A stretch of 64,000 nucleotides of DNA, taken from positions 124,001 through 188,000 of the forward strand of contig NZ_SJRX01000001.1 of assembly GCF_004352845.1 (NCBI RefSeq). The letters are read 5' to 3'. Within the stretch, counting starts at the first letter, position 1. Each line of letters opens with the position of its first letter. A program made the translations under genes and the position numbers. Shown here one piece after another: positions 1-64,000 of the stretch. This DNA is from Luteimonas terricola. GTDB lineage: Bacteria > Pseudomonadota > Gammaproteobacteria > Xanthomonadales > Xanthomonadaceae. The notes below the pieces were generated by a model. That model searched no databases. It was not told the DNA's origin and saw nothing but the letters and a program-made list of their open reading frames with translations.

Positions 1-147
1 TACGAAGTGCAAGAACAGGTTTTTCAGGCGCTGGTAGATCAACTGGACGCAGACGAGCAGCGCCTTGTGCACTGCTACCGGCGAGCGGACCCAAAGGGCA
101 AAGCGCTGTTGATCGCGACGGCTATCACTCTAGGCGGTGACGACTAG
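1..147 (+). CDS. C-terminal end of a gene cut by the window edge, possibly a phage regulator
   Basis: Frame 1 is open from the first base to a TAG at 145-147, giving 48 residues without a start. It is predicted helical, with a stretch around VHCYRRADPKGKALLIATA that resembles the C-terminal helix of XRE-type phage repressor-like proteins, which often end in a similar YR..dp.gK.lll pattern. That family guess is weak. It is followed, after 41 bases, by the lipoprotein gene on the same strand. The rest of the gene lies left of the window. Confidence 0.45.
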   Translation, partial: YEVQEQVFQALVDQLDADEQRLVHCYRRADPKGKALLIATAITLGGDD

Positions 148-188
148 TCGGCGCGCTTCGCGGCGCCAACCAAGAAGGGGAGATCGAA

Positions 189-812
189 ATGAGCGAGGGG
201 AAGACGCGCATGAGAGCCGGAACTTCAATTGCCACGTGCACGGTGGCGCTGATCGCGCTGGGCGCGGCGTCCTGCGCAATTACCAGCGGACATCACACTG
301 GCCCGAACGGCCAGCCGGTCTATTTCATCGACGGGATGAGCGCGGGCACCGCGTACAAGAAGGCGCAGAAGTTGTGCCCCGGGGGCTACAACCTGATAGG
401 AAACCCGCGACAGTCGTCGCCGGTCGACTACGTCATGACCATCGAATGCAAGGGGCCGGCGGTGGGCGGCAGCGGTGGCGTCGGGCACACGTTGGATCCG
501 GCGACGCGCGGCGGATGGTGGGCAGATCACGCGCCCGAGCAGGCTGACGTTCCCGACTACGCCAGCTGGGAAAAGTTCGACGCGCGGAAGTTCGCGCGCA
601 TGGAGCCGCGCCGGACGACGCGCGTGCAGATGGCCGAGATGCTGGGGCAACCCACAAATTCGATGGACCTGCCCGGCGACTTCGGTTCGGACCAGTGGAT
701 CGAGGGGTCCCAGGCGCTCGGCGTCATCTACAAGCGGGGCGTGCTCCAGGAGGTCAACCTCCTGTCCAGCATTGACCTGAGCATCGCAGAGCGGCAGCGG
801 CTCGGCCTCTAA
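189..812 (+). CDS. putative prophage lipoprotein (possible moron)
   Basis: The 207-residue product opens with a signal sequence whose hydrophobic core (about residues 12-28) ends in a plausible lipobox AASC, so it is probably an exported lipoprotein. Residues 45-90 contain a GMSAGTAYKKAQKLCPGGY stretch and a second Cys (ECKGP), a pattern I associate with small host-like lipoproteins of Xanthomonads. The C-terminal half is polar and unassigned. ATG 189 is preceded by a GGGGAG ribosome site; an in-frame ATG at 210 would also leave an intact signal peptide. Its position before the lysis block and outside the packaging genes suggests a lysogeny-expressed accessory gene, for example in superinfection exclusion, but this is inference. 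Confidence 0.6.
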   Translation: MSEGKTRMRAGTSIATCTVALIALGAASCAITSGHHTGPNGQPVYFIDGMSAGTAYKKAQKLCPGGYNLIGNPRQSSPVDYVMTIECKGPAVGGSGGVGHTLDPATRGGWWADHAPEQADVPDYASWEKFDARKFARMEPRRTTRVQMAEMLGQPTNSMDLPGDFGSDQWIEGSQALGVIYKRGVLQEVNLLSSIDLSIAERQRLGL

Positions 813-826
813 AACGAGGGTTGACG

Positions 827-1120
827 ATGGACCGAGTGCAGCGCCTCGCCGCTTCTATGGTGAACCTGGGCGAGTCCGCATCCGAGACGCACGCAGGGTT
901 GCACGTGCTGGAGCTCGCCGTGGCCGCGCTGATTCGTTCGCATCCGGCCCCGGAGAGGTTTGCCGAGGAGTTCCGGCGATACTGGCTGCAGTCCGGGTCG
1001 CTTCATTCAGACGACGAAGTCGATCCCGTAGCCGCCGCCCGGATTGACTCAGCGCTGTCGATTCTCGAAGAGGCGTGTCCGGTGCCACTACGCGTTCGCC
1101 CACCTCGGACTGGCGGCTAG
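827..1120 (+). CDS. small acidic phage protein of unknown function
   Basis: A 97-residue protein. ATG 827 is chosen because GAGGG at 816-820 gives a good ribosome site; a TTG two codons upstream (821) is in frame but too close to it. The sequence is mainly helical, with two segments (about 5-30 and 40-80), and is rich in Glu and Asp. I recognise no domain. It lies 14 bases after the lipoprotein stop and converges on the Acb2-like gene, with only 14 bases between their stop codons, so it is probably the last gene of the upstream plus-strand unit. Confidence 0.55.
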   Translation: MDRVQRLAASMVNLGESASETHAGLHVLELAVAALIRSHPAPERFAEEFRRYWLQSGSLHSDDEVDPVAAARIDSALSILEEACPVPLRVRPPRTGG

Positions 1121-1134
1121 CCACTCCAGCGGCC

Positions 1135-1359
1135 CTAGAACGTCGTCGGCTGCGCAATCGCCCGCACCGCCCACATGAAGCCCGTCTGCAGCTCGGTGCG
1201 GGCAATCGCGACGGCGCGCTGGTCCACGCCCTGAAGCTTGCCCAACGTCTCGATCAGGTCGCCGACCATCGCGGCCTGCGTCTTGATGGCGTTCATCGCA
1301 TCGATCTCCCACTGCGCGAGCTCGCGGTAGCCGCTGATCTTGCGGTGCTGGTTTTCCAT
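1135..1359 (-). CDS. Acb2/Tad1-like cyclic-oligonucleotide sponge (anti-CBASS/anti-Thoeris candidate)
   Basis: A 74-residue helical protein on the strand opposite to all neighbouring phage genes. It has the pattern I know from Acb2/Tad1 hairpin-domain proteins: N-terminal HRKISGYRELAQWEIDAMN, a helix with IK at 25-26, then DQR.VAIARTELQTGFM and a C-terminal AIAQPTTF. Acb2 binds and sequesters CBASS signal nucleotides; from memory, Tyr11 and Lys26 hold cyclic dinucleotides in Acb2, and both residues are at those positions here. An Arg at 66 may match the residue used for cyclic trinucleotides. ATG 1359 is preceded by AAAGG on the minus strand. The same frame stays open upstream to 1596, but that part has no family character. 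The sequestering activity itself is inferred. Confidence 0.8.
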   Translation of the reverse strand: MENQHRKISGYRELAQWEIDAMNAIKTQAAMVGDLIETLGKLQGVDQRAVAIARTELQTGFMWAVRAIAQPTTF

Positions 1360-1415
1360 GACGTCGCCTTTGCCTGATGGGTGGAGGCGGCAGCGCGCCG
1401 CGCCCGTGCACTGTC

Positions 1416-1458
1416 TCGCGCGCGCGCGGAAGAGTCTTTTGAACGAGGTCCAATGACC
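1416..1458. promoter_or_regulatory. repeat element copy A: candidate late promoter/activator site before the lysis genes
   Basis: This 43-bp stretch recurs at 8917-8960 with one or two small gaps. Both copies read cgcgcgcg..gcggaag, then TTTTGAACG[A/C]GGTCCAATGACC. The last 12 bases form a short inverted repeat, GGTC-CAAT-GACC. It lies 120 bases before the endolysin start and 57 bases behind the divergent Acb2-like gene. Mu drives its late operons from activator-dependent promoters Plys, PI, PP and Pmom; this copy is at the Plys position. No clear -10 hexamer is visible, so the promoter role is inferred from position and repetition. Confidence 0.5.
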
Positions 1459-1577
1459 CTCCGCCGGGGGATTCCCACACTGCAGCTGTCGATTTGATGC
1501 ACGTGCGTGTGCATCGGCCGGCGGCAGGAGTCCTCGTCCTCTCACTGTCGCCGGCCACCTTTTATCCAGGAGCTGGC

Positions 1578-2153
1578 ATGGCCACCGTCGAACCACCCGG
1601 AAGCGGCAAAACCGGGCCCATCGTGGGCGGCGTGGCCTTTGGTTCCGCGATGCTGCTGGCCTTCCTGATGCTGTGGGAGTCGAGCAGCAAGCCCATCCTG
1701 ATCGTGTACCCCGACCGGCTGGCTGGCGGGTTGCCGACCGTCTGCGACGGCCTGACCCGGCATGTCACCACCACGCCGATCGTCGTCGGCGAACGCTGGA
1801 CGCTGGAGAAATGTGAGCGCGAGACCGCCGCCGCAGTGGTGCGCGTGCAGGTGCGCTTGATCCGGTGCTTCAAGGACACGCCGCCGCAGTCGGTGTTCGA
1901 CGCCGCAAGCTCGCACGCCTGGAACCTGGGCGCGGGCGCCACCTGCGGCAGCGCCGCGATGAAGGCCTGGAACCGGGGCGACTATCCACTGGGTTGCCGG
2001 CGGCTCTACGTGTCCGACGGCGGCCGCATGGTCTGGAGCTACGTCAAGACGGGCAAGCGCCTGGCCAATGGCCAGCCGGAATACCGCTTCGTGCGCGGGC
2101 TGCAGAACCGCCGCCGCGCCGAGGACAAGCTCTGCATGAGGGACGTGGCATGA
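1578..2153 (+). CDS. phage endolysin (lysozyme, R21-like), probably signal-anchor type
   Basis: A 191-residue lysozyme that would cut host peptidoglycan at the end of infection. Residues 15-35 (IVGGVAFGSAMLLAFLMLW) form one N-terminal membrane segment, consistent with a signal-anchor-release endolysin. The next part, LPTVCDGLTRHV, carries the C-D/Y-G-x-T core typical of phage lysozymes; the expected catalytic Glu is probably the one just after the membrane segment (LWES), but the spacing is longer than in P21 R. ATG 1578 has CAGGAG 6 bases upstream; longer in-frame starts lack one. It is the first gene of the lysis cassette, overlaps Rz by ATGA, and follows repeat copy A. Confidence 0.8.
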   Translation: MATVEPPGSGKTGPIVGGVAFGSAMLLAFLMLWESSSKPILIVYPDRLAGGLPTVCDGLTRHVTTTPIVVGERWTLEKCERETAAAVVRVQVRLIRCFKDTPPQSVFDAASSHAWNLGAGATCGSAAMKAWNRGDYPLGCRRLYVSDGGRMVWSYVKTGKRLANGQPEYRFVRGLQNRRRAEDKLCMRDVA

Positions 2154-2641
2154 CGCGCATCCTCGCCGCCGTCGCGCTGCTGCTGTTGCTCGCCCTGGGC
2201 TGGTCCATGTGGCGGATGGAAGCGCACAAGGGCACCGCCACCGCGGCCACCGACCGTGCCGAGACCGCCGAAGGCGAAGCCAAGCAGCTGCGCGACACCC
2301 TGGCCGACGAGCGCGAAGAAGCCCAGGGAATGACCAGGATCGGAGACGACCATGAAGATGACCGCGCCGCTGCGCAAGACCTGCCTGCTGCTGTTGTCGC
2401 TGGCATTGACGACGGCACTCTCAAGCTGCGCCGGCAATGGGCAGCGTGTGAGACCAATCGTCTGTCCGAGTCCGCCGCTGGCGCCTTCGAACGTGATGCG
2501 CTCGCCCAACTACGAAAGCAGGATCAGGGCGATCTTGTTCGAGTCGGGCGCGACGCCGACGACCAGCTCCGGGCATGCCAGGCCGTGATCCGCAGGTACG
2601 AGTCCGCATTTCTCACCACCCGCGACGGGGCCGCACGATGA
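2150..2641 (+). CDS. inner-membrane spanin subunit, Rz-like
   Basis: A 163-residue protein with a single N-terminal membrane helix (residues 4-18, leucine-rich) followed by a long charged helical region with heptad-like spacing, the normal build of an i-spanin. It would pair with Rz1 across the periplasm and fuse inner and outer membranes after wall digestion. The start ATG overlaps the endolysin stop (ATGA). A complete Rz1 reading frame is nested inside it in the +1 relative frame, which is diagnostic for the Rz/Rz1 arrangement. Sequence identity of spanins is low between phages, so the call rests on architecture. Confidence 0.85.
   Translation: MTRILAAVALLLLLALGWSMWRMEAHKGTATAATDRAETAEGEAKQLRDTLADEREEAQGMTRIGDDHEDDRAAAQDLPAAVVAGIDDGTLKLRRQWAACETNRLSESAAGAFERDALAQLRKQDQGDLVRVGRDADDQLRACQAVIRRYESAFLTTRDGAAR
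2352..2588 (+). CDS. outer-membrane spanin lipoprotein, Rz1-like, nested in Rz
   Basis: A 78-residue frame lying wholly within Rz in another frame. It has its own ribosome site (GGAGA, 2342-2346) and a lipoprotein signal: basic MKMTAPLRK, a leucine-rich core, then the lipobox LSSC at Cys26. The mature part is short and proline-containing (CPSPPLAP), as is usual for o-spanins. It would be anchored in the outer membrane and bind the periplasmic end of Rz. The lipobox, the ribosome site and the nested position together make this a real gene rather than a chance frame. Confidence 0.85.
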   Translation: MKMTAPLRKTCLLLLSLALTTALSSCAGNGQRVRPIVCPSPPLAPSNVMRSPNYESRIRAILFESGATPTTSSGHARP

Positions 2642-2970
2642 TCCTTCAGGTTGAACCCGTACATCTCTTCTGGTTCGCGATCATCGGACTCTCGCTCCTG
2701 GGCGCGGCCGCGGCGGTCGGCCGCTGGCTGATCTCGCAGGCGCAGCAGAAGACCGACGCGCAGGTGACCAGGCTTCTGGATGACAGCCGGCAGTGGGAGC
2801 GGGTGGAGATGTCGCTCATGGAGCTGCGAATCGAGCTCCCGGAGCGCTACGTGCGGCGCGAGGACTACATCCGCGGCCAGACGGTGGTCGAAAGCAAGAT
2901 CGACCGTGTGTTCGAGCGGCTGGAGAACCTGCGCCTACAGGGAGCACTCAACGGGGGGGAATTGGAATGA
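2638..2970 (+). CDS. Mu gp25-like membrane protein (DUF2730 type)
   Basis: A 110-residue protein with one N-terminal membrane helix (residues 10-31, HLFWFAIIGLSLLGAAAAVG) followed by a charged coiled-coil region containing LMELRIELPERYVRREDYI. This build and this position, between lysis genes and gp26/gp27 homologues, match Mu gp25 and other DUF2730 proteins, whose function is unknown. ATG overlaps the Rz stop (ATGA), and its own stop overlaps the next start, so it belongs to one translationally coupled late operon. Confidence 0.75.
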   Translation: MILQVEPVHLFWFAIIGLSLLGAAAAVGRWLISQAQQKTDAQVTRLLDDSRQWERVEMSLMELRIELPERYVRREDYIRGQTVVESKIDRVFERLENLRLQGALNGGELE

Positions 2971-3272
2971 TCGACATGGAAAAGGTGCGGCGCGAATCGA
3001 TGCGTTGGATCCTGCTCAACGCGCTGAACCACGCACGGCCCGCGGGAACGTATGAAAGCGTGCTGCTGCCCACCCTGCAGACCATGTATCCCGATGCGAC
3101 GGCGCTGGAGATCCGCCGCCATCTGGATTACTTGAGCGACCGGGCGCTGGTGAAGGTGCACAAGGAGCCGCATGGCCCCTGGCGGGCGCTGCTGACCCGC
3201 CACGGCATCGACATCGTCGAGTACACCATCGACTGCGAGCCGGGCATCGCCCGGCCCGAGAAGTACTGGTAG
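2967..3272 (+). CDS. Mu gp26-like phage protein (VpaChn25_0724 family)
   Basis: A 101-residue protein that reads as a small winged-helix domain: MRWILLNALNHARP, ESVLLPTLQTMYPDATALEIRR, then LDYLSDRALVKV and a wing-like strand before LTRHGIDIVEYT. These are the conserved blocks I associate with Mu gp26-family proteins, always found between gp25 and the small terminase. The role in phage growth is unknown; a DNA-binding or packaging accessory role is possible. ATG 2967 overlaps the preceding stop; a second in-frame ATG three codons later cannot be excluded. Confidence 0.75.
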   Translation: MIDMEKVRRESMRWILLNALNHARPAGTYESVLLPTLQTMYPDATALEIRRHLDYLSDRALVKVHKEPHGPWRALLTRHGIDIVEYTIDCEPGIARPEKYW

Positions 3273-3280
3273 GCCGCGGC

Positions 3281-3832
3281 GTGCCTGCCCCGAGCAAGAT
3301 CGACATGATGGATGAAGCCACCCGCGCCGAGCTCGACCGCCGCATCGTTGCCAACGGCTTCGGCGGCTACGTCGCGCTGTCCGAATGGCTTGTCGAACAG
3401 GGTTACGAGATCGGCAAGAGCACCGTCGGCGAGCGCGGCCGCCGGCTCAAGCAGAAGATGGGGCAGATCCGGGCCAGCACGGAGGCGGCGAAGATGATCG
3501 CCGCCGCTGCGCCCGACGACGCCGACGAGCGCAGCAACGCCATCATCAGCCTGGTGCAGACCGAGATCTTCGAAAGCCTGCTGCAGCTCGAAGCCGCGAC
3601 CGACGAAGAGGACCCCGCCAAGCGCGTGGAGATCCTGGGCAAGGCGGCCAAGAACATCGCCACCCTGACCCGGGCCAGCGTGACCCGGAACAAGTGGGCG
3701 ATGGACGTGCGCGCGCGGGTGGACGCCGCCACCGCCGCGGTCGACAAGATCCAGAAGAGCGGCGGGCTGTCGGCTGCCGGCGCGCGCGAGCTACGGGAGA
3801 AGATCCTGGGCATCAACAGGGCCACGGTGTGA
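3281..3832 (+). CDS. terminase small subunit-like protein (Mu gp27, DUF3486)
   Basis: A 183-residue helical protein with N-terminal PAPSKIDMMDEATRAELDRR and a GYVALSEWLVEQGYEIGKSTVGE block that looks like a helix-turn-helix for DNA recognition, followed by long amphipathic helices. This is the DUF3486/Mu gp27 layout, considered the small subunit that recognises phage ends for headful packaging. A GTG start at 3281 preserves the conserved MPAPSKID opening; ATG 3305 would remove it. Its stop overlaps the GTG of the large subunit. Confidence 0.8.
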   Translation: MPAPSKIDMMDEATRAELDRRIVANGFGGYVALSEWLVEQGYEIGKSTVGERGRRLKQKMGQIRASTEAAKMIAAAAPDDADERSNAIISLVQTEIFESLLQLEAATDEEDPAKRVEILGKAAKNIATLTRASVTRNKWAMDVRARVDAATAAVDKIQKSGGLSAAGARELREKILGINRATV

Positions 3833-5418
3833 ATGACCAGGCGCGCACCCTTGTTCCCGACACCGCCGGCGCCGAAGTGCCGGCGGCGCTGCTGCCGTAC
3901 CAGCAGCGCTGGATCGCCGACCCGGCCAACCTGAAGGTCTGCGAGAAGGGCCGCCGCACCGGCCTGACCTGGGCCGAAGCCGCCGATGACGTTCTGATCG
4001 CCGCGAGCTCCAAGGAGGCCGGGGGCCAGAACGTCTATTACCTGGGCACCGACAAGGAAATGACCGAGGAGTTCATCGGTGCCTGCGCCATGTGGAGCAA
4101 GGCCTTCAACCATGCCGCGGGCGCGATCGAGGACGGCTTCTGGGACGAGGACGAAGACGACAAGCACATCAAGACCTACACCATCCGGTTTCCGGCCAGC
4201 GGCCACAAGATCACGGCGCTGGCCAGCCGGCCACGGAAGCTGCGCGGCCGCCAGGGCGTGCTGGTGGGCGACGAGGCCGCGTTCGTCGATGACCTGCCCG
4301 AGCTGCTGAAGGCGGCGATGGCGTTCCTGATCTGGGGCGGCAAGGTGCGGATCATCTCGACCCACGACGGGGCCGAAAACGAGTTCAACGGCCTGGTGCA
4401 GGAGATCCGCGCGGGCAAGCGCCGTGGCTCGGTCCACAAGGTGACCTTCCGCGGTGCGGTGGAGGAAGGGCTGTTCGAGCGCATCTGCCTTCGCCTGGGC
4501 AAGCCGTACTCGGAGGAGGCCGAGGCGGAGTTCGTCGAGGAGATCTATGGCACCTACGGCGAGGACGCCGAAGAGGAACTGGATTGCGTGCCGCGCAACA
4601 GCGCGGGCGCCTATCTGTCGCGCCAGCTGGTCGAATCGCGGATGAGCGACGAAACGCCGATCCTGCGCATCGAACGTCCGGAGGGCTGGGAGCTGCTGCC
4701 GGAGCGGATGCGCAGGGCCGACGTCCAGGACTGGCTGGAACAGGAGATCGAGCCGCTGCTGGAGGCGCTGCAGGCGCGTCGACGCGAGATCCGCGGCAGC
4801 CTCTTCGGCTACGACTTCGCGCGCTATGTGGACCTGTCGATCCTGGCACCCCAGATCGAATCGATGGATCTCAACCGCCGGGTGCCGTTCGCGATCGAGA
4901 TGCGCCGCATCCCCTACGACCAGCAGCGCCAGATCCTCTTCTACGTGGCCGACCGGCTGCCCAAGCTGCGCGCAGGCGCGATGGACGCCGTCGGCAACGG
5001 CTCCTGGCTCGCGGAGGTGACCCAGCAGCGCTACGGCGAGCGGATCCACCGCGTGGCCATCACCGAGGGCTTCTACGGCGAGAACTTCCCCAAGCTCAAG
5101 GCCGACCTGCAGGACGGCACGCTGGATGGCCTGCCCAGGCATGGCGACTGGCTCGATGACCTGCGGGCGGTCGAGAACATCAAGGGCGTGCCGCGGATCC
5201 CGGCCAAGCGCACCACCGGACGCGATGGCGGCAAGCGCCACGGCGACGCTGCGGTTGCCCTGGTGCTGGGCACCAGCGTGGCCACGGTCGAATACGTGCC
5301 CATCGAGTTCGAGTCCACCGGCCCGCGCTTCGCGGCCACGGACGCGATCGGCCGCGGTTACGGCGATACCGGCTTCGGCACCGTGCCGGGCGGCAATGAC
5401 TTCGGAGGCTTCGCATGA
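3829..5418 (+). CDS. terminase large subunit (Mu gp28-like ATPase/nuclease)
   Basis: A 529-residue packaging motor. Near the N-terminus YQQRWIAD..NLKVCEKGRRTGLTWAEA is the Mu-type adenine and Walker A region (variant GRRTGLTW rather than GKT/S). GRQGVLVGDEAAFVDD is the Walker B segment with the catalytic acidic pair, and ISTHDGAENEF is motif III. The C-terminal half (FGYDFARYVDLSIL and later acidic residues) should be the RNase H-like nuclease that cuts the filled concatemer-like host DNA. The GTG at 3829 overlaps the small-subunit stop (GTGA), which fixes the start. Confidence 0.92.
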   Translation: MNDQARTLVPDTAGAEVPAALLPYQQRWIADPANLKVCEKGRRTGLTWAEAADDVLIAASSKEAGGQNVYYLGTDKEMTEEFIGACAMWSKAFNHAAGAIEDGFWDEDEDDKHIKTYTIRFPASGHKITALASRPRKLRGRQGVLVGDEAAFVDDLPELLKAAMAFLIWGGKVRIISTHDGAENEFNGLVQEIRAGKRRGSVHKVTFRGAVEEGLFERICLRLGKPYSEEAEAEFVEEIYGTYGEDAEEELDCVPRNSAGAYLSRQLVESRMSDETPILRIERPEGWELLPERMRRADVQDWLEQEIEPLLEALQARRREIRGSLFGYDFARYVDLSILAPQIESMDLNRRVPFAIEMRRIPYDQQRQILFYVADRLPKLRAGAMDAVGNGSWLAEVTQQRYGERIHRVAITEGFYGENFPKLKADLQDGTLDGLPRHGDWLDDLRAVENIKGVPRIPAKRTTGRDGGKRHGDAAVALVLGTSVATVEYVPIEFESTGPRFAATDAIGRGYGDTGFGTVPGGNDFGGFA

Positions 5419-6959
5419 ACGATACCGCCCGCCCGCAGCTGGACCGCGAGATCGCGACCACCGCCGATGGCATCGACATCACCCGCGGCTACACCGGGCC
5501 GCTGCTCACGCCCTACGACAGCATCCTGCGCAGCCGCGGCGGCAACGACCTGCGGATCTACGAAGAGGTCTACTCCGACCCCGAGGTTAAGAGCACCTTT
5601 GGCCAGCGCCAGGCGGCGGTGACGCAGTGCGAGTGGCAGGTCGACGCCGGCGGCGATCGCCCGATCGACCAGGAGGCCGCGGAGTTCCTGCGCCAGCAGC
5701 TGCAGCGCATCGGCTGGGACAACGTCACCTCCAAGATGCTCAACGGCATCTTCTACGGATACGCGGTCGCCGAGCTGATCTACAAGGTCGACGGCGCACG
5801 CCTGGTGATCGACCAGGTGAAGGTGCGCAACCGCCGCCGCTTCCGGTTCGCAAAGGACGCCGGCCTGCGGCTGCTGACGATGGACCAGATGTTCGAAGGC
5901 ATCCCGGCCGAGGCGCCGTATTTCTGGCACTTCTGCACCGGCGCCGACCACGACGACGAGCCCTATGGCCTGGGCCTGGCGCACTGGCTGTACTGGCCTG
6001 TGCTGTTCAAGCGCAACGGGCTCAAGTTCTGGCTGATCTTCCTGGAGAAGTTCGGCATGCCCACGGCCGTGGGCAAATACGACACCACCGCCACCGCTCC
6101 CGAGCGCTCGCGGCTGCTGCAGGCCGCGCGGGCGCTGCAGACCGACAGCGGCATCATCATGCCCAAGGAGATGGAGCTCGAGCTGATCGAGGCCGGGCGC
6201 AACGGCACGGCCGACTACCAGGCGCTGCACGATGCGATGAACGCGACCATCCAGAAGGTGATCCTTGGGCAGACGGCCAGCACCCAGGGCACCGCCGGCC
6301 GCCTGGGCAACGATGACCTGCAGGCGGACGTGCGCGACGACATCATCAAGGCCGACGCGGACTTGATCTGCGAGTCATTCAACCTCGGCCCCGTGCGCTG
6401 GCTGATGGAATGGAATTTCCCCGGCGCCGCCCTGCCGCGCGTATTCCGCGTGACCGAAGAGCCCGAGGACCTGTCCGCGCGCGCCGAGCGCGACAAGAAG
6501 ATCCTCGACCTCGGCTACAAGCCAAGCCTGGCCTACGTGCACGAGGTCTACGGCACCGAGTGGGAGCCCAAGGACCCGGCGCCGGTGGATCCGCGCGAGC
6601 CGACCGCGATCGATGGCGCCGAGTTCGCCCAGCCCGCGCGCGCCGTGCTCGAGCTGCTGCAGCGCGGCCACCCGCGGGCGCGTGGCGCGGCCTTTGCCGA
6701 GGCGGCTGCGGCGCCCGACGTCCCGGCGCGCATGGCGCCGCGGCTGGAGCGCGACATCAAGCCGACCGGCGACGCCTGGCTTGTGCAGGTCCGCGAGCTC
6801 GTGGAGAGTTCAGGGTCCCTGCAGGAGCTCAGCGACGCACTGATGGCATTGCAGCCGGACATGGACCTTGACGCCTACTCCGCGGCGATGGCCGACGCCC
6901 TGACTGCGGCGACGCTTGCCGGCCGCTACGACGTGCTCCAGGAAGCCGGCGGGGCCTGA
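5415..6959 (+). CDS. portal protein (Mu gp29-like, DUF935)
   Basis: A 514-residue portal. It has the DUF935 signature order: ITRGYTGPLL....DSILRSRGG.DLRIYEEVYSDPEVKSTFGQRQAAV, then WD..TSKMLNGIFYGYAVAELIY, and a central LKFWLIFLEKFGMPTAVGKYD block typical of the family. Portal subunits form the dodecameric ring through which the terminase pumps DNA. The C-terminal 120 residues are Ala/Pro-rich and more variable. ATG overlaps the terminase stop (ATGA). Length is normal for Mu-type portals (about 500). Confidence 0.92.
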   Translation: MNDTARPQLDREIATTADGIDITRGYTGPLLTPYDSILRSRGGNDLRIYEEVYSDPEVKSTFGQRQAAVTQCEWQVDAGGDRPIDQEAAEFLRQQLQRIGWDNVTSKMLNGIFYGYAVAELIYKVDGARLVIDQVKVRNRRRFRFAKDAGLRLLTMDQMFEGIPAEAPYFWHFCTGADHDDEPYGLGLAHWLYWPVLFKRNGLKFWLIFLEKFGMPTAVGKYDTTATAPERSRLLQAARALQTDSGIIMPKEMELELIEAGRNGTADYQALHDAMNATIQKVILGQTASTQGTAGRLGNDDLQADVRDDIIKADADLICESFNLGPVRWLMEWNFPGAALPRVFRVTEEPEDLSARAERDKKILDLGYKPSLAYVHEVYGTEWEPKDPAPVDPREPTAIDGAEFAQPARAVLELLQRGHPRARGAAFAEAAAAPDVPARMAPRLERDIKPTGDAWLVQVRELVESSGSLQELSDALMALQPDMDLDAYSAAMADALTAATLAGRYDVLQEAGGA

Positions 6960-6962
6960 CCG

Positions 6963-8273
6963 ATGGCCGTCGCCTACGGCTCGCTGCCGTTTTCCCAGCA
7001 GATCGCCTTCTTCCGGTCCAAGCGCAACGTCCTGACCGAGAGCTACCTGGACGTGTGGGGCGCCGAGCACGACCGCGCCTTCATGGTCGCCGGCGCCAAC
7101 CGCGACGACCTGCTCGCCGACCTGCGGGAAGCGGTACGCAAGACGATCGAGGACGGGGCCACGCTGGCCGACTTCCGCCGCGATTTCGATCGCATCGTGG
7201 CCACGCACGGATGGGATTACACCGGCGGGCGCAACTGGCGCACGCGCGTGATCTACGAGACCAACCTGCGGCAGTCCTACAACGCCGGCCGCTGGCAGCA
7301 GCTGCAGCGGCTCAAGCAGGTGCGGCCGTACTGGCGCTACCGGCACAACGACGCGGTCGAACACCCGCGTCCCATCCATGAAAGGTGGGACGGCCAGGTG
7401 TGGCACGCCGATGATCCGATCTGGCACACGCACTTTCCGTCGAACGGCTGGGGCTGCCAGTGCTACGTGGAGGCGCTCAACGCGCGCGACCTGCAGCGCC
7501 TGGGCAAGACCGGCCCGGACACGCCGCCGCCGCTCAACATGCAGGCGGTCACTGTGGGCCAGCGCAGCCCCGGCGGCCCGCGCGTGGTGATGACGCCCGA
7601 AGGCATCGACCCCGGCTTCGGCTACGCGCCCGGCCGCAGTCTCGACGCCGGTCCCGACGGCGGCGGCTGGTCGCCGCCCCGGGGTGTGCCGCCGGTGCCC
7701 ACGCCGCCATCGCTGCGCGGCCCGCTCGAGCGCACCGCGCAGATGGCCCTGGGCAAGACCGAGCGCCTGCCGGCGCTGGCAGCCGCCCGCAGCACGGCGG
7801 CCATGCTGGCGCTACAGCGCGCCGTGCAGGCGATCCAGGCGGGCTATGCCGAGTGGTCCGCCGCGGCGCGCGCCGCGCGTGGCATCGGCGAGGGCCGCTA
7901 CCTGGTGGGCGCCCTGGAGCCGGCGCTGGTCCAGCGGATGGCCACCGCAGGCGCTACGCCGTCGACGGCGGCGATCGCAGTCAGCGCGTCCCGGGTTCCG
8001 GCCGCAGCCGCGGGGCTGCCCGAGCTGACCACCGTGCTGCGCGCGCCGCGCGCGGTGCTGCTCGATGTTGGCGCCCGCACGCTGCACTACGTTGCCGACC
8101 TGCCGCGCGGCAAGCGTGGCCAAGTGGCGATAGCAACGCTGCAGTACCAGGTGGGTGCGCAGGCCGTCGGCAGCGCCAGCACCGTCCAGGCCTTGCAGGT
8201 GGGCGAGCTGGCGGCGCTGCGCGCGGATGTCGCCGCCGGCCGCAAGGTCGTGGTCCAGGGCACGCTCAACTAG
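6963..8273 (+). CDS. Mu F-like minor head protein with a C-terminal extension
   Basis: A 436-residue protein. Residues about 60-190 form the Mu F/SPP1 gp7 minor-head domain: TRVIYETNLRQSYNAGRW, WRYRHNDAVEHPRPIHERWDG, then DDPIWHTHFPSNGWGCQCYV, with the conserved His, Trp and Cys residues. It should sit inside the head near the portal. After an Ala/Pro-rich linker (230-330), the last 100 residues form a separate compact region ending in GRKVVVQGTLN. This C-terminal region recalls nuclease-fold (PBECR-like) domains attached to phage head proteins, but I cannot place catalytic residues. Starts three bases after the portal stop. Confidence 0.88.
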   Translation: MAVAYGSLPFSQQIAFFRSKRNVLTESYLDVWGAEHDRAFMVAGANRDDLLADLREAVRKTIEDGATLADFRRDFDRIVATHGWDYTGGRNWRTRVIYETNLRQSYNAGRWQQLQRLKQVRPYWRYRHNDAVEHPRPIHERWDGQVWHADDPIWHTHFPSNGWGCQCYVEALNARDLQRLGKTGPDTPPPLNMQAVTVGQRSPGGPRVVMTPEGIDPGFGYAPGRSLDAGPDGGGWSPPRGVPPVPTPPSLRGPLERTAQMALGKTERLPALAAARSTAAMLALQRAVQAIQAGYAEWSAAARAARGIGEGRYLVGALEPALVQRMATAGATPSTAAIAVSASRVPAAAAGLPELTTVLRAPRAVLLDVGARTLHYVADLPRGKRGQVAIATLQYQVGAQAVGSASTVQALQVGELAALRADVAAGRKVVVQGTLN

Positions 8274-8282
8274 GAGGCTGTG

Positions 8283-8717
8283 ATGGCAGGTGCACGGATC
8301 GAGATCACCGTTGACAGCGTCGGCCCGGCGCTGGCCCGCGCGGCCGAGCAGCTGGGCGGCGACGGCCTGCGGCTGATGCTCGAGGACATTGGCGAGTACC
8401 TGCTGCGGTCCACGCGGGAACGCAGCCTGCGCGAGGTCGCGCCCGACGGCACGCCCTGGCCTGCGTTGCAGCCGGCCTATCAGCGGCGGAAGGAGAAGCG
8501 GAAGCCGGGCAAGGCGATGCTCCACTTCGACGAACACATGCTCGGCGACCAGCTGTCCTGGCAGGTGTTGGGCGAAACGCTGTACGTCGGCACGAATGCG
8601 GTCTATGGGGCGGTGCATCACTTCGGTCTGCGCCCGTGGCTGGGACTGTCGGATGATGACCACGAGAAGGTGGAAGAAATTTCCTTCGCCCGCATCGCAG
8701 GCATGTTCGGCGACTAG
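8283..8717 (+). CDS. Mu G-like virion morphogenesis protein
   Basis: A 144-residue protein of the Mu gpG family: ARIEITVDSVGPALARAAEQLGG opening, RSTRERSLREVAPDGTPWPAL in the middle and VYGAVHHFG near the end. In Mu this protein acts in head-tail joining or tail completion. ATG 8283 is preceded by a full AGGAGG at 8272-8277; a GTG one codon earlier is too close to that site. It is the last gene of the first head operon; a 272-base gap follows before the protease gene. Confidence 0.85.
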   Translation: MAGARIEITVDSVGPALARAAEQLGGDGLRLMLEDIGEYLLRSTRERSLREVAPDGTPWPALQPAYQRRKEKRKPGKAMLHFDEHMLGDQLSWQVLGETLYVGTNAVYGAVHHFGLRPWLGLSDDDHEKVEEISFARIAGMFGD

Positions 8718-8774
8718 CCCGCCAGACGCGCTGTACGGCGTTCTGGGCCGCTGGCACGTCGGTGGGCATGGAAA

Positions 8775-8787
8775 GGTGTCAGACACC
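8775..8787. repeat. perfect GGTGTC-A-GACACC palindrome, REP-like
   Basis: A 13-base perfect palindrome in the gap between the G gene and the protease gene, flanked by AAA on the left and, 20 bases on, by a second CGGTGCC half. Palindromes with this GGTGTC/GACACC core are common as REP-type elements in proteobacterial genomes. It could also act as a weak stem-loop ending the first head transcript; there is no T-tract. The rest of the 8718-8916 gap shows no convincing gene on either strand. Confidence 0.4.
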
Positions 8788-8916
8788 GCATAGCGTGCGG
8801 ATTCGGTGCCATTGCGGCCCGGGGCGCGCGGGTCTGACGCAGGCGGCGGCAATTTCACGGCGGCGCTGTTCCGCTCGATGACAAATTGCATGTGATGCCG
8901 CTTCCGTCGCCTGCCT

Positions 8917-8960
8917 TCGCGCGCGCGAGCGGAAGGGGTTTTGAACGCGGTCCAATGACC
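8917..8960. promoter_or_regulatory. repeat element copy B: candidate late promoter/activator site before the protease/scaffold gene
   Basis: Second copy of the element at 1416-1458. The 20 bases at 8941-8960 differ from copy A (1439-1458) at one position, and the preceding GCGGAAG and CG-repeat are also kept. The copy ends 29 bases before the protease start codon, the position of Mu PI. Conservation of a non-coding element over 43 bases, 7.5 kb apart in the same prophage, argues for function. Like copy A it contains GGTC-CAAT-GACC and lacks an obvious -10. Confidence 0.5.
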
Positions 8961-8989
8961 ACGGGTTGCAGGGTGCCGACGATGGCCCC

Positions 8990-10147
8990 GTGAACAAGCC
9001 CAGCCCCAAACCACTCGTCATCTTCAAGGCCGGCACGCACGTCGACAACGACGGCCGCGAGCACACCTTCTCCGAAGCCGACATCGCCGAGATCGCGGCC
9101 AGCTACGAGCCGGACCTGGCCGAGGCGCCGCTGGTGGTCGGCCATCCCGAACTCAACGCCCCGGCCTATGGCTGGGCGCGCTCGCTGAGCGTCAAGGACG
9201 GCGTGCTGTTCGCCGAGCCGCACCAGGTGGAGCCGCAGTTCGCCGGCCTGGTCAACGCCGGGCGCATGAAGAAAATCAGCGCGGCGATCTACCTGCCGAC
9301 CACGCCGGGCAATCCGAAGCCCGGCAAGCACTACCTCAAGCACATCGGCTTCCTGGGCGCGGCCGCGCCGGCGGTGAAGGGCCTGCGCTCGGCTGCGTTC
9401 AGCGCCGATGACGGCGCGCTGGAGTTCTCGATGCCGCTGCGCAGCCTCGGCCACAGCCTGGCCAACCTGTTCCAGCGCCTGCGCGACCACCTGGTCGAGC
9501 GCGAGGGCGCCGAGGCCGCCGACCGGATCATCCCGCAGTGGCAGATCCGCGACTTCGACCAGCTGCTCACCGATTCGCCCGCCGAGACCGACGTCGCGGC
9601 CATCCCGACCTACGCCGAAGCGCCCGCGGGCGCCGCCACCCTGGAGACCGACATGTCCGAGTCCAACACCGCTGCACAGTTCGCCGAGCGCGAGACCGCC
9701 CTCACCGGCCGCGAGGCCGGCCTGGCCGAACGCGAGCAGCGCCTGGCCGACCGCGAAACGCAGGCCCGCCGCGACGACGCGGCCGAGTTCGCCGAAGGCC
9801 TGGTCCAGGCTGGCCAGCTGCTGCCGCGCCAGAAGGCGCCGGTGGTCGAGCTGCTGCTGGCACTGCCGGCCGACACCGCCCTGACCTTCGCCGAGGGCGA
9901 TGGCCAGGTGAAGAAGCCCGCCACCGAAGTGCTGCGCACCTTCCTGGGCGACCTGCCCAAGCAGGTGGACTTCCGCGAGAAGGGTGCCGCCGCGGTGGCG
10001 GCCGACGTTGGCGTGGCCAACTTCGCCGCGCCCACCGGCGTGTCGGTCGATGCGGGGCGCGCCGAGCTCTACGGCAAGGCCAAGGCCTACATGCGCGAGC
10101 ACCCCAACACCGCCTTCCACGACGCCGTCGCTGCTGTCGGCGGCTGA
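8990..10147 (+). CDS. Mu I-like prohead protease with C-terminal scaffold domain
   Basis: A 385-residue protein. The N-terminal 160 residues match the Mu I protease: KPLVIFKAGTHVDNDGREHTF, APLVVGHPELNAPAYGW (candidate catalytic His) and GRMKKISAAIYLP (candidate Ser). The C-terminal third is charged and coiled-coil-like (RETALTGREAGLAEREQRLADRE), as in scaffold proteins. It would mature the capsid and be degraded. The start is uncertain: GTG 8990 fits the family's usual opening but has only a weak ribosome site; a TTG at 8966 is the alternative. It follows repeat copy B. Confidence 0.85.
   Translation: MNKPSPKPLVIFKAGTHVDNDGREHTFSEADIAEIAASYEPDLAEAPLVVGHPELNAPAYGWARSLSVKDGVLFAEPHQVEPQFAGLVNAGRMKKISAAIYLPTTPGNPKPGKHYLKHIGFLGAAAPAVKGLRSAAFSADDGALEFSMPLRSLGHSLANLFQRLRDHLVEREGAEAADRIIPQWQIRDFDQLLTDSPAETDVAAIPTYAEAPAGAATLETDMSESNTAAQFAERETALTGREAGLAEREQRLADRETQARRDDAAEFAEGLVQAGQLLPRQKAPVVELLLALPADTALTFAEGDGQVKKPATEVLRTFLGDLPKQVDFREKGAAAVAADVGVANFAAPTGVSVDAGRAELYGKAKAYMREHPNTAFHDAVAAVGG
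9653..10147 (+). CDS. nested in-frame scaffold protein (Mu Z-like) inside the protease gene
   Basis: An internal ATG at 9653, in the protease frame, has GGAG at 9643-9646 with six bases of spacing, a better ribosome site than that of the full-length gene. It would give a 164-residue protein equal to the coiled-coil scaffold domain only (starting MSESNTAAQFAERE). Mu and lambda both make their scaffold from an in-frame internal start in the protease gene. This is read directly as a start plus ribosome site; expression is inferred. Confidence 0.65.
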   Translation: MSESNTAAQFAERETALTGREAGLAEREQRLADRETQARRDDAAEFAEGLVQAGQLLPRQKAPVVELLLALPADTALTFAEGDGQVKKPATEVLRTFLGDLPKQVDFREKGAAAVAADVGVANFAAPTGVSVDAGRAELYGKAKAYMREHPNTAFHDAVAAVGG

Positions 10148-10207
10148 GCCCAATGCGGGTCGCCCTCGGCGGCTTCCGCGTAATCCGATTTCCCCAGGAG
10201 CAAACCC

Positions 10208-10555
10208 ATGTCGCAGCAGAACATCAGCGTCCTCGCCCTGACGGTGCTGGCCACCGCAGCCCTCACCGCGCAGCGCTTCGTCACGGGCGTGGGTGCGGTG
10301 CCCGCGGCCGGAGCCAACGCCCTGGGCGTGTCCCAGACCGACGCCGCCATCGGCGAGCGCCTGGCCGTGGACGTGCTTGGCACCGCGACCGTCACTGCCG
10401 GCGCCGCGATCGCCGCGGGCGCCGCGATCGCAGTCGGCACCGCCGGCAAGGCGATCACCGCTGTCGGCGAGGTCGCCACCGTCGCCCGCGCCGCCCCCGG
10501 TGCCAGCGCCGCCGCGGATGGTGACGTCCTCGAAGTGATCCTCATCCCGAACTGA
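10208..10555 (+). CDS. capsid decoration/cement protein (DUF2190-like)
   Basis: A 115-residue Ala/Val/Gly-rich protein of the type that sits between scaffold and major capsid genes in many phages and trimerises on the capsid surface. Features are an ALTAQRFVTGVG opening, the repeated AGAAIAAGAAIAVG stretch and a C-terminal DGDVLEVILIPN strand. Sequence complexity is low, so the family call relies on position and the terminal strand. CAGGAG lies 8 bases before the ATG. Confidence 0.7.
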   Translation: MSQQNISVLALTVLATAALTAQRFVTGVGAVPAAGANALGVSQTDAAIGERLAVDVLGTATVTAGAAIAAGAAIAVGTAGKAITAVGEVATVARAAPGASAAADGDVLEVILIPN

Positions 10556-10568
10556 CCGGCCGCCGGTC
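10554..10568 (+). other. stem-loop directly after the cement gene
   Basis: GACCGGC and GCCGGTC are separated by one base and begin inside the cement stop codon region; in RNA about five pairs with a five-base loop would form. There is no T-tract, so it is unlikely to be a full terminator. It may protect or partly stop the upstream message and so set the ratio of cement to major capsid protein. Confidence 0.35.
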
Positions 10569-10621
10569 GGCGCATCGCTCCACACAACCTCGATTCGGCC
10601 AAGCGGCCAGGAGAACAAGCA

Positions 10622-11566
10622 ATGGCACCTCAGATGACTCCCGCGCAGACCCGCGTGGTCGACCCGATCCTCTCCGAGCACGCGCGTGGCTATCGCCAGG
10701 CGCAGCTGGTCGCTCCGGCCCTGTTCCCGTTCGCCGACGTGTCCGCCTACGGCGGCAAGGTGATCGAGTTCGACAAGTCGTCCTTCAAGATCTACAACTC
10801 CAAGCGCGCCCCGGGCGCGGCCACCAAGCGCATCCACTTCGGCTACGAGGGCAAGCCCTACGCCATCGTGCCCAGCGCGCTGGAAGCACCGGTGCCACGC
10901 GAGCGCATGCGTGATGCCAGCCAGGTGCCGGGCATCAACCTCGCCTCGCGCGCGGTCAACACGGTGCTGCGTTCGCTGCACCTGGAGCACGAGGTGGACT
11001 CGGCCGCGATCGCGACCAATGCCGCCAACTACGACAACGACCACAAGGTCGCGCTTGCCGGCACCGACGTCTGGTCCGACCCGAGCTCGGACCCGGCCGG
11101 TGACGTCGAGCTGGGCCGCGAGGCGGTCCGCGACAGCATCGGCCTGTATCCGAACACGCTGATGCTCTCGGCCAAGGCGTTCACCAATTGCCGCCGCCAC
11201 GTGAAGCTGATCGACCGCTCGGCCAACACCGGCATCCGCAAGGTCACGCTCAACCTGCTGAAGGAAATCTTCGAGGTCGAGAACATCGTGATCGGTGGCG
11301 GCGTGGTCGCCGGCGATGACGACACCTTCGGCGATGTCTGGGGCACCGCGGCCGTCCTGGCGTACGTGAGCCAGGGCAGCGATGCCGACATGAACGTCGA
11401 GGAGCCCAGCTACGGCTACACCTACCGGATCGAGGGCATGCCCCTGGTCGAGGTGCCGTACTGGGATGCGAACTCGAAGAGCTGGATCTACGGCGTCAGC
11501 AATGACTGCACGCCGGTCCTGGCTGGCATGCCCGCTGGTTACCTGATCGGCGGCGCCGGACTCTGA
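10622..11566 (+). CDS. major capsid protein
   Basis: A 314-residue protein in the position of Mu T. It has QTRVVDPILSEHARGYRQAQLVAPALFPFADV near the N-terminus, a pattern shared by major capsid proteins of several transposable siphophages, then GKVIEFDKSSFKIY and a C-terminal part with VEVPYWDANSKSWIYGV. An HK97-type fold is expected for this class. GGAGAA lies 7 bases before ATG 10622. Separate cement, scaffold and capsid genes in this order strongly support the call. Confidence 0.85.
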   Translation: MAPQMTPAQTRVVDPILSEHARGYRQAQLVAPALFPFADVSAYGGKVIEFDKSSFKIYNSKRAPGAATKRIHFGYEGKPYAIVPSALEAPVPRERMRDASQVPGINLASRAVNTVLRSLHLEHEVDSAAIATNAANYDNDHKVALAGTDVWSDPSSDPAGDVELGREAVRDSIGLYPNTLMLSAKAFTNCRRHVKLIDRSANTGIRKVTLNLLKEIFEVENIVIGGGVVAGDDDTFGDVWGTAAVLAYVSQGSDADMNVEEPSYGYTYRIEGMPLVEVPYWDANSKSWIYGVSNDCTPVLAGMPAGYLIGGAGL

Positions 11567-11671
11567 CACCTGCGGGGGGCCGCGGAACCGGACGCTGTGC
11601 CGGGAAGGGAACGACGCCGTATCCAGTCGTGACTGCCGTGAGAGCGCGGCAACTCTTTCCCGGAGATCGAC

Positions 11672-12112
11672 ATGACCGACGCCAACGCAACCGCGCTCTA
11701 CCCCGTGCTGACCACGATCAAGTTCGGAGGCCGCTACATCAAACCGCCGGGCTCGGTCGAGGCGACGGCGACCGAGGCCGCGGTGTTGATCGGCGACGGC
11801 TATGTCGGTCCCGAAGCCAGCGAGCTGCAGTTGCCCGAAGGCGACGACCAGGGCAATCAGAATTCGAAGGCCGGCGAGACCGGCCGCCCCGTGACCAACG
11901 CCGGAGTAGTCGGCGAAGGTCTGCAGCAGGTTGTCGGCGGCGGGGAGAGCCCCGCCGTCGGCGCCGGCACCGAGGTCACCCTGCGGGTCGAGGGCGCCGA
12001 CTCAGCCGGCGACACGCAGGCAGTGGTGAAGGCTGTCGCGAAGACGGCGCCGCCGAAGAAGGCTGCGACGAAGAAGGCCGCGAAGCGGACCGCCAAGAAG
12101 GCGGCGAAGTAG
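11672..12112 (+). CDS. head-region protein with a histone H1-like basic tail
   Basis: A 146-residue protein. Residues 1-55 (LYPVLTTIKFGGRYIKPPGSVEATATEAAVLIGDGYVGPE shape) look like the small FlgD/gp35-type domain found just after Mu-like capsid genes. The middle is Gly/Val-rich. The last 25 residues are almost only Lys, Ala, Thr and Arg (KKAATKKAAKRTAKKAAK), like bacterial histone H1 homologues, so DNA contact is plausible. CCCGGAGA precedes ATG 11672. Function unknown; see findings. Confidence 0.6.
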   Translation: MTDANATALYPVLTTIKFGGRYIKPPGSVEATATEAAVLIGDGYVGPEASELQLPEGDDQGNQNSKAGETGRPVTNAGVVGEGLQQVVGGGESPAVGAGTEVTLRVEGADSAGDTQAVVKAVAKTAPPKKAATKKAAKRTAKKAAK

Positions 12113-12118
12113 CCCGCC

Positions 12119-12646
12119 ATGTACTGCACGCCCGTCCACCTCGCCGACGCCAAGCTCACCCGCGAGCTCGCCCAGGTCGCCACGCCCGAACATTCGCGCG
12201 TGCTGTCCGACGCACTCATGGAAGCGACGCTGCGTGGCGAAGACCGCACCGCCTTCGATCCGGCCGAGGTCGCCATCGCCGATGACGCCCTGGTGCACAT
12301 CGTCCAGGCGATCGCCGACGCCGGCAGCGTGATCGATGGCTACCTGCGCGGCCGCAAGCCGGTGCCCTACCGCGTGCCGCTGGATCCGGTGCCGACCATC
12401 GTCACCGTGTGGGCGCGCTGGATCGCGCGCTACCTGCTGCACAAGGACCGCACCAACACCAGCGAGCGCGATGACCCGGTGGTGCGCGACTACCGCGAGG
12501 CGCTGCGCTTCCTGCAGCTGGTGGCCGACGGCAAGTTCAGCCTGGGCGCCGACGACCCGCTGCCGCCGGCCGGGGCCGGCATGCCGGAGTTCTGCGCGTC
12601 CGAGCGCCAGTTCACGATGCACAAGCTGCGGGATTACGGCACGTGA
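12119..12646 (+). CDS. head-tail connector protein (Mu gp36-like, DUF1320)
   Basis: A 175-residue mostly helical protein. It opens YCTPVHLADAKLTRELAQVATPE and continues with a helix pair, then VIDGYLRGRKPVPYRVPLDPVPTIVTVWARWIARYLLH; the DGYL....YPLPL..VP..l...a..ia.y.L pattern is the DUF1320 hallmark. In Mu this gene follows the major head gene and is thought to be a neck or connector component. It starts six bases after the previous stop and its end overlaps the next gene's GTG. Confidence 0.85.
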   Translation: MYCTPVHLADAKLTRELAQVATPEHSRVLSDALMEATLRGEDRTAFDPAEVAIADDALVHIVQAIADAGSVIDGYLRGRKPVPYRVPLDPVPTIVTVWARWIARYLLHKDRTNTSERDDPVVRDYREALRFLQLVADGKFSLGADDPLPPAGAGMPEFCASERQFTMHKLRDYGT

Positions 12647-13113
12647 ACCTGCAGCCCTACAACACCCGGCTCATCCAGGAGCAGCTGCGCGCCGAAGTGC
12701 CGAAGCTGCGCCTGGTGGGCGGCCGTGCCGACTACGCCGCCGCGCGCAGCCTGAAGGATTACCAGGCGCCCTGCGCCTACGTGGTGCTGGCGCGCGAGAA
12801 GGGAGCCAAGCCGCCGGCGCCGGCGGGCCTGCCCAAGCCCGGCGCCCGGCTGCCGGTGCGCCAGGTGGTGTCGGTCACCTTCGGCGTGGTGGTGGTGGTG
12901 CGCAACTACCGCGAGCAGCACGGCGACCAGCTCAGCGACGAGCTGCTCGAGATCCTCGGCGCCGTCCGCGGCGCGCTGTGCGGCTTCGTGCCGGACGTGC
13001 TGGGCACCGCGCCCTGCCAGTGGATCCAGGGCGACATCCAGGACTACAGCGATTCCACCGCGCTGTGGGTCGACGTGTACCAAACCCAACACCTCATCGG
13101 GAGCGAGCAATGA
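12643..13113 (+). CDS. tail terminator-like protein (Mu gp37/DUF1834 position)
   Basis: A 156-residue alpha/beta protein with NTRLIQEQLRAEVPKLRLVGGRADYAAA, a central strand stretch VRQVVSVTFGVVVVVRNYRE and a C-terminal VDVYQTQHLIG. This strand-helix layout and its location between the connector and the tail tube genes fit the tail terminator that caps the finished tail. GTG 12643 overlaps the preceding stop (GTGA). Family membership is a moderate-confidence call. Confidence 0.65.
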   Translation: MNLQPYNTRLIQEQLRAEVPKLRLVGGRADYAAARSLKDYQAPCAYVVLAREKGAKPPAPAGLPKPGARLPVRQVVSVTFGVVVVVRNYREQHGDQLSDELLEILGAVRGALCGFVPDVLGTAPCQWIQGDIQDYSDSTALWVDVYQTQHLIGSEQ

Positions 13114-13298
13114 GCCAGACCACTGAGACCATCCGCGTGCGGATGCTCGTCGACAACCACGAGCACGCCGGCAAGCGCCTGGCGAAGGACGCCATCGTCA
13201 AGGTGGCGCCGCACGTCGCCCAGCAGATGGTCGCCTTCAAAGCGGCCGAGCTCGTCACCAGCGGCGCCAAGACCGCCGCCTCCGCCAAGAAGGACTGA
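13110..13298 (+). CDS. small phage protein, DUF7210-like
   Basis: A 62-residue protein, TIRVRMLVDNHEHAGKRLAKDAIVKVAPHVAQQMVAF, followed by an Ala/Lys tail. This short beta-rich motif (VRML.DN.EHAGK....G..i.v....A..L) occurs next to tail tube genes in many phages; its function is not known. It overlaps the tail terminator stop (ATGA) and is followed five bases later by the tail tube gene, so it is co-translated with tail genes. Confidence 0.7.
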   Translation: MSQTTETIRVRMLVDNHEHAGKRLAKDAIVKVAPHVAQQMVAFKAAELVTSGAKTAASAKKD

Positions 13299-13303
13299 CC
13301 GCC

Positions 13304-14095
13304 ATGCCGAACCTCGAGTACTACTACTACGGCCAGGGCGAAGTCATGATCGCCCGCATCCTGCCGGGCCAGCCGCTGAAGTGGCGCAAGGCCTGGGACG
13401 TCTCGGCGCTGACGCTGGCCTGCGCGGTCGAGTCCTTCACCCATCGCGAGAGCATGTCGGGCTCCAAGTCGGAGGTCCGCAAGATGGTCACCGCGCGCAC
13501 CGGCACGGCGAACATGACCATGCACAACATCAACCCGGCCAACGTCGCGCTCGCGCTGTACGGCGAGGAAGACACGGTCGTGGGCGGCACCATCACCGAA
13601 GAGGTCCTGCCCGAGGTCGAGGCCGGCGACACCATCTTCCTGGCCAACACCGGCGTCAGCGACCTGGTGATCATCGACAGCACGGACCCGACGCCGGCGA
13701 CCATCGCGGCCGAGCACTATGCGCTGGAGCGGGACTACGGGCAGCTGGACTTCCCGACGCTGCCGTCTGCACCGGCGCCCACGCTGCCGCTGAAGGCGGC
13801 GTACAAGCATGCCGGCCTGGTGCAAGTGGGCGTGCTGGCCAGCGCGCAGCCCGAAGTGGCGATCCGCTACAAGGGCATCAACCTGGCCGAGGGCAATGCG
13901 CCGGTGATGGTGGACCTGTACCGCCTGGCCACCGACCCGCTGTCGGAGCTCGCCCTCATCAACAACGAGCAGGCCCTGGCCGGCATGCCGTTGGCTGGCA
14001 CCCTGCTGGCCGACCCGACCAAGCCGGCCACCGGCCCGCTGGGCCGCCTGGGCCGCGTGGCATGGCTCACCCCGGCCGCTGCGGACACGCCCTGA
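13304..14095 (+). CDS. major tail tube protein
   Basis: A 263-residue beta-rich protein. It begins NLEYYYYGQGEVMIARILPGQPLKWRKAWDVSALTLACAVE, followed by a SKSEVRKMVTARTGTANMTMHN stretch of the kind found in siphophage tail tube subunits, and has a C-terminal block with VAIRYKGINLAEGNAPVMVDLYRL. It is placed directly before the frameshifted chaperones and the tape measure, the standard order tube - G/GT - tape measure. Subunits stack as hexameric rings around the tape measure protein. Confidence 0.82.
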   Translation: MPNLEYYYYGQGEVMIARILPGQPLKWRKAWDVSALTLACAVESFTHRESMSGSKSEVRKMVTARTGTANMTMHNINPANVALALYGEEDTVVGGTITEEVLPEVEAGDTIFLANTGVSDLVIIDSTDPTPATIAAEHYALERDYGQLDFPTLPSAPAPTLPLKAAYKHAGLVQVGVLASAQPEVAIRYKGINLAEGNAPVMVDLYRLATDPLSELALINNEQALAGMPLAGTLLADPTKPATGPLGRLGRVAWLTPAAADTP

Positions 14096-14610
14096 TGGCA
14101 CGAAAGGCCACCGGCCAGGCGAAGGCAGCGGCGGCGGCGAGGGCCGCCGCCGCTGCAAAGGATCCCGCAGCCCCCGCGCCGGACACCGACCTGCAGATCA
14201 TGGATCCCGACAGCCAGGTGATCATCGATGGCCAGGTCATCACCGTGCGCGAGTACCGCTTCTTCGAGGGCGCGCGGGTGCGGCTGATGGCCAAGCCGTT
14301 CTTCGATGCGCTCTACGCACTGTTCAGCGACGCCGGCGCCGCGCCATCGTTCGACGAGATCGTCGAGCTGATCGGCCAGCACGAAGACGACGTCGCCGCG
14401 ATGGTGGCTGCGGCCACCGGCCTGCCGCCCGCGCGCGTCAAGGCCCTGGACGATGCCGACGGCGAGGCGCTGCTGCTGACCTGGTGGATGGTCAACGCCG
14501 GTTTTTTTACCCGCCGCGTGCTGCGCCGCGCCGCGCACGCACGCCTGCAGGCGGCAAGCCAGCCCGATGGGCCCGCGTCGTCGACGACCTCGTCGCCGCC
14601 GGGTACCTGA
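14095..14610 (+). CDS. tail assembly chaperone, G-type (zero-frame product)
   Basis: A 171-residue protein with a Lys/Ala-rich start and a central acidic domain (DSQVIIDGQVITVREYRFFEGARVRLMAKPFFDALYALF). It precedes the tape measure gene and contains a run of seven T at 14502-14508 in the frame T-TTT-TTT, followed by a -1 extension, as in lambda G/GT. Chaperones of this type coat the tape measure protein before tube polymerisation. ATG overlaps the tail tube stop (ATGATG context). Confidence 0.82.
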   Translation: MARKATGQAKAAAAARAAAAAKDPAAPAPDTDLQIMDPDSQVIIDGQVITVREYRFFEGARVRLMAKPFFDALYALFSDAGAAPSFDEIVELIGQHEDDVAAMVAAATGLPPARVKALDDADGEALLLTWWMVNAGFFTRRVLRRAAHARLQAASQPDGPASSTTSSPPGT

Positions 14611-14792
14611 CCCGGGCCGCGGACGTGGCCCAGCTGACACGGCGCCAGGTCGACCTGTTCCACCGCCAGGCGCAGCTGCGCCTGGCCCGCACCCGGGCAC
14701 ACGCCCTGGGCGATCTGAGCGCCGCGATCGGCCAGGCCTTTGGCGGCAGCGAATGCAAGCGCCTGGTCAATGAGTTGTTGCAGGAGGACTGA
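14095..14792 (+). CDS. tail assembly chaperone GT fusion made by -1 frameshift
   Basis: Slipping back one base on T-TTT-TTT (14502-14508) joins the first 138 codons of G to a frame that runs from 14508 to the TGA at 14790-14792, adding 94 residues and giving about 232 in total. The added part (VVDDLVAAGYLTRAADVAQ, then LTRRQVDLFHRQAQLRLARTRA and IGQAFGG) resembles the T domain that recruits tube subunits. No separate start with a ribosome site is needed or seen for this frame. The heptamer, the direction of the shift and the gene order all fit the lambda mechanism. Confidence 0.8.
14502..14508 (+). other. programmed -1 ribosomal frameshift site (T TTT TTT)
   Basis: Seven T in an otherwise very GC-rich gene, placed so that zero-frame codons TTT TTT are preceded by T. 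This satisfies the X-XXY-YYZ slippery rule. GC-rich sequence follows and could form a stimulatory stem. Both frames downstream are open, and the -1 frame continues to just before the tape measure start. Confidence 0.82.
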
Positions 14793-14797
14793 AGGAC

Positions 14798-17560
14798 GTG
14801 ACGGACCGAACTCTCGAACTCGCGCTGCGCATCCGCGCCGACATTGATCAGGCGATCAAGCAGCTGGGCGCGGCCGAGAAGAAGGTCGAGGACGTCGGCA
14901 ACGCGACCGCGAAGGCCGACGCCAAGATGCGCAAGGCCGACATGGGCGGCACCGCGGAGCGCCAGGCCAAGCAGTTGGAGAAGGCCGCACGCAGCATCGG
15001 CAACGCCGCCGGCGAACTCGCCCGCGGCAACGTCACCGGGGCGACCGACCGCCTGGCCACGGGAGCCGGCCGCGCCGCGCTGGCCTTCGGTGCCTTGGGC
15101 ATCACGGTGGCGGGCGTTGTCGGCGCGATCGGGCTGTATGCCGGCGCGATGTACCGCAGCTACCAGGAGCAGCAGGCGTTCGAGCGCCTACTGATCTCCA
15201 CCGGCAACACCCTGGCGCTGACCGCCGGCGGCATGGCGGACATGCGCGACGAAGTCGGCCGCGCCACCGGCGACTACGCCGGCGCCAAGGTCGCCCTGGT
15301 GGGCATGGCCACCTCCGGCGCGATCGCCGCCGACATGCTGGAGACCGCGGCCGGTGCCGCGGTCAACCTGGCCGCGCTGACCGGCGACTCGGTGGAGAGC
15401 ACGACGGCCAAGATCATTGCGCTGGCGAAGGCGCCGAGCGCGCAGCTGGCCGAACTCAACCAGCAGTACCACTTCCTCACGCTGTCGGTGTACGAGCACG
15501 TGCGCTCGCTCGAGGAGCAGGGCCGCACGCAGGAGGCGGCCGAGGCCGCGGTGCAGGCATTCGCCGATGTGCACGAGCAGCGCGTGCAGGAGGCCTACGA
15601 GCGCGCCGGCACGCTGGAGCGCGCGTGGATCGACGTCAAGCGCGCGGTGCGCGACGCCTGGCAGTCGATCCTGGACGTAGGCCGGCCGGATAGCCTGGCT
15701 GACATCTCGCGGCAGATCGCGGCGCTCGATGCGCAGCGGCGCAAGCTGGTCAGCACGGCCAGCCCGACCGACCACATCAGCCAGGACCAGATCGCGCGCC
15801 TCGAGGGGCGCATCCTGGTGGCCCAGGAGAAGTTCAAGCAGGCGTCGCTGCAGCAGGGCGCGGCCGAGCGTGACGCGGCCGGGCAGCGGGCGAACGACAT
15901 GGCGATCGCGCTGGACCAGGAGGCGGGTCGCTACGACGACGGCGAGACCAAGCGCGCGAAGCGGATCGTCGACGCCCGGGCGCGCGCCAATGCCGCGGTG
16001 GCCGAGGCCATGAAGGCCGGAACCACGGACCTGATCGCCAAGATCCGCGAGGACGAAGCCCGGATCGTCGCCGGCATCGAGGGCGAGGCGAAGACCAAGG
16101 CGCCGCGCACGCCGCGCGCACAGCGGGCCGGCCCCGACCCTGACGTCGCCGCCGCGCGAGAGCTGGCCAACCTGCAGAAGCAGGTCGCGATGCTGGGCGA
16201 GCTCGAGGAGGGCGAGACCCGGGCCAGCGAGGCCGCGCGGATCCGCTACGAGATCGCGGAAGGTGCCCACCGCAACGCCAGCCCGGTGCTGCAGGCGCAG
16301 ATGCAGGCCGCCGCCCTGGACCTGGACAACGGCCGCAAGCAGATCGACCTGGCCAAGGAGCTGGTCGACGTCAAGATGCGGACGATGATGCTGTCGGGCC
16401 GCGGCGACGAAGCGCAGCTGCAGCGGGTCACCGAGGAGCTTGAGAAGACGCGCCAGAAGGCGCTGGAGCTGGGCCGGACCGCCGAGGCGGTGCAGATCGG
16501 CGAGCTGATGGAGCTGGAGAAAGCTGCAAGCCAGTTGCGGCAGGTGCAATCGGCGCTGACCGCGTCGAATGCGCAGTACTCGGCCGAACTGGAGCGCATC
16601 AACATCCTGCGCGAGAACGGCCTGATCAGCAGCATCGAAGCCCAGAGGCAGGCGCTCGACGCGCAGCTGATGCGAATCGCGGCACTGCGGGAAGAGATCC
16701 CGGTGCTCGAGGCCGTAGCCGCCGCCTGGGCACCGGGCCCGGAGCAGGAGGCATTGTTCGCCAACCTGGCCCGCCTGAAGAATGAGCTGCTGGACCTGGA
16801 AACCCAGGGCTCGCTGCTGCAGGTGACCTTCCGCAACACCTTCGAATCAGGCCTCACCGATGCACTGGAAGGCCTGGCCAGCGGGACCATGTCCGTTCGC
16901 GAAGCGGTGATGGGCCTGATCGGCGACATGGCCGCCGGCATGGCGCGCCTGGCCGCCCAGCAACTGGCCTCGATCGCGACGGCCAAGCTGATGGCGGCCG
17001 TGTTCGGCAACGGCGAGGGCGGCGCCGGCGGCGCCGACGTGGGCGCCGGGGCCGACAAGTTGCAGAGCGCCGCCGTGCTCACCGCCGTGGGCGGCGGCGC
17101 GGTGATGGCTGGCGCGCGCCAGCTCAGCACCTCGGCCCAAGAGCTGATGGCGGCCGCCACGATGATGATCGTGGCCAACAGCATGGGCGGCTTCGCGGAG
17201 GGCGGCTTCACCGGCCACGGCGGCAAGTACCAGCTGGCGGGCTACGTGCACCGCGGCGAGTACGTCATGCCCCAGGAGACCGTCCGCCGCTACGGCCTCG
17301 ATTACATGCGCGCGATCCACATGGGCGCCGCCCCGCGCCACGACGTCGGCGCCGCGCCGGCGGTCATGACCAGCCCGCGGTACAGCTTCGCCGGCGGCGG
17401 CTTGGCCCGCGACGCGATGCCGGCGCCGCAGTTCAACCTGCGTGTGGTCAGCGCCCTGGACATGGAAACCCTCGCTGAGCGCCTCGGCGAGACCCGCGCC
17501 TTCGAGCGCACGGTTGTGCACAACGTGGTGCGCAACAAAGACACCATCGACGCGAGCTGA
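14798..17560 (+). CDS. tail tape measure protein
   Basis: A 920-residue, Ala-rich, mostly helical protein. It starts TDRTLELALRIRADIDQAIKQLGAAEKKV, a classical tape-measure opening, has a hydrophobic segment at about residues 90-115 (LAFGALGITVAGVVGAIGLYAG), long coiled coils (300-640) and a second hydrophobic zone near 710-770. It ends with the typical GG-rich FAEGGFTGHGGKYQLAGYVHRGEYVMPQE module. Its length suggests a tail near 140 nm if the usual 0.15 nm per residue holds. GTG 14798 has GGAGG 10 bases upstream. Confidence 0.92.
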   Translation: MTDRTLELALRIRADIDQAIKQLGAAEKKVEDVGNATAKADAKMRKADMGGTAERQAKQLEKAARSIGNAAGELARGNVTGATDRLATGAGRAALAFGALGITVAGVVGAIGLYAGAMYRSYQEQQAFERLLISTGNTLALTAGGMADMRDEVGRATGDYAGAKVALVGMATSGAIAADMLETAAGAAVNLAALTGDSVESTTAKIIALAKAPSAQLAELNQQYHFLTLSVYEHVRSLEEQGRTQEAAEAAVQAFADVHEQRVQEAYERAGTLERAWIDVKRAVRDAWQSILDVGRPDSLADISRQIAALDAQRRKLVSTASPTDHISQDQIARLEGRILVAQEKFKQASLQQGAAERDAAGQRANDMAIALDQEAGRYDDGETKRAKRIVDARARANAAVAEAMKAGTTDLIAKIREDEARIVAGIEGEAKTKAPRTPRAQRAGPDPDVAAARELANLQKQVAMLGELEEGETRASEAARIRYEIAEGAHRNASPVLQAQMQAAALDLDNGRKQIDLAKELVDVKMRTMMLSGRGDEAQLQRVTEELEKTRQKALELGRTAEAVQIGELMELEKAASQLRQVQSALTASNAQYSAELERINILRENGLISSIEAQRQALDAQLMRIAALREEIPVLEAVAAAWAPGPEQEALFANLARLKNELLDLETQGSLLQVTFRNTFESGLTDALEGLASGTMSVREAVMGLIGDMAAGMARLAAQQLASIATAKLMAAVFGNGEGGAGGADVGAGADKLQSAAVLTAVGGGAVMAGARQLSTSAQELMAAATMMIVANSMGGFAEGGFTGHGGKYQLAGYVHRGEYVMPQETVRRYGLDYMRAIHMGAAPRHDVGAAPAVMTSPRYSFAGGGLARDAMPAPQFNLRVVSALDMETLAERLGETRAFERTVVHNVVRNKDTIDAS

Positions 17561-17561
17561 C

Positions 17562-18476
17562 ATGGCCTTCGAGATCTCCCACACCGATCAACTTGGCGCC
17601 ACGGGCTTCGCCCACAAGGAGCTGCTGCTGCGGATCCAGGCGCTGGCCGAACTCAACGGCTGGGTGACTCTCCGCCTCGACCAGGTGAGCGAGAACCACG
17701 AACTCATCCTGAAAGGAGAGGGTCTATCCGGTGAAGAAGAAATCTTCGTCGGGTTTCGCTGCTATCAGGACAGCTTCGCCGACTACTACAACATCGCTGT
17801 AGCCGGCTTCGCGGGGTATGTCCCTGGCAATGCGTGGGCGGCGCAGCCGGGCTTCCTGGAAAGTGGCGTCCCGGCCCATAACCAGCGCATCGACTACTGG
17901 TTGACCGTCAATGCTCAACGGATCGCGTTGGCGATGAAGGTTGGCACGCCGGTCTACGAGAGCTGCTATGTGGGCAAGATCCTGCCGTACGCCCGCCCCG
18001 GGGAGTTTCCGTACCCGTTGTGCGTTGCGGGCATGCTCAATGGCGCAGCGGCCGTGCGGTACAGCGAGATCAGCCACACCATGCCGTACAAGGGCAACCG
18101 CGTGAACCTGCGCCTGCGGTGGCTGGATGGCACCTGGAAACAACCGCTGACGCACCCTTGGAACAACGCGTGGATCGGCGGGGCTTCCTCGCAGCTGCGG
18201 GACACCAACGGGCAGTACCCAATTATGCCGGTGGTGCTGTGTGAGGCAGTGCCGAATGTCTTCGGCGAGCTGGATGGCATCGGCTACGTCTCCAACTTCA
18301 ACAACATCGTCGAGAGCGTCGTGCAGGTGGGCGGCACGCCCGTGGTCGACAACCCCGCCTGGACTGCCCAGGAGCGCGCCGAGGCCATCGTGCTGGCCGG
18401 CGGCGTGCCGTGGGTGTGTCTGCAGGACGTCGCCCGCACCAGCTTCAATGACTACTACGCGATGAGGCTCGACTAA
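17562..18476 (+). CDS. tail-tip structural protein of unknown family
   Basis: A 304-residue protein just after the tape measure. It has no membrane segments or signal and is rich in aromatic residues (CYQDSFADYYNIAVAGFAGYVPGNAW; TMPYKGNRVNLRLRWLDGTW). Similar aromatic-rich proteins follow the tape measure in D3112-type phages and are virion components at the tail tip. The specific role is not readable. It starts one base after the tape measure stop and overlaps the next start (TAATG). Its base composition is a little less GC-rich than the head genes. Confidence 0.65.
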   Translation: MAFEISHTDQLGATGFAHKELLLRIQALAELNGWVTLRLDQVSENHELILKGEGLSGEEEIFVGFRCYQDSFADYYNIAVAGFAGYVPGNAWAAQPGFLESGVPAHNQRIDYWLTVNAQRIALAMKVGTPVYESCYVGKILPYARPGEFPYPLCVAGMLNGAAAVRYSEISHTMPYKGNRVNLRLRWLDGTWKQPLTHPWNNAWIGGASSQLRDTNGQYPIMPVVLCEAVPNVFGELDGIGYVSNFNNIVESVVQVGGTPVVDNPAWTAQERAEAIVLAGGVPWVCLQDVARTSFNDYYAMRLD

Positions 18477-19495
18477 TGGCGTACATCACCGGCACGGCGC
18501 TATCGCTCGCCGACCTGGTTTCCGTGATCCACGCGGCTTGCGTTTCCAACGGCTGGACGCTGGCAGGCAACGTGCTGTCGAAATCCGGCTGTTTCGCGGA
18601 GGTGATGCTGGCCAACAACGGAGAGACCGGCGCACCACCGAATGGGAATGTTCGGGTGCGAGTGGGAAATGGCATCGATGGAAGCAACGAGCTCGTTGAC
18701 ACGCCGTCCGGGCACGGCCTGTTGGGGCCTCTGCGTGCAGCTTCTGGCACCTCGTATCCGGATTGGGATTGGCCGGCTACCTACCACATCCATGTCCTCG
18801 ATGCGCCTGATGAGGTGTACGTGATGGTCAATTACGAAGGTGGCCTGCGTTGGCAGAACCTTGCGTTTGGCCGGAGCCCGGCCCCTGGCAATGCGGGAAC
18901 CGGCAACTGGTTCAGCTCCATGATGGGTCGAATTGGCCGCACCGATATTTACCGCACTGTGAACCACTTCAACTTCGGTCCTCATGGGTCGCTCATTCAC
19001 GGGTCGCAAGGGAATATGGGCGGGCCGGCGTTCTTCTTTTCATTCACCGGCGCAAATAGCACCAACTCAAACCTTGGTTCTCAGATGCACGGGGCTTTCG
19101 ATGACAGCAACGGCAGCGTTCCGGCTTGGAGTAGCGAGACCAACTGGTTTTCAGGACTCGCCAACGAACGTATGGCGTCTGGGATCGCCGGAAACGGCGA
19201 ACTGCTGGCCTACCAGCCGAGCGCTGCCAATTTTGCGTCTGTGCTTGTTCGGTGCCAGATCATCCAGCGGCGCCCGGAGCAGAAGACCAGTCTGATCGGT
19301 GAGCTGCGGCATCTTCGCTGGATTCGCAATGATTTCATTAGCGATGGCGACGTCCTTACCCTGGGCCCGGACCGCTGGAAGGTCTATCCGATGCACCGGC
19401 GTGAACCCGCAGCGCGGAACGCCAACAATGGCGCGGTCAGTCGCTTGGACCACAGCGGAACGATGGCGATGGCGATCCGCTACGACGGGCCCTGA
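18476..19495 (+). CDS. tail structural protein, possibly receptor-contacting
   Basis: A 339-residue protein sharing the style of its upstream neighbour: starts AYITGTALSLADLVSVIHAACVSNGWTLAGN and is rich in Asn, Gly, Ser and aromatic residues (FNFGPHGSLIHGSQGNMGG). The AT content is visibly higher than in the head genes, common for host-contacting tail genes exchanged between phages. No domain is recognised. The start overlaps the previous stop, so the two genes are probably made together. Confidence 0.6.
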   Translation: MAYITGTALSLADLVSVIHAACVSNGWTLAGNVLSKSGCFAEVMLANNGETGAPPNGNVRVRVGNGIDGSNELVDTPSGHGLLGPLRAASGTSYPDWDWPATYHIHVLDAPDEVYVMVNYEGGLRWQNLAFGRSPAPGNAGTGNWFSSMMGRIGRTDIYRTVNHFNFGPHGSLIHGSQGNMGGPAFFFSFTGANSTNSNLGSQMHGAFDDSNGSVPAWSSETNWFSGLANERMASGIAGNGELLAYQPSAANFASVLVRCQIIQRRPEQKTSLIGELRHLRWIRNDFISDGDVLTLGPDRWKVYPMHRREPAARNANNGAVSRLDHSGTMAMAIRYDGP

Positions 19496-19497
19496 CT

Positions 19498-21213
19498 ATG
19501 CCGATCCGGACCGGCTATGTGGTGGCATCGGCGCGCGGCGGCCTCGTCAATCCGAATATCTCCGGCGACGTCGGGGCCTTCGAGTTCGAAGGGTGGTTGC
19601 CTCGCACTTGGGTGGTGGGTGGACAGCCCGGATTGGACGCGGGCAGTCCGCTCCGAAACCTGCCCATCCGTCCAGCGGCCACGACCAGGGCGGGCTATGC
19701 AGTTGCCTCGTACCTGCAGGATTTCTACTTCCGCATCCACGTGTACCCACGCCTGCTTGAGCTCGGCAACCTTGTCACGCAGCAGGTACGGCAGGTTGCT
19801 GTCTGGAATGCTTGGCCCGATTCAAGCCGCCAACTCATCGACACGCCTGTTATTGGCGGCAGCGGTATCACGGTCACTGGGCCGGCACCATTGCCGCTAT
19901 CGTTCCGGCCACTGCAGGAGCGCATCTTTGATGTGGTCGTAAACACCGCAGGCGCGCCGGTGATCGACGCCATCCTGACCTTCGAGTTCGCCGGCCTGGA
20001 CGGTATTCCGGTCACGATCACCGGCCGCCGCCTCCAGGCTTGGGCGTTGCCCGCCGACTGGGGCAGCAACATCGAAGAGGAGCTGTCCTGGCTCACTCAG
20101 ATCCAGCAGGCCGTCGACGGCAGCGAAGACAGCGAGGCCCTGCGCGAGGCACCGCGGCGCCAGTGGGAGTTCGACGTCGTGGCCGATCGTCGCGAGCGGC
20201 GCATCATCGAGAACGCCGTCTACGACTGGGCCGCGCGGATCTGGGCGATGCCGGTCATGCCGGACCGCAGCGAGCTCGCGGCCGACCTGCCGGCAGCCAG
20301 CGAAGCGATCGCGCTGGATCATGCCCACCTGGACTACGTCGCCGGCGGCCTCGCCATGCTGTGGGGCGACCTGCAGCGCTACGAGCTCGTGGAGATCGCG
20401 ACCACCGAGCCCGGCGTGCTGGGCCTGGCACGGCCCACGCTGCAGCCTTGGCCCGCGGGCACTCGCGTGTATCCCTGTCGCGCGGCGCGGCTTGCCGAGG
20501 CGCCCACGTGGCGCCGGCGCAGCGACCAGGTCATCACCAGCCGGGTGCGGTTCGAGGCTTCGGAGCCCTGCGACTGGCCAGCGGTGGCGCCGCCGGCCAT
20601 GTACCTGGGCTACCCGGTGCTGGAATGGCGGGCCGACGAGTCCGACGATCCCACCGCGTCGTCGCTCCGTGCCGTGGAGATCCTCGACGGCGACGTCGGC
20701 CTGGTGTCGATCGACGACATCACCGGCCGGGCGTGGGCGCAGCAGTCGCATGACTTCACCCTGGCCGGGCGTTCCGAGCGTTCGGCCCATCGCAGCTATC
20801 TCTACTGGCTGGCCGGCCGCTACCAGCGCCTCTGGGTGCCGACCTTCGCCGACGACGTCCAGCAGCTCGAGCTGCTGACCAGTGGCGTCTCCACACTCTT
20901 CGTCGCGGCCGCCGGCATCACCGCGCACCTGCGCCAGCAGCCCGGTCGGCGCCACCTCCGCATCGAGCGCAATGACGGCACCGTGCACTACCGCGAAGTG
21001 CTATCGAGCAGCGAGCTCGACGCCGATCGCGAGCTGCTGCTGATCGACAGCCCACTGGGCGCGGACCTGGCGCCCGAGCAGGTGCGGGTGATCAGCTGGA
21101 TGGCGCTGTCCCGCCAGGCATCGGACCGCGTTGGCATCACCCACATCACCGACAGCGAAGGCGCGGCGCGCAGTCGCCTGTCCTTTGTCACCGTGGGAGC
21201 ACACGAGCCGTGA
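19498..21213 (+). CDS. distal tail/baseplate protein
   Basis: A 571-residue beta-rich protein in the position of the distal tail or baseplate protein of D3112/B3-type phages. Residues about 120-260 contain LPLSFRPLQERIFDVVVNTAGAP and RRQWEFDVVADRRERRIIENAVYDWAARIW; the C-terminal half holds paired strands (SYLYWLAGRYQRLWVPTFADDVQQLELL). GTG 21210 of the next gene overlaps its stop. It has no enzymatic motif that I can see. Confidence 0.65.
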   Translation: MPIRTGYVVASARGGLVNPNISGDVGAFEFEGWLPRTWVVGGQPGLDAGSPLRNLPIRPAATTRAGYAVASYLQDFYFRIHVYPRLLELGNLVTQQVRQVAVWNAWPDSSRQLIDTPVIGGSGITVTGPAPLPLSFRPLQERIFDVVVNTAGAPVIDAILTFEFAGLDGIPVTITGRRLQAWALPADWGSNIEEELSWLTQIQQAVDGSEDSEALREAPRRQWEFDVVADRRERRIIENAVYDWAARIWAMPVMPDRSELAADLPAASEAIALDHAHLDYVAGGLAMLWGDLQRYELVEIATTEPGVLGLARPTLQPWPAGTRVYPCRAARLAEAPTWRRRSDQVITSRVRFEASEPCDWPAVAPPAMYLGYPVLEWRADESDDPTASSLRAVEILDGDVGLVSIDDITGRAWAQQSHDFTLAGRSERSAHRSYLYWLAGRYQRLWVPTFADDVQQLELLTSGVSTLFVAAAGITAHLRQQPGRRHLRIERNDGTVHYREVLSSSELDADRELLLIDSPLGADLAPEQVRVISWMALSRQASDRVGITHITDSEGAARSRLSFVTVGAHEP

Positions 21214-21995
21214 GCCTGCTGAGCCGCCACGTCGAGCTGTACGAGGTCAACCGCGGCCCGAAGGTGATGCGCTTCACGCCCGAAGACCGCGGCGTGGAGT
21301 TCAACAGCCAGTTCTACGACGCCGCGGCCGGCCTGAAGCGCGGGCGTATCGCGCAGACCGGCAGCGAGGCGCGCAGCGAACTGGGGCTCGACGTGCCCCT
21401 CGACTTCCCGCTGCTGTCCTGGTTCCGGCCGTTCCCACCATCGGAGCGCGTGCAGCTGCGGCTCATCAAAGTCCGCAAGAGCGACGGCCATACCCGCCTG
21501 CTGTGGAGCGGCGTTCTGGCCGAGCTGCGCGACAGCACCCACAAGGCCCACATCCGCTGCCAGACGCGCCTGGCCACGATGGCGACGGCGGGCCTCCGGC
21601 GCTGCTGGCAGGTGGCGTGCCCGCATGTGCTCTACGGCCGCCAGTGCGGGGTTGACCAGAACGCGTTCCGGGTCGATGCCACGCTCTTCGGAAGCAGCGC
21701 CTACAGCGTGCAGTCCGCAGCCTTCGCCGCGTACGCGGATGGCTGGTTCAGTGGAGGCTTCATCCGCTGGCAAGTGGGCACCGACATCGAGCACCGTTTC
21801 GTGGTGCGGCACGTGGGCGACACGCTCCATCTGCTGACGCCCTCGGCGCTGCCGGTCGGCACGGTCGTGGCGTCGTTCCCAGGCTGCGATCGCTCGATGC
21901 CCACGTGCCACGAGAAGTTCAACAACTCGCTGGACTACGGCGGGCAGCACACCATCCCTCGCGACCACCCGTTCGACGGGCATGCGGTGTTCTGA
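21210..21995 (+). CDS. tail-tip protein, phage BR0599 family (DUF2163-like)
   Basis: A 261-residue protein with HVELYEVNRGPKVMRFT at the start and a cysteine-containing C-terminal region: CWQVACPHVLYGRQCGVD and later FPGCDRSMPTCHEKFNNSLDYGG. The pattern CP....G..CG.D....C...C.e.F.N...ygG is the hallmark of BR0599/DUF2163-type tail proteins, comparable to lambda gpL, which binds a metal cluster. It lies before the small tip genes and the large tip protein, as in other siphophages. GTG start overlaps the preceding stop. Confidence 0.82.
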   Translation: MSLLSRHVELYEVNRGPKVMRFTPEDRGVEFNSQFYDAAAGLKRGRIAQTGSEARSELGLDVPLDFPLLSWFRPFPPSERVQLRLIKVRKSDGHTRLLWSGVLAELRDSTHKAHIRCQTRLATMATAGLRRCWQVACPHVLYGRQCGVDQNAFRVDATLFGSSAYSVQSAAFAAYADGWFSGGFIRWQVGTDIEHRFVVRHVGDTLHLLTPSALPVGTVVASFPGCDRSMPTCHEKFNNSLDYGGQHTIPRDHPFDGHAVF

Positions 21996-22237
21996 TGGAT
22001 CCCGGAACCTGGTTCTACATCGCAATGCTCGTGGTCAGCCTGGTGGTTCAGGTGGCCATGCGGCCGAAGATCGAGCACGCAAAGCCGCTGTCGATCGACG
22101 ATCTCAACGTGCCTGGCGCGGAAGAGGGTCGCGACATCTCGGTGGTGTTCGGCACCTGCTGGATCGAGGACTTCAACGTCCTGGACTACGGCGACCTGCG
22201 CAACGAGCCGCCGATCAAGGCGAGCGGCGGAAAATGA
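21995..22237 (+). CDS. small tail-tip assembly protein with N-terminal membrane helix
   Basis: An 80-residue protein: one hydrophobic helix (residues 6-22, WFYIAMLVVSLVVQVAM) followed by PKPL-like SIDDLNVPGAEEGRDISVVFGTCWI and a YGDLRNEPPIKAS end. The P..A.EGR.I.VVFGT.w......v..yGD motif occurs in small proteins encoded beside the large tail-tip protein of several Mu-like siphophages. The function is unknown; the motif suggests a structural partner of the tip protein. ATG overlaps the BR0599 gene stop. Confidence 0.65.
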   Translation: MDPGTWFYIAMLVVSLVVQVAMRPKIEHAKPLSIDDLNVPGAEEGRDISVVFGTCWIEDFNVLDYGDLRNEPPIKASGGK

Positions 22238-22458
22238 CCCGGATCGTGGCCACTATCGCGCACGCCCGTCGGGCCAGCCTCGCCGGCCAGGGCGTGCTGT
22301 GCGCGCCGGGCCTGCGCGCCTGGGCGCAGCGGCATGGCATCGATCTGCGGAGGGCCGCTTGCGAAGGTTTGCCGGTCGAAGAGCTGGAACGCATCGGCGA
22401 CGCATTCTCCCTGCGCGTGGCGGCGATCGCTCGGGCCGAGCGCGAGGACCAGGAATGA
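22234..22458 (+). CDS. small tail-cluster protein, unknown
   Basis: A 74-residue basic protein (TRIVATIAHARRASLAGQGVLCAPGLRAWAQRHGIDLRR) with a helical C-terminus. Genes of this kind recur between the tip assembly genes in related prophages, but no function is known to me. Start (ATG 22234) overlaps the previous stop and its stop overlaps the next start, so it is a real coupled gene rather than a chance frame. Confidence 0.6.
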   Translation: MTRIVATIAHARRASLAGQGVLCAPGLRAWAQRHGIDLRRAACEGLPVEELERIGDAFSLRVAAIARAEREDQE

Positions 22459-22736
22459 AGCGCCCGGTCCAGGAACTCGTCAGCAGGCTGCTCGTGGCCG
22501 TTGAAGCCCTGTCGCCCGGTCGCCGCAAGGCGGTGTCGCTGCTGACCATGCTGGTGGCCGCTCTCGGGGTTCTGGCCGTCGCTTGGCTCGGCAAGGTCCT
22601 CGCCGCCTGCCTGGGCGCGCTGGTGCTGGCGGCGCAGCTGCTGGTCTACCTCGACACCTTCCACGGCGTGCGCCCGCGCCGGCCCACCTGGCTGCGCCGT
22701 CGCACGCCGATCCGCATCCGACAAAGGCCGCACTGA
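22455..22736 (+). CDS. small membrane protein of the tail cluster
   Basis: A 93-residue protein with two adjacent hydrophobic helices (about residues 27-45 and 48-66), an amphipathic N-terminus and a strongly basic C-terminal tail (GVRPRRPTWLRRRTPIRIRQ). It is coupled by ATGA overlap to the gene before and by ATGA to the large tail-tip gene after. It may be a membrane-sited accessory or a superinfection-related protein; no family recognised. Confidence 0.55.
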   Translation: MKRPVQELVSRLLVAVEALSPGRRKAVSLLTMLVAALGVLAVAWLGKVLAACLGALVLAAQLLVYLDTFHGVRPRRPTWLRRRTPIRIRQRPH

Positions 22737-24871
22737 TGGGCAAGAGCAGCAAGCCGACGATCGGCTACTGGCACCAGCTTCTGCTGTACATCGGCGTCTG
22801 CCACGGCCCGGTCGACGCTCTGCGCAAGGTCGAATGGGGTGGCGAGGACGCCTGGGAAGGCAACCAGACCACCAGCGGCGACATCTTCATCGACAAGCCG
22901 GAGCTGTTCGGCGGCGAAAAGAAGGAAGGCGGCATCAAGGGCACCTTGAGCGTGCGCATGGGCGAGCCGACGCAGATGCCGCACTTCCGCATGCTCGAGC
23001 TGCGGCCCGGGCCGTGGCCGGCAGCGCGTGGCCTGATGACGCTGGTCTATGACGGCATCGTGGGCGCGTTCTCGCCCTACGTGAAGACCTGCCGCTGGCT
23101 GGTCTCGCGCTGGTTCATGGGCTGGGAAGGCGCGGTCTGGCAGCCGACGCTGTGCAAGATCGGCGAGGGCATGAACGCGGCGCACCTCGCCTACCAGACG
23201 CTGACCCACACCGACTGGGGCTACGGCGCCTCGCCCGCCGACATCATCGACGAGGCCAACCTGCTCGGGATGGCACAGACGCTCGCCGACGAAGGCTTCG
23301 GGCTGTGCCTGAAGTGGAGCCGCAGCGAGTCCGTCGGCACCTTCCTGACCCTGATTTGCAACCACGTCGGAGCCCAGTGGGGCGTGCGCGACGACAAGAT
23401 CGTGTTCACGCTCTACCGCGGCAACTACGACGTCGAAGCCCTGCCGCTGATCGACGAGAGCAACATCGTGTCGCTCGAAGAGTGGTCCGACCCCCTGGTC
23501 ACCGGTGGTGCCGTCAATGAGGTGACGGTCGTCGGGTTCGATTGCATGACCGGCAAGGACATTGCGCGGACCTATGCCAACCTGGCATCGATCCAGGCGA
23601 CCGGGCAGGTGGTTTCGGAGAAGATCCAGCTGCCGGGCCTGTGGAACCTCGACCTGGTCGACCGCGTGGCGGCCCGCGAGTGCCACGCAAAGAGCATGAT
23701 GCCGCAGCGAGTCAAGGTGACCGTCAAGGCGAGCGCCGGCCCCTTCGTCCGCGGCGAAGTGCGCGCCATCTCCTGGGCGCGGAAGCAGGTCCACCGCATG
23801 CCGGTCCGCGTCGAGGAGATCGACGAAGGCACGCTCACCGATTCGGCCGTCACGCTGGTGCTATTGCAGGACGTCGCCGGCATGGCGCAGACCAGCTACA
23901 TCGCCGACGTGGGGACCGGCTGGGTGGCGCCCGACACCACGCCACGGCCCTTGGACCCGGAACACGTCTACGAGGCCACGTACCGGGACCTGGTCGGAAT
24001 CATGCGGCCGGCAGACCTGGCTATGATGGGCGACGAGGCCGGCTACCTGGTGGCAGTGGGCGCCCGCCCCGTCGGCCCGGCCTACAACTTCACCCTGTTC
24101 ACCCGCACGGCCAGCGCGCCTTTCGCCGAGGTCGGATCCGGCGACTTCAGCCCCAACGGCGTGCTGGCCAGCGGCCTCGGCCCGACGGCGACCCTGATCA
24201 CGCTCAACAGCCACCGCGGCCTGGCCGGGGTGGCTGTGGGCGAGGAATGCATCATCGGCGGCGTCGAGCACTGCCGGGTGACATCGATCAATGCAGGCAC
24301 CGGCGAGGTGGGCATCGCCCGCGGCTGCGTCGACACAGTGCCGCGATCGCCCGGACACGTCTCCGGCACGCTGGTGTGGTTCCCCGACACGTATCACGGC
24401 TACGACCCGACCGAGTACCTGGACGGCGAGACGGTCGACGCCAAGCTGCGCACCCGCACCAGCAGCGGCACGCTGGCCGAGGCCGAGGCGGTCACGCGCA
24501 GCGTCGCGATGGCGGGCCGCCAGTTCCGCCCGTATCCACCGGGTCGGCTCCGCATCGAGGGCCAGGCGTATCCCGCCACGGTGACCGGCGCATCCATCAC
24601 GGCCGAGGTCGCTGACCGCGATCGTCTGCTGCAAGCCGACCAGCTGGTGGACAGCGACCAGGTCAGCATCGGCCCCGAGCCGGGCACGACCAAGACCTTC
24701 CGCTGGTACCTCGGCGGCGTGCTGGCCCGCACCGAAGCGGGGGTGGCCGGCAGCAGCGACACCTTCATCCCCGCCGGCGCCGGTGTGGTCCGGGTCGAGG
24801 TGGAGTGCGTGCGGGACGGCGCCACAAGCTGGCAGGCGCTGTCGCACGAGTTCGGGTTCCAGCCCGCGTGA
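22736..24871 (+). CDS. large tail-tip protein (host-specificity/fibre type)
   Basis: A 711-residue protein, the last structural gene. It opens GKSSKPTIGYWHQLLLYIGVCHGPVDALRKVEWGG, the start typical of large tip proteins in D3112/B3-like phages, then has the RGLMTLVYDGIVGAFSPYVK block and a WQPTLCKIGEGMNAAHLAYQTLTHTDWGYG region. The last 100 residues (TTKTFRWYLGGVLARTEAGVAG...) read like an immunoglobulin-like domain. It should form the tip that contacts the host surface. ATG overlaps the previous stop; the gene is followed by a 156-base gap. Confidence 0.8.
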   Translation: MGKSSKPTIGYWHQLLLYIGVCHGPVDALRKVEWGGEDAWEGNQTTSGDIFIDKPELFGGEKKEGGIKGTLSVRMGEPTQMPHFRMLELRPGPWPAARGLMTLVYDGIVGAFSPYVKTCRWLVSRWFMGWEGAVWQPTLCKIGEGMNAAHLAYQTLTHTDWGYGASPADIIDEANLLGMAQTLADEGFGLCLKWSRSESVGTFLTLICNHVGAQWGVRDDKIVFTLYRGNYDVEALPLIDESNIVSLEEWSDPLVTGGAVNEVTVVGFDCMTGKDIARTYANLASIQATGQVVSEKIQLPGLWNLDLVDRVAARECHAKSMMPQRVKVTVKASAGPFVRGEVRAISWARKQVHRMPVRVEEIDEGTLTDSAVTLVLLQDVAGMAQTSYIADVGTGWVAPDTTPRPLDPEHVYEATYRDLVGIMRPADLAMMGDEAGYLVAVGARPVGPAYNFTLFTRTASAPFAEVGSGDFSPNGVLASGLGPTATLITLNSHRGLAGVAVGEECIIGGVEHCRVTSINAGTGEVGIARGCVDTVPRSPGHVSGTLVWFPDTYHGYDPTEYLDGETVDAKLRTRTSSGTLAEAEAVTRSVAMAGRQFRPYPPGRLRIEGQAYPATVTGASITAEVADRDRLLQADQLVDSDQVSIGPEPGTTKTFRWYLGGVLARTEAGVAGSSDTFIPAGAGVVRVEVECVRDGATSWQALSHEFGFQPA

Positions 24872-24942
24872 GGCCGCTTACGACATAGAACAGGGCGCCG
24901 AGCCGGCACGGGAATGCCGACTCGGCGCCGCAGTACACGCGC

Positions 24943-24962
24943 TTGACCGCGTGCCATTGGCC
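24943..24962. promoter_or_regulatory. repeat element copy C (weak): candidate promoter site before the methylase
   Basis: The 20 bases here match copy B (8941-8960) at 15 positions: TTGA-CGCG-CCA-TG-CC are kept, and the palindrome is partly lost. The flanking GCGGAAG seen in A and B is absent. It lies 65 bases before the methylase GTG, where Mu has Pmom. In GC-rich DNA some of this match could be chance, so it is a tentative third member. Confidence 0.3.
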
Positions 24963-25027
24963 GAGGCCCTGCCACCCCCGCGGGAGTGCAGACACCTTGG
25001 CCCAGTGACATCGCAGAGGTTGAGACC

Positions 25028-25816
25028 GTGCCGAAAACGAAAACGCTGTTCCCCTGGCCTGGCGGAAAGACCAGGCTGCTGCAGCACTTGCTGCCGCTGC
25101 TCTCTGACAACCCACACACCTGCTACGTCGAGGCCTTCGCCGGCGGCGCGGCCGCACTGTTCGCCCGAGAGCCGGCGAAGATCGAGGTGCTCAACGACAC
25201 CCACGGGGAGCTGGTCCGGCTCTACCGGGTCGTGGCCAACCACCTGGACGAGTTCGTCCGGCAGTTCCGGTGGGCGTTGACCAGCCGCGAGATGTTCCGC
25301 TGGGCGCAGCTGCAGCACGTCGACACGCTGACGGACATCCAGCGCGCGGCGCGGTTCTTCTACCTGCAGCGATTGGCGTTCGGCGGGAAGGTGTCAGGGC
25401 AGACCCTGGGCGTCGGCCCAACCGGCGCGAAGGGCATCAACCTCCTGCGCCTCGAGGAGGACTTGAGCGCTGCCCACCTGCGCCTGCACCGCGTCGTGAT
25501 CGAGTGCCTGCCCTGGCAGGCATGCCTGGCCAAGTACGACCGCCCGGGCACGCTGTTCCTCCTGGACCCGCCGTACTGGCAGACCGAGGGCTACGGGGGC
25601 GACTTCCCGCTCAGCGAGTACGACCAGCTGGTGGAGGTGATGGCTGGCCTGCAGGGCCACGCCATCCTGACCATCAACGACCACCCCGACATGCGGGAGC
25701 GGTTCGATCGCTTCCAAGGGCGGACGGTTCCGATCAAGTACACCATCGGCGGCGGCAAGGGCGTCGCCCGGCGGGAGCGCATCTACACCACCTGGGAGCG
25801 TGGGCGGCTGGCGTGA
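25028..25816 (+). CDS. D12-class DNA adenine methyltransferase (Dam-like) at the mom position
   Basis: A 262-residue N6-adenine methyltransferase. FPWPGGKTRLLQHLLPLL is the AdoMet-binding motif I region of D12 enzymes (usually KW.GGK), VEAFAGGAAALFA follows, and FLLDPPYWQTEGYG is the catalytic DPPY motif IV. NDTHGELVRLYRVV is also typical of Dam. It would modify phage and host DNA, probably for protection against restriction. GTG 25028 has AGAGGT 7 bases upstream; an earlier GTG at 24986 lacks one. It is the last phage gene before the right end, the place Mu uses for the anti-restriction gene mom. Confidence 0.9.
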   Translation: MPKTKTLFPWPGGKTRLLQHLLPLLSDNPHTCYVEAFAGGAAALFAREPAKIEVLNDTHGELVRLYRVVANHLDEFVRQFRWALTSREMFRWAQLQHVDTLTDIQRAARFFYLQRLAFGGKVSGQTLGVGPTGAKGINLLRLEEDLSAAHLRLHRVVIECLPWQACLAKYDRPGTLFLLDPPYWQTEGYGGDFPLSEYDQLVEVMAGLQGHAILTINDHPDMRERFDRFQGRTVPIKYTIGGGKGVARRERIYTTWERGRLA

Positions 25817-25846
25817 GCCAGGTCACGACCGCGGGGCGCTGGCGGT

Positions 25847-25865
25847 GGCAGGGTGGACACCTGCC
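25847..25865 (+). other. small stem-loop after the methylase gene
   Basis: GGCAGG and CCTGCC are separated by seven bases, 30 bases after the methylase stop. There is no T-tract. It may be a weak 3' end structure for the phage transcript. Apart from it, the stretch from 25817 to about 25943 shows nothing recognisable. Confidence 0.25.
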
Positions 25866-25943
25866 AGCAACCGGGGCCTCCCGGGGCGTCGCAAGGATGC
25901 GGCGCTGCTGGCAACTGGCGGCCGCTGATAGGATGCGCCCAGA

Positions 25944-26024
25944 GCAATTACCTTGCGTCGGCGGCAATTCTTACGTGACGCCATTTATCTCACCCGAGGC
26001 GCCGATTTATCGCGCGCCGTTACA
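25944..26024 (-). mobile_element. prophage right end with candidate transposase-binding repeats
   Basis: Read inwards from 26024 on the minus strand, the end begins TGTAACGGCGCGCGATAAA. From memory the Mu right end begins TGAAGCGGCGCACGAAAAA; 15 of 19 positions agree. A second GATAAATG block lies inside (minus strand of 25983-25990), matching the GATAAATG of Mu R2 as I recall it. Further in, GCAATT..CTT.CGT occurs twice (25944 and 25964). The last phage bases are CA (26023-26024), as in all Mu-type elements, and GCGAC (26025-26029) would be the 5-bp target duplication. The left end is outside, so the duplication cannot be checked here. Confidence 0.8.
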
Positions 26025-26031
26025 GCGACGC

Positions 26032-27705
26032 ATGATCGCCCTGCTTGAAGCCAGGCGCGCCGGCCTGCTGCGCCCGGGCAACTGGCCGCGCAACATCGTC
26101 GCCGGCCTGATCGTCGGCGTCGTCGCGCTGCCGCTGGCGATGGCCTTCGCGATCGCCTCGGGCGTGAAGCCGGAGCAGGGCCTGTACACGGCGATCATCG
26201 CCGGCATCGCGGTGTCGCTGTTCGGCGGTTCGCGGGTGCAGGTCGCCGGCCCCACGGGCGCCTTCATCGTCATCCTCGCCGGCGTCGTCGCCCAGTTCGG
26301 CGTCAGCGGCCTGCTGGTGGCGACTCTGATGGCAGGCGTGATCCTGGTGGCGATGGGGTTGGCGCGCCTGGGCGCGGTCATCCGCTTCATCCCCGACCCG
26401 GTGATCGTCGGCTTCACCGCCGGCATCGCGGTGATCATCTGGGTGGGGCAGTGGCAGTACTTCTTCGGCCTGCCGACGGCGGGCGAGGGCCCGTTCTATC
26501 TCAAGGTCTGGCAGCTGCTGCACGCATTCACGCAGTTGCACATGCCCACCGCGCTGCTCGGCCTGGGCAGCCTGGCCCTGGTGCTGTACGGCCCGCGGAT
26601 TCCCGGCATGGCCCGCGTCCCGGGACCGCTGCTGGCGATGATCGCGGCCACGGCCGTGGTGGTGGCGTTCGACCTGGCGGACGTGGCCACCATCGAATCG
26701 ACCTTCGGTGCCATCCCGCGCGCGCTGCCGACGTTCGCGGTGCCGTCGATCAGCTTCGACGATGTGATGCTGCTGCTGCCCTCGGCGTTCACCATCGCCA
26801 TGCTCGGCGCGATCGAGTCGCTGCTGTCCGCGGTGGTGGCCGACGGCATGGCGGGCACGAGGCACGACTCCAACCAGGAGCTGATCGGCCAGGGCATCGC
26901 CAATATCGTCTCGCCGCTGTTCGGCGGCATCGCCGCCACCGGCGCGATCGCCCGCACCGCGACCAACATCCGCAACGGCGGCAACGCGCCGATCGCCGGC
27001 GTCGTGCATGCACTGCTGCTGGTCCTGATCCTGCTCGTGATCGCCCCCTACGCCGGCAGGGTGCCGCTGAGCGCGCTGGCCGCGATCCTGTTTGTCATCG
27101 CCTGGAACATGAGCGAGGCGCCGCGCTTCCTGCGCATGGTGCGCCAGGCGCCGCGGGCGGACGTCGCGATCCTGCTGATCACCTTCGGCCTGACGATCCT
27201 CACCGACCTGGTGGTGGCGGTGAACATCGGCGTGATCCTGGCGATGATGCAGTTCATGCGCCGGATGAGCTCGGCGGTGGAGGTGGTCGAGCACAAGCAG
27301 GCCAGCCTGCGGCAGGAGCTGGACGCCGCCGGGCTTTCAGCCTTGCCGACGGACGTCGCGGTGTATTCGATCGACGGACCGTTCTTCTTCGGCTCCGTGG
27401 ATTCGCTCGAGCGCGCGCTGTCGTGGTCGCACGATGCGCCCCGCTACGTGGCGCTGCGCCTGGAACGGGTGCCGTTCATCGATGCGACCGGCCTGAAGCG
27501 CCTGGAGTCCACCATCGGCCACCTGCGCGCGCGCGGTGTGACGGTGCTGCTCAACGGCGCCAACATGGGCGTGCTGCGCAAGCTGGTGCGCACCGGTATC
27601 GTGGGTCGGGATGATCCCGGCGGCTACTTCAAGGACCTGTCGGATGCGCTGCTGCACGTCGAGGCGCAGCGGGCCGCTGACGGAGCGTCGTCGGCGGCGG
27701 AATAG
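26032..27705 (+). CDS. SulP family anion transporter with C-terminal STAS domain
   Basis: A 557-residue inner-membrane transporter. After a short N-terminus, NIVAGLIVGVVALPLAMAFAIASGVKPEQGLYTAIIAGI is the conserved SulP entry region, followed by about 10-12 membrane segments and an IESLLSAVVADGMAGTRHDSNQELIGQG loop typical of the family. Residues from about 440 (DVAVYSIDGPFFFGSVDSLERAL) form a STAS domain. The substrate (sulfate, bicarbonate or another anion) cannot be told. ATG 26032 is only seven bases past the predicted prophage end, so the native promoter has been separated from the gene and expression may now depend on the phage end. Confidence 0.9.
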   Translation: MIALLEARRAGLLRPGNWPRNIVAGLIVGVVALPLAMAFAIASGVKPEQGLYTAIIAGIAVSLFGGSRVQVAGPTGAFIVILAGVVAQFGVSGLLVATLMAGVILVAMGLARLGAVIRFIPDPVIVGFTAGIAVIIWVGQWQYFFGLPTAGEGPFYLKVWQLLHAFTQLHMPTALLGLGSLALVLYGPRIPGMARVPGPLLAMIAATAVVVAFDLADVATIESTFGAIPRALPTFAVPSISFDDVMLLLPSAFTIAMLGAIESLLSAVVADGMAGTRHDSNQELIGQGIANIVSPLFGGIAATGAIARTATNIRNGGNAPIAGVVHALLLVLILLVIAPYAGRVPLSALAAILFVIAWNMSEAPRFLRMVRQAPRADVAILLITFGLTILTDLVVAVNIGVILAMMQFMRRMSSAVEVVEHKQASLRQELDAAGLSALPTDVAVYSIDGPFFFGSVDSLERALSWSHDAPRYVALRLERVPFIDATGLKRLESTIGHLRARGVTVLLNGANMGVLRKLVRTGIVGRDDPGGYFKDLSDALLHVEAQRAADGASSAAE

Positions 27706-27765
27706 CCGCCCGGCACTGGTGACGGTTTCGCGAGTTGTTGGAAGGCGGATGGCGCTGCGGGGTGA

Positions 27766-27836
27766 CGGGTCGATGGGTACTCCGTGGGCTGTCCCGCTGC
27801 GCGGGCCTTTATGCCCACTGCGTACCCATCAACCCG
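27766..27836. repeat. large imperfect inverted repeat with an inner hairpin
   Basis: Two 24-base arms (27766-27789 and 27813-27836) pair with three mismatches. Their shared core reads GATGGGTAC/GTACCCATC. The 23-base loop holds a second hairpin, CCCGC-TGC-GCGGG. It lies in the 240-base gap between the converging sulP and phoH genes. There is no T-tract, so a REP-like or RNA-structure element is more likely than a plain terminator. Confidence 0.6.
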
Positions 27837-27864
27837 CCATGGGGGACACCTTCACGGTCGTTGA

Positions 27865-27900
27865 GAAAAGCAGCGGGGAGCCGCGACGTTTCTGCTTTTC
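27865..27900. terminator. candidate stem-loop between converging sulP and phoH
   Basis: GAAAAGCAG (27865-27873) and CTGCTTTTC (27892-27900) are perfect inverted arms around an 18-base loop. The T and A runs are inside the stem, so either strand would give a stem with a U-containing side. It may end one or both converging transcripts, but it is not a textbook intrinsic terminator. Confidence 0.35.
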
Positions 27901-27945
27901 CCCACCCGCACACCCTCCGCCTCCGCCAACCAAAGGCCCCGGTTC

Positions 27946-29349
27946 TTACAGGACTTCGGAAGCGTAATCCGCCAGACGCGAACGCTCACCGCGCCGCAAC
28001 GTCACGTGCGCGCTGTGCGCCCAGTGCTTGAAGCGGTCGACGGCGTACGTCAGGCCCGACGTCGTCTCGGTCAGGTAGGGCGTATCGATCTGCTCGACGT
28101 TGCCCAGGCAGACGATCTTGGTGCCCGGACCCGCGCGCGTGATCAGCGTCTTCATCTGCTTGGGCGTCAGGTTCTGCGCCTCGTCCAGGATCAACCACCG
28201 GTCGAGCAGCGTGCGGCCGCGCATGAAATTGAGCGAACGGATCTTGATGCGCGATGCCAGCAGGTCGTTGGTGGCCGCGCGTCCCCAGCTGCCCCCTTCC
28301 TTGTTGTGCGGCAGCAACACCTCGAGGTTGTCGGTCAGCGCGCCCATCCAGGGCGTCATCTTTTCTTCTTCGGTGCCGGGCAGGAAGCCGATGTCCTCGC
28401 CCACGCTGATCGTGGCGCGGGTCATGATGATCTCGCGGAAGCGCTGCGCGTCCATCGTCTGCGCAAGTCCAGCGGCCAGCGCCAGCAGGGTCTTGCCGGT
28501 GCCCGCGGTGCCGAGCAGGGTGACGAAATCGATCTCCGGGTCCATCAGCGCGTTGAGCGCGAAGTTCTGCTCGCGGTTGCGGGCGACGATGCCCCAGACC
28601 GCGTGCTGGTGGCTGCGGTAGTCGTCGACGATCTGCAGCACCGCGCGGTCGCCTTCGATCAAAGCCACGCGGAACTCCGCCTCTTCGTCGCCGGGCAGGT
28701 AGAGGTACTGGTTGGGATGCCAGTCGTCGTCCTCGCTGTGGCGCAGTTCGTAATAGGTGCGGCCCTTGTCGGTCCAGGACTTGAGGTCCTTGCCGTGGCG
28801 CTGCCAGAAATCCTCCGGCAGCGCGGTGGCGCCGGTGTAGAGCAGGCTGAAATCGTCCAGCGCGCGGTCGTTCTCGTAATCCTCGCTTGGGATGCCGGCG
28901 ATCGCGGCCTTGATGCGGAGGTTGATGTCCTTGGAGACGAACACCACCGGGTCGCTGGAGCCCTCGCGGCGCAGGTCCAGGATCGCGCCGAGGATGCGGT
29001 TGTCGGGCGCGACCGCGCCGAAGGAGGTCTTGTCCTCTTTCGGCATCGTGGTCTGGAAGCGCAGCACGCCGCTGGCGCCGGAGCCACGCAGCTGCACGCT
29101 GCCCGGGCGTTCGAGCCTCAGTCCCGACGCGATGCGGTCGGCGCCCTGGGCCTCGATCAGCTCGTTGATGAAGCGGCTGACCTGGCGCGCGTTGCGGCTG
29201 GCCTCCGTGGTGCCCTTCTTGCCGTTGTCGAGCTCTTCGATCACCTGCATCGGCAGGTAGACGGTGTGCTCCTCGAACTTGAACAGCGCCGTGGGGTCGT
29301 GCATCAGCACGTTGGTGTCGAGCACGTAGATCCGCTTGCCGTGGTTCAT
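27946..29349 (-). CDS. PhoH family protein with N-terminal PIN domain
   Basis: A 467-residue two-domain protein. Residues 5-150 are a PIN ribonuclease domain: IYVLDTNVLMHDP, with further acidic residues at VIEELD, DNRIL and VSKDINLR. The C-terminal half is the PhoH ATPase: LLGTAGTGKTLLALAAGL (Walker A), RWLILDEAQNLTP (Walker B) and TKIVCLGNVEQIDTPYL. Such PhoH2-type fusions are RNA helicase/ribonucleases in the mycobacterial example. Length is normal. ATG at 29349; on the minus strand, downstream of bcp but separated from it by 118 bases. Confidence 0.92.
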   Translation of the reverse strand: MNHGKRIYVLDTNVLMHDPTALFKFEEHTVYLPMQVIEELDNGKKGTTEASRNARQVSRFINELIEAQGADRIASGLRLERPGSVQLRGSGASGVLRFQTTMPKEDKTSFGAVAPDNRILGAILDLRREGSSDPVVFVSKDINLRIKAAIAGIPSEDYENDRALDDFSLLYTGATALPEDFWQRHGKDLKSWTDKGRTYYELRHSEDDDWHPNQYLYLPGDEEAEFRVALIEGDRAVLQIVDDYRSHQHAVWGIVARNREQNFALNALMDPEIDFVTLLGTAGTGKTLLALAAGLAQTMDAQRFREIIMTRATISVGEDIGFLPGTEEEKMTPWMGALTDNLEVLLPHNKEGGSWGRAATNDLLASRIKIRSLNFMRGRTLLDRWLILDEAQNLTPKQMKTLITRAGPGTKIVCLGNVEQIDTPYLTETTSGLTYAVDRFKHWAHSAHVTLRRGERSRLADYASEVL

Positions 29350-29467
29350 CGCGGTGTGGGTCCGTCCAGGGGTGGGTGGCGGGGTCGGGGTGTGCTGGCG
29401 CAGGCGCAGGCGCGGCCCGCCGCGACCCGCGTGGCGGGGCAGCGTAGGGCGACGGGGTGGCGCTGGG

Positions 29468-29947
29468 TCACTTGGCGCCGGCTTCCTTCAGCGCTTCAAG
29501 CACGGCCGCGGCGTGCCCGGGGACGCGCACCTTGCGCCATGCGCGCGCGATGCGCCCCTTCGGGTCGATCAGGAAGGTGCTGCGCTCGATGCCCACCACC
29601 TTGCGGCCGTACATGTTCTTTTCCTTGATCACGTCGAAGGCGCGGCACAGGGCCTCGTCCGCGTCGCTGACCAGGGGGAAGCCGAAGCCTTGCTTCGCGC
29701 AGAAGTTGTCGTGCGACTTCACCGAGTCGCGCGAGACGCCGAGCACGTCGGCGCCGAGCGCATCGAGTTCCGGCAGCAGGGCGTTGAAGTCCAGGCCCTC
29801 GGTGGTGCAGCCGGGCGTGGAGTCCTTGGGATAGAAGTACAGCACCAGCCAGCGGCCGGCGTGGTCGGCCAGCGTGGCGGTGGCGCCGCCGGAGAGCTGC
29901 AGCGGGAGCTTCAGGGTGTTGCGGTCGAGTGTGTCGCCTTCGTTCAT
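29468..29947 (-). CDS. bcp: thioredoxin-dependent peroxiredoxin, PrxQ/Bcp type
   Basis: A 159-residue peroxiredoxin that reduces hydrogen and organic peroxides. The motif [15 protein letters not shown] places the peroxidatic Cys at position 47. There is no Cys five residues later as in E. coli Bcp; instead Cys83 (DNFCAKQGF) is in the place of the resolving Cys of the Xylella PrxQ subtype, as I recall it. [16 protein letters not shown] is the usual C-terminal block. It lies 16 bases after the stop of the gcvR-like gene on the same strand, so they may be co-transcribed. Confidence 0.92.
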
Positions 29948-29963
29948 TTCGATCCCTGCGCGC

Positions 29964-30539
29964 TCAGAACTTCATCGGGTCCATGATCGCGTCGAGGTTG
30001 AGGTGGTCGCAGAATTCGAGGAAGTCGTCGCGCAGCGCAGCGATGTGCATGTCCGCCGGGACGCCGATGGTGACCTGGGCCGAGAACATGTCGGCGCCGG
30101 TCTGCATGGCGCGGTAGCGCGAGCAGTGCAGGCTTTCGATGGTGATGCCCTGGCGGTCGAAGAAGTCGGCGAGCTGGTACAGGATGCCCGGCTTGTCCGA
30201 CGCCACCACCTCGACGATGTAGGGCAGCAGGTTGGACTGCACGGGCTTGGCGCCGGTGCGGTACCAGACCAGCTTCAGGTCTTCCTCGCGCTCCAGGCGC
30301 GAGAGCATGGCCTCGAGCTTGGCGACCGCGTCCCAGGAGCCCGTGGCCAGCGCGGTGACCGAGACGTCGCGGCCGACCGTGGACAGGCGGGTGTCGACCA
30401 GGTTGCAGCCGCTGTCGGCGATGCGCCGCGACACCGCCAGCAGCGGCGAGCGCGGATGCGTCGTATAGGCGTTGATCAGGAGGTGGTTCTCGGTCGGCGC
30501 GGGCCGGGTTGTATCGGTGTCGGTCAAAGCGGGGTCCAC
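29964..30539 (-). CDS. gcvR: glycine cleavage system regulator-like protein (two ACT domains)
   Basis: A 191-residue protein with two ACT domains: [40 protein letters not shown] and [37 protein letters not shown]. This is the GcvR layout; in E. coli GcvR restrains GcvA at the gcv promoter. The start is unclear. I chose GTG 30539; TTG 30527 would give a neat MTDTDTT opening, and an ATG at 30656 adds 39 basic residues without family character. It is divergent from dapA, with about 180 bases between them. Confidence 0.8.
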
Positions 30540-30722
30540 GGAGGTGCTGCGATGGCGGGGGAGCCGGGTTGCCGGCTGCCGTGCGGCCCTGGACGCGGGC
30601 GCTGTGGCCGCCCTGAGGCTGCGGCCAGCATACTTGCCCGTGCTTCGAAGCCGCAAGTAAGATCATGGCGCTGCGCCGACCCTCGCGCGGCCTCCCACAC
30701 GGCTTCCCGACGCAGGCCCAGA

Positions 30723-31634
30723 TTGCACCTTTCCGGCAGCATCACCGCGCTGGCGACGCCGTTCACGGCCGCCGGCGGACCCGATACCGACGCATGGCTG
30801 TGCCTGGTCGACGCCCAGCTTGCGGGCGGCACCCAGGCCCTGGTCGTGGCCGGCTCCACGGGCGAGGCCGCCGCGCTGAGCGGCGCTGAATACGAAACCC
30901 TGCTGCGCGCCGCCGTCGAACGCGTCGCCGGCCGCGTGCCGGTGATCGCGGGCACGGGGCAGTCGGGCACGGCGCACACCATCGAACGCACCCGCCTGGC
31001 CGCTGCCTGCGGTGCCGACGCGGCGCTGGTGGTCACGCCGCCCTATGTGCGCCCGACGCCCGCGGGCCTGCTCGCGCACTACCGCGCGGTCGCCGACGAC
31101 GGCGCGCTGCCGGTGGTCCTGTACAACGTGCCGCCGCGCACCGGCTGCGACATGCAGCCGGAGACGGTGGCCGGACTGGCGGCCCACGAGGCCATCGTCG
31201 GCATCAAGGAAGCCGTCGCCGACGCGGCGCGCGTACGCGCGCTGCTGCCGCTGGCCGGCCCGGGCTTTTCGATCCTCAGCGGCGACGACGGCAGCGCGGC
31301 GCGCTCGATGCTCGCCGGGGCCGACGGCCTGGTCTCGGTGGCCTCGAACGCCGCGCCGGCGGCCTTCCGCCGCCTGTGCGACCTTGCCCGGGCCGGCGAT
31401 GCCGCGGGCTGCGAGGCGCTTGGTGCACGGCTGGCCGCGCTGATCGACTTCTGCGGCGTCGAGTCCAATCCCATCCCGGTCAAGGCGCTGCTGGCGCGGC
31501 GCGGCTTCGGCCACCGTGACGGCATCCGCCTGCCCCTGCTGCCGCTTTCGGCGGCCCACACGGCCGCGGCGGATGCGATCGCCGCCAGCCTTGCATCACT
31601 TGAACAGACCTGTCGCGACGCACTCGCGGCCTGA
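30723..31634 (+). CDS. dapA: 4-hydroxy-tetrahydrodipicolinate synthase
   Basis: A 303-residue class I aldolase-type enzyme that condenses pyruvate with aspartate semialdehyde in lysine and cell-wall precursor synthesis. [11 protein letters not shown] opens the barrel, [19 protein letters not shown] carries the conserved GSTGE loop, [14 protein letters not shown] holds the active-site Tyr, and GIKEAV the Schiff-base Lys. The only in-frame start that fits the family N-terminus is TTG 30723, with AGG seven bases upstream. It is followed after 22 bases by a bamC-like gene, the same pair as in E. coli (dapA-bamC). Confidence 0.9.
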
Positions 31635-31656
31635 ACCGTTTTCCCAGGAGACATCC

Positions 31657-32181
31657 ATGCAGCCTTCCCGTTCCATGCTCCGCCCGGCCATCGCGGTCGC
31701 CCTCGTCACCGCCCTTGTCGCCACCGCCGGCTGCAGCTGGTTCCGCAAGGACAACGCGCTCTACGCGCCGGCCCCGCAGGACCGCCCGCTCGAGGTCCCG
31801 CCCGACCTCGACCGCCCCGACACCAGCTCGGCCATGGTCGTGCCCGAGTCGGGAACCACCAGCGTGACCCGTTCGACCATGGACGCGCCGACCGCGGCGC
31901 CGCAGGGTGCGGGCAGCGGCTTCAACGTGGCTGCCCCGCGCGACGAGGTCTTCCAGCGCGTGGAGCCTCTGCTGGCCGGGATCGAGGGCGTCACCGTGGT
32001 CAGCAAGGCGCAACTGCTGGGCACCTATGACGTCGACGCCGGCGACAGCAGGTTCCTGGTGCGGGTGTCGCAGTCGGGGGAGGGCACCTATGTGTCCGCG
32101 GTCGATCCGCGCGGCCTGCCCGCGACCGGCGAGGAGGCGGTGCGCGTGATCGAAGCGTTGCGGGCAGGGCTGGCGCAGTAA
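31657..32181 (+). CDS. BamC/NlpB-like lipoprotein
   Basis: A 174-residue lipoprotein with a clear signal peptide ending in the lipobox TAGC (Cys24), followed by SWFRKDNALYAPAPQDRPLEVPPDLDRPD, which recalls the BamC N-terminal tail that contacts BamD. One folded domain follows (about residues 80-174: NVAAPRDEVFQRVEPLLAGIEGVTV, TYVSAVDPRG). It is shorter than E. coli BamC (about 344), with one helix-grip domain rather than two. CAGGAG lies seven bases before the ATG. The position after dapA supports a role in outer-membrane protein assembly. Confidence 0.78.
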   Translation: MQPSRSMLRPAIAVALVTALVATAGCSWFRKDNALYAPAPQDRPLEVPPDLDRPDTSSAMVVPESGTTSVTRSTMDAPTAAPQGAGSGFNVAAPRDEVFQRVEPLLAGIEGVTVVSKAQLLGTYDVDAGDSRFLVRVSQSGEGTYVSAVDPRGLPATGEEAVRVIEALRAGLAQ

Positions 32182-32206
32182 TCCGCAGCACGGCGCAAGA
32201 CCTCGG

Positions 32207-32237
32207 GCGCGGTCCGGACACGGGCCGCGCTTTTTTT
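32207..32237 (+). terminator. intrinsic terminator after the dapA-bamC operon
   Basis: A strong GC-rich stem, GCGCGG(T)CCG pairing with CGG(G)CCGCGC around GACA, is followed directly by seven T (32231-32237). It starts 25 bases after the bamC-like stop. Confidence 0.92.
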
Positions 32238-32264
32238 GCGCGCCATTGAAAAAACTCTCGGGCG

Positions 32265-32360
32265 CCGGGTGCCAAGGCCCTTGAGTGCTCATGTCCCCCG
32301 GCGATGGCCTGCGGCCATCGCCTCCTCCTTGACTTCGCTCTCAAGGGCCTTGGCACCCGG
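32265..32360. repeat. nested stem-loop element 1 (shared core boxes, unique stems)
   Basis: Perfect 21-base arms (32265-32285 and 32340-32360) enclose CATGTCCCCCG (32290-32300), a perfect 9-bp inner hairpin (32301-32309/32313-32321, loop TGC) and CCTCCTCCTTGACTTC (32321-32336). The two boxes recur in inverted orientation in element 2, but outer arms and inner stem there have other sequences. It lies in the 505-base gene-free gap between bamC and nnrS. No protein-coding signal is seen. It may be a REP-type mobile repeat or a structured RNA. Confidence 0.75.
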
Positions 32361-32436
32361 TGCACGGCAGTACGCTGTGGCCCGGAAGCAAAAGCCGGGG
32401 ATCGTGCGTAGTCCAGCCGAAGCCGAGCCCCGTCGT

Positions 32437-32525
32437 GGCCGGGAGGCCTTCGCGGGGAAGTAAAGGAGGAGGCATCCGCCGCCAGGCGGATGCCGGGGGA
32501 CATGAGCCGCGAAGGCCTCCCGGCC
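32437..32525. repeat. nested stem-loop element 2, inverted partner of element 1
   Basis: Perfect 19-base arms (32437-32455 and 32507-32525) enclose GAAGTAAAGGAGGAGG, a perfect 10-bp inner hairpin (32471-32480/32485-32494, loop GCCA) and CGGGGGACATG. These boxes are the reverse complements of those in element 1 (15 of 16 and 11 of 11 bases). The pairing continues outwards for about 10 more positions (CCCCGTCGT with GCGGCGGGG) using two G-T positions, which would be G-U pairs in RNA. Outer and inner stem sequences are unrelated to element 1. The remaining gap sequence shows nothing else except the FNR-like box. Confidence 0.75.
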
Positions 32526-32643
32526 GCGGCGGGGCCCTCCAGGTCACGGCCAAGCCTAGCGAAGTATCAGACACTCCTCGTCGAAACCGTTTCGCCGAAA
32601 CTGGGAGAAGAACCTTTTTCCACAGCCCGCATGCACCATCGCA

Positions 32644-32657
32644 ATGACCTGGATCAA
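32644..32657. promoter_or_regulatory. FNR/Anr-like box upstream of nnrS
   Basis: ATGAC-CTGG-ATCAA matches TTGAT-N4-ATCAA at 8 of 10 positions. Its centre is 37 bases before the nnrS ATG (32688), so a class II promoter would start transcription almost at the start codon; the spacing is therefore unusual. NnrS genes are commonly under FNR/DNR-type control. Confidence 0.45.
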
Positions 32658-32687
32658 GGCCGTTTCGCCCCCGGAACATCCACACTG

Positions 32688-33920
32688 ATGCCCATGGACA
32701 CACGACCCGACGCCCGCCTTTCGCCGCGGCTGCTCGCCGCCGCTCCCCATCGCCTCATGTTCTTCGTCGGCGCCGGCAACGTGCTGCTGGCGATGGCGTG
32801 GTGGACGGCGTGGCTGGTGGCTGCGCGCTGGCCGGGGCTGCTGCGGATGCCGCAGCCCGATCCCTATGCCGGCTGGTTGCACGCCATCGTCATGCAGTAC
32901 CAGATGCTGCCGAGCTTCATCTTCGGCTTCCTGCTGACGACCTTCCCGAAGTGGATGGGGCTGCCCGATGCGGCCCGCTGGCACTACGTGCCGGTGGGTG
33001 CCGGCATGTTCGGCGGCCAGCTGGCGGTCCTGCTGGGCGCGCTCGGTGCTCCCGCGGGTATCGAGGTCGGCGTGGCGATGACGCTCGCGGGCTGGGCGGC
33101 GGGTCTGTGTTTCCTCGGCGACCTGGTGCTGCGTGACCGCAACCGCAGCTGGCATGCGCGTTCGTGCTTTGCCGCCCTGGTGCTGGGCTGGCTGGGGCTG
33201 GCCGCGTTCGGAGGGGGCCTGCTGTCCGGCGCCCCGCAGTGGATCTTCGCCAGCATCAAGATCGGCACCTTCGGACTGCTGCTGCCGGTCTACCTGACGG
33301 TGGCGCACCGCATGTTTCCTTTTTTCGCCGGCAATGTGGTGCCCGGCTACAAATCCTGGCGGCCGATGTGGCTGCTGGCGGCGTTCTGGGGGTTCTGTCT
33401 GCTGCACCTGGGCCTGGAGATGGTGCACGCCTATGCCTGGCTGTGGCTGGCCGACCTGCCGCTGCTGGCGCTGTCACTGCTGGCACTGTGGCGCTGGTGG
33501 CCGCGTGGCCCCAAGCCCGGGATCCTGGCGGTGCTGTTCCTCGGCCTGGCCTGGCTGCCGGTGACCTTCGCGCTGTATGCCGTGCAGAGCCTGGTGTACT
33601 TCGCGGGCGACGGTTTCATCCTGGGTCGCGCGCCGGCGCACGCGCTGTTCGTGGGTTTCTTCGGCAGCCTCCTTGTGGCCATGGTGACCCGCGTGAGCCA
33701 GGGCCATTCGGGGCGGAAGATCGAGATGCCGGGCGTGGCGTGGTTTGCTTTCGCGGCGATCCAGCTGGTCACGGTCGCGCGCATCCTGGCCGACATCTCG
33801 GCCGACGCCGGCGCCTGGTGGGCCGTGGCCTCGGCAGGCTGGCTGGTGGCGCTGGGACCCTGGGTGCTCCGGCTCGGCAGGATCTACCTGTCGCCGCGCC
33901 AGGACGGGCGTCCGGGGTGA
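32688..33920 (+). CDS. nnrS: NnrS family haem-copper membrane protein
   Basis: A 410-residue protein with about 12 membrane segments. PHRLMFFVGAGNVLLAMAWW near residue 25, AIVMQYQMLPSFIFGFLLTTFPKWMG and LLPVYLTVAHRMFPFFAGNVVPGYKSWRP are characteristic NnrS blocks, with conserved His residues for haem/copper. NnrS relieves nitrosative stress and accompanies nitrite/nitric oxide metabolism. ATG 32688 has GGAA 11 bases upstream; ATG 32694 is possible. It is followed by a SirB2-like gene and azurin, then cbb3 oxidase, so the block concerns low-oxygen respiration. Confidence 0.88.
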   Translation: MPMDTRPDARLSPRLLAAAPHRLMFFVGAGNVLLAMAWWTAWLVAARWPGLLRMPQPDPYAGWLHAIVMQYQMLPSFIFGFLLTTFPKWMGLPDAARWHYVPVGAGMFGGQLAVLLGALGAPAGIEVGVAMTLAGWAAGLCFLGDLVLRDRNRSWHARSCFAALVLGWLGLAAFGGGLLSGAPQWIFASIKIGTFGLLLPVYLTVAHRMFPFFAGNVVPGYKSWRPMWLLAAFWGFCLLHLGLEMVHAYAWLWLADLPLLALSLLALWRWWPRGPKPGILAVLFLGLAWLPVTFALYAVQSLVYFAGDGFILGRAPAHALFVGFFGSLLVAMVTRVSQGHSGRKIEMPGVAWFAFAAIQLVTVARILADISADAGAWWAVASAGWLVALGPWVLRLGRIYLSPRQDGRPG

Positions 33921-33924
33921 GCCG

Positions 33925-34332
33925 ATGATCGAGTTCTATCCGCAGATCAAGTGGGTGCACGTGGCCACGGTGCTCGCCAGCGGGCTGGTGTTCGCGCTCC
34001 GCGGGCTGCTGGTCCAGGCGGGACGGCAGCGCTGGGCGATGGCGGCGCCGGTGCGCCACCTGAGCTATGCCATCGACACCACGCTGCTCACGGCTGCACT
34101 CATGCTGCTCACCATCCTGCCCGGCGCCATGTTCGCCAACGGCTGGCTGACCGCGAAACTCGTGCTGCTGGTGGTCTACGTGGGCCTTGGCACGTTCGCC
34201 CTCAGGCGCGGCCGGACGGCGCGCGTGCGCACCGCGTGCTACCTCGCCGCGTTGACCGTCTTCGGATTCATGTACACCATCGCCCGGACCCATCATCCCG
34301 GCGGTATGTTCTGGCTGCTGACCGCCGCTTGA
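33925..34332 (+). CDS. SirB2 family membrane protein
   Basis: A 135-residue protein with four membrane helices: YPQIKWVHVATVLASGLVFALRGLL, LSYAIDTTLLTAALMLLTILP, WLTAKLVLLVVYVGLGTFALRRG and CYLAALTVFGFMYTIARTHHP. This is the SirB2 pattern (K..H....S...F..RG; hh.iDt.LL.a...L; W...Kl..l..Y...g). Family members are often linked with nitrosative or electron-transport genes; the biochemical role is not known. It begins four bases after the nnrS stop. Confidence 0.85.
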   Translation: MIEFYPQIKWVHVATVLASGLVFALRGLLVQAGRQRWAMAAPVRHLSYAIDTTLLTAALMLLTILPGAMFANGWLTAKLVLLVVYVGLGTFALRRGRTARVRTACYLAALTVFGFMYTIARTHHPGGMFWLLTAA

Positions 34333-34429
34333 CCCACGTCATGGTCGCGGGCGTCCCATCGCCGGATACTGCATGCATGCACCGGCCCACGGTGCCGACG
34401 CACCCGATCAAGCCCCCAAGGAGATCCAC

Positions 34430-34885
34430 ATGAAGCGTTTTGTCATCGCCACCCTCGGCCTCGGCCTGCTCGCCTTCGGCGGTGCCGCCGCGGCATCCAA
34501 CTGCACGATCAAGCTCAGCGGCGACGACCGCATGCAGTTCGACCAGAAGGAGGTCACCGTTTCGGCGTCCTGCAAGACGATCAACATCGAACTGGCGCAC
34601 ACCGGCCAGCTGCCCGCGGTCGCGATGGGACACAACGTTGTCGTTTCCGCAACGGCCGACGTGTCGGCGATCAACAGCGCCGGCGCCAAGGCCGGCGCCG
34701 CAGCCGGCTACCTGCCCAAGGACGAGCCCAAAGTGCTTGCCGCCACCGACATGATCGGCGGCGGCGAGAGCACCAGGGCCACGTTCAACGGCAGCAAACT
34801 CAAGGCCGGCGGCGACTACACCTTCTTCTGTTCCTTCCCCGGCCACGCCGCGCTGATGAAGGGCAAGCTGGTGGTCGCTCCATAA
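34430..34885 (+). CDS. azu: azurin, periplasmic blue copper protein
   Basis: A 151-residue precursor with a signal peptide cut near Ala22 (GGAAAAS). The copper ligands are readable: His68 (AMGHN), Cys134, His139 and Met143 (FFCSFPGHAALMKG), and Cys25/Cys48 should form the azurin disulfide. It shuttles electrons in the periplasm, typically to nitrite reductase or a terminal oxidase; the adjacent cbb3 operon is a likely partner. AAGGAG lies seven bases before the ATG and a terminator follows the gene. Confidence 0.95.
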   Translation: MKRFVIATLGLGLLAFGGAAAASNCTIKLSGDDRMQFDQKEVTVSASCKTINIELAHTGQLPAVAMGHNVVVSATADVSAINSAGAKAGAAAGYLPKDEPKVLAATDMIGGGESTRATFNGSKLKAGGDYTFFCSFPGHAALMKGKLVVAP

Positions 34886-34936
34886 GCAAAACCGTGCGTC
34901 GCGGCGACCCTGCCGCGACGCCTGCTGTCCAACGAG

Positions 34937-34960
34937 GGGCGCGCTCCGGCGCGCCCTTTT
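34937..34960 (+). terminator. intrinsic terminator after azurin
   Basis: GGGCGCGC and GCGCGCCC form a perfect 8-bp stem around TCCG, followed by TTTT. It lies 50 bases after the azurin stop and separates azurin from the cco operon. Confidence 0.88.
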
Positions 34961-34975
34961 CGCGGTCGCGCGGCC

Positions 34976-34981
34976 TATAAT
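34976..34981 (+). promoter_or_regulatory. perfect TATAAT -10 hexamer between azurin and ccoN
   Basis: TATAAT followed by GTG lies 16 bases after the azurin terminator. No good -35 is visible. Transcription would start near 34988, giving a 150-base leader before ccoN or a separate small RNA. The FNR-like box lies between this site and ccoN, so there may be two promoters for the oxidase operon. Confidence 0.45.
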
Positions 34982-35069
34982 GTGCTGATGCAGCATCCGC
35001 CGACCGCCACGTGAGTGGCTCGGCCCATGCCTGGCAGCACTGCAGTGCCCGGGGAACCCGACGCGCACA

Positions 35070-35083
35070 TTGACCGCGATCAA
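35070..35083. promoter_or_regulatory. FNR/Anr-like box for the cco operon
   Basis: TTGAC-CGCG-ATCAA matches TTGAT-N4-ATCAA at 9 of 10 positions. Its centre (35076.5) is 41.5 bases before about 35118, and a CAGAAT at 35105-35110 would be the matching -10, which is exactly class II FNR geometry. The ccoN ATG follows at 35136. This predicts induction of the cbb3 oxidase at low oxygen. Confidence 0.78.
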
Positions 35084-35135
35084 GCCCGGGTTGCATGCCG
35101 CGCCCAGAATACACAACAAGCAAGGTCTCCCCTCC

Positions 35136-36638
35136 ATGTCATCGACCCCCGCCGCCGTTTCGGCCACGGCCGCAAGCGGCCAAGACGCAGCCAGGTCCGG
35201 CTACTACAACGACAAGGTGGTGCGTCAGTTCACGATCGCGACCGTGATCTGGGGCATCGTCGGCATGGCCGTCGGCGTGTTCATCGCCGCACAGCTCTAC
35301 TGGCCGACCATCGCCGAAGGCATCCCGTGGCTGAGCTACGGCCGCCTGCGTCCGCTGCACACCAACGGCGTGATCTTCGCCTTCGGCGTCTGCGCGCTGT
35401 TCGCGACCAGCCTGCACGTGGTCCAGCGCACCTGCCATGTCCGCCTCATCTCCGACAGGCTGGCGTCATTCGTATTCTGGGGCTGGCAGGCAGTGCTTGT
35501 GGCGGCGGTCATCACGCTTCCGATGGGCATGAGCCAGAGCAAGGAATACGCCGAGCTTGAATGGCCGATCGACTGGCTGATCGCCGTGGTCTGGATCGCG
35601 TATGCGGTGCTGTTCTTCGGCACGATCGCCAAGCGACGCGTGCAGCACATCTATGTCGCCAACTGGTTCTTCGGCGCCTACATCATCACCATCGCCCTGC
35701 TGCACATCGTCAACAACATCGCGATCCCCTCTGGCTGGACCAAGTCCTACCCGGTCTACAGCGGCGCGGTCGATGCCATGGTGCAGTGGTGGTACGGCCA
35801 CAACGCGGTCGGCTTCCTGCTGACCACCGGCTTCCTCGGCATGATGTATTACTTCGTGCCCAAGCAGGCCGGGCGCCCGATCTATTCCTATCGCCTGTCG
35901 ATCGTCCACTTCTGGGCGCTGATCGCGGTCTACATGTGGGCCGGCCCGCACCACCTGCACTACACCGCCCTGCCCGACTGGGTGCAGTCGGTAGGGATGG
36001 TGTTCTCGCTGATCCTGCTGGCGCCCAGCTGGGGCGGCGCGATCAACGGAATCATGACCCTGTCGGGTGTCTGGTACAAACTGCGCACCGACCCGATCCT
36101 GAAGTTCCTGATCGTCGCGCTGTCGTTCTACATGATCGCCACCTTCGAAGGGCCGATGATGTCGATCAAGACGGTCAACTCGCTGTCGCACTACACCGAC
36201 TGGACCATCGGCCACGTGCACGCCGGTGCCCTGGGCTGGGTGGCCATGATCACCATCGGCTCGATCTATTCGCTGATGCCGCGCGTGCTCGGCCTCAAGG
36301 AGATGTATTCGATCAAGTGGATCGACGTGCACTTCTGGCTGCACACCATCGGCGTGGTGTTCTACATCGTCGCGATGTGGATCGCCGGCGTGATGCAGGG
36401 CCTGATGTGGCGCGCGACCAACGCCGACGGCACGCTGACCTACAGCTTCGTCGAGTCCCTCAACGCGACCTATCCCTACTACCTCGTGCGCCTCGGCGGC
36501 GGCGTGCTGATCCTTGTCGGCATGTTCCTGATGGCCGCCAACACCTGGAAGACATTCCAGATGGCCAGGAATCCGGCCCCGCAGCCGCTGCTGCCGCCCG
36601 ACCCGTCCGACGCCCGCGTTCCAGTCCAGGCAGCCTGA
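35136..36638 (+). CDS. ccoN: cbb3-type cytochrome c oxidase subunit I
   Basis: A 500-residue catalytic subunit with about 12 membrane helices. [15 protein letters not shown] holds a low-spin haem His, [26 protein letters not shown] includes the Cu-B His and the Tyr-containing helix, [14 protein letters not shown] carries the HH pair, and [16 protein letters not shown] the last haem ligands. It reduces oxygen with high affinity and pumps protons. It leads ccoNOQP; ATG 35136 has AAGG about 10 bases upstream. It is preceded by the FNR-like box. Confidence 0.97.
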
Positions 36639-36639
36639 C

Positions 36640-37314
36640 ATGAGCGAACAGAACAAGATCCCCCCGCCGCCCAACGCGCACGAGAAGATCGAGAAGAACG
36701 TCGGCCTGCTGATCGGCCTGGTGGCGATCGCCGTGTCCTTCGGCGGGCTGGCCGAGATCGTGCCCCTGATGTACCAGGCCGAGGCGATCGAGCCCCTGCC
36801 CGGCGTCGAGCCCTATCCGGCGCTCGAACTCGCAGGCCGCGACATCTACGTGCGCGAGGGCTGCGCCAACTGCCATACGCAGATGATCCGCACCCTGCGC
36901 TTCGAATCCGAGCGCTACGGCCATTACTCGCTGGCCGGCGAGTCGGTCTACGATCGCCCGCACCTGTGGGGCTCCAAGCGCACCGGGCCGGACCTTGCGC
37001 GCGTGGGCGGCCGCTACTCCGACGACTGGCATCGCGTGCACCTGATCGACCCGCGTGCAGTCGTGCCGGAATCGAACATGCCCTCCTTCCCATGGCTCGC
37101 GGACACGCCGGTCGACGGCCGGGCGGTCAGCCGCAACATGCGGCAGCTGCAGCGGCTTGGCGATCCCTACTCCGACGAAGAGATCGCCGATGCCGCCGGG
37201 GTCGTTGCCGGCAGGACCGAGCTCGACGCGGTGGTGGCCTATCTGCAGGGCCTGGGCCTGCACGCGCCGACGGTCGGCGCCGCCGCCACGACATCCATGG
37301 AGGCCGCGCAATGA
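36640..37314 (+). CDS. ccoO: cbb3-type cytochrome c oxidase subunit II (mono-haem)
   Basis: A 224-residue membrane-anchored c-type cytochrome. One N-terminal helix (residues 20-44) precedes [27 protein letters not shown], with the haem c motif C75-A-N-C78-H79. [39 protein letters not shown] is the family-specific block, and NMPSFPWL supplies the axial Met. It passes electrons from CcoP to CcoN. It starts one base after the ccoN stop. Confidence 0.97.
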
Positions 37315-37454
37315 TGGGCGGGATCATCGCCGTCGCCCTGCTGCTGCTGTTCGTGGGCGGCTGGATCTGGATCTGGCGGCCCATGCACAAGGCCGAGTTC
37401 GACGCAGCCGCGCAGCTGCCCCTTGAGGACGATTCCGAGGAGCCCCGGGAATGA
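37311..37454 (+). CDS. ccoQ: cbb3-type oxidase small subunit CcoQ
   Basis: A 47-residue single-helix protein: [40 protein letters not shown]. The helix followed by W.P..k..F..AA.LPl..D is the CcoQ hallmark. It stabilises the oxidase complex. The first of two consecutive ATG codons overlaps the ccoO stop (ATGA), and its own stop overlaps ccoP. Confidence 0.95.
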
Positions 37455-38386
37455 CCACCGGCTGGAGCATTTACGTCATCGTGCTGGTGTTGCTGAACAT
37501 CGCGGGCCTCTGGGCCCTGCTGGCGTGGACCGCCCGGCGCCGCCCGGGCGATCCCAAGCCCGACGACACCAGCCACGTCTGGGACGGCGACATCACCGAG
37601 TACAACAAGCCGCTGCCGCGCTGGTGGATCATCGGCTTCTACCTGACCATGGTGTACGCCGTCGGCTACCTGATCTGGTATCCGGGCCTGGGCAACTTCA
37701 AGGGCATCAGCGGCTGGACCTCGGCCGGCGAACACGACGCCGACAAGGTCCGGCAGGACGCCATCCTGGCCGAGACCTTCCGTCCCTATGACGGCCAGCC
37801 GATCTCGGCGCTTGCGGGCGATCCGCGCGCGCTCGAGCTCGGGCGCGCGATCTTCGCCAATACCTGCGCGACCTGCCATGGATCCTCCGCGCAGGGCGCG
37901 GTGGGCTACCCCAACCTGACCGACGACATCTGGCACTGGGGCGGCTCCGAGGAGCGCATCCTCGAAAGCGTCCTCGATGGCCGCCAGGGCGTGATGCCGG
38001 AATGGGGCACGGTCCTCACCGGCATGGGCGGCGAGAACGCCGTGCTCTCGGTCGCCACCTACACGCGCTCGCTTGCCGGCGAGGTGCCCGCGAACGACTA
38101 CTTCGCCGCCCAGGGCAAGGGCCTGTACGAAGGCGTCTGCGTGGCCTGCCACGGCATCGACGGCACGGGCAACCAGGACCTCGGCGCGCCCGACCTGACC
38201 GACGACTACGCCATGTACGGCAACTCCGTCGAGTCGATCATGGAGACCATCAACAAGGGCCGCCACGGCGTCATGCCGGCGCACCGCGACCTGCTTGGCG
38301 AGACCCGGTCCCGGCTGGTGGCGTCCTATGTCTGGTCGCTGTCCCGGGCTGAGGGCGACCAGGCGCAGAGCGCGGACGCCCAGTGA
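37451..38386 (+). CDS. ccoP: cbb3-type oxidase di-haem subunit III
   Basis: A 311-residue protein with two N-terminal membrane helices (residues 5-27 and 57-80), the H.WDGDITEYNKPLPRWW linker between them, and two cytochrome c domains. Haem sites are C139-A-T-C142-H143 and C230-V-A-C233-H234. It takes electrons from soluble cytochrome c or azurin and passes them to CcoO. ATG overlaps the ccoQ stop (ATGA). Length is normal for the family. Confidence 0.97.
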   Translation: MTTGWSIYVIVLVLLNIAGLWALLAWTARRRPGDPKPDDTSHVWDGDITEYNKPLPRWWIIGFYLTMVYAVGYLIWYPGLGNFKGISGWTSAGEHDADKVRQDAILAETFRPYDGQPISALAGDPRALELGRAIFANTCATCHGSSAQGAVGYPNLTDDIWHWGGSEERILESVLDGRQGVMPEWGTVLTGMGGENAVLSVATYTRSLAGEVPANDYFAAQGKGLYEGVCVACHGIDGTGNQDLGAPDLTDDYAMYGNSVESIMETINKGRHGVMPAHRDLLGETRSRLVASYVWSLSRAEGDQAQSADAQ

Positions 38387-38682
38387 GCCACGTCCCGGGC
38401 CCCGGCTTCGACCACCCGCCGCGCCCCATGGCGCAGCGGGTCGGTGCCATCCTGTGGCCGAGCTTCTTCGCCGCCGCTGTCGCGACGATGGTGTTCTCGG
38501 CCTTCGTCGACCCGCTGATGCTGCGCGACATCACCTTCCCCGACGTCGAGATCAGCCGCAGCCTCGGCTATTCGATCGCCTTCTTCATGTTCTGGGTCGC
38601 CACCGCGGCCTCGAGCCTTTTCACATGGATCCTGCTGCGCCCGGCAAGCCGGTTCAACAAGGCGCTTCCCCCCGACAGATGA
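38383..38682 (+). CDS. small membrane protein between ccoP and ccoG, unknown
   Basis: A 99-residue protein with two membrane helices (about 22-42 and 62-84) and a short basic C-terminus. GTG 38383 overlaps the ccoP stop and its stop overlaps ccoG, so it is part of the operon. The position suggests an oxidase assembly or stabilising role. I recognise no family; similar small genes appear here in Xanthomonads. Confidence 0.7.
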   Translation: MSHVPGPGFDHPPRPMAQRVGAILWPSFFAAAVATMVFSAFVDPLMLRDITFPDVEISRSLGYSIAFFMFWVATAASSLFTWILLRPASRFNKALPPDR

Positions 38683-40232
38683 ACCGTCGTATTCCCCTGG
38701 AGCTCGCCGAGGACACCGGCGGCTCGATGTACGTCAGCGAGCGCAAGGTCTATCCGCGCGAAGTCTCCGGACGCCTGAACACCTTGCGCGTGGCCGCCGT
38801 GTTCTGGCTGCTGGGCATGTTCTATGTCTTTCCGTGGCTGCGCTGGGACGACCGCCAGGCGGTGCTGTTCGACCTGCCGGCGCGCAAGTTCCACGTCTTC
38901 AGCCTGACCTTCTGGCCTCAGGACTTCCTGTTCCTGGCCCTGCTGCTGATCATCGCCGCGCTGGCGCTGTTCTTCTTCACCGCGCTGGCCGGGCGCCTGT
39001 TCTGCGGCTATGCCTGCCCGCAGACAGTGTGGACGGAAGTGTTCCTGTGGATGGAGCGCTGGACCGAGGGCGAGCGCAACAAGCGCATCAAGCTCGACGC
39101 CGGCCCCTGGACCCGCGAGAAGGTCCTGCGCAAGGGCGCCAAGCACACGCTGTGGCTGGTGTTCGCACTCTGGACCGGCTTCACCTTCGTCGGCTTCTTC
39201 ACGCCCATCGGCGACCTGGCCGCGCGCCTGCCACGCCTGGAATGGGGCGGCTGGGAAGTGTTCTGGGTGCTGTTCTATGCACTGGCCACCTGGGGCAACG
39301 CCGGCTTCCTGCGCGAGCAGGTGTGCAAGTACATGTGTCCCTACGCGCGCTTCCAGAGCGCGATGTTCGACCGCAACACCCTGATCATCGCCTACGACCC
39401 CATGCGCGGCGAGCCGCGCGGGCCACGCAAGCGCGGGCTGGGCAGCGTTGTCCAGCGTGCGCGCGGCCTGCTCGACCAGATCACCGCCTACGACTACGTG
39501 TTCCGCGCGGCACTGCACCCGACCGCCGCCGACAACCGCGTGCAGGCCGCGGGCACCATCTCCCTCGGCGGCATCGGCGAGGTGGCCGAGCCGCTGCCGA
39601 AGTTCGCCACTGACGAGCTCGGCGACTGCATCGACTGCACCCTGTGCGTGCAGGTCTGTCCGACCGGCATCGATATCCGCAACGGCCTGCAGTACGAGTG
39701 CATCGCCTGCGGCGCGTGCATCGACGCCTGTGACGACGTGATGGACAAGATGGGCTTCGAACGCGGCCTGATCCGCTACAGCACCCAGAACGCGATCGAC
39801 AACAAGCCCACCCGCGTCATGCGCCCCCGCGTACTGGTCTACGGCGCCCTGTTGCTGGCGCTGAGCGTGGCATGGGTGGCGGGCGTGCAGATGCGCAGTC
39901 CGCTGATCGTCGAGGTGCTGCGCGATCGCAACGCGCTCTATCGCGTGGTCGCCGATGGCCAGGTGGAGAACGACTACACCATCAAGGTGGTCAACAAGAG
40001 CGACGGCGCCAGCACCTATCGCATCGCCATCGAAGGTGGCGCGGCCGGCATCGAGCTGCGCGGCACGGGCCTCGACGCCGTACGGGCGAATGCCCAGCAG
40101 GTGATCAGCGTGCCCGTGATCATCGCCGCCCCCGACTCCCTCAAGGGCCGCCACTCCCTGACCTTCCGCGTCGAGACGATCGACGGCGAGGCCAGCGAGA
40201 CGGTCGACAGCAGCTTCTTCGGACCCATGTGA
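38679..40232 (+). CDS. ccoG: cytochrome c oxidase accessory protein CcoG (FixG), with an insertion
   Basis: A 517-residue membrane iron-sulfur protein. It has the RLFCGYACPQTVWTEVF motif, EQVCKYMCPYARFQSAMFD, and a ferredoxin-like pair of 4Fe-4S sites, DCIDCTLCVQVCPTGIDIR and YECIACGACIDACDDVMDK. It acts in copper delivery to cbb3, probably reducing Cu(II). Between RGEPRGPRKRG and GDCIDC it carries about 45-50 residues more than the common family form, making it longer than the usual 470-480. The C-terminal Ig-like domain is present. ATG overlaps the previous stop. Confidence 0.93.
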   Translation: MNRRIPLELAEDTGGSMYVSERKVYPREVSGRLNTLRVAAVFWLLGMFYVFPWLRWDDRQAVLFDLPARKFHVFSLTFWPQDFLFLALLLIIAALALFFFTALAGRLFCGYACPQTVWTEVFLWMERWTEGERNKRIKLDAGPWTREKVLRKGAKHTLWLVFALWTGFTFVGFFTPIGDLAARLPRLEWGGWEVFWVLFYALATWGNAGFLREQVCKYMCPYARFQSAMFDRNTLIIAYDPMRGEPRGPRKRGLGSVVQRARGLLDQITAYDYVFRAALHPTAADNRVQAAGTISLGGIGEVAEPLPKFATDELGDCIDCTLCVQVCPTGIDIRNGLQYECIACGACIDACDDVMDKMGFERGLIRYSTQNAIDNKPTRVMRPRVLVYGALLLALSVAWVAGVQMRSPLIVEVLRDRNALYRVVADGQVENDYTIKVVNKSDGASTYRIAIEGGAAGIELRGTGLDAVRANAQQVISVPVIIAAPDSLKGRHSLTFRVETIDGEASETVDSSFFGPM

Positions 40233-40738
40233 TGACAGACGACCAAAAACGCCCCTTCTGGCGCGAACCCATGATGTGGCTGGTGATCGCGCTGCCGCTG
40301 GCGTCGGTGATCGCAGGCGTGATCCTGCTCACCCTCGCGTTCCGCGATTCAGCCGATTCGGTGGGCGACGTCGTCCAGCGCACCGCGCAGATCCAGGTCT
40401 CCGACCTGAGTCCCGACGCCCGTGCCCGCGACCTGCGGCTGAGCGCCATCGTCCGCATCGACGAAGGCTATGTCGAAGTGCTGCCGGTAACCGGGGAGTT
40501 CGATCGCGGGCAGCCGCTGCGCCTCGTGCTGCGTCATCCGACGCAGGCTGCGTCGGACGTGGAACTGCGCGCGGCGCCCAGTGACAACGGCTGGCGTGCG
40601 GATGCCGAGCTCGGCCTCGATCACGACTGGAAGCTCGAACTGATGCCCGAGGGCACGCCCTGGCGCCTGCAGGGGCGGCTGCCCATGGGTCAGCGCGCGG
40701 CCCACGTGAAGCCGGCCTTCTCCGGCGAGCAGGAGTGA
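40232..40738 (+). CDS. ccoH: FixH/CcoH-like cbb3 assembly protein
   Basis: A 168-residue protein: one membrane helix (about residues 15-38, MMWLVIALPLASVIAGVILLTLAF) and a periplasmic beta-rich domain (LSAIVRIDEGYVEVLPVTGEFDRGQPLRLVLRHPT, then W.LQGRLP). This is the FixH layout, required for assembly or stability of cbb3 oxidase. Start and stop codons overlap or abut the neighbours (TGATG with ccoG; one base before ccoI). Confidence 0.85.
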   Translation: MTDDQKRPFWREPMMWLVIALPLASVIAGVILLTLAFRDSADSVGDVVQRTAQIQVSDLSPDARARDLRLSAIVRIDEGYVEVLPVTGEFDRGQPLRLVLRHPTQAASDVELRAAPSDNGWRADAELGLDHDWKLELMPEGTPWRLQGRLPMGQRAAHVKPAFSGEQE

Positions 40739-40739
40739 G

Positions 40740-43157
40740 GTGAACGCGGGCGCGGTCGCCACGGCCGCCGCCGTGCGCGACGCGCAGGGCGTGGGCGAAG
40801 GCTGCTTCCACTGCAGCGATGCGCTGCCCCCGGACCCGGCCAGCGCCCGCATCGACGGCGAACAGCGCCGCTTCTGCTGTGATGGCTGCGCCGCCGCCGC
40901 GCAGTGGATCCGCGACGCCAACCTCGTCGACTACTACCGGCTGCGCACCGAACGGGGCGGCCGCGCGGCCACCGACCTCGATGTCCAGCTCGCCGCCTTC
41001 GACCGCGACGACGTCCAGGTCGGGCATGTGCGCGACGTCGATGGCGGCCGCGAGATCACGGTACTGACCGACGGCATGCGCTGCGCGGCCTGCGCCTGGC
41101 TGGTCGACCGCGCGGTGGCGCGCGAACCCGGCGTGCTCGAGGTCGTCGCCAACGCGGTGACCGGACGCATCCGCATCGCGTGGGACCCGGCGCGCACCGC
41201 GCTCTCCGCCCCGCTGCGGCGCCTGGCCAGCCTCGGCTACGTGCCCTATCTCGCCTCCGGCACCGCGCGCGAGCGCGAACAGCGCGCGCAGCGCAACCGC
41301 GACCTCGTGCGCATCGGCATCGCGGGCCTGGTGTCGATCCAGGCGATGATGTTCGCCGAGGCCCTGTACCTCGACATCTACCAGCAGATGCCGATCGCCA
41401 CGCGCGATTTCTTCCGCTGGATCACCTTGCTGGTGTCGACGCCGGTGGTGTTCTGGTGCGGCTGGCCCTTCATCGCCGGCATGCTGCGCGAGCTGCGCAA
41501 CCGCCAGCTGGGCATGGACACGCTGATCGCCAGCTCCACCCTGCTGGCCTACTTCGCCAGCGTGTTCGAAACCCTCCGCGGCGGCACCCACGTCTGGTAC
41601 GACGCCGCGGTGATGTTCGTCTTCCTGCTGCTGGGCGCGCGCATGCTCGAGCAGCGCGCGCGACGCATCGCCGTGGCCCAGGTCGACACCCTGGCGCGGG
41701 CGCGGCCGGAGCTGGCGACGCGGGAGCTGGCCGACGGCAGCCGCGAGGTCGTGCCGACCGCGGCGCTGGTACCCGGCGACATCGCCTGCATCTCCGCCGG
41801 CGACACCGTGCCGGCCGACGGCATCCTGCTCGATGCCGCCGCGCGCTTCGAGGAAGCGCTGCTGACCGGCGAGGCGCATCCGGTGCTGCACGCCCCGGGC
41901 GACACCATCTTCGCCGGCACCGTCTGCCGCGAAGCACCGGCGCGCATGCGCGTCGAACAGGTCGGCGCCGGCACCCGCCTGTCGGAGCTCGAATCCCTGG
42001 TCGAACGCGCGCAGTCGCACCGCCCGCGCGCGGCGCAGCTGGCCGACGCATTCTCGAGCCGCTTCGTCGCCGGCATCCTGGTCGCGGCGGTGCTGGTCTA
42101 TGCCGGCTGGCGGATCCACGACCCCTCGCGCGCGCTCGAGGTCACCATCGCCCTGCTGGTGATCAGCTGCCCCTGCGCGCTGTCGCTGGCAGTACCCACG
42201 GCGCTCACGGTCGCGCACGGCGCGCTGGCGAAGCTGGGCGTGCTGTCGACCGACGCCGACGCGCTGGGCGCGCTGGCCACGGCCACCGACATCGTGTTCG
42301 ACAAGACCGGCACCCTGGGCAGCGGCCGGCCGACGCTGGCGCGGGTGGAGGCCTTCGGCGACTTCGACATCGAAGACGCGCTCGGGATCGCGGCGGCGCT
42401 GGAGCGCGACAGCCTGCATCCGATCGCGCGTGCGTTCGAAGGCCAGGACGCCGGGCTGCCCGCCGAGGCGGTCGAGGAGCACCCGGGGCTCGGCATCGCC
42501 GGCACGGTCGGGGGCCGCGCGTGGCGGATGGGCCGCGCCGACTTCGCCGCCGCCCGCGCCGACGATGGCGCGCTCTGGCTCGGCGACGGCGACAAGGCGG
42601 TCGCACGCTTCGTGCTGGAGGAACCGCCGCGCGCCGATGCCGCCGCGGCGGTTGCCACGCTGCGCGAGCTGGGTATCGATGTGCACCTGTCCAGCGGCGA
42701 CGCGGTGGCGCCGGTCAACGCGTTCGCCGACCAGCTCGGTATCGATCACGCCGCGTCGCGGCAGTCGCCCGAGGACAAGCTGCGCGGCGTGCGTTCGCTG
42801 CAGGACGGCGGCAGGAGGGTTGCGATGGTCGGCGATGGCCTCAACGATGCCCCCGTGCTGGCCGGTGCCGACGTCTCGATCGCGATCGGCAGCGGCGCCG
42901 CCCTCGCCCATCGCGCGGCCAGCCTGGTGCTCACCGGGCCCTCGCTGCTGCGCATCCCCGCCGCCATCCGGCTGGCGCGGCGCACCCGCGCCATCGTGCG
43001 CCAGAACCTGGCCTGGGCGCTGGGTTACAACGTCGTTGCCGTTCCGCTGGCCGCCGCCGGCCTGGTGACGCCCTGGGTGGCGGCGCTGGGCATGGCGGTG
43101 TCGTCGCTCATCGTCACCCTCAATGCGCTGCGCCTGGCGCGGAGCCCCGCGGCATGA
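40740..43157 (+). CDS. ccoI: copper-translocating P-type ATPase CcoI (FixI)
   Basis: An 805-residue P1B-type ATPase. The N-terminus has a Cys-rich metal site (C22xxC25 and CCDGC at 46-50) typical of CcoI, then a heavy-metal domain with C115-A-A-C118. The membrane CPC motif (LLVISCPCALSLAVPTALT), the phosphorylation site DKTGT and the hinge VAMVGDGLNDAPVL are all intact. It exports copper for the cbb3 active site. GTG 40740 follows the ccoH stop by one base; ccoS overlaps its end. Confidence 0.96.
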   Translation: MNAGAVATAAAVRDAQGVGEGCFHCSDALPPDPASARIDGEQRRFCCDGCAAAAQWIRDANLVDYYRLRTERGGRAATDLDVQLAAFDRDDVQVGHVRDVDGGREITVLTDGMRCAACAWLVDRAVAREPGVLEVVANAVTGRIRIAWDPARTALSAPLRRLASLGYVPYLASGTAREREQRAQRNRDLVRIGIAGLVSIQAMMFAEALYLDIYQQMPIATRDFFRWITLLVSTPVVFWCGWPFIAGMLRELRNRQLGMDTLIASSTLLAYFASVFETLRGGTHVWYDAAVMFVFLLLGARMLEQRARRIAVAQVDTLARARPELATRELADGSREVVPTAALVPGDIACISAGDTVPADGILLDAAARFEEALLTGEAHPVLHAPGDTIFAGTVCREAPARMRVEQVGAGTRLSELESLVERAQSHRPRAAQLADAFSSRFVAGILVAAVLVYAGWRIHDPSRALEVTIALLVISCPCALSLAVPTALTVAHGALAKLGVLSTDADALGALATATDIVFDKTGTLGSGRPTLARVEAFGDFDIEDALGIAAALERDSLHPIARAFEGQDAGLPAEAVEEHPGLGIAGTVGGRAWRMGRADFAAARADDGALWLGDGDKAVARFVLEEPPRADAAAAVATLRELGIDVHLSSGDAVAPVNAFADQLGIDHAASRQSPEDKLRGVRSLQDGGRRVAMVGDGLNDAPVLAGADVSIAIGSGAALAHRAASLVLTGPSLLRIPAAIRLARRTRAIVRQNLAWALGYNVVAVPLAAAGLVTPWVAALGMAVSSLIVTLNALRLARSPAA

Positions 43158-43339
43158 ACATCCTGCTGTTCCTCATCCCGGTGAGCCTGGTACTCCTGCT
43201 GGTCGCGATCTGGGCCTTCCGCTGGGCGGTGCGCAAGGGGCAGTTCGAGAACCTGGACGCCGCGGCGATCGACATCCTGCGCGACGACAGCGCCGACCTA
43301 CCGCCGGACGGCCCGGACGACCACACCCATGCCGACTGA
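43154..43339 (+). CDS. ccoS: cbb3-type oxidase assembly protein CcoS
   Basis: A 61-residue protein with one membrane helix and the motif LVAIWAFRWAVRKGQFENLDAAA, the CcoS signature (F.WAv..gQFddld.pa..iL.d). It is needed for cofactor insertion into cbb3. ATG overlaps the ccoI stop (ATGA-type), and the gene overlaps the TauE/SafE start by 11 bases. Confidence 0.95.
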   Translation: MNILLFLIPVSLVLLLVAIWAFRWAVRKGQFENLDAAAIDILRDDSADLPPDGPDDHTHAD

Positions 43340-44051
43340 CTGGCTCGCCATTGGCGCGGCACTGCTGGCCGGCCTGATGGGCGGCGTGCACTGCGCGGCG
43401 ATGTGCGGTGGCATCGCCACCGGCTTCTCGGCGATGGGCGGCAACCGCGGCTGGTGGCCGGCGCTGCAGCCCAACCTCGGACGCGTGGGCGGCTACGTGC
43501 TGGCCGGCGCGGTCGCCGGCGGCATCGGCGGCGGCATCCTGGCCGCGGCGCGCAGCCCGTGGCTGGCCTTCGGTGCGCGCATGCTGGTGGGCGTGGTGCT
43601 GGTGCTGGTCGCGCTGCGGCTGCTCGACCGCTCCGGGCGCCTGTCATTCTTGGGACGTCCCGGTGCCGTGCTCTGGCAGCGGCTGCGCGTGCTGCAGAGG
43701 CCGCTGCTGCCGGCCAACACCGCCGCCAAGCGGATCGCGCTCGGCGTGCTCTGGGGCTGGATGCCCTGCGGCCTCAGCACCACCCTGCTCGCCGCCGCCT
43801 GGCTGCAGGCCGACGCCCGCAACGGCGCGCTGACCATGGCCGCCTTCGGCCTCGGCACGCTGCCGCTGATGGTGTCGTTGACCTGGTCTGGCGCGCGCCT
43901 GGGCCAGTGGCTGCAGCGCGGGCGCTGGCGGATGGCCATCGGCGGGCTCGTGCTCGCGGCGGGCCTGTTGACCATTGCGGCGCCCTGGCTGATGCATATT
44001 CCGGCGCTGGCAGGCCCCTTGGCCGCCCTGGGCTGTCTTCCGCCGCCCTGA
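43329..44051 (+). CDS. TauE/SafE-type membrane protein of the cco cluster
   Basis: A 240-residue protein with six or seven membrane helices and a metal-site-like GVHCAAMCGGIATGFS near the N-terminus, then LGVLWGWMPCGLSTTLLAAAWL in the middle. The HC..MCGG and WGWMPCG motifs define the sulfite-exporter/UreH-like group found at the end of cco assembly clusters, thought to help copper or oxidase maturation. It overlaps ccoS and converges on rarA, with 33 bases between and no clear terminator. Confidence 0.85.
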   Translation: MPTDWLAIGAALLAGLMGGVHCAAMCGGIATGFSAMGGNRGWWPALQPNLGRVGGYVLAGAVAGGIGGGILAAARSPWLAFGARMLVGVVLVLVALRLLDRSGRLSFLGRPGAVLWQRLRVLQRPLLPANTAAKRIALGVLWGWMPCGLSTTLLAAAWLQADARNGALTMAAFGLGTLPLMVSLTWSGARLGQWLQRGRWRMAIGGLVLAAGLLTIAAPWLMHIPALAGPLAALGCLPPP

Positions 44052-44084
44052 GCGAGCCGGTCGCCTGGCAACGCGTGGCCCGCG

Positions 44085-45464
44085 CTAGCCTTGGCTCTTC
44101 CGCGCGGCGCGCAGCCGATCGAGTTTCTCGCGCAGCTTGATCTCCATCCCGCGCTCCACCGGACGGTAGTACACCCGTTCGCCCATCGCGTCGGGGAACC
44201 CGGTCTGGCCCAGGGCCACGCCGCCTTCCGCATCGTGGTCGTACTGGTAACCGGTGCCGTGGCCGAGCTGCTTCATCAGCTTCGTCGGCGCGTTGCGCAG
44301 GTGCATCGGCACCTCGGCGCTGCCGTACTCGGACACGTCGCGCTTCGCCTCGCCCAAGGCCACGTAGGCGGCATTCGACTTCGCGGTGCTGGCCAGGTAG
44401 ATCGCCAGCTGGCCCAGCGCCAGGTCGCCCTCGGGACTGCCGAGGCGGTCGTATGCATCCCAGGCCTCGAGCGCCATGGTCAACGCGCGCGGGTCGGCCA
44501 GGCCGATGTCCTCCACCGCCATGCGCGTCAGCCGGCGCGCCAGGTAGCTGGCATCCGCGCCACCGTCGAGCATCCGCGCCAGCCAGTACAGCGCGGCATC
44601 GGGGTTGGAGCTGCGCACCGATTTGTGCAGCGCCGAAATCTGGTCGTAGAACTGGTCGCCGCCCTTGTCGAAGCGGCGGCTGCGGTCGGCCAGCACCTGG
44701 GCCAGGGTCTCGTCGGTGATGGTGCCGCCCTCGCCCACCAGCTCCACCGCGATCTCCAGCAGGGTGAGCGCGCGGCGCACGTCGCCGTCGGCGGCGCTGG
44801 CGATGAGTCGCAGCTGGTCGTCGCCGATCACGATGCCGCGCCCGCCAAGGCCGCGGTCGGAATCGTCGAGCGCGCGCTGCAGGGCGGTGCCGATGTCTTC
44901 GACCGAGACCGCCTCCATCACGTGCACGCGGCAGCGCGACAGCAGCGCCGAGTTCAGTTCGAACGAGGGGTTTTCGGTCGTGGCGCCGACGAAGATGATC
45001 GTCCCGCGTTCGATATGTGGCAGGAACGCATCCTGCTGCACCTTGTTGAAGCGGTGCACCTCGTCGACGAACAGCACCGTGCGGCGGCCACCGGCGAACG
45101 TGTACTCCGCTTCGGCAAGCACCTTGCGCACGTCGGGCAGTCCGGTGAGCACCGCCGAGATCGCGCGGTACTCGGCGTCGGAGTACTCGGCCAGCAGCAG
45201 CGCGAGCGTGGTCTTGCCGCAGCCCGGCGGTCCCCACAGCACCATCGAGTGCACGCGGCCGGCTTCGACTGCGCGCCGCAGCGCGGATCCGGGCGCGAGA
45301 AGTCGCCGCTGCCCGACCATTTCATCCAGCGTGCGCGGGCGCATGCGCTCGGCGAGCGGGCGCAGCGCGAGGGCATCGGATTCCGGGGGAAGGAGGCCGG
45401 GCGTTCCGGCGTCCCTTGCTTGCTTGCGGGACACGTCGCATCCAGGGGAAGTGCAGGACGACAC
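44085..45464 (-). CDS. rarA: replication-associated recombination protein A (MgsA-like clamp-loader ATPase)
   Basis: A 459-residue AAA+ ATPase acting at stalled forks. RPLAERMRPRTLDEMVGQRRLL begins the conserved region, VLWGPPGCGKTTLALLLA is Walker A, VLFVDEVHRFNKVQQDAFLPHIE Walker B and GATTENPSFELNSALLSRC sensor 1. The C-terminal tetramerisation region (KSVRSSNPDAALYWLARML) is complete. A GTG at 45464 is the first start, about 40 residues before the conserved part, so the true start may be a little downstream. It follows the periplasmic protein gene by 31 bases on the minus strand. Confidence 0.93.
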   Translation of the reverse strand: MSSCTSPGCDVSRKQARDAGTPGLLPPESDALALRPLAERMRPRTLDEMVGQRRLLAPGSALRRAVEAGRVHSMVLWGPPGCGKTTLALLLAEYSDAEYRAISAVLTGLPDVRKVLAEAEYTFAGGRRTVLFVDEVHRFNKVQQDAFLPHIERGTIIFVGATTENPSFELNSALLSRCRVHVMEAVSVEDIGTALQRALDDSDRGLGGRGIVIGDDQLRLIASAADGDVRRALTLLEIAVELVGEGGTITDETLAQVLADRSRRFDKGGDQFYDQISALHKSVRSSNPDAALYWLARMLDGGADASYLARRLTRMAVEDIGLADPRALTMALEAWDAYDRLGSPEGDLALGQLAIYLASTAKSNAAYVALGEAKRDVSEYGSAEVPMHLRNAPTKLMKQLGHGTGYQYDHDAEGGVALGQTGFPDAMGERVYYRPVERGMEIKLREKLDRLRAARKSQG

Positions 45465-45495
45465 GATACCAAGGTCGCCGCCGCGGCGACTGCCG

Positions 45496-46209
45496 TCAGG
45501 GGCCGGCGGTGGCGAAATCCCCGAGGGCGTTGATGTTCGGCCCCAGCGCGTGCTCCACGCTCAGCCAGGCATGGGCATGCAGGTCGTAGAGCGCGTCGAT
45601 GCGTGCGCTGGTGTTCCCGCCCGGCCCGAAGTCCGCCAGGCCATGGGCCTCGATGCGGATGAAGCGCTTGCCGGACTGCATGCTCGAAATGTCGTCGAGT
45701 TGCAGGAACACGCGGCCAGCGCCCGGATACGCCTCGAGTTCGGCACCCACGCGCGCCTCGAGTTCGACCAGCAGGCCGGCATCGTTGGGAACGAAGTGCT
45801 CGTCCTCGCCCGCACCGTCTCCGCCAAGCATGATCTCCGGATAGCCGGCCGTGGCGAACACGGGGTCGTAGCGGGTGCGGTAGCGGAAGGCCAGCCAGTC
45901 GTCCGCGCCGCCATCGCCGGTGAGACGCAGCTGGCCGACGCCGTGCACCACGTGGTCGCGCGCCCCGGTGACCTCGGCGCGGGCATCGCCCAGCCTCAGC
46001 TCCAGCATCGCCTCGCCGAATTCACTGCCCAGCGTGGGCACCAGCACAGCGGCGACCGCCGCTTCGACCTGCTCGTCGACCGGCAGCTGGATGGCAGCGC
46101 TTCCGGCAGCATCGGGGGCCACATCGTCCCAGGCCTGGGCGAACGCGCATGGCATGGCCGCGGACAGCAGGGTCACGAGCAGGATTCGGGCGCAGCGGAC
46201 TGCCGGCAT
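45496..46209 (-). CDS. periplasmic protein of unknown function
   Basis: A 237-residue protein with a Sec signal (residues 1-25, ending CAFAQA). The mature part is acidic and beta-rich, with a WLAFRYRTRYDPVFATAGYPEIMLGG stretch and an even distribution of charged strands. I recognise no family. It sits between lolA and rarA on the same strand, 109 bases after lolA and 31 bases before rarA. GGGAAG precedes the ATG. Confidence 0.65.
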   Translation of the reverse strand: MPAVRCARILLVTLLSAAMPCAFAQAWDDVAPDAAGSAAIQLPVDEQVEAAVAAVLVPTLGSEFGEAMLELRLGDARAEVTGARDHVVHGVGQLRLTGDGGADDWLAFRYRTRYDPVFATAGYPEIMLGGDGAGEDEHFVPNDAGLLVELEARVGAELEAYPGAGRVFLQLDDISSMQSGKRFIRIEAHGLADFGPGGNTSARIDALYDLHAHAWLSVEHALGPNINALGDFATAGP

Positions 46210-46318
46210 GGACGCTTCCCGATGCGGATACGTCCTGGATAACGCGGGAACGGCGCCCGCGGGGACACCGCGAACGCCGCCCGGGAGAAATGATCCGGCC
46301 GGTGTGGCCTGGAGGGCC

Positions 46319-46948
46319 TCAGCCCTCGCCGACCACGTCCACGCCCGCGGCTGGCACGAAGCGGAACGTGCCGCGGTCGAAGTCAGGGTTGCGCTGCCAA
46401 TCGCTGAACGCGACCTCGGTGCGCTGGCCCAGGGTATCGACCACCTCCATGCGCACCAGCGCACTGCCCTTGAAGCCCAGGCGGGCGCTGCTGAAGCTGG
46501 CCTGGTCGGACTGGCGCGGCGACAGCAGCAGCCACGACAGGCCATCCGCCTCAGCGCCCTCGCGGACCTTGAAGTCGCGTTCCAGCTTGGCCGGATCGAC
46601 CAGGGCTGCAAGCGGGCTGTTCTGCTCCTCCGGCCCCTGCGGGCGCACGGTCACCTGTTCCAGGTCGGGATCGAAGACCCAGACCTTCTCGCCGTCGGCG
46701 ACGATCAGCTGTTCGTAGGGAGTGACGTACTCCCAGCGGAAAAGACGCGGCGCCGACAGCGCCACGCGACCGGTGGAGGTTTCCTTGAGGCGGCCGTCGA
46801 GGTCGTAGAGCTTCTGTTCGAAGCGTCCGTCCAGGCCCTTCAGGCCGGTGCTGAAGGCGGCCATGTCGTCGCGGGCGCCGGCAAACGCGGTGCTGGCGAA
46901 GAGGGACAGCAGGGCCAGCGCGGCCACCCAGTTGCGCTTGCGGATCAT
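46319..46948 (-). CDS. lolA: outer-membrane lipoprotein carrier protein
   Basis: A 209-residue periplasmic chaperone that moves lipoproteins from LolCDE to LolB. Signal peptide residues 1-24 (ending STAFA), then DGRFEQKLYDLDGRLKETSTGRVALSAPRLFRWEY, EQLIVADGEKVWVFDPDLEQVTVRP and LGQRTEVAFSDWQRNPDFDRGTFRFVPAAGVDVV: the usual LolA blocks, including the FxW.Y core. ATG 46948 has GGAG seven bases upstream, better than the in-frame ATG at 46960. It lies downstream of ftsK, a common pairing. Confidence 0.94.
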   Translation of the reverse strand: MIRKRNWVAALALLSLFASTAFAGARDDMAAFSTGLKGLDGRFEQKLYDLDGRLKETSTGRVALSAPRLFRWEYVTPYEQLIVADGEKVWVFDPDLEQVTVRPQGPEEQNSPLAALVDPAKLERDFKVREGAEADGLSWLLLSPRQSDQASFSSARLGFKGSALVRMEVVDTLGQRTEVAFSDWQRNPDFDRGTFRFVPAAGVDVVGEG

Positions 46949-47030
46949 CGGAGGCTCCATCCGGGAAATACGATGCGAAGTTTGGCCTGCGACGGCTGAA
47001 TGCGGGATCACGCGAAGTGCAGGGTCATCG

Positions 47031-47051
47031 CCGCTACAGCGGCTCCCACAG
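47031..47051. repeat. short REP-like remnant before lolA
   Basis: CCGCTACAGCGGCTCCCACA lies between ftsK and lolA. Its reverse complement (TGTGGGAGCCGCTGTAGCGG) resembles the abundant GTGGGAGC..CTGTAGC repeats of Xanthomonadaceae and pseudomonads. The inner CCGCT-ACA-GCGG can pair. Only a partial copy is present. Confidence 0.4.
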
Positions 47052-47058
47052 TGGAGGG

Positions 47059-49419
47059 TCACCGCGGCGGCGGCGGCGCGAGCACGCTGCGGTCGCCGTT
47101 GTGCTCCGGTGGCGAAACCACGCCAGCGGCCTCCATGGCCTCGACCAGGCGCGCGGCGCGGTTGTAGCCGATCTTGAGCCGACGCTGCACGCCCGAGATC
47201 GACGCCCGCCGGGTCTCGGTCACCACGCGCACGGCCTCGTCGTAGAGCGGATCGCTCTCGTCGCCGCTGCTGCTGGATTCGGGCAGTCCGGTGGCGCCGA
47301 CCACGACGCCGTCGCCCATCGTCTGCACTTCCTCGAGCACGCCCTCGACGTAGTCCGGGCCGCCGCACGACTGCTTGAGGTTCTCGACCACGCGGTGCAC
47401 TTCCTCGTCGGAGACGAAGGCGCCGTGCACGCGCTCCGGCATGGCGGTTCCGGGCGGCAGGTAGAGCATGTCGCCATGGCCGAGCAGCGTCTCGGCGCCG
47501 CTCTGGTCGAGGATCGTGCGCGAGTCGATCTTGCTCGACACCTGGAACGCGATGCGCGTGGGGATGTTGGCCTTGATCAGGCCGGTGATCACGTCCACCG
47601 ACGGCCGCTGCGTGGCCAGGATCAGGTGGATGCCGGCGGCGCGCGACTTCTGCGCCAGGCGTGCGATCAGCTCCTCCACCTTCTTGCCGACGATCATCAT
47701 CATGTCGGCGAACTCGTCGATGAAGATGACGATGAAGGGCAGCGGCTCGAGCGGTTGCGGCAGCTCGTCGATTTCCGGGTTGGGCTTGAACAGCGGGTCC
47801 AGCAGCGGCTGGCCGCTGTCCTGGGCGTCCTTCACCTTCTTGTTGAAGCCGGCCAGGTTGCGCACGCCCACCGCGCTCATCAGCTTGTAGCGGCGCTCCA
47901 TCTCGGCCACGCACCAGCGCAGGCCGTTGGCAGCCTCCTTCATGTCGGTGACCACCGGCGCGAGCAGGTGCGGGATGCCCTGGTAGACGCTGAGCTCGAG
48001 CATCTTCGGGTCGATCATCAGCATGCGCACGTCCTTGGCGGACGCCTTGTACAGCAGGCTCAGCACCATGGCGTTCACCGCCACCGACTTGCCGGAACCG
48101 GTGGTGCCGGCCACCAGCAGGTGTGGCATGCGAGCGAGGTCGGCCACCGTCGGCCGCCCGGCGATGTCCTTGCCCAGCGCCAGCGTGAGCGGGCTGCCGG
48201 ACTTGTCGTATTCCTTGGAGCGCAGCAGCTCGGAGAGGTAGATCATCTCGCGGTGCGTGTTCGGCGTTTCCAGGCCGACCACCGACTTGCCGGGAATCAC
48301 GTCGACCACGCGCACGGACTTCACCGACAGGCCGCGGGCGATGTCCTTGTCCAGCGAACTGATCTGGCTGACCTTGATGCCGGGTGCCGGCTCGATCTCG
48401 AAGCGGGTGATCACCGGGCCCGGATAGGCGCCGACCACCTGCGCATCGATGCGGAAGTCCTTGAGCTTGAACTCGATCTGCCGCGACAGCGTTTCCAGCG
48501 TGTCCTCGTCGTAGCCCTTGGGCTGCGGCTTGGGATCGTCGAGCAGCGCCAGCGGCGGGATGCCGCTGCCGTCGGCGACGTTGAACAGCGGGATCTGCTG
48601 CTCGCGCTTGGCGCGCTCACTCTTCTCCACCACTGCCGCCGGCGGGGGCTCGATCCGCACCGGTGCGCGCCTGGCGCGCAGTTCGGTCTCGATCTTGCGG
48701 GTCTCGGTGCGCTCCTCGCGCATGGTCCGGGCGTCCTGCCACTCGCCGGCCTGCTTGCTGCCGCGGCGGAACAGCTCGGGCAGCCTCAGCACCCACTTGC
48801 CGATCGTGTCCATGACCCCGAACCAGGACAGGCCGGTGGCCAGCGTCACCGACACCAGCAGCAGCGCCAGCAGGAACAGGTTGCCGCCGATGCCGCCGAA
48901 GCCGGCATACAGCGAATTGCCCACCAGCCGCCCGAGGATGCCGCCGCCACCTTCCGGCAGCCCCTCCACGGCGCGAAACCGGAGGTACAGCAAACCGGTG
49001 GCGGCGATGATGAAGCCGACGATGCCGACCAGGCGCAGCGCCGGACCGAGGTCGGCCTGGCCGTCGCCATCGGTGTCCATGCCGAACAGCGCGATCCAGG
49101 CCACCGCGCCCAGGACCAGCGGCAGCACGAAGGCGACGTAGCCGAACAGGCCCAGCAGCATGCCGGCGGTCCAGGCCCCGACCTTGCCGCCGGCGTTGTG
49201 CAGCGGTGCAGTCAGGTTTCCGGAGTTGCTCCAGCCCGGATCCTGGGACGAATACGTCACCAGGCACACCAGCAGGTAGACCAGCAGCGGCGCGATCGCG
49301 ATCAGGGCGATGTCGCGCAGCAGCTTCTGTCGCCTGGGGTTGGGCGTCGAGGCAGCCGCACGCGGTGCCGCGTTGCGCTGGCGCCGGGTGCCGCGTTCGG
49401 ATGCCGGACGTGCTGCCAC
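47059..49419 (-). CDS. ftsK: DNA translocase FtsK
   Basis: A 786-residue chromosome segregation motor. Four N-terminal membrane helices lie between residues 35 and 200; a short charged linker follows (about 210-290). The motor has [15 protein letters not shown] (Walker A) and [14 protein letters not shown] (Walker B). The last 65 residues ([36 protein letters not shown]) form the gamma winged helix that reads KOPS and contacts XerD. GTG 49419 is the start seen. An AT-rich palindrome lies upstream, and lolA follows on the same strand. Confidence 0.95.
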
Positions 49420-49453
49420 GTGTGATCAGACCTTAAGAAGTTGCCGCAATGGG

Positions 49454-49467
49454 ATGATTCTAATCAT
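49454..49467. promoter_or_regulatory. AT-rich inverted repeat in the ftsK promoter region
   Basis: ATGATT-CT-AATCAT lies in the 56-base gap between the ald stop and the ftsK start. On the minus strand it contains TAGAAT, a fair -10, 39 bases before the ftsK start codon. Such a palindrome in very GC-rich DNA suggests a regulator site overlapping the promoter. Confidence 0.4.
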
Positions 49468-49475
49468 ATTCCGCC

Positions 49476-50546
49476 TCAAACAGCCATGCCAAGCAGCGCC
49501 GAATGGACCAGCTTGCCATCGGCCACGTTGATGCCGCGGGCCAGCGCGGGATCGGCCTGCCAGTCGCCGCCGGCCGCGAGCCGGTTCACCCAGGGCAGGA
49601 TCGTTGCGCAGATCGCCTGCGACGAGGTCTGCGGCACGGCACCGGGCATGTTGGTCACGCAGAAGTGGGTCACGCCCTCCTCCACATAGGTCGGATCCTT
49701 CCAGGTGGTCGGACGCGAGGTTTCGAAGCAGCCGCCCTGGTCGATGGCGATGTCCACCAGCACGCTGCCCGGCTCCATGGCCTTGAGCATGTCGCGGGTC
49801 AGCACCTTGGGCGCGCGTGCGCCGGCCACCAGCACCGCACCGATCACCAGGTCGGCAGAAGCCACCTCGCGCGCGACCACGTCGTGGTACGGATAGAGCG
49901 CGGTGACGTTGGCGCCCAGGCGCATCATCTCGTCCATGCGGTCGGTGCGCATCTCGAACACGGTGACGTTGGCGCCGCCGGCCGCGGCCAGCGCGGCGGA
50001 CGCGCCGCCGGCCTTGCCCGCGCCGAAGACCACCACCTTGCCGCGCTCCGTCGACGGCAGCCCGCCGAGCAGCTTGCCCTTGCCACCCTCGGGCTGGTGC
50101 AGAAGATGCGTACCCACCTGCACGCCGATGCGGCCAGCCACGATCGACATCGGCGCCAGCAGCGGCAGGTCGCCGTTGGGCAGTTCGACGGTCTCGAAGG
50201 CGACGCCGGTCAGGCCGATGTCGAGCAGGCTGCGGGTCAGCGCCGGCTCGGCCGCCAGGTGCAGGTAGCAGAACAGCAGGTGGTCGCGGCGCAGGTGCAG
50301 CAGGTCGCCGGCGATCGGCTCCTTGACCTTCACGATCATCTCGCCCTTTTCGTACAGCGCGGCGGCATCGGGAGCGATGTTGACGCCCAGCGCCGTGTAC
50401 TGGTCGTCGGCGAAGCCGGACTTCAGGCCGGCGTCCTTCTCCAGCCACACCTCGTGGCCGCGCTTGACCAGATCGCCAGCCGCGGCGGGCACGAGTGCGA
50501 CGCGCCCTTCAAGGATTTTGGTTTCCTTCGGAACGCCGATGCGCAT
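49476..50546 (-). CDS. ald: alanine dehydrogenase
   Basis: A 356-residue NAD-dependent enzyme interconverting alanine and pyruvate plus ammonia. MRIGVPKETKILEGRVALVP opens with the conserved substrate-binding Arg, EKGEMIVKVKEP carries the catalytic Lys, LAPMSIVAGRIGVQVGTHLL follows, and VVVFGAGKAGGASAALAAAGGANVTVFE is the NAD-binding loop (GAGKAG, a slight variant of the usual GAGVVG). ATG 50546 has GGAGAGGA upstream; an ATG eight codons earlier lacks family character. A terminator and a leader peptide frame lie just upstream. Confidence 0.94.
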   Translation of the reverse strand: MRIGVPKETKILEGRVALVPAAAGDLVKRGHEVWLEKDAGLKSGFADDQYTALGVNIAPDAAALYEKGEMIVKVKEPIAGDLLHLRRDHLLFCYLHLAAEPALTRSLLDIGLTGVAFETVELPNGDLPLLAPMSIVAGRIGVQVGTHLLHQPEGGKGKLLGGLPSTERGKVVVFGAGKAGGASAALAAAGGANVTVFEMRTDRMDEMMRLGANVTALYPYHDVVAREVASADLVIGAVLVAGARAPKVLTRDMLKAMEPGSVLVDIAIDQGGCFETSRPTTWKDPTYVEEGVTHFCVTNMPGAVPQTSSQAICATILPWVNRLAAGGDWQADPALARGINVADGKLVHSALLGMAV

Positions 50547-50570
50547 CTCTTGTCCTCTCCAGTCCTGCAC

Positions 50571-50592
50571 AAAAAACGCCGCATGTGCGGCG
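50571..50592 (-). terminator. intrinsic terminator 25 bases upstream of ald (candidate attenuator)
   Basis: On the minus strand, CGCCGC-ACAT-GCGGCG (50592 to 50577) is followed by six T (50576-50571). No other minus-strand gene lies upstream except the 32-codon leader frame, so its natural role would be to stop the ald leader transcript. GGCGGCG in the leader (plus-strand positions 50666-50672) can pair with the first half of this stem, which would form an antiterminator. Confidence 0.75.
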
Positions 50593-50605
50593 AGTCGTCG
50601 TCCTG

Positions 50606-51673
<1,068 letters not shown>

Positions 51674-51712
51674 GTCCCGGCGCGCGTCGGGCCGGGCCGG
51701 CTGAGTCCGGGC

Positions 51713-52849
51713 ATGCCCGTCGCGCGCATCCATGCCTCGCTTGCCGGGATTCCGGCCGCCGCCTGGGACGCACTGCATGACGGCGGCAATCCTTTCGTCG
51801 CGCATGCCTTCCTCGAAGGCCTCGAATCCAGCGGCTGCCTGCGCGCGGGCTGGGGCTGGACGCCGCACCACGTCACGCTGTGGAAAGGCGATGCGCTGGT
51901 CGCGGCCGCGCCGGGCTACCTGAAGGACAACTCGCACGGCGAATTCGTGTTCGACCACGCCTGGGCCCATGCCTATGCGCGCTACGGCCGCGACTATTTC
52001 CCGAAGTGGCTGGGCGCGGTGCCCTACTCGCCGGTGACCGGGCCGCGACTGCTGGCGCGCGACGACGCCGCGCGCGCTGCGCTGCTCGACGCCATCGTCG
52101 ACGAGGTGCGCGGACTGGGCCTGTCGTCGGCGCACCTCAACTTCCACGAGGCCGGCGAAGACGCCGCCTTCGGCGACGAGTGGATGCGTCGCAGCGACAT
52201 CCAGTACCACTGGCGCAACGACGCCGGCTGGCCGGACTTCGCCGCCTTCCTTGCGGACATGGACCATCGCCATCGCAAGAACATCCGCCAGGAACGGGCG
52301 AAGGTCGTGCGCGCGGGCGTGACCTTCCGCGTACTGCACGGCGACGAGGCCAGCGAGACCGACCTGGCGCACATGCATGCCTTCTACCTGGAAACCTTTG
52401 CCGACTACGGCAATGCGCCGGCGCTGACCCTCGACTTCCTGCAGCACCTGGCCCGCACGCTGCCGCGCGCGCTGGTGCTGGTACTCGCCGACCTCGACGG
52501 CGAAGCCATCGCCGGCGCGCTGTGCCTGCGCGGGCGCGACACCCTGTACGGACGCTACTGGGGTGCCGTACGCCAGCTGCCCGGCCTGCACTTCGAGACC
52601 TGCTACTACCAGGGCATCGAGTACTGCCTGCGCGAAGGCCTCACGCACTTCGAACCCGGCGCACAGGGCGAGCACAAGATCGCGCGCGGCTTCCTGCCGA
52701 CACCCGTGCGCAGCCGCCACTGGATCGCCGACCCCGACTTCCGCCGTGCGCTGCGGGACTGGTGCCGCGAGGAAGAAGCCGCGGTCGAAGGCATGGCACG
52801 GACGCTGGTTCGGCGCTCTCCGTTCCGCGATGCCGGGCCGGCAACGTGA
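51713..52849 (+). CDS. GNAT-like protein of the COG3146 family (DUF482)
   Basis: A 378-residue protein: WDALHDGGNPFVAHAFLEGLESSGC, PLYLK-like VAAAPGYLKDNSHGEFVFDHAWAHAYARYGRDYFPKW, PVTGPRLL, then HRKNIRQERAKV and GRYWGAVRQLPGLHFETCYYQGIEYCLREGL. These blocks are constant in COG3146 proteins, which have a double GNAT fold like peptidoglycan-bridge aminoacyltransferases. The substrate is unknown. It precedes aat, another aminoacyl-transferring GNAT-fold enzyme, with GTGA overlap, so the two are translated together. Confidence 0.88.
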   Translation: MPVARIHASLAGIPAAAWDALHDGGNPFVAHAFLEGLESSGCLRAGWGWTPHHVTLWKGDALVAAAPGYLKDNSHGEFVFDHAWAHAYARYGRDYFPKWLGAVPYSPVTGPRLLARDDAARAALLDAIVDEVRGLGLSSAHLNFHEAGEDAAFGDEWMRRSDIQYHWRNDAGWPDFAAFLADMDHRHRKNIRQERAKVVRAGVTFRVLHGDEASETDLAHMHAFYLETFADYGNAPALTLDFLQHLARTLPRALVLVLADLDGEAIAGALCLRGRDTLYGRYWGAVRQLPGLHFETCYYQGIEYCLREGLTHFEPGAQGEHKIARGFLPTPVRSRHWIADPDFRRALRDWCREEEAAVEGMARTLVRRSPFRDAGPAT

Positions 52850-53616
52850 GTCGCAAGCTGCCAGCCCTGCTGGGTACCAATCCGGGCGCTCCTTTCCCGG
52901 ACCCCGAGACCGCGCTGCGCGAGCCCGACGGGCTGCTGGCGATCGGCGGCGACCTCAGTCCGCGGCGCCTGCTCAACGCCTACGCCAACGGCATCTTCCC
53001 CTGGTATTCGCAGGGGCAGCCGCTGCTGTGGTGGTCGCCGGACCCGCGCACCGTGTTCGCCACCGACGGCGTGCACCTGTCATCGCGCTTCCGCCGCCAG
53101 CTGCGCCGCTCGGACTGGACGGTGGTCGCAGACCGCGCCTTCGACCAGGTGGTGCTGGCCTGCGCCACCGCGCCGGGCCGCGGCGGGCACGGCACCTGGA
53201 TCACCGATGCCATGCGCGCGGCCTACTCCACCCTGCATGCCATCGGCCATGCGCACTCGATCGAGGTGCTCGACGGGCAGGGGCGCCTCGTCGGCGGCCT
53301 GTATGGCGTGGCGGTGGGCCGGATGTTCTTCGGCGAAAGCATGTTCAGCGGCGAGAGCGGCGGCTCCAAGGTCGCGCTCGCCGCGCTGGCCCGGGTCCTG
53401 CACGGCTGGGGCTGGCCGCTGCTCGATGCCCAGGTGGAGAACGCACACCTGCAGCGGATGGGCGCACAGGCCTGGGCACGGCCACGCTTCCTTGCCGAGG
53501 TGCGGCGGCTGGCCGCGCTGCCGGGCCGTGTCGGCCCCTGGGACGCGGCGTTCGGACTGCCTGCAGCCAGCCTCGGGACCGCGTCCGGAAGCGAGGGGCA
53601 TTGGGCGCCCGTTTAA
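52846..53616 (+). CDS. aat: leucyl/phenylalanyl-tRNA-protein transferase
   Basis: A 256-residue N-end rule enzyme that adds Leu or Phe from tRNA to proteins with N-terminal Arg or Lys, marking them for ClpS/ClpAP. PDGLLAIGGDLSPRRLLNAYANGIFPWYSQGQPLLWWSPDPRTV is the diagnostic block, followed by TWITDAMRAAYSTLH, GGLYGVAVGRMFFGESMFS and SGGSKVALAAL. GTG 52846 overlaps the previous stop. The clpA and clpS genes for the same pathway are 0.4-3 kb downstream. Confidence 0.96.
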   Translation: MSRKLPALLGTNPGAPFPDPETALREPDGLLAIGGDLSPRRLLNAYANGIFPWYSQGQPLLWWSPDPRTVFATDGVHLSSRFRRQLRRSDWTVVADRAFDQVVLACATAPGRGGHGTWITDAMRAAYSTLHAIGHAHSIEVLDGQGRLVGGLYGVAVGRMFFGESMFSGESGGSKVALAALARVLHGWGWPLLDAQVENAHLQRMGAQAWARPRFLAEVRRLAALPGRVGPWDAAFGLPAASLGTASGSEGHWAPV

Positions 53617-53706
53617 CCGGAATTTTGCACGGCGGGCCCGTCCATGCGACAATTGCCGTCTTTCGGGCCCCAGGCCCGGTCCCTTGATTCGGTCAGTACA
53701 GCACGC

Positions 53707-53925
53707 ATGGCGAAAGACGATGTCATTGAATTCGAAGGCTCGATCTCCGAGACGCTTCCCAACACGGTGTTCCGTGTGAAGCTGGAGAACGGGCACGAGA
53801 TCATCGCGCACATCTCCGGGCGCATGCGCAAGAACTACATCCGCATCCTCACCGGTGATCGCGTCAAGGTCGAAATGACCCCGTACGACCTCACCAAGGG
53901 TCGCATCACCTACCGGATGAAGTAA
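53707..53925 (+). CDS. infA: translation initiation factor IF-1
   Basis: A 72-residue S1/OB-fold protein, [18 protein letters not shown], then [25 protein letters not shown] and [27 protein letters not shown]. It blocks the ribosomal A site during initiation. Length and sequence are almost invariant in proteobacteria. It lies in the conserved aat-infA-clpA order, 90 bases after aat, and ends at a bidirectional terminator. Confidence 0.98.
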
Positions 53926-53950
53926 GGCGCCACCCGCGCCCGAAGAAGAA

Positions 53951-53974
53951 AGGCGGCCCTGGGGCCGCCTTTTT
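53951..53974. terminator. bidirectional intrinsic terminator between infA and clpA
   Basis: AGGCGGCC-CTGG-GGCCGCCT followed by TTTT on the plus strand; the minus strand has the same stem followed by TTTCTTCTTC. It lies 25 bases after infA and about 20 bases after the clpA stop in the other direction, so it can serve both converging genes. Confidence 0.93.
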
Positions 53975-53995
53975 CATGCCCGCGGCGCGGCGCCG

Positions 53996-56284
<2,289 letters not shown>

Positions 56285-56466
56285 GGGGCGTGTGCCTCCT
56301 GGATTCACTGCTTACCAGATGGGGATGCCCAAGGGACTTTTCCATCCGGCGACGGATTCCTTGTAGGCCCTTGCCCGCGCCGTTGGCAAGCACCATCCAC
56401 GGATCCCAGTATCCCGGCCGCGCGTGTCATCGCGGAGTGAGGCGCACACGGGCGCCGGTGCAAGGC

Positions 56467-56787
<321 letters not shown>

Positions 56788-56795
56788 AGCCCCCG

Positions 56796-56801
56796 ATTAT
56801 A
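56796..56801 (-). promoter_or_regulatory. -10 TATAAT of clpS, probably leaderless transcript
   Basis: A perfect TATAAT on the minus strand ends eight bases upstream of the clpS ATG (sequence TATAAT-CGGGGGCT-ATG). The transcription start would fall within about one to three bases of the start codon. The layout is the same as that of the ald leader (TATACT-8-ATG). Confidence 0.65.
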
Positions 56802-56935
56802 CCGGCGCGCCCGGTGGACGGCCCCCGCCGCGCAGGGGAAAATGCCCTGCCCACCCACGGTGACCACATGCAGCCTGCCAGCCCCGCAACCATGGACCGC
56901 GACCACGCCCCGATGCGTGCGGGCGCGCGTGGGCG

Positions 56936-57424
56936 GTGCGGGCCGTGACCTATCGACAGGGGCGGTTCTGGCAACCCGACGTGACCGTGGCCACCGTGGT
57001 GGTGGACGGCGGCCGCGTGCTCTGCGTCGAGGAACACTCGGGTGGCCGGCTGGTGCTGAACCAGCCCGCCGGCCACCTCGAGCCCGACGAGGACCTGGTG
57101 GAGGCCGCGGTCCGCGAAACGCTCGAGGAGTCGGGCTGGAGCGTGGAGCCCACGGCCTTCATCGGCGCCTACCAGTGGACCTCGCCGGGCCAGCCCGGCG
57201 GCAAGCCGGGTCGCCACTACCTGCGCTTCGCCTTCGCCGCGCGGCCGCTATCGCATGATCCGGCGCGGACGCTGGACCAGGGCATCGTGCGCGCGCTGTG
57301 GCTGACGCCGGCCGAGCTCCAGGCCCAGGCCGACCGCCATCGCAGCCCCCTGGTCTGGCAGGTCGTGGCCGACCATCTGGCCGGCAGCCGGCAGCCGCTG
57401 TCGCTGCTGCGCTCGGTGCGCTGA
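56936..57424 (+). CDS. NUDIX hydrolase (NudJ-like phosphatase)
   Basis: A 162-residue NUDIX enzyme. [54 protein letters not shown] contains the full box G-x5-E-x7-RE-x2-EE-x-G ([22 protein letters not shown]). The NQPAGH start is typical of NudJ (HMP-PP/thiamine-related phosphatase). GTG 56936 is taken; GTG 56945 is equally possible. Its stop overlaps the mnmA ATG, the same nudJ-mnmA-hflD order as in E. coli. Confidence 0.92.
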
Positions 57425-58536
57425 TGGCCGCGCCCGGCGTCATCGTCGGCATGTCCGGCGGCGTGGATTCATCGGTCGCCGCCCTGCGCCTGCGCGACGC
57501 CGGAGAGCCGATCGCCGGCCTGTTCATGGACAACTGGGCCGACGACGGCAGCGGCCACTGCCGCGCCGACGAGGACCGGCGCGACGCCGTGGCGGTGTGC
57601 GGGCGGCTCGGCATCCCCATCCACTTCCGCGACTTCTCGCAGGAGTACTGGGCCGGCGTGTTCGAACACTTCCTCGCCGATTACGCCGTCGGGCGCACAC
57701 CGAACCCGGACGTGCTGTGCAACCGCGAGATCAAGTTCAAGCATTTCCTCGACGCCGCCCGCGAGCTGGGCGCGGCGCGCATCGCCACCGGGCACTACGC
57801 CCGCGTCGACCACGACGGCCGTCACTGGCGCCTGCTGCGCGCCGCCGACCGCAGCAAGGACCAGAGCTACTTCCTGCACCAGCTGGGGCAGGAACAGCTC
57901 GCCGCCACCCTGTTCCCACTGGGCGGACTGCAGAAGGACGCGGTGCGTGGGATGGCCGCCGCCGCGGGGCTGCCGACGGCCGCCAAGAAGGATTCAACCG
58001 GCATCTGCTTCGTCGGCGAGCGCGACTTCCGCGAGTTCCTCGGCCAGTACCTGCCCGCGCGCGCCGGCGAGATCCGCACGCCCGACGGCCAGGTCGTGGG
58101 CGGACACCAGGGCGTGTTCTACTACACCCTGGGCCAGCGCGAAGGCCTGCACATCGGTGGCCGCCGCGGCTTCGCCGACCGGCCGTGGTACGTGGTCGGC
58201 AAGGACGTGGCCGGCAACGTGCTCACCGTTGACCAGGGGCATGACAGCCCCTGGCTCATGTCGCAGGCGCTGCGCAGCGAAACCGCGCACTGGATCGCCG
58301 GCGCACCCCCATCCACCGTTTTCCGCTGCACGGCGCAGACGCGCTACCGCCAGCAAGAGGAGCCATGCGAAGTGACCGTTGATGATTCCGGGACCCTGCG
58401 GGTCGCCTTCGAGCGCCCCCAGCGCGCCGTGACGCCCGGCCAGTCCGTGGTCCTGTACGACGGCGAGGCCTGCCTGGGCGGCGCCGTGATCGCGACTACC
58501 GACGCCCCGGCGGGCACGAGGGGAGTGCCGGCATGA
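57424..58536 (+). CDS. mnmA: tRNA-specific 2-thiouridylase
   Basis: A 370-residue enzyme that thiolates U34 of Glu, Gln and Lys tRNAs. [16 protein letters not shown] is the PP-loop, [13 protein letters not shown] holds the first catalytic Cys and [19 protein letters not shown] the second; the [15 protein letters not shown] block and C-terminal beta-barrel are complete. ATG overlaps the NUDIX stop (TGATG) and its stop overlaps hflD (ATGA), so three genes form one operon. Confidence 0.97.
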
Positions 58537-59141
58537 GCGACATCCACGACCGCATGCTCGCGCTGGCCGGACTGGCGCAGGCGCTGCGCCAGGTGCGCCG
58601 CGTGGCCGAGACCGGCCAGGCCGAAGGCACCGTGCTCGAGACCGCGCTCGGCAGCGTGTTCCGGATCGACGCCGACTCCACCGGCGAGATCTACGGCGGC
58701 GTGGCCAACGTGCGCCCCGGCCTGATGCTGGTGCGCGATTACCTGGCCAACAAGGGCCAGGATCCGCTGCTGCCGAAGCTCGCGCTGGCCGTGACCCAGC
58801 TCGAACGGCGCTTCGTGCAGGACGACGACATCGCAGGCCGCGTGCACGAGGGCATCCTCACAGCGAAGATCGAAGCCGAGCGCCTGGGGACCGCGCATCC
58901 CGAAGTGCTTGCGAAGCTCGGCACTCTCTACGCCGACACCGTCAGCCAGCTGCGCCCGCGCGTGCTGGTGCAGGGCAACCCGCACTACCTGGGGCAGGCG
59001 GCCATCGTTGCCGAGATCCGCGCGATGCTGCTGGCTGCGCTGCGATCGGCGGTGCTGTGGCGACAGTTCGGTGGCAGCCCCTGGGATTTCCTGCTGCGTC
59101 GCGGAGCCATGGCGCAGGCGGTCGAGGACCTGCTGGGCTGA
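58533..59141 (+). CDS. hflD: high frequency lysogenization protein HflD homologue
   Basis: A 202-residue all-helical membrane-associated protein. [45 protein letters not shown] and LPRVLV-like [51 protein letters not shown] are the HflD blocks. In E. coli it sequesters lambda CII; its normal role near mnmA is unclear. ATG overlaps the mnmA stop. A bidirectional terminator follows. Confidence 0.95.
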
Positions 59142-59176
59142 CAGCTCCGTTGCGGCCACCGGTAATCATGCAAAGA

Positions 59177-59201
59177 AAACGCCCGGCCATGCCGGGCGTT
59201 T
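59177..59201. terminator. bidirectional intrinsic terminator between hflD and acnB
   Basis: AAAACGCCCGGC-CAT-GCCGGGCGTTT: a 7-bp GC stem extended by A-T pairs, with T or A runs on both sides. It lies 35 bases after hflD and 25 bases beyond the acnB stop, so it can end both converging transcripts. Confidence 0.88.
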
Positions 59202-59225
59202 CCGTGTCGGCAGCAGCGGCGTCGA

Positions 59226-61820
59226 TCAGCCCGCCGGCACCGCCTCCGCCACCTCGCGATACTCCTCGATCTGGTCGAAGTTCATGTAGCGGTAGATCTC
59301 GGCGCCCTTGTCGCTGATGACACCCACGCCTGACATGTACTCCTCGCGGCTCGGGATGCGGCCCAGGCGCGAGCAGATCGCGGCCAGCTCCGCCGAACCC
59401 AGGTAGACGTTGGCGCCGCGGCCCAGGCGGTTGGGGAAGTTGCGGGTGGAGGTGGACATCACCGTGGCACCCTCGCGCACCTGGGCCTGGTTGCCCATGC
59501 ACAGCGAGCAGCCCGGCATCTCCATGCGCGCGCCGGCGGCCCCGAAGGTGCCGTAATGGCCTTCCTTGGTCAGCTCGGCGGCGTCCATCTTGGTCGGCGG
59601 CGCGACCCACAGGCGCGTGGGGATGTCGCGCTTGCCCTCGAGCAGCTTTGCGGCCGCGCGGAAGTGGCCGATGTTGGTCATGCAGGATCCGATGAACACC
59701 TCGTCGATGGTGTCGCCGGCAACGTCGGACAGGGTCTTGGCGTCGTCCGGGTCGTTCGGACAACAGACGATCGGCTCGACGATATCGGCCAGGTCGATCT
59801 CGATCACCGCGGCGTATTCGGCGTCGGCATCGGGCTCGAGCAGCTGCGGGTCGGCCAGCCACTGCTCCATCTTGTCGATGCGACGCTGGATGGTGCGGGC
59901 GTCGGCATAGCCTTCGGCGATCATCCACTTGAGCAGGGTGATGTTGCTGGTCAGGTATTCGATGATCGGGGCCTGGTCCAGGCGCACGGTGCAGCCGGCG
60001 GCGGAGCGCTCGGCGGAGGCGTCGGCCAGCTCGAAGGCCTGTTCGATCTTCAGCTCAGGCAGGCCCTCGATCTCGAGGATGCGGCCGGAGAAGATGTTCT
60101 TCTTGCCCTGCTTTGCGACCGTCAGCAGGCCCGCCTTGATCGCATACAGGGGGATCGCGTGCACGAGGTCACGCAGGGTCACGCCCGGCTGCATCTGGCC
60201 CTTGAAGCGCACCAGCACCGATTCCGGCATGTCCAGCGGCATCACGCCGGTGGCAGCAGCGAAAGCCACGAGGCCCGAGCCCGCGGGGAACGAGATGCCG
60301 ATAGGGAACCGGGTGTGCGAGTCGCCGCCGGTGCCGACGGTGTCGGGCAGCAGCATGCGGTTGAGCCAGCTGTGGATGATGCCGTCGCCGGGGCGCAGCG
60401 AGACGCCGCCGCGGGTGGAGATGAACTCCGGCAGCGTGTGGTGCGTCTTGACGTCCACCGGCTTCGGATAGGCCGCGGTGTGGCAGAAGGACTGCATCAC
60501 GAGGTCCGAGGAGAAGCCCAGGCAGGCCAGGTCCTTCAGCTCGTCGCGGGTCATCGGGCCGGTGGTGTCCTGGGAGCCCACGGTGGTCATCTTCGGCTCG
60601 CAGTAGGTGCCCGGGCGCACGCCCTGCCCCTCCGCCAGCCCGCAGGCGCGACCGACCATCTTCTGCGCAAGCGTAAAGCCCTTGCCGGTGTCGGCGGGCG
60701 TCGCCGGCTGGCGGAACAGGTCGACGGTCGGCAGGCCGAGCGATTCGCGCGCCTTGCCGGTCAGGCCGCGGCCGATGATCAGCGGAATGCGGCCGCCGGC
60801 GCGCACCTCGTCGAACAGCACGTCGCTCTTGACCTCGAACTCGGCGATCACTTCGCCGTCCTTCAGCGCCTTGCCGTCATACGGGCGCAGCTCGACCACG
60901 TCGCCATGCGCCATCTTCGACACGTCGAGCTCGATCGGCAGCGCACCCGCATCTTCCATCGTGTTGTAGAAGATCGGCGCGATCTTCGAACCCAGGCAGA
61001 CGCCGCCGAAGCGCTTGTTCGGAATGAAGGGAATGTCCTCGCCGGTCCACCACAGCACGGAGTTGGTGGCCGACTTGCGGCTGGAACCGGTGCCGACCAC
61101 GTCGCCGACGTAGGCGACGAGGTGGCCCTTGTCCTTGAGGTCGAGGATGGCCTGGATCGGACCGCGCTTGCCGTCTTCCTCCGGCACGAAGGGCGCGTCG
61201 GGGCGCTTGTTCTTCAGCATCGCCAGCGCATGCATCGGGATGTCGGGCCGCGTGGTCGCGTCCGGCGCCGGCGACAGGTCGTCGGTATTGGTCTCGCCCG
61301 GCACCTTGAACACCGTGATGGTCATCGACTCCGGCACTTCCGGCTTGCTGGTGAACCATTCGGCATCGGCCCAGCTCTGCATCACGGCCTTCGCGTTCGC
61401 ATTGCCGGCCTTCGCCTTCTCTTCCACGTCGTGGAAGGCGTCGAACACCAGCAGGGTGTGCTTGAGGGCGTCGGCGGCGATCGCACCGAGCGCGGCGTCA
61501 TCGAGCAGCTCGACCAGAGGCGCGACGTTGTAGCCGCCCAGCATGGTGCCCAGCAGTTCGGTGGCGCGCTCGCGCGGGATCAGCGCGTTCTTCTCGGTGC
61601 CGAAGGCGATCGCGGCCAGGTAGCTGGCCTTGACCTTGGCGGCGTCGTCCACGCCGGCGGGCACGCGGTTCGTGATCAGGTCGAGCAGGACCTGCTCCTC
61701 GCCGGCCGGCGGGTTCTTCAGCAGCTCGACGACGTCGGCGGTCTGCTGCGCGCTCAGCGGCAGCGGCGGGATACCGAGCGCAGCGCGTTCGGCCGCGTGG
61801 TGGCGGTAGGCTTCCAACAT
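59226..61820 (-). CDS. acnB: aconitate hydratase B
   Basis: An 864-residue TCA-cycle enzyme converting citrate to isocitrate. The N-terminal HEAT-like domain starts [33 protein letters not shown], the swivel domain has [17 protein letters not shown] and [20 protein letters not shown]. The 4Fe-4S Cys residues are within [18 protein letters not shown] and [17 protein letters not shown] 61820 is preceded by GGAG. It lies 45 bases after a vapBC-type module on the same strand, so read-through from the vapBC promoter is possible. Confidence 0.97.
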
Positions 61821-61865
61821 GGGGGTTCTCCGAAGTAAAGCGGTGGACATGAAGCGTGGGTTCGA

Positions 61866-62294
61866 TCAGGGGGCCTTGGGGACGATGACCTTCAGGCCCT
61901 TGAAGTAGTCGCGGAAGAAGCCGGCGTCGCGGGTGATCAGGGCCGCGCACTGCAGCAGCGCGTGTGCGCCGACGATGAAGTCCGGCACGGTGCGCGGCGA
62001 GGGCTGCGCGGCCCGACCGGACGCGCGCCGCCGCTGGTTGAAGCGGCGCTGCATCTCGCCGGCGCGGACCGCCGAGCGGCGCTCGACCGGCAGGTAGCGC
62101 ATGCCCATCTCCTCGACCACGTCCATGATGTCGGTGCCGTGGCCGAGGCCGGCGGTGATCTCGCTGACCACCACGTCGCACAGCACCACCGGACCCTGGG
62201 CGAGCGCGTCGCGCACGCTCTGTTCGGCGGCGTCGGCCCTGCCGGCATCGTCGCCGAGCAGGTCGATCAGGACGGAGGTGTCGATCGCGATCAT
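61866..62294 (-). CDS. vapC: PIN-domain toxin, VapC type
   Basis: A 142-residue PIN ribonuclease. The acidic active site is complete: Asp5 ([12 protein letters not shown]), Glu45 ([10 protein letters not shown]), Asp105 ([12 protein letters not shown]) and Asp123 (LITRDAGFF). VapC toxins cut tRNA or rRNA when the antitoxin is degraded. A basic loop ([12 protein letters not shown]) at 83-94 could contact RNA. The start lies nine bases after the antitoxin stop. Downstream is acnB, 45 bases away. Confidence 0.9.
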
Positions 62295-62303
62295 CGGTAC
62301 CGG

Positions 62304-62549
62304 TCAGGGATCGACCGGGTCGCCCGGTGCGCGCCCGCGGAGCTCGCGCATGACGTCATCGGTGCTCACGCCCTCGGGCAGCTTGAAGCGGCCGCGGGCG
62401 CGGGAGATCGCATCGTCCACGTTCTTGCGCAGGATGATGCGCCCGCCTTCCAGCTCGACCTTGAGCAGCGTGCCCTTGGTCAGCCCCAGGGCGTCGCGCA
62501 CGGCCTTGGGCAGGGTGATCTGTCCGCGTTCGGCAACGGTGGCTTCCAT
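62304..62549 (-). CDS. vapB: AbrB/MazE-type antitoxin, VapB-like
   Basis: An 81-residue protein. The N-terminal swapped-hairpin DNA-binding domain reads [39 protein letters not shown]; the C-terminal part (residues 48-81) should wrap the toxin. It forms the first gene of the module with vapC and should repress its own promoter, where two ATACATACC repeats overlap the -10. Confidence 0.9.
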
Positions 62550-62593
62550 GGGCTCTCCTGCCCGGCTGGGCGTGGGCGGAACGGTATGCGCCC

Positions 62594-62622
62594 ATTATAC
62601 ATACCTTGGAATACATACCCAA
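62594..62622 (-). promoter_or_regulatory. vapBC promoter with tandem operator repeats
   Basis: On the minus strand TTGGGT, 17 bases, then a perfect TATAAT (62599 to 62594). ATACATACC occurs twice on the plus strand (62597-62605 and 62611-62619), 14 bases apart, covering the -10 and the spacer. Tandem sites of this kind suit autorepression by the AbrB-type antitoxin. Transcription would start about 38 bases before vapB. Confidence 0.7.
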
Positions 62623-62714
62623 GGCCGCATACTGGGTACGCACCGCTTACACATTCATACGTAGACTGGCGGCCTGCCAGCCCGCCACGCCATCCGAACA
62701 CAAGGAGCCCAGCC

Positions 62715-64000
62715 ATGGCCGATTCCTTCTCCACCCGCGACCGCCTCGAGGTCAACGGCAAGTCCTACGCCTATGCCAGCCTCGCGAAACTCGGCAAGCA
62801 GTTCGACCTCGCCCGCCTGCCCTACTCCATGAAGATCCTGCTGGAGAACCTGCTCCGCCACGAGGACGGCGGGGTCACGGTCGGAAAGGAGCACATCGAA
62901 GCCGTGGCGCGCTGGGACGCGACTGCAGAGCCCGACACCGAGATCGCCTTCATGCCGGCGCGCGTGGTGCTGCAGGACTTCACCGGCGTGCCCTGCGTGG
63001 TCGACCTGGCCGCGATGCGCGACGCGGTCGCGCGCCTGGGCGGCAGCCCGGAGCAGATCAACCCGCTGATCCCGTCCGAGCTGGTGATCGACCACTCGGT
63101 CCAGGTCGACGTCTTCGGGCGCGCCGACGCGCTCGACCTCAACGGCAAGATCGAGTTCGAGCGCAACAAGGAGCGCTACGGCTTCCTGCGCTGGGGCCAG
63201 AACGCCTTCGAGGACTTCAAGGTGGTGCCGCCCAACACCGGCATCGTCCATCAGGTGAACCTGGAGCATCTCGCCCGCGTGGTCATGGAACGCGACGTCG
63301 ACGGCGAAACCTGGGCCTTCCCGGACACCGTGTTCGGCACCGACAGCCACACCACGATGATCAACGGTATCGGCGTGCTGGGCTGGGGCGTGGGCGGCAT
63401 CGAGGCCGAGGCGGCGATGCTCGGCCAGCCCTCGTCGATGCTGATCCCGCAGGTGGTCGGCTTCAAGCTGACCGGCAGGATGCCCGAGGGCGCCACCGCC
63501 ACCGACCTGGTGCTGACCGTCACCCAGATGCTGCGCAGCCACGGCGTGGTGGGCAAGTTCGTCGAGTTCTTCGGCGAAGGCCTGCAGCACCTGCCGCTGG
63601 CCGACCGCGCCACCATCGGCAACATGTCGCCCGAGTACGGCGCCACCTGCGGCATCTTCCCGATCGACGCGGAAGCCACGCGCTACATGCGCCTGTCGGG
63701 ACGCAGCGAAGAGCAGATCGCCCTGGTCGAGGCCTACGCGAAGGCGCAGGGCCTGTGGCACGAGCCGGGCCAGACCGAAGCCAGCTACTCCTCGGTGGTC
63801 GAACTCGACATGGCCACGGTCAAGCCCTCGCTGGCCGGCCCCAAGCGCCCGCAGGACCGCGTGCTGCTGGAGGACATGAAGGACAACTTCAACACCAACG
63901 TCACCGGCTTCGTGGCCAACCGCAAGGTCGGCTGCGCGGTGCACGAGCTCGCCACCGAGGGTGGCGACCAGCCCCAGGCCGACCGCCTGGCGGCCAAGCC
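62715..64000 (+). CDS. acnA: aconitate hydratase A, N-terminal part (runs off the window)
   Basis: 428 codons are visible. The protein starts [27 protein letters not shown], continues with [35 protein letters not shown] and [36 protein letters not shown], the AcnA/IRP-type substrate region; the first cluster Cys region falls beyond the visible end. AAGGAG lies seven bases before the ATG. It is divergent from the vapBC module. Having AcnA and AcnB side by side is usual in Xanthomonads. Confidence 0.96.

Follow-up and report, generated by a model that had tools for sequence, protein, structure and literature searches.

Phage Acb2 proteins sequester cyclic oligonucleotides in a helical oligomer with pockets between its protomers, according to two reviews (PMC10419184, PMC12043709). 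One of these reviews gives 94 aa for the long gp24 form of Acb2 and describes Tad1 as having an N-terminal antiparallel beta-sheet (beta1–beta4) before its hairpin. In T4 Acb2, according to PMC12657218, the Y8A substitution disrupts the binding of cyclic dinucleotides, and Phe82 stacks on the base. Among the papers listed in a literature search of limited scope, none placed Acb2 in a Mu-like prophage or lysogen, or in a transposable phage.

The window analysed here is a stretch of 64,000 nucleotides of Luteimonas terricola, in which a small minus-strand ORF at 1135–1359 had been predicted to encode an Acb2/Tad1-like anti-CBASS protein. The ORF has an ATG start and encodes 74 aa followed by a stop (translation, MENQHRKISGYRELAQWEIDAMNAIKTQAAMVGDLIETLGKLQGVDQRAVAIARTELQTGFMWAVRAIAQPTTF), with AAGGCG upstream, ending 5 bases before the ATG (read by eye). 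The gene and its surroundings comprise the following features:

189–812, plus strand: 207-aa ORF without a family match; by eye it has a lipoprotein-like signal
827–1120, plus strand: 97-aa ORF (from ATG) converging on the acb2-like gene, without a family match
1135–1359, minus strand: acb2-like gene encoding an Acb2/Tad1 hairpin protein of 74 aa (PF24729, 8h2j profile match, AlphaFold2)
1360–1577, no strand: divergent intergenic region between the acb2-like and endolysin genes, with a 19-base repeat at 1440–1458
1578–2153, plus strand: endolysin, first gene of the lysis and head block (PF00959, phrog_7)
3281–6959, plus strand: Gp27-type small terminase, large terminase and Mu portal (PF11985, PF06074; phrog_426, phrog_2, phrog_113)

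A GTG at 1596 opens a longer frame of 153 aa, but this start was rejected because homologues begin at the ATG codon of the 74-aa frame. A chance ORF was ruled out by the Pfam E-value and by conservation among relatives.

Family membership, predicted fold and pocket residues

The 74-aa protein is a correctly recognised, ordinary Acb2 member of a widespread known family and not a new kind of protein. The search against the Acb2/Tad1 Pfam family that had been proposed with the original prediction gave a match to PF24729 (Acb2_Tad1_hairpin) of 71.6 bits (E 6e-20, cut-off 27), with residues 10–70 lying on positions 1–58 of the 58-position profile. Two further Pfam families were both under their own cut-offs, and the two PHROGs families matched are both of unknown function. 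With phmmer, the protein matched Acb2 p26 (8h2j; E 4.7e-13) and T4 Vs.4 (E 0.0029). An alignment was built from the window protein and 60 of 79 viral relatives (61 rows; the 19 omitted by hand were mostly near-duplicates), these 60 being 47–69 % identical to the window protein. As a profile against the PDB, this alignment matched three sequences, 8h2j (E 3.4e-30), 8ixz (E 4.8e-29) and T4 Vs.4 (E 3.1e-9), and 8h2j was aligned from its first to its last residue with a single 19-residue gap after profile position 44. The Pfam match and this end-to-end alignment bear out the predicted family membership. PADLOC at E 0.01 gave no match for the protein, as expected of a counter-defence gene.

Pseudomonas phage Acb2 (p26/gp24; 8h2j, 8h2x, 8ixz) shares with the window protein the end-to-end alignment, Y11, K26, the C-terminal RAIAQP and the hairpin, but 8h2j differs in having 93 aa, with 19 more residues at the inter-helix turn. 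T4 Vs.4/Acb2 (7uq2) shares the hairpin fold and the GY and NAIK motifs; it differs in its low identity (27–30 %), its longer turn and in having Phe82 where the window protein has Ala69. Truncation of the kind seen in the short PaMx41 gp24 was ruled out, as both ends are kept and the missing part is internal.

The AlphaFold2 monomer, modelled from the 61-row alignment (pLDDT 90.9, pTM 0.73), consisted of two long antiparallel helices at 16–40 and 47–69, with the first ten residues less certain (mean pLDDT 60). A short N-terminal helix, part of the published description of Acb2, was absent from the model, as was any beta-strand, and hence anything like the N-terminal sheet of Tad1. The best nine rows of a Foldseek search against the PDB were six Acb2 and then three Vs.4 chains (TMq 0.63–0.73, E 1.2e-4 to 0.029); the rows below them were unrelated proteins with E of at least 1.2. 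The paired-helix hairpin claimed in the original prediction was thus reproduced. In the VIA comparison, Z was 8.5 for 7uq2_D, 8.4 for 8h2j_A and 8.1 for 8h2x_E (rmsd 2.2–2.9 over 69–71 residues); the next-best match after the Acb2 and Vs.4 chains was CsoR at Z 7.1, and a Z near 8 is by itself indecisive for a helical hairpin. Tad1 chains were absent from the Foldseek and VIA matches listed, which by itself proves nothing.

Tyr11 and Lys26, to which the prediction had pointed as residues of the cyclic dinucleotide pocket, match Acb2 position for position. Among the 61 rows (window protein included), Tyr11 was conserved in 61, Lys26 in 59 (Glu in two), Arg48 in 60, Arg66 in 61, Ala69 in 60 and Pro71 in 61, and at none of the 17 nearly invariant columns, K26 among them, does the window protein depart from the family residue. 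K26 aligns with the Lys of NRVK in 8h2j and the Lys of NAIK in 7uq2, and is presumably the pocket lysine of Acb2. In our reading of the alignment, Tyr11 would be the counterpart of T4 Acb2 Y8, the PDB chain being taken as numbered one higher than T4, and Ala69 would occupy the place of the base-stacking Phe82. The residues missing from the window protein lie at the inter-helix turn, whereas the dinucleotide pocket is formed by N- and C-terminal segments remote from it in the sequence; the pocket should therefore be intact.

Compact length and spread of relatives

The original prediction had drawn attention to a protein shorter than an Acb2 of about 94 residues, and that reference length agrees with the 94-aa long gp24 and the 93-aa 8h2j. 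Viral relatives were taken as the best-scoring 80 of 177, one of which was this phage, leaving 79, and redundant loci were kept in the counts. A length of 74 aa was the commonest among these best-scoring relatives (38 of 79), although the query itself has 74 aa, so that the lengths favour 74; 51 of 79 had 72–76 aa and the longest had 93, while the 72 aa of one relative that stops at a contig end (L020) is a minimum. Among 50 relatives in named genomes, all found through one conserved N-terminal pattern, nine had 74 aa and 17 had 74–76 aa, the longest having 117. tblastn at 13 loci gave no match at two, and several matches were too weak for reading length. Much of the length range among relatives arises, in the alignment, from the variable turn between the helices. 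The case for shortness as a special trait is therefore weakened by these query-biased counts: the short length is real but has an ordinary explanation, and the short form is common.

All three PDB sequences matched (two proteins; 93, 92 and 89 aa) have the longer turn, while the form without a long turn (72–76 residues) accounts for the 51 of 79 viral relatives given above. This makes the minimal form convenient for testing the contribution of the turn. If the 74-aa protein simply binds as Acb2 does, it has little significance beyond that comparison.

Of 199 genomes of relatives, 4 had the Acb2 domain in a family search, as did 10 of 398 from across the phylum, and both figures include the host's own genome; among the matches listed in the 199-genome search, no other genome of the genus has the domain. 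Homologues in isolated phages, among them Salmonella phages Munch and SE_PL, Cronobacter phage GAP32 and Leptolyngbya phage Lsp-JY19, matched over all 74 residues with 58–61 % identity; these are different phages, in which the proteins are annotated only as hypothetical.

Some genomes carried two acb2 homologues on different contigs: judged by match length, one Microbulbifer assembly had two of 74 aa and three Xenorhabdus assemblies had pairs of 75–80 aa (locus pairs L097/L099, L104/L110, L112/L113 and L107/L118, one of which is the Microbulbifer pair). In PP003914.1, the site of an acb2 homologue (22426–22638) is annotated as an Rz-like spanin, probably a misannotation.

Proposed function and host defences

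The gene is read here as an Acb2-family phage counter-defence gene whose product is most likely an oligomeric sponge for CBASS cyclic dinucleotides, and perhaps trinucleotides, a reading given a probability of roughly 0.87 from sequence comparison and modelling. An Acb2-type cyclic-nucleotide sponge is supported by homology. From this we infer the oligomeric state, ligand binding, CBASS inhibition and expression time of the product. Like Acb2, which is a hexamer in its solved structures, it would form a small oligomer built entirely of helices, and this would hold cyclic dinucleotides, perhaps cyclic trinucleotides, made by CBASS-type enzymes during infection. The CBASS effector would then stay off and the cell would survive long enough for phage production.

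No match to a SMODS-type CBASS cyclase, or to the AGS_C and Cas10 palm domains, was found in the host genome, so that this host offers no visible direct target. A search of the host with PF21654 was uninformative, since no control genome gave a match. SMODS was above the cut-off in 3 of 52 genomes of the genus. As the phage meets other hosts and some genomes of the genus do carry SMODS, the missing host target is not fatal to the CBASS reading; it weakens the case for function in this lysogen, not in other hosts. The host has two TIR matches, one identified by PADLOC as an Argonaute-associated REase-TIR and the other without a match.

The same Pfam family, PF24729, covers Acb2 and Tad1 hairpins alike, and a Tad1-type anti-Thoeris sponge, with a glycocyclic ADP-ribose rather than cyclic dinucleotides as its main ligand, would belong to it as well. 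However, the protein begins at the conserved MENQHRKI-GY motif and its model has two helices and no strand; sequence searching of the PDB gave only Acb2 and Vs.4 chains, the same that head the fold list, and neither host TIR match drew a Thoeris model of PADLOC. A Tad1-type activity is thus very improbable. Scarcely any weight was given to a decayed or inactive member that has kept the fold and lost signal binding. The lack of a host CBASS cyclase of the types searched (SMODS, AGS_C) would fit such decay, and phages can gain by loss of Acb2 where Panoptes is present, as described in part of PMC12657218. Against it stand the intact frame, the unbroken set of family residues at the nearly invariant columns and the frequency of the same length among relatives.

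An unlikely reading, though one with more in its favour, is a compact sponge with a ligand preference unlike that of solved Acb2, as a result of the loss of the turn and of altered rim residues. The greater length of the matched PDB sequences is consistent with this, as is Ala69 in place of the T4 phenylalanine. Yet 8h2j Acb2 likewise has Ala at that position, the residues in the pocket columns are the usual ones for the family, and one of the two reviews, in describing the dinucleotide pocket of Acb2, does not count the turn as belonging to it. The CBASS sponge of ordinary Acb2 type is preferred.

Separately, one of the host's TIR matches (L089:1006–2853, host contig C12) is an Argonaute-associated protein of 615 aa with the REase-TIR-PNTD make-up (PADLOC E 5e-220), and a short-Argonaute defence system may be present in the host.

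Prophage context, orientation and expression

The surrounding prophage is Mu-like, as had been claimed, on the evidence of MuA- and MuB-like genes, the Mu portal (PF06074) and the PF11985 small terminase, and a clear Acb2 family member is thereby added to a prophage of this type. Eight abutting plus-strand genes occupy 1578–8273, all with family matches and Mu-like, in the order endolysin, Rz-like spanin, two small proteins, small terminase, large terminase, Mu portal and minor head protein; the head maturation protease and then the major head protein follow. Directly left of the window, a minus-strand block (L086) contains MuA-like (rve), MuB-like, HNH and other phage genes. The MuA-like gene matched PF00665 at L086:15623–17410 with E 7e-7 but under the cut-off, and the MuB-like gene matched phrog_296, DNA transposition protein.

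The acb2-like gene is therefore opposite to the lysis and head genes and on the strand of the transposition genes. The suggestion that it is the only minus-strand gene in this part of the phage probably holds to the right, where the eight matched genes fill 1578–8273 and leave little room for another, but not to the left, where the transposition genes share its strand. The minus-strand position is real but has an ordinary explanation.

Loci with at least two of four packaging or head genes of the window by tblastn were counted as Mu-like, giving 29 loci (19 viral, 10 genomic) with this phage excluded. The acb2 gene was on the head-gene strand in 26 of these and on the opposite strand in three (L014, L017 and L022), in a count made without prior removal of redundancy and beside 54 loci that lack matches to the window's neighbour genes and may include more distant Mu-like phages. 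Antisense placement thus recurs in a few related Mu-like phages. The slots also vary, and include one between large terminase and portal (L005, L094) and one upstream of the large terminase (L012). In Lsp-JY19, an isolated phage outside the 29-locus tally, acb2 follows the capsid gene at a distance of two genes and on its strand. The homologue of Pseudomonas phage 5400 comes directly after the endolysin gene.

The acb2 genes of L014, L017 and L022 (IMG/VR) are 59–64 % identical to that of the window and antisense to the packaging genes. In L014 and L017 they are on the MuA/MuB strand, and no MuA was found on the shorter L022. These loci differ in their converging neighbour, which is another protein, of 129 aa. 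L014 is the closest in context, with MuA (59 % identity) and MuB (54 %) both on the acb2 strand and a putative regulator (labelled by eye) that is 59 % identical over 131 aa to one crossing the left edge of the window; a regulator of this type was found next to acb2 only in L014, not at that place in L017 or L022. The facing protein of L014 (6226–6615) has a signal-like N-terminus and is weakly BamE-like (under cut-off). It and the window ORF at 189–812 are different small proteins facing acb2, with a best similarity of 34 % over 29 residues (E 0.015).

It is conceivable, but distinctly doubtful, that an insert-free Acb2 is a minimal functional sponge with its own ligand range that was moved to the early transposition-gene strand in one Mu-like lineage, so that it would already be in the cell when the head proteins, possible triggers of CBASS, are made. 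Separate expression timing for the acb2-like gene, which the original prediction had considered probable, is possible but unproven. A consensus scan of 780–1640 found no sigma-70-like site, and the acb2 promoter is presumed to lie in 1360–1577. Two terminator-like matches in the scan fell within the stretch of the acb2-like gene, on the plus strand.

A 19-base repeat, TGAACG(A/C)GGTCCAATGACC, was observed at 1440–1458 and 8942–8960. It contains the palindrome GGTC-CAAT-GACC, and both copies are preceded by similar GC-rich and TTTTGAACG stretches. The second copy was beyond expectation (0 in 100 shuffles, with the pattern taken from the first site), and in viral_contigs the repeat occurred in only one contig, which is this phage. 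One copy lies before the endolysin gene and the other before the head protease gene, both being sites of late promoters in phage Mu, and the repeats are candidate activator-bound late promoters.
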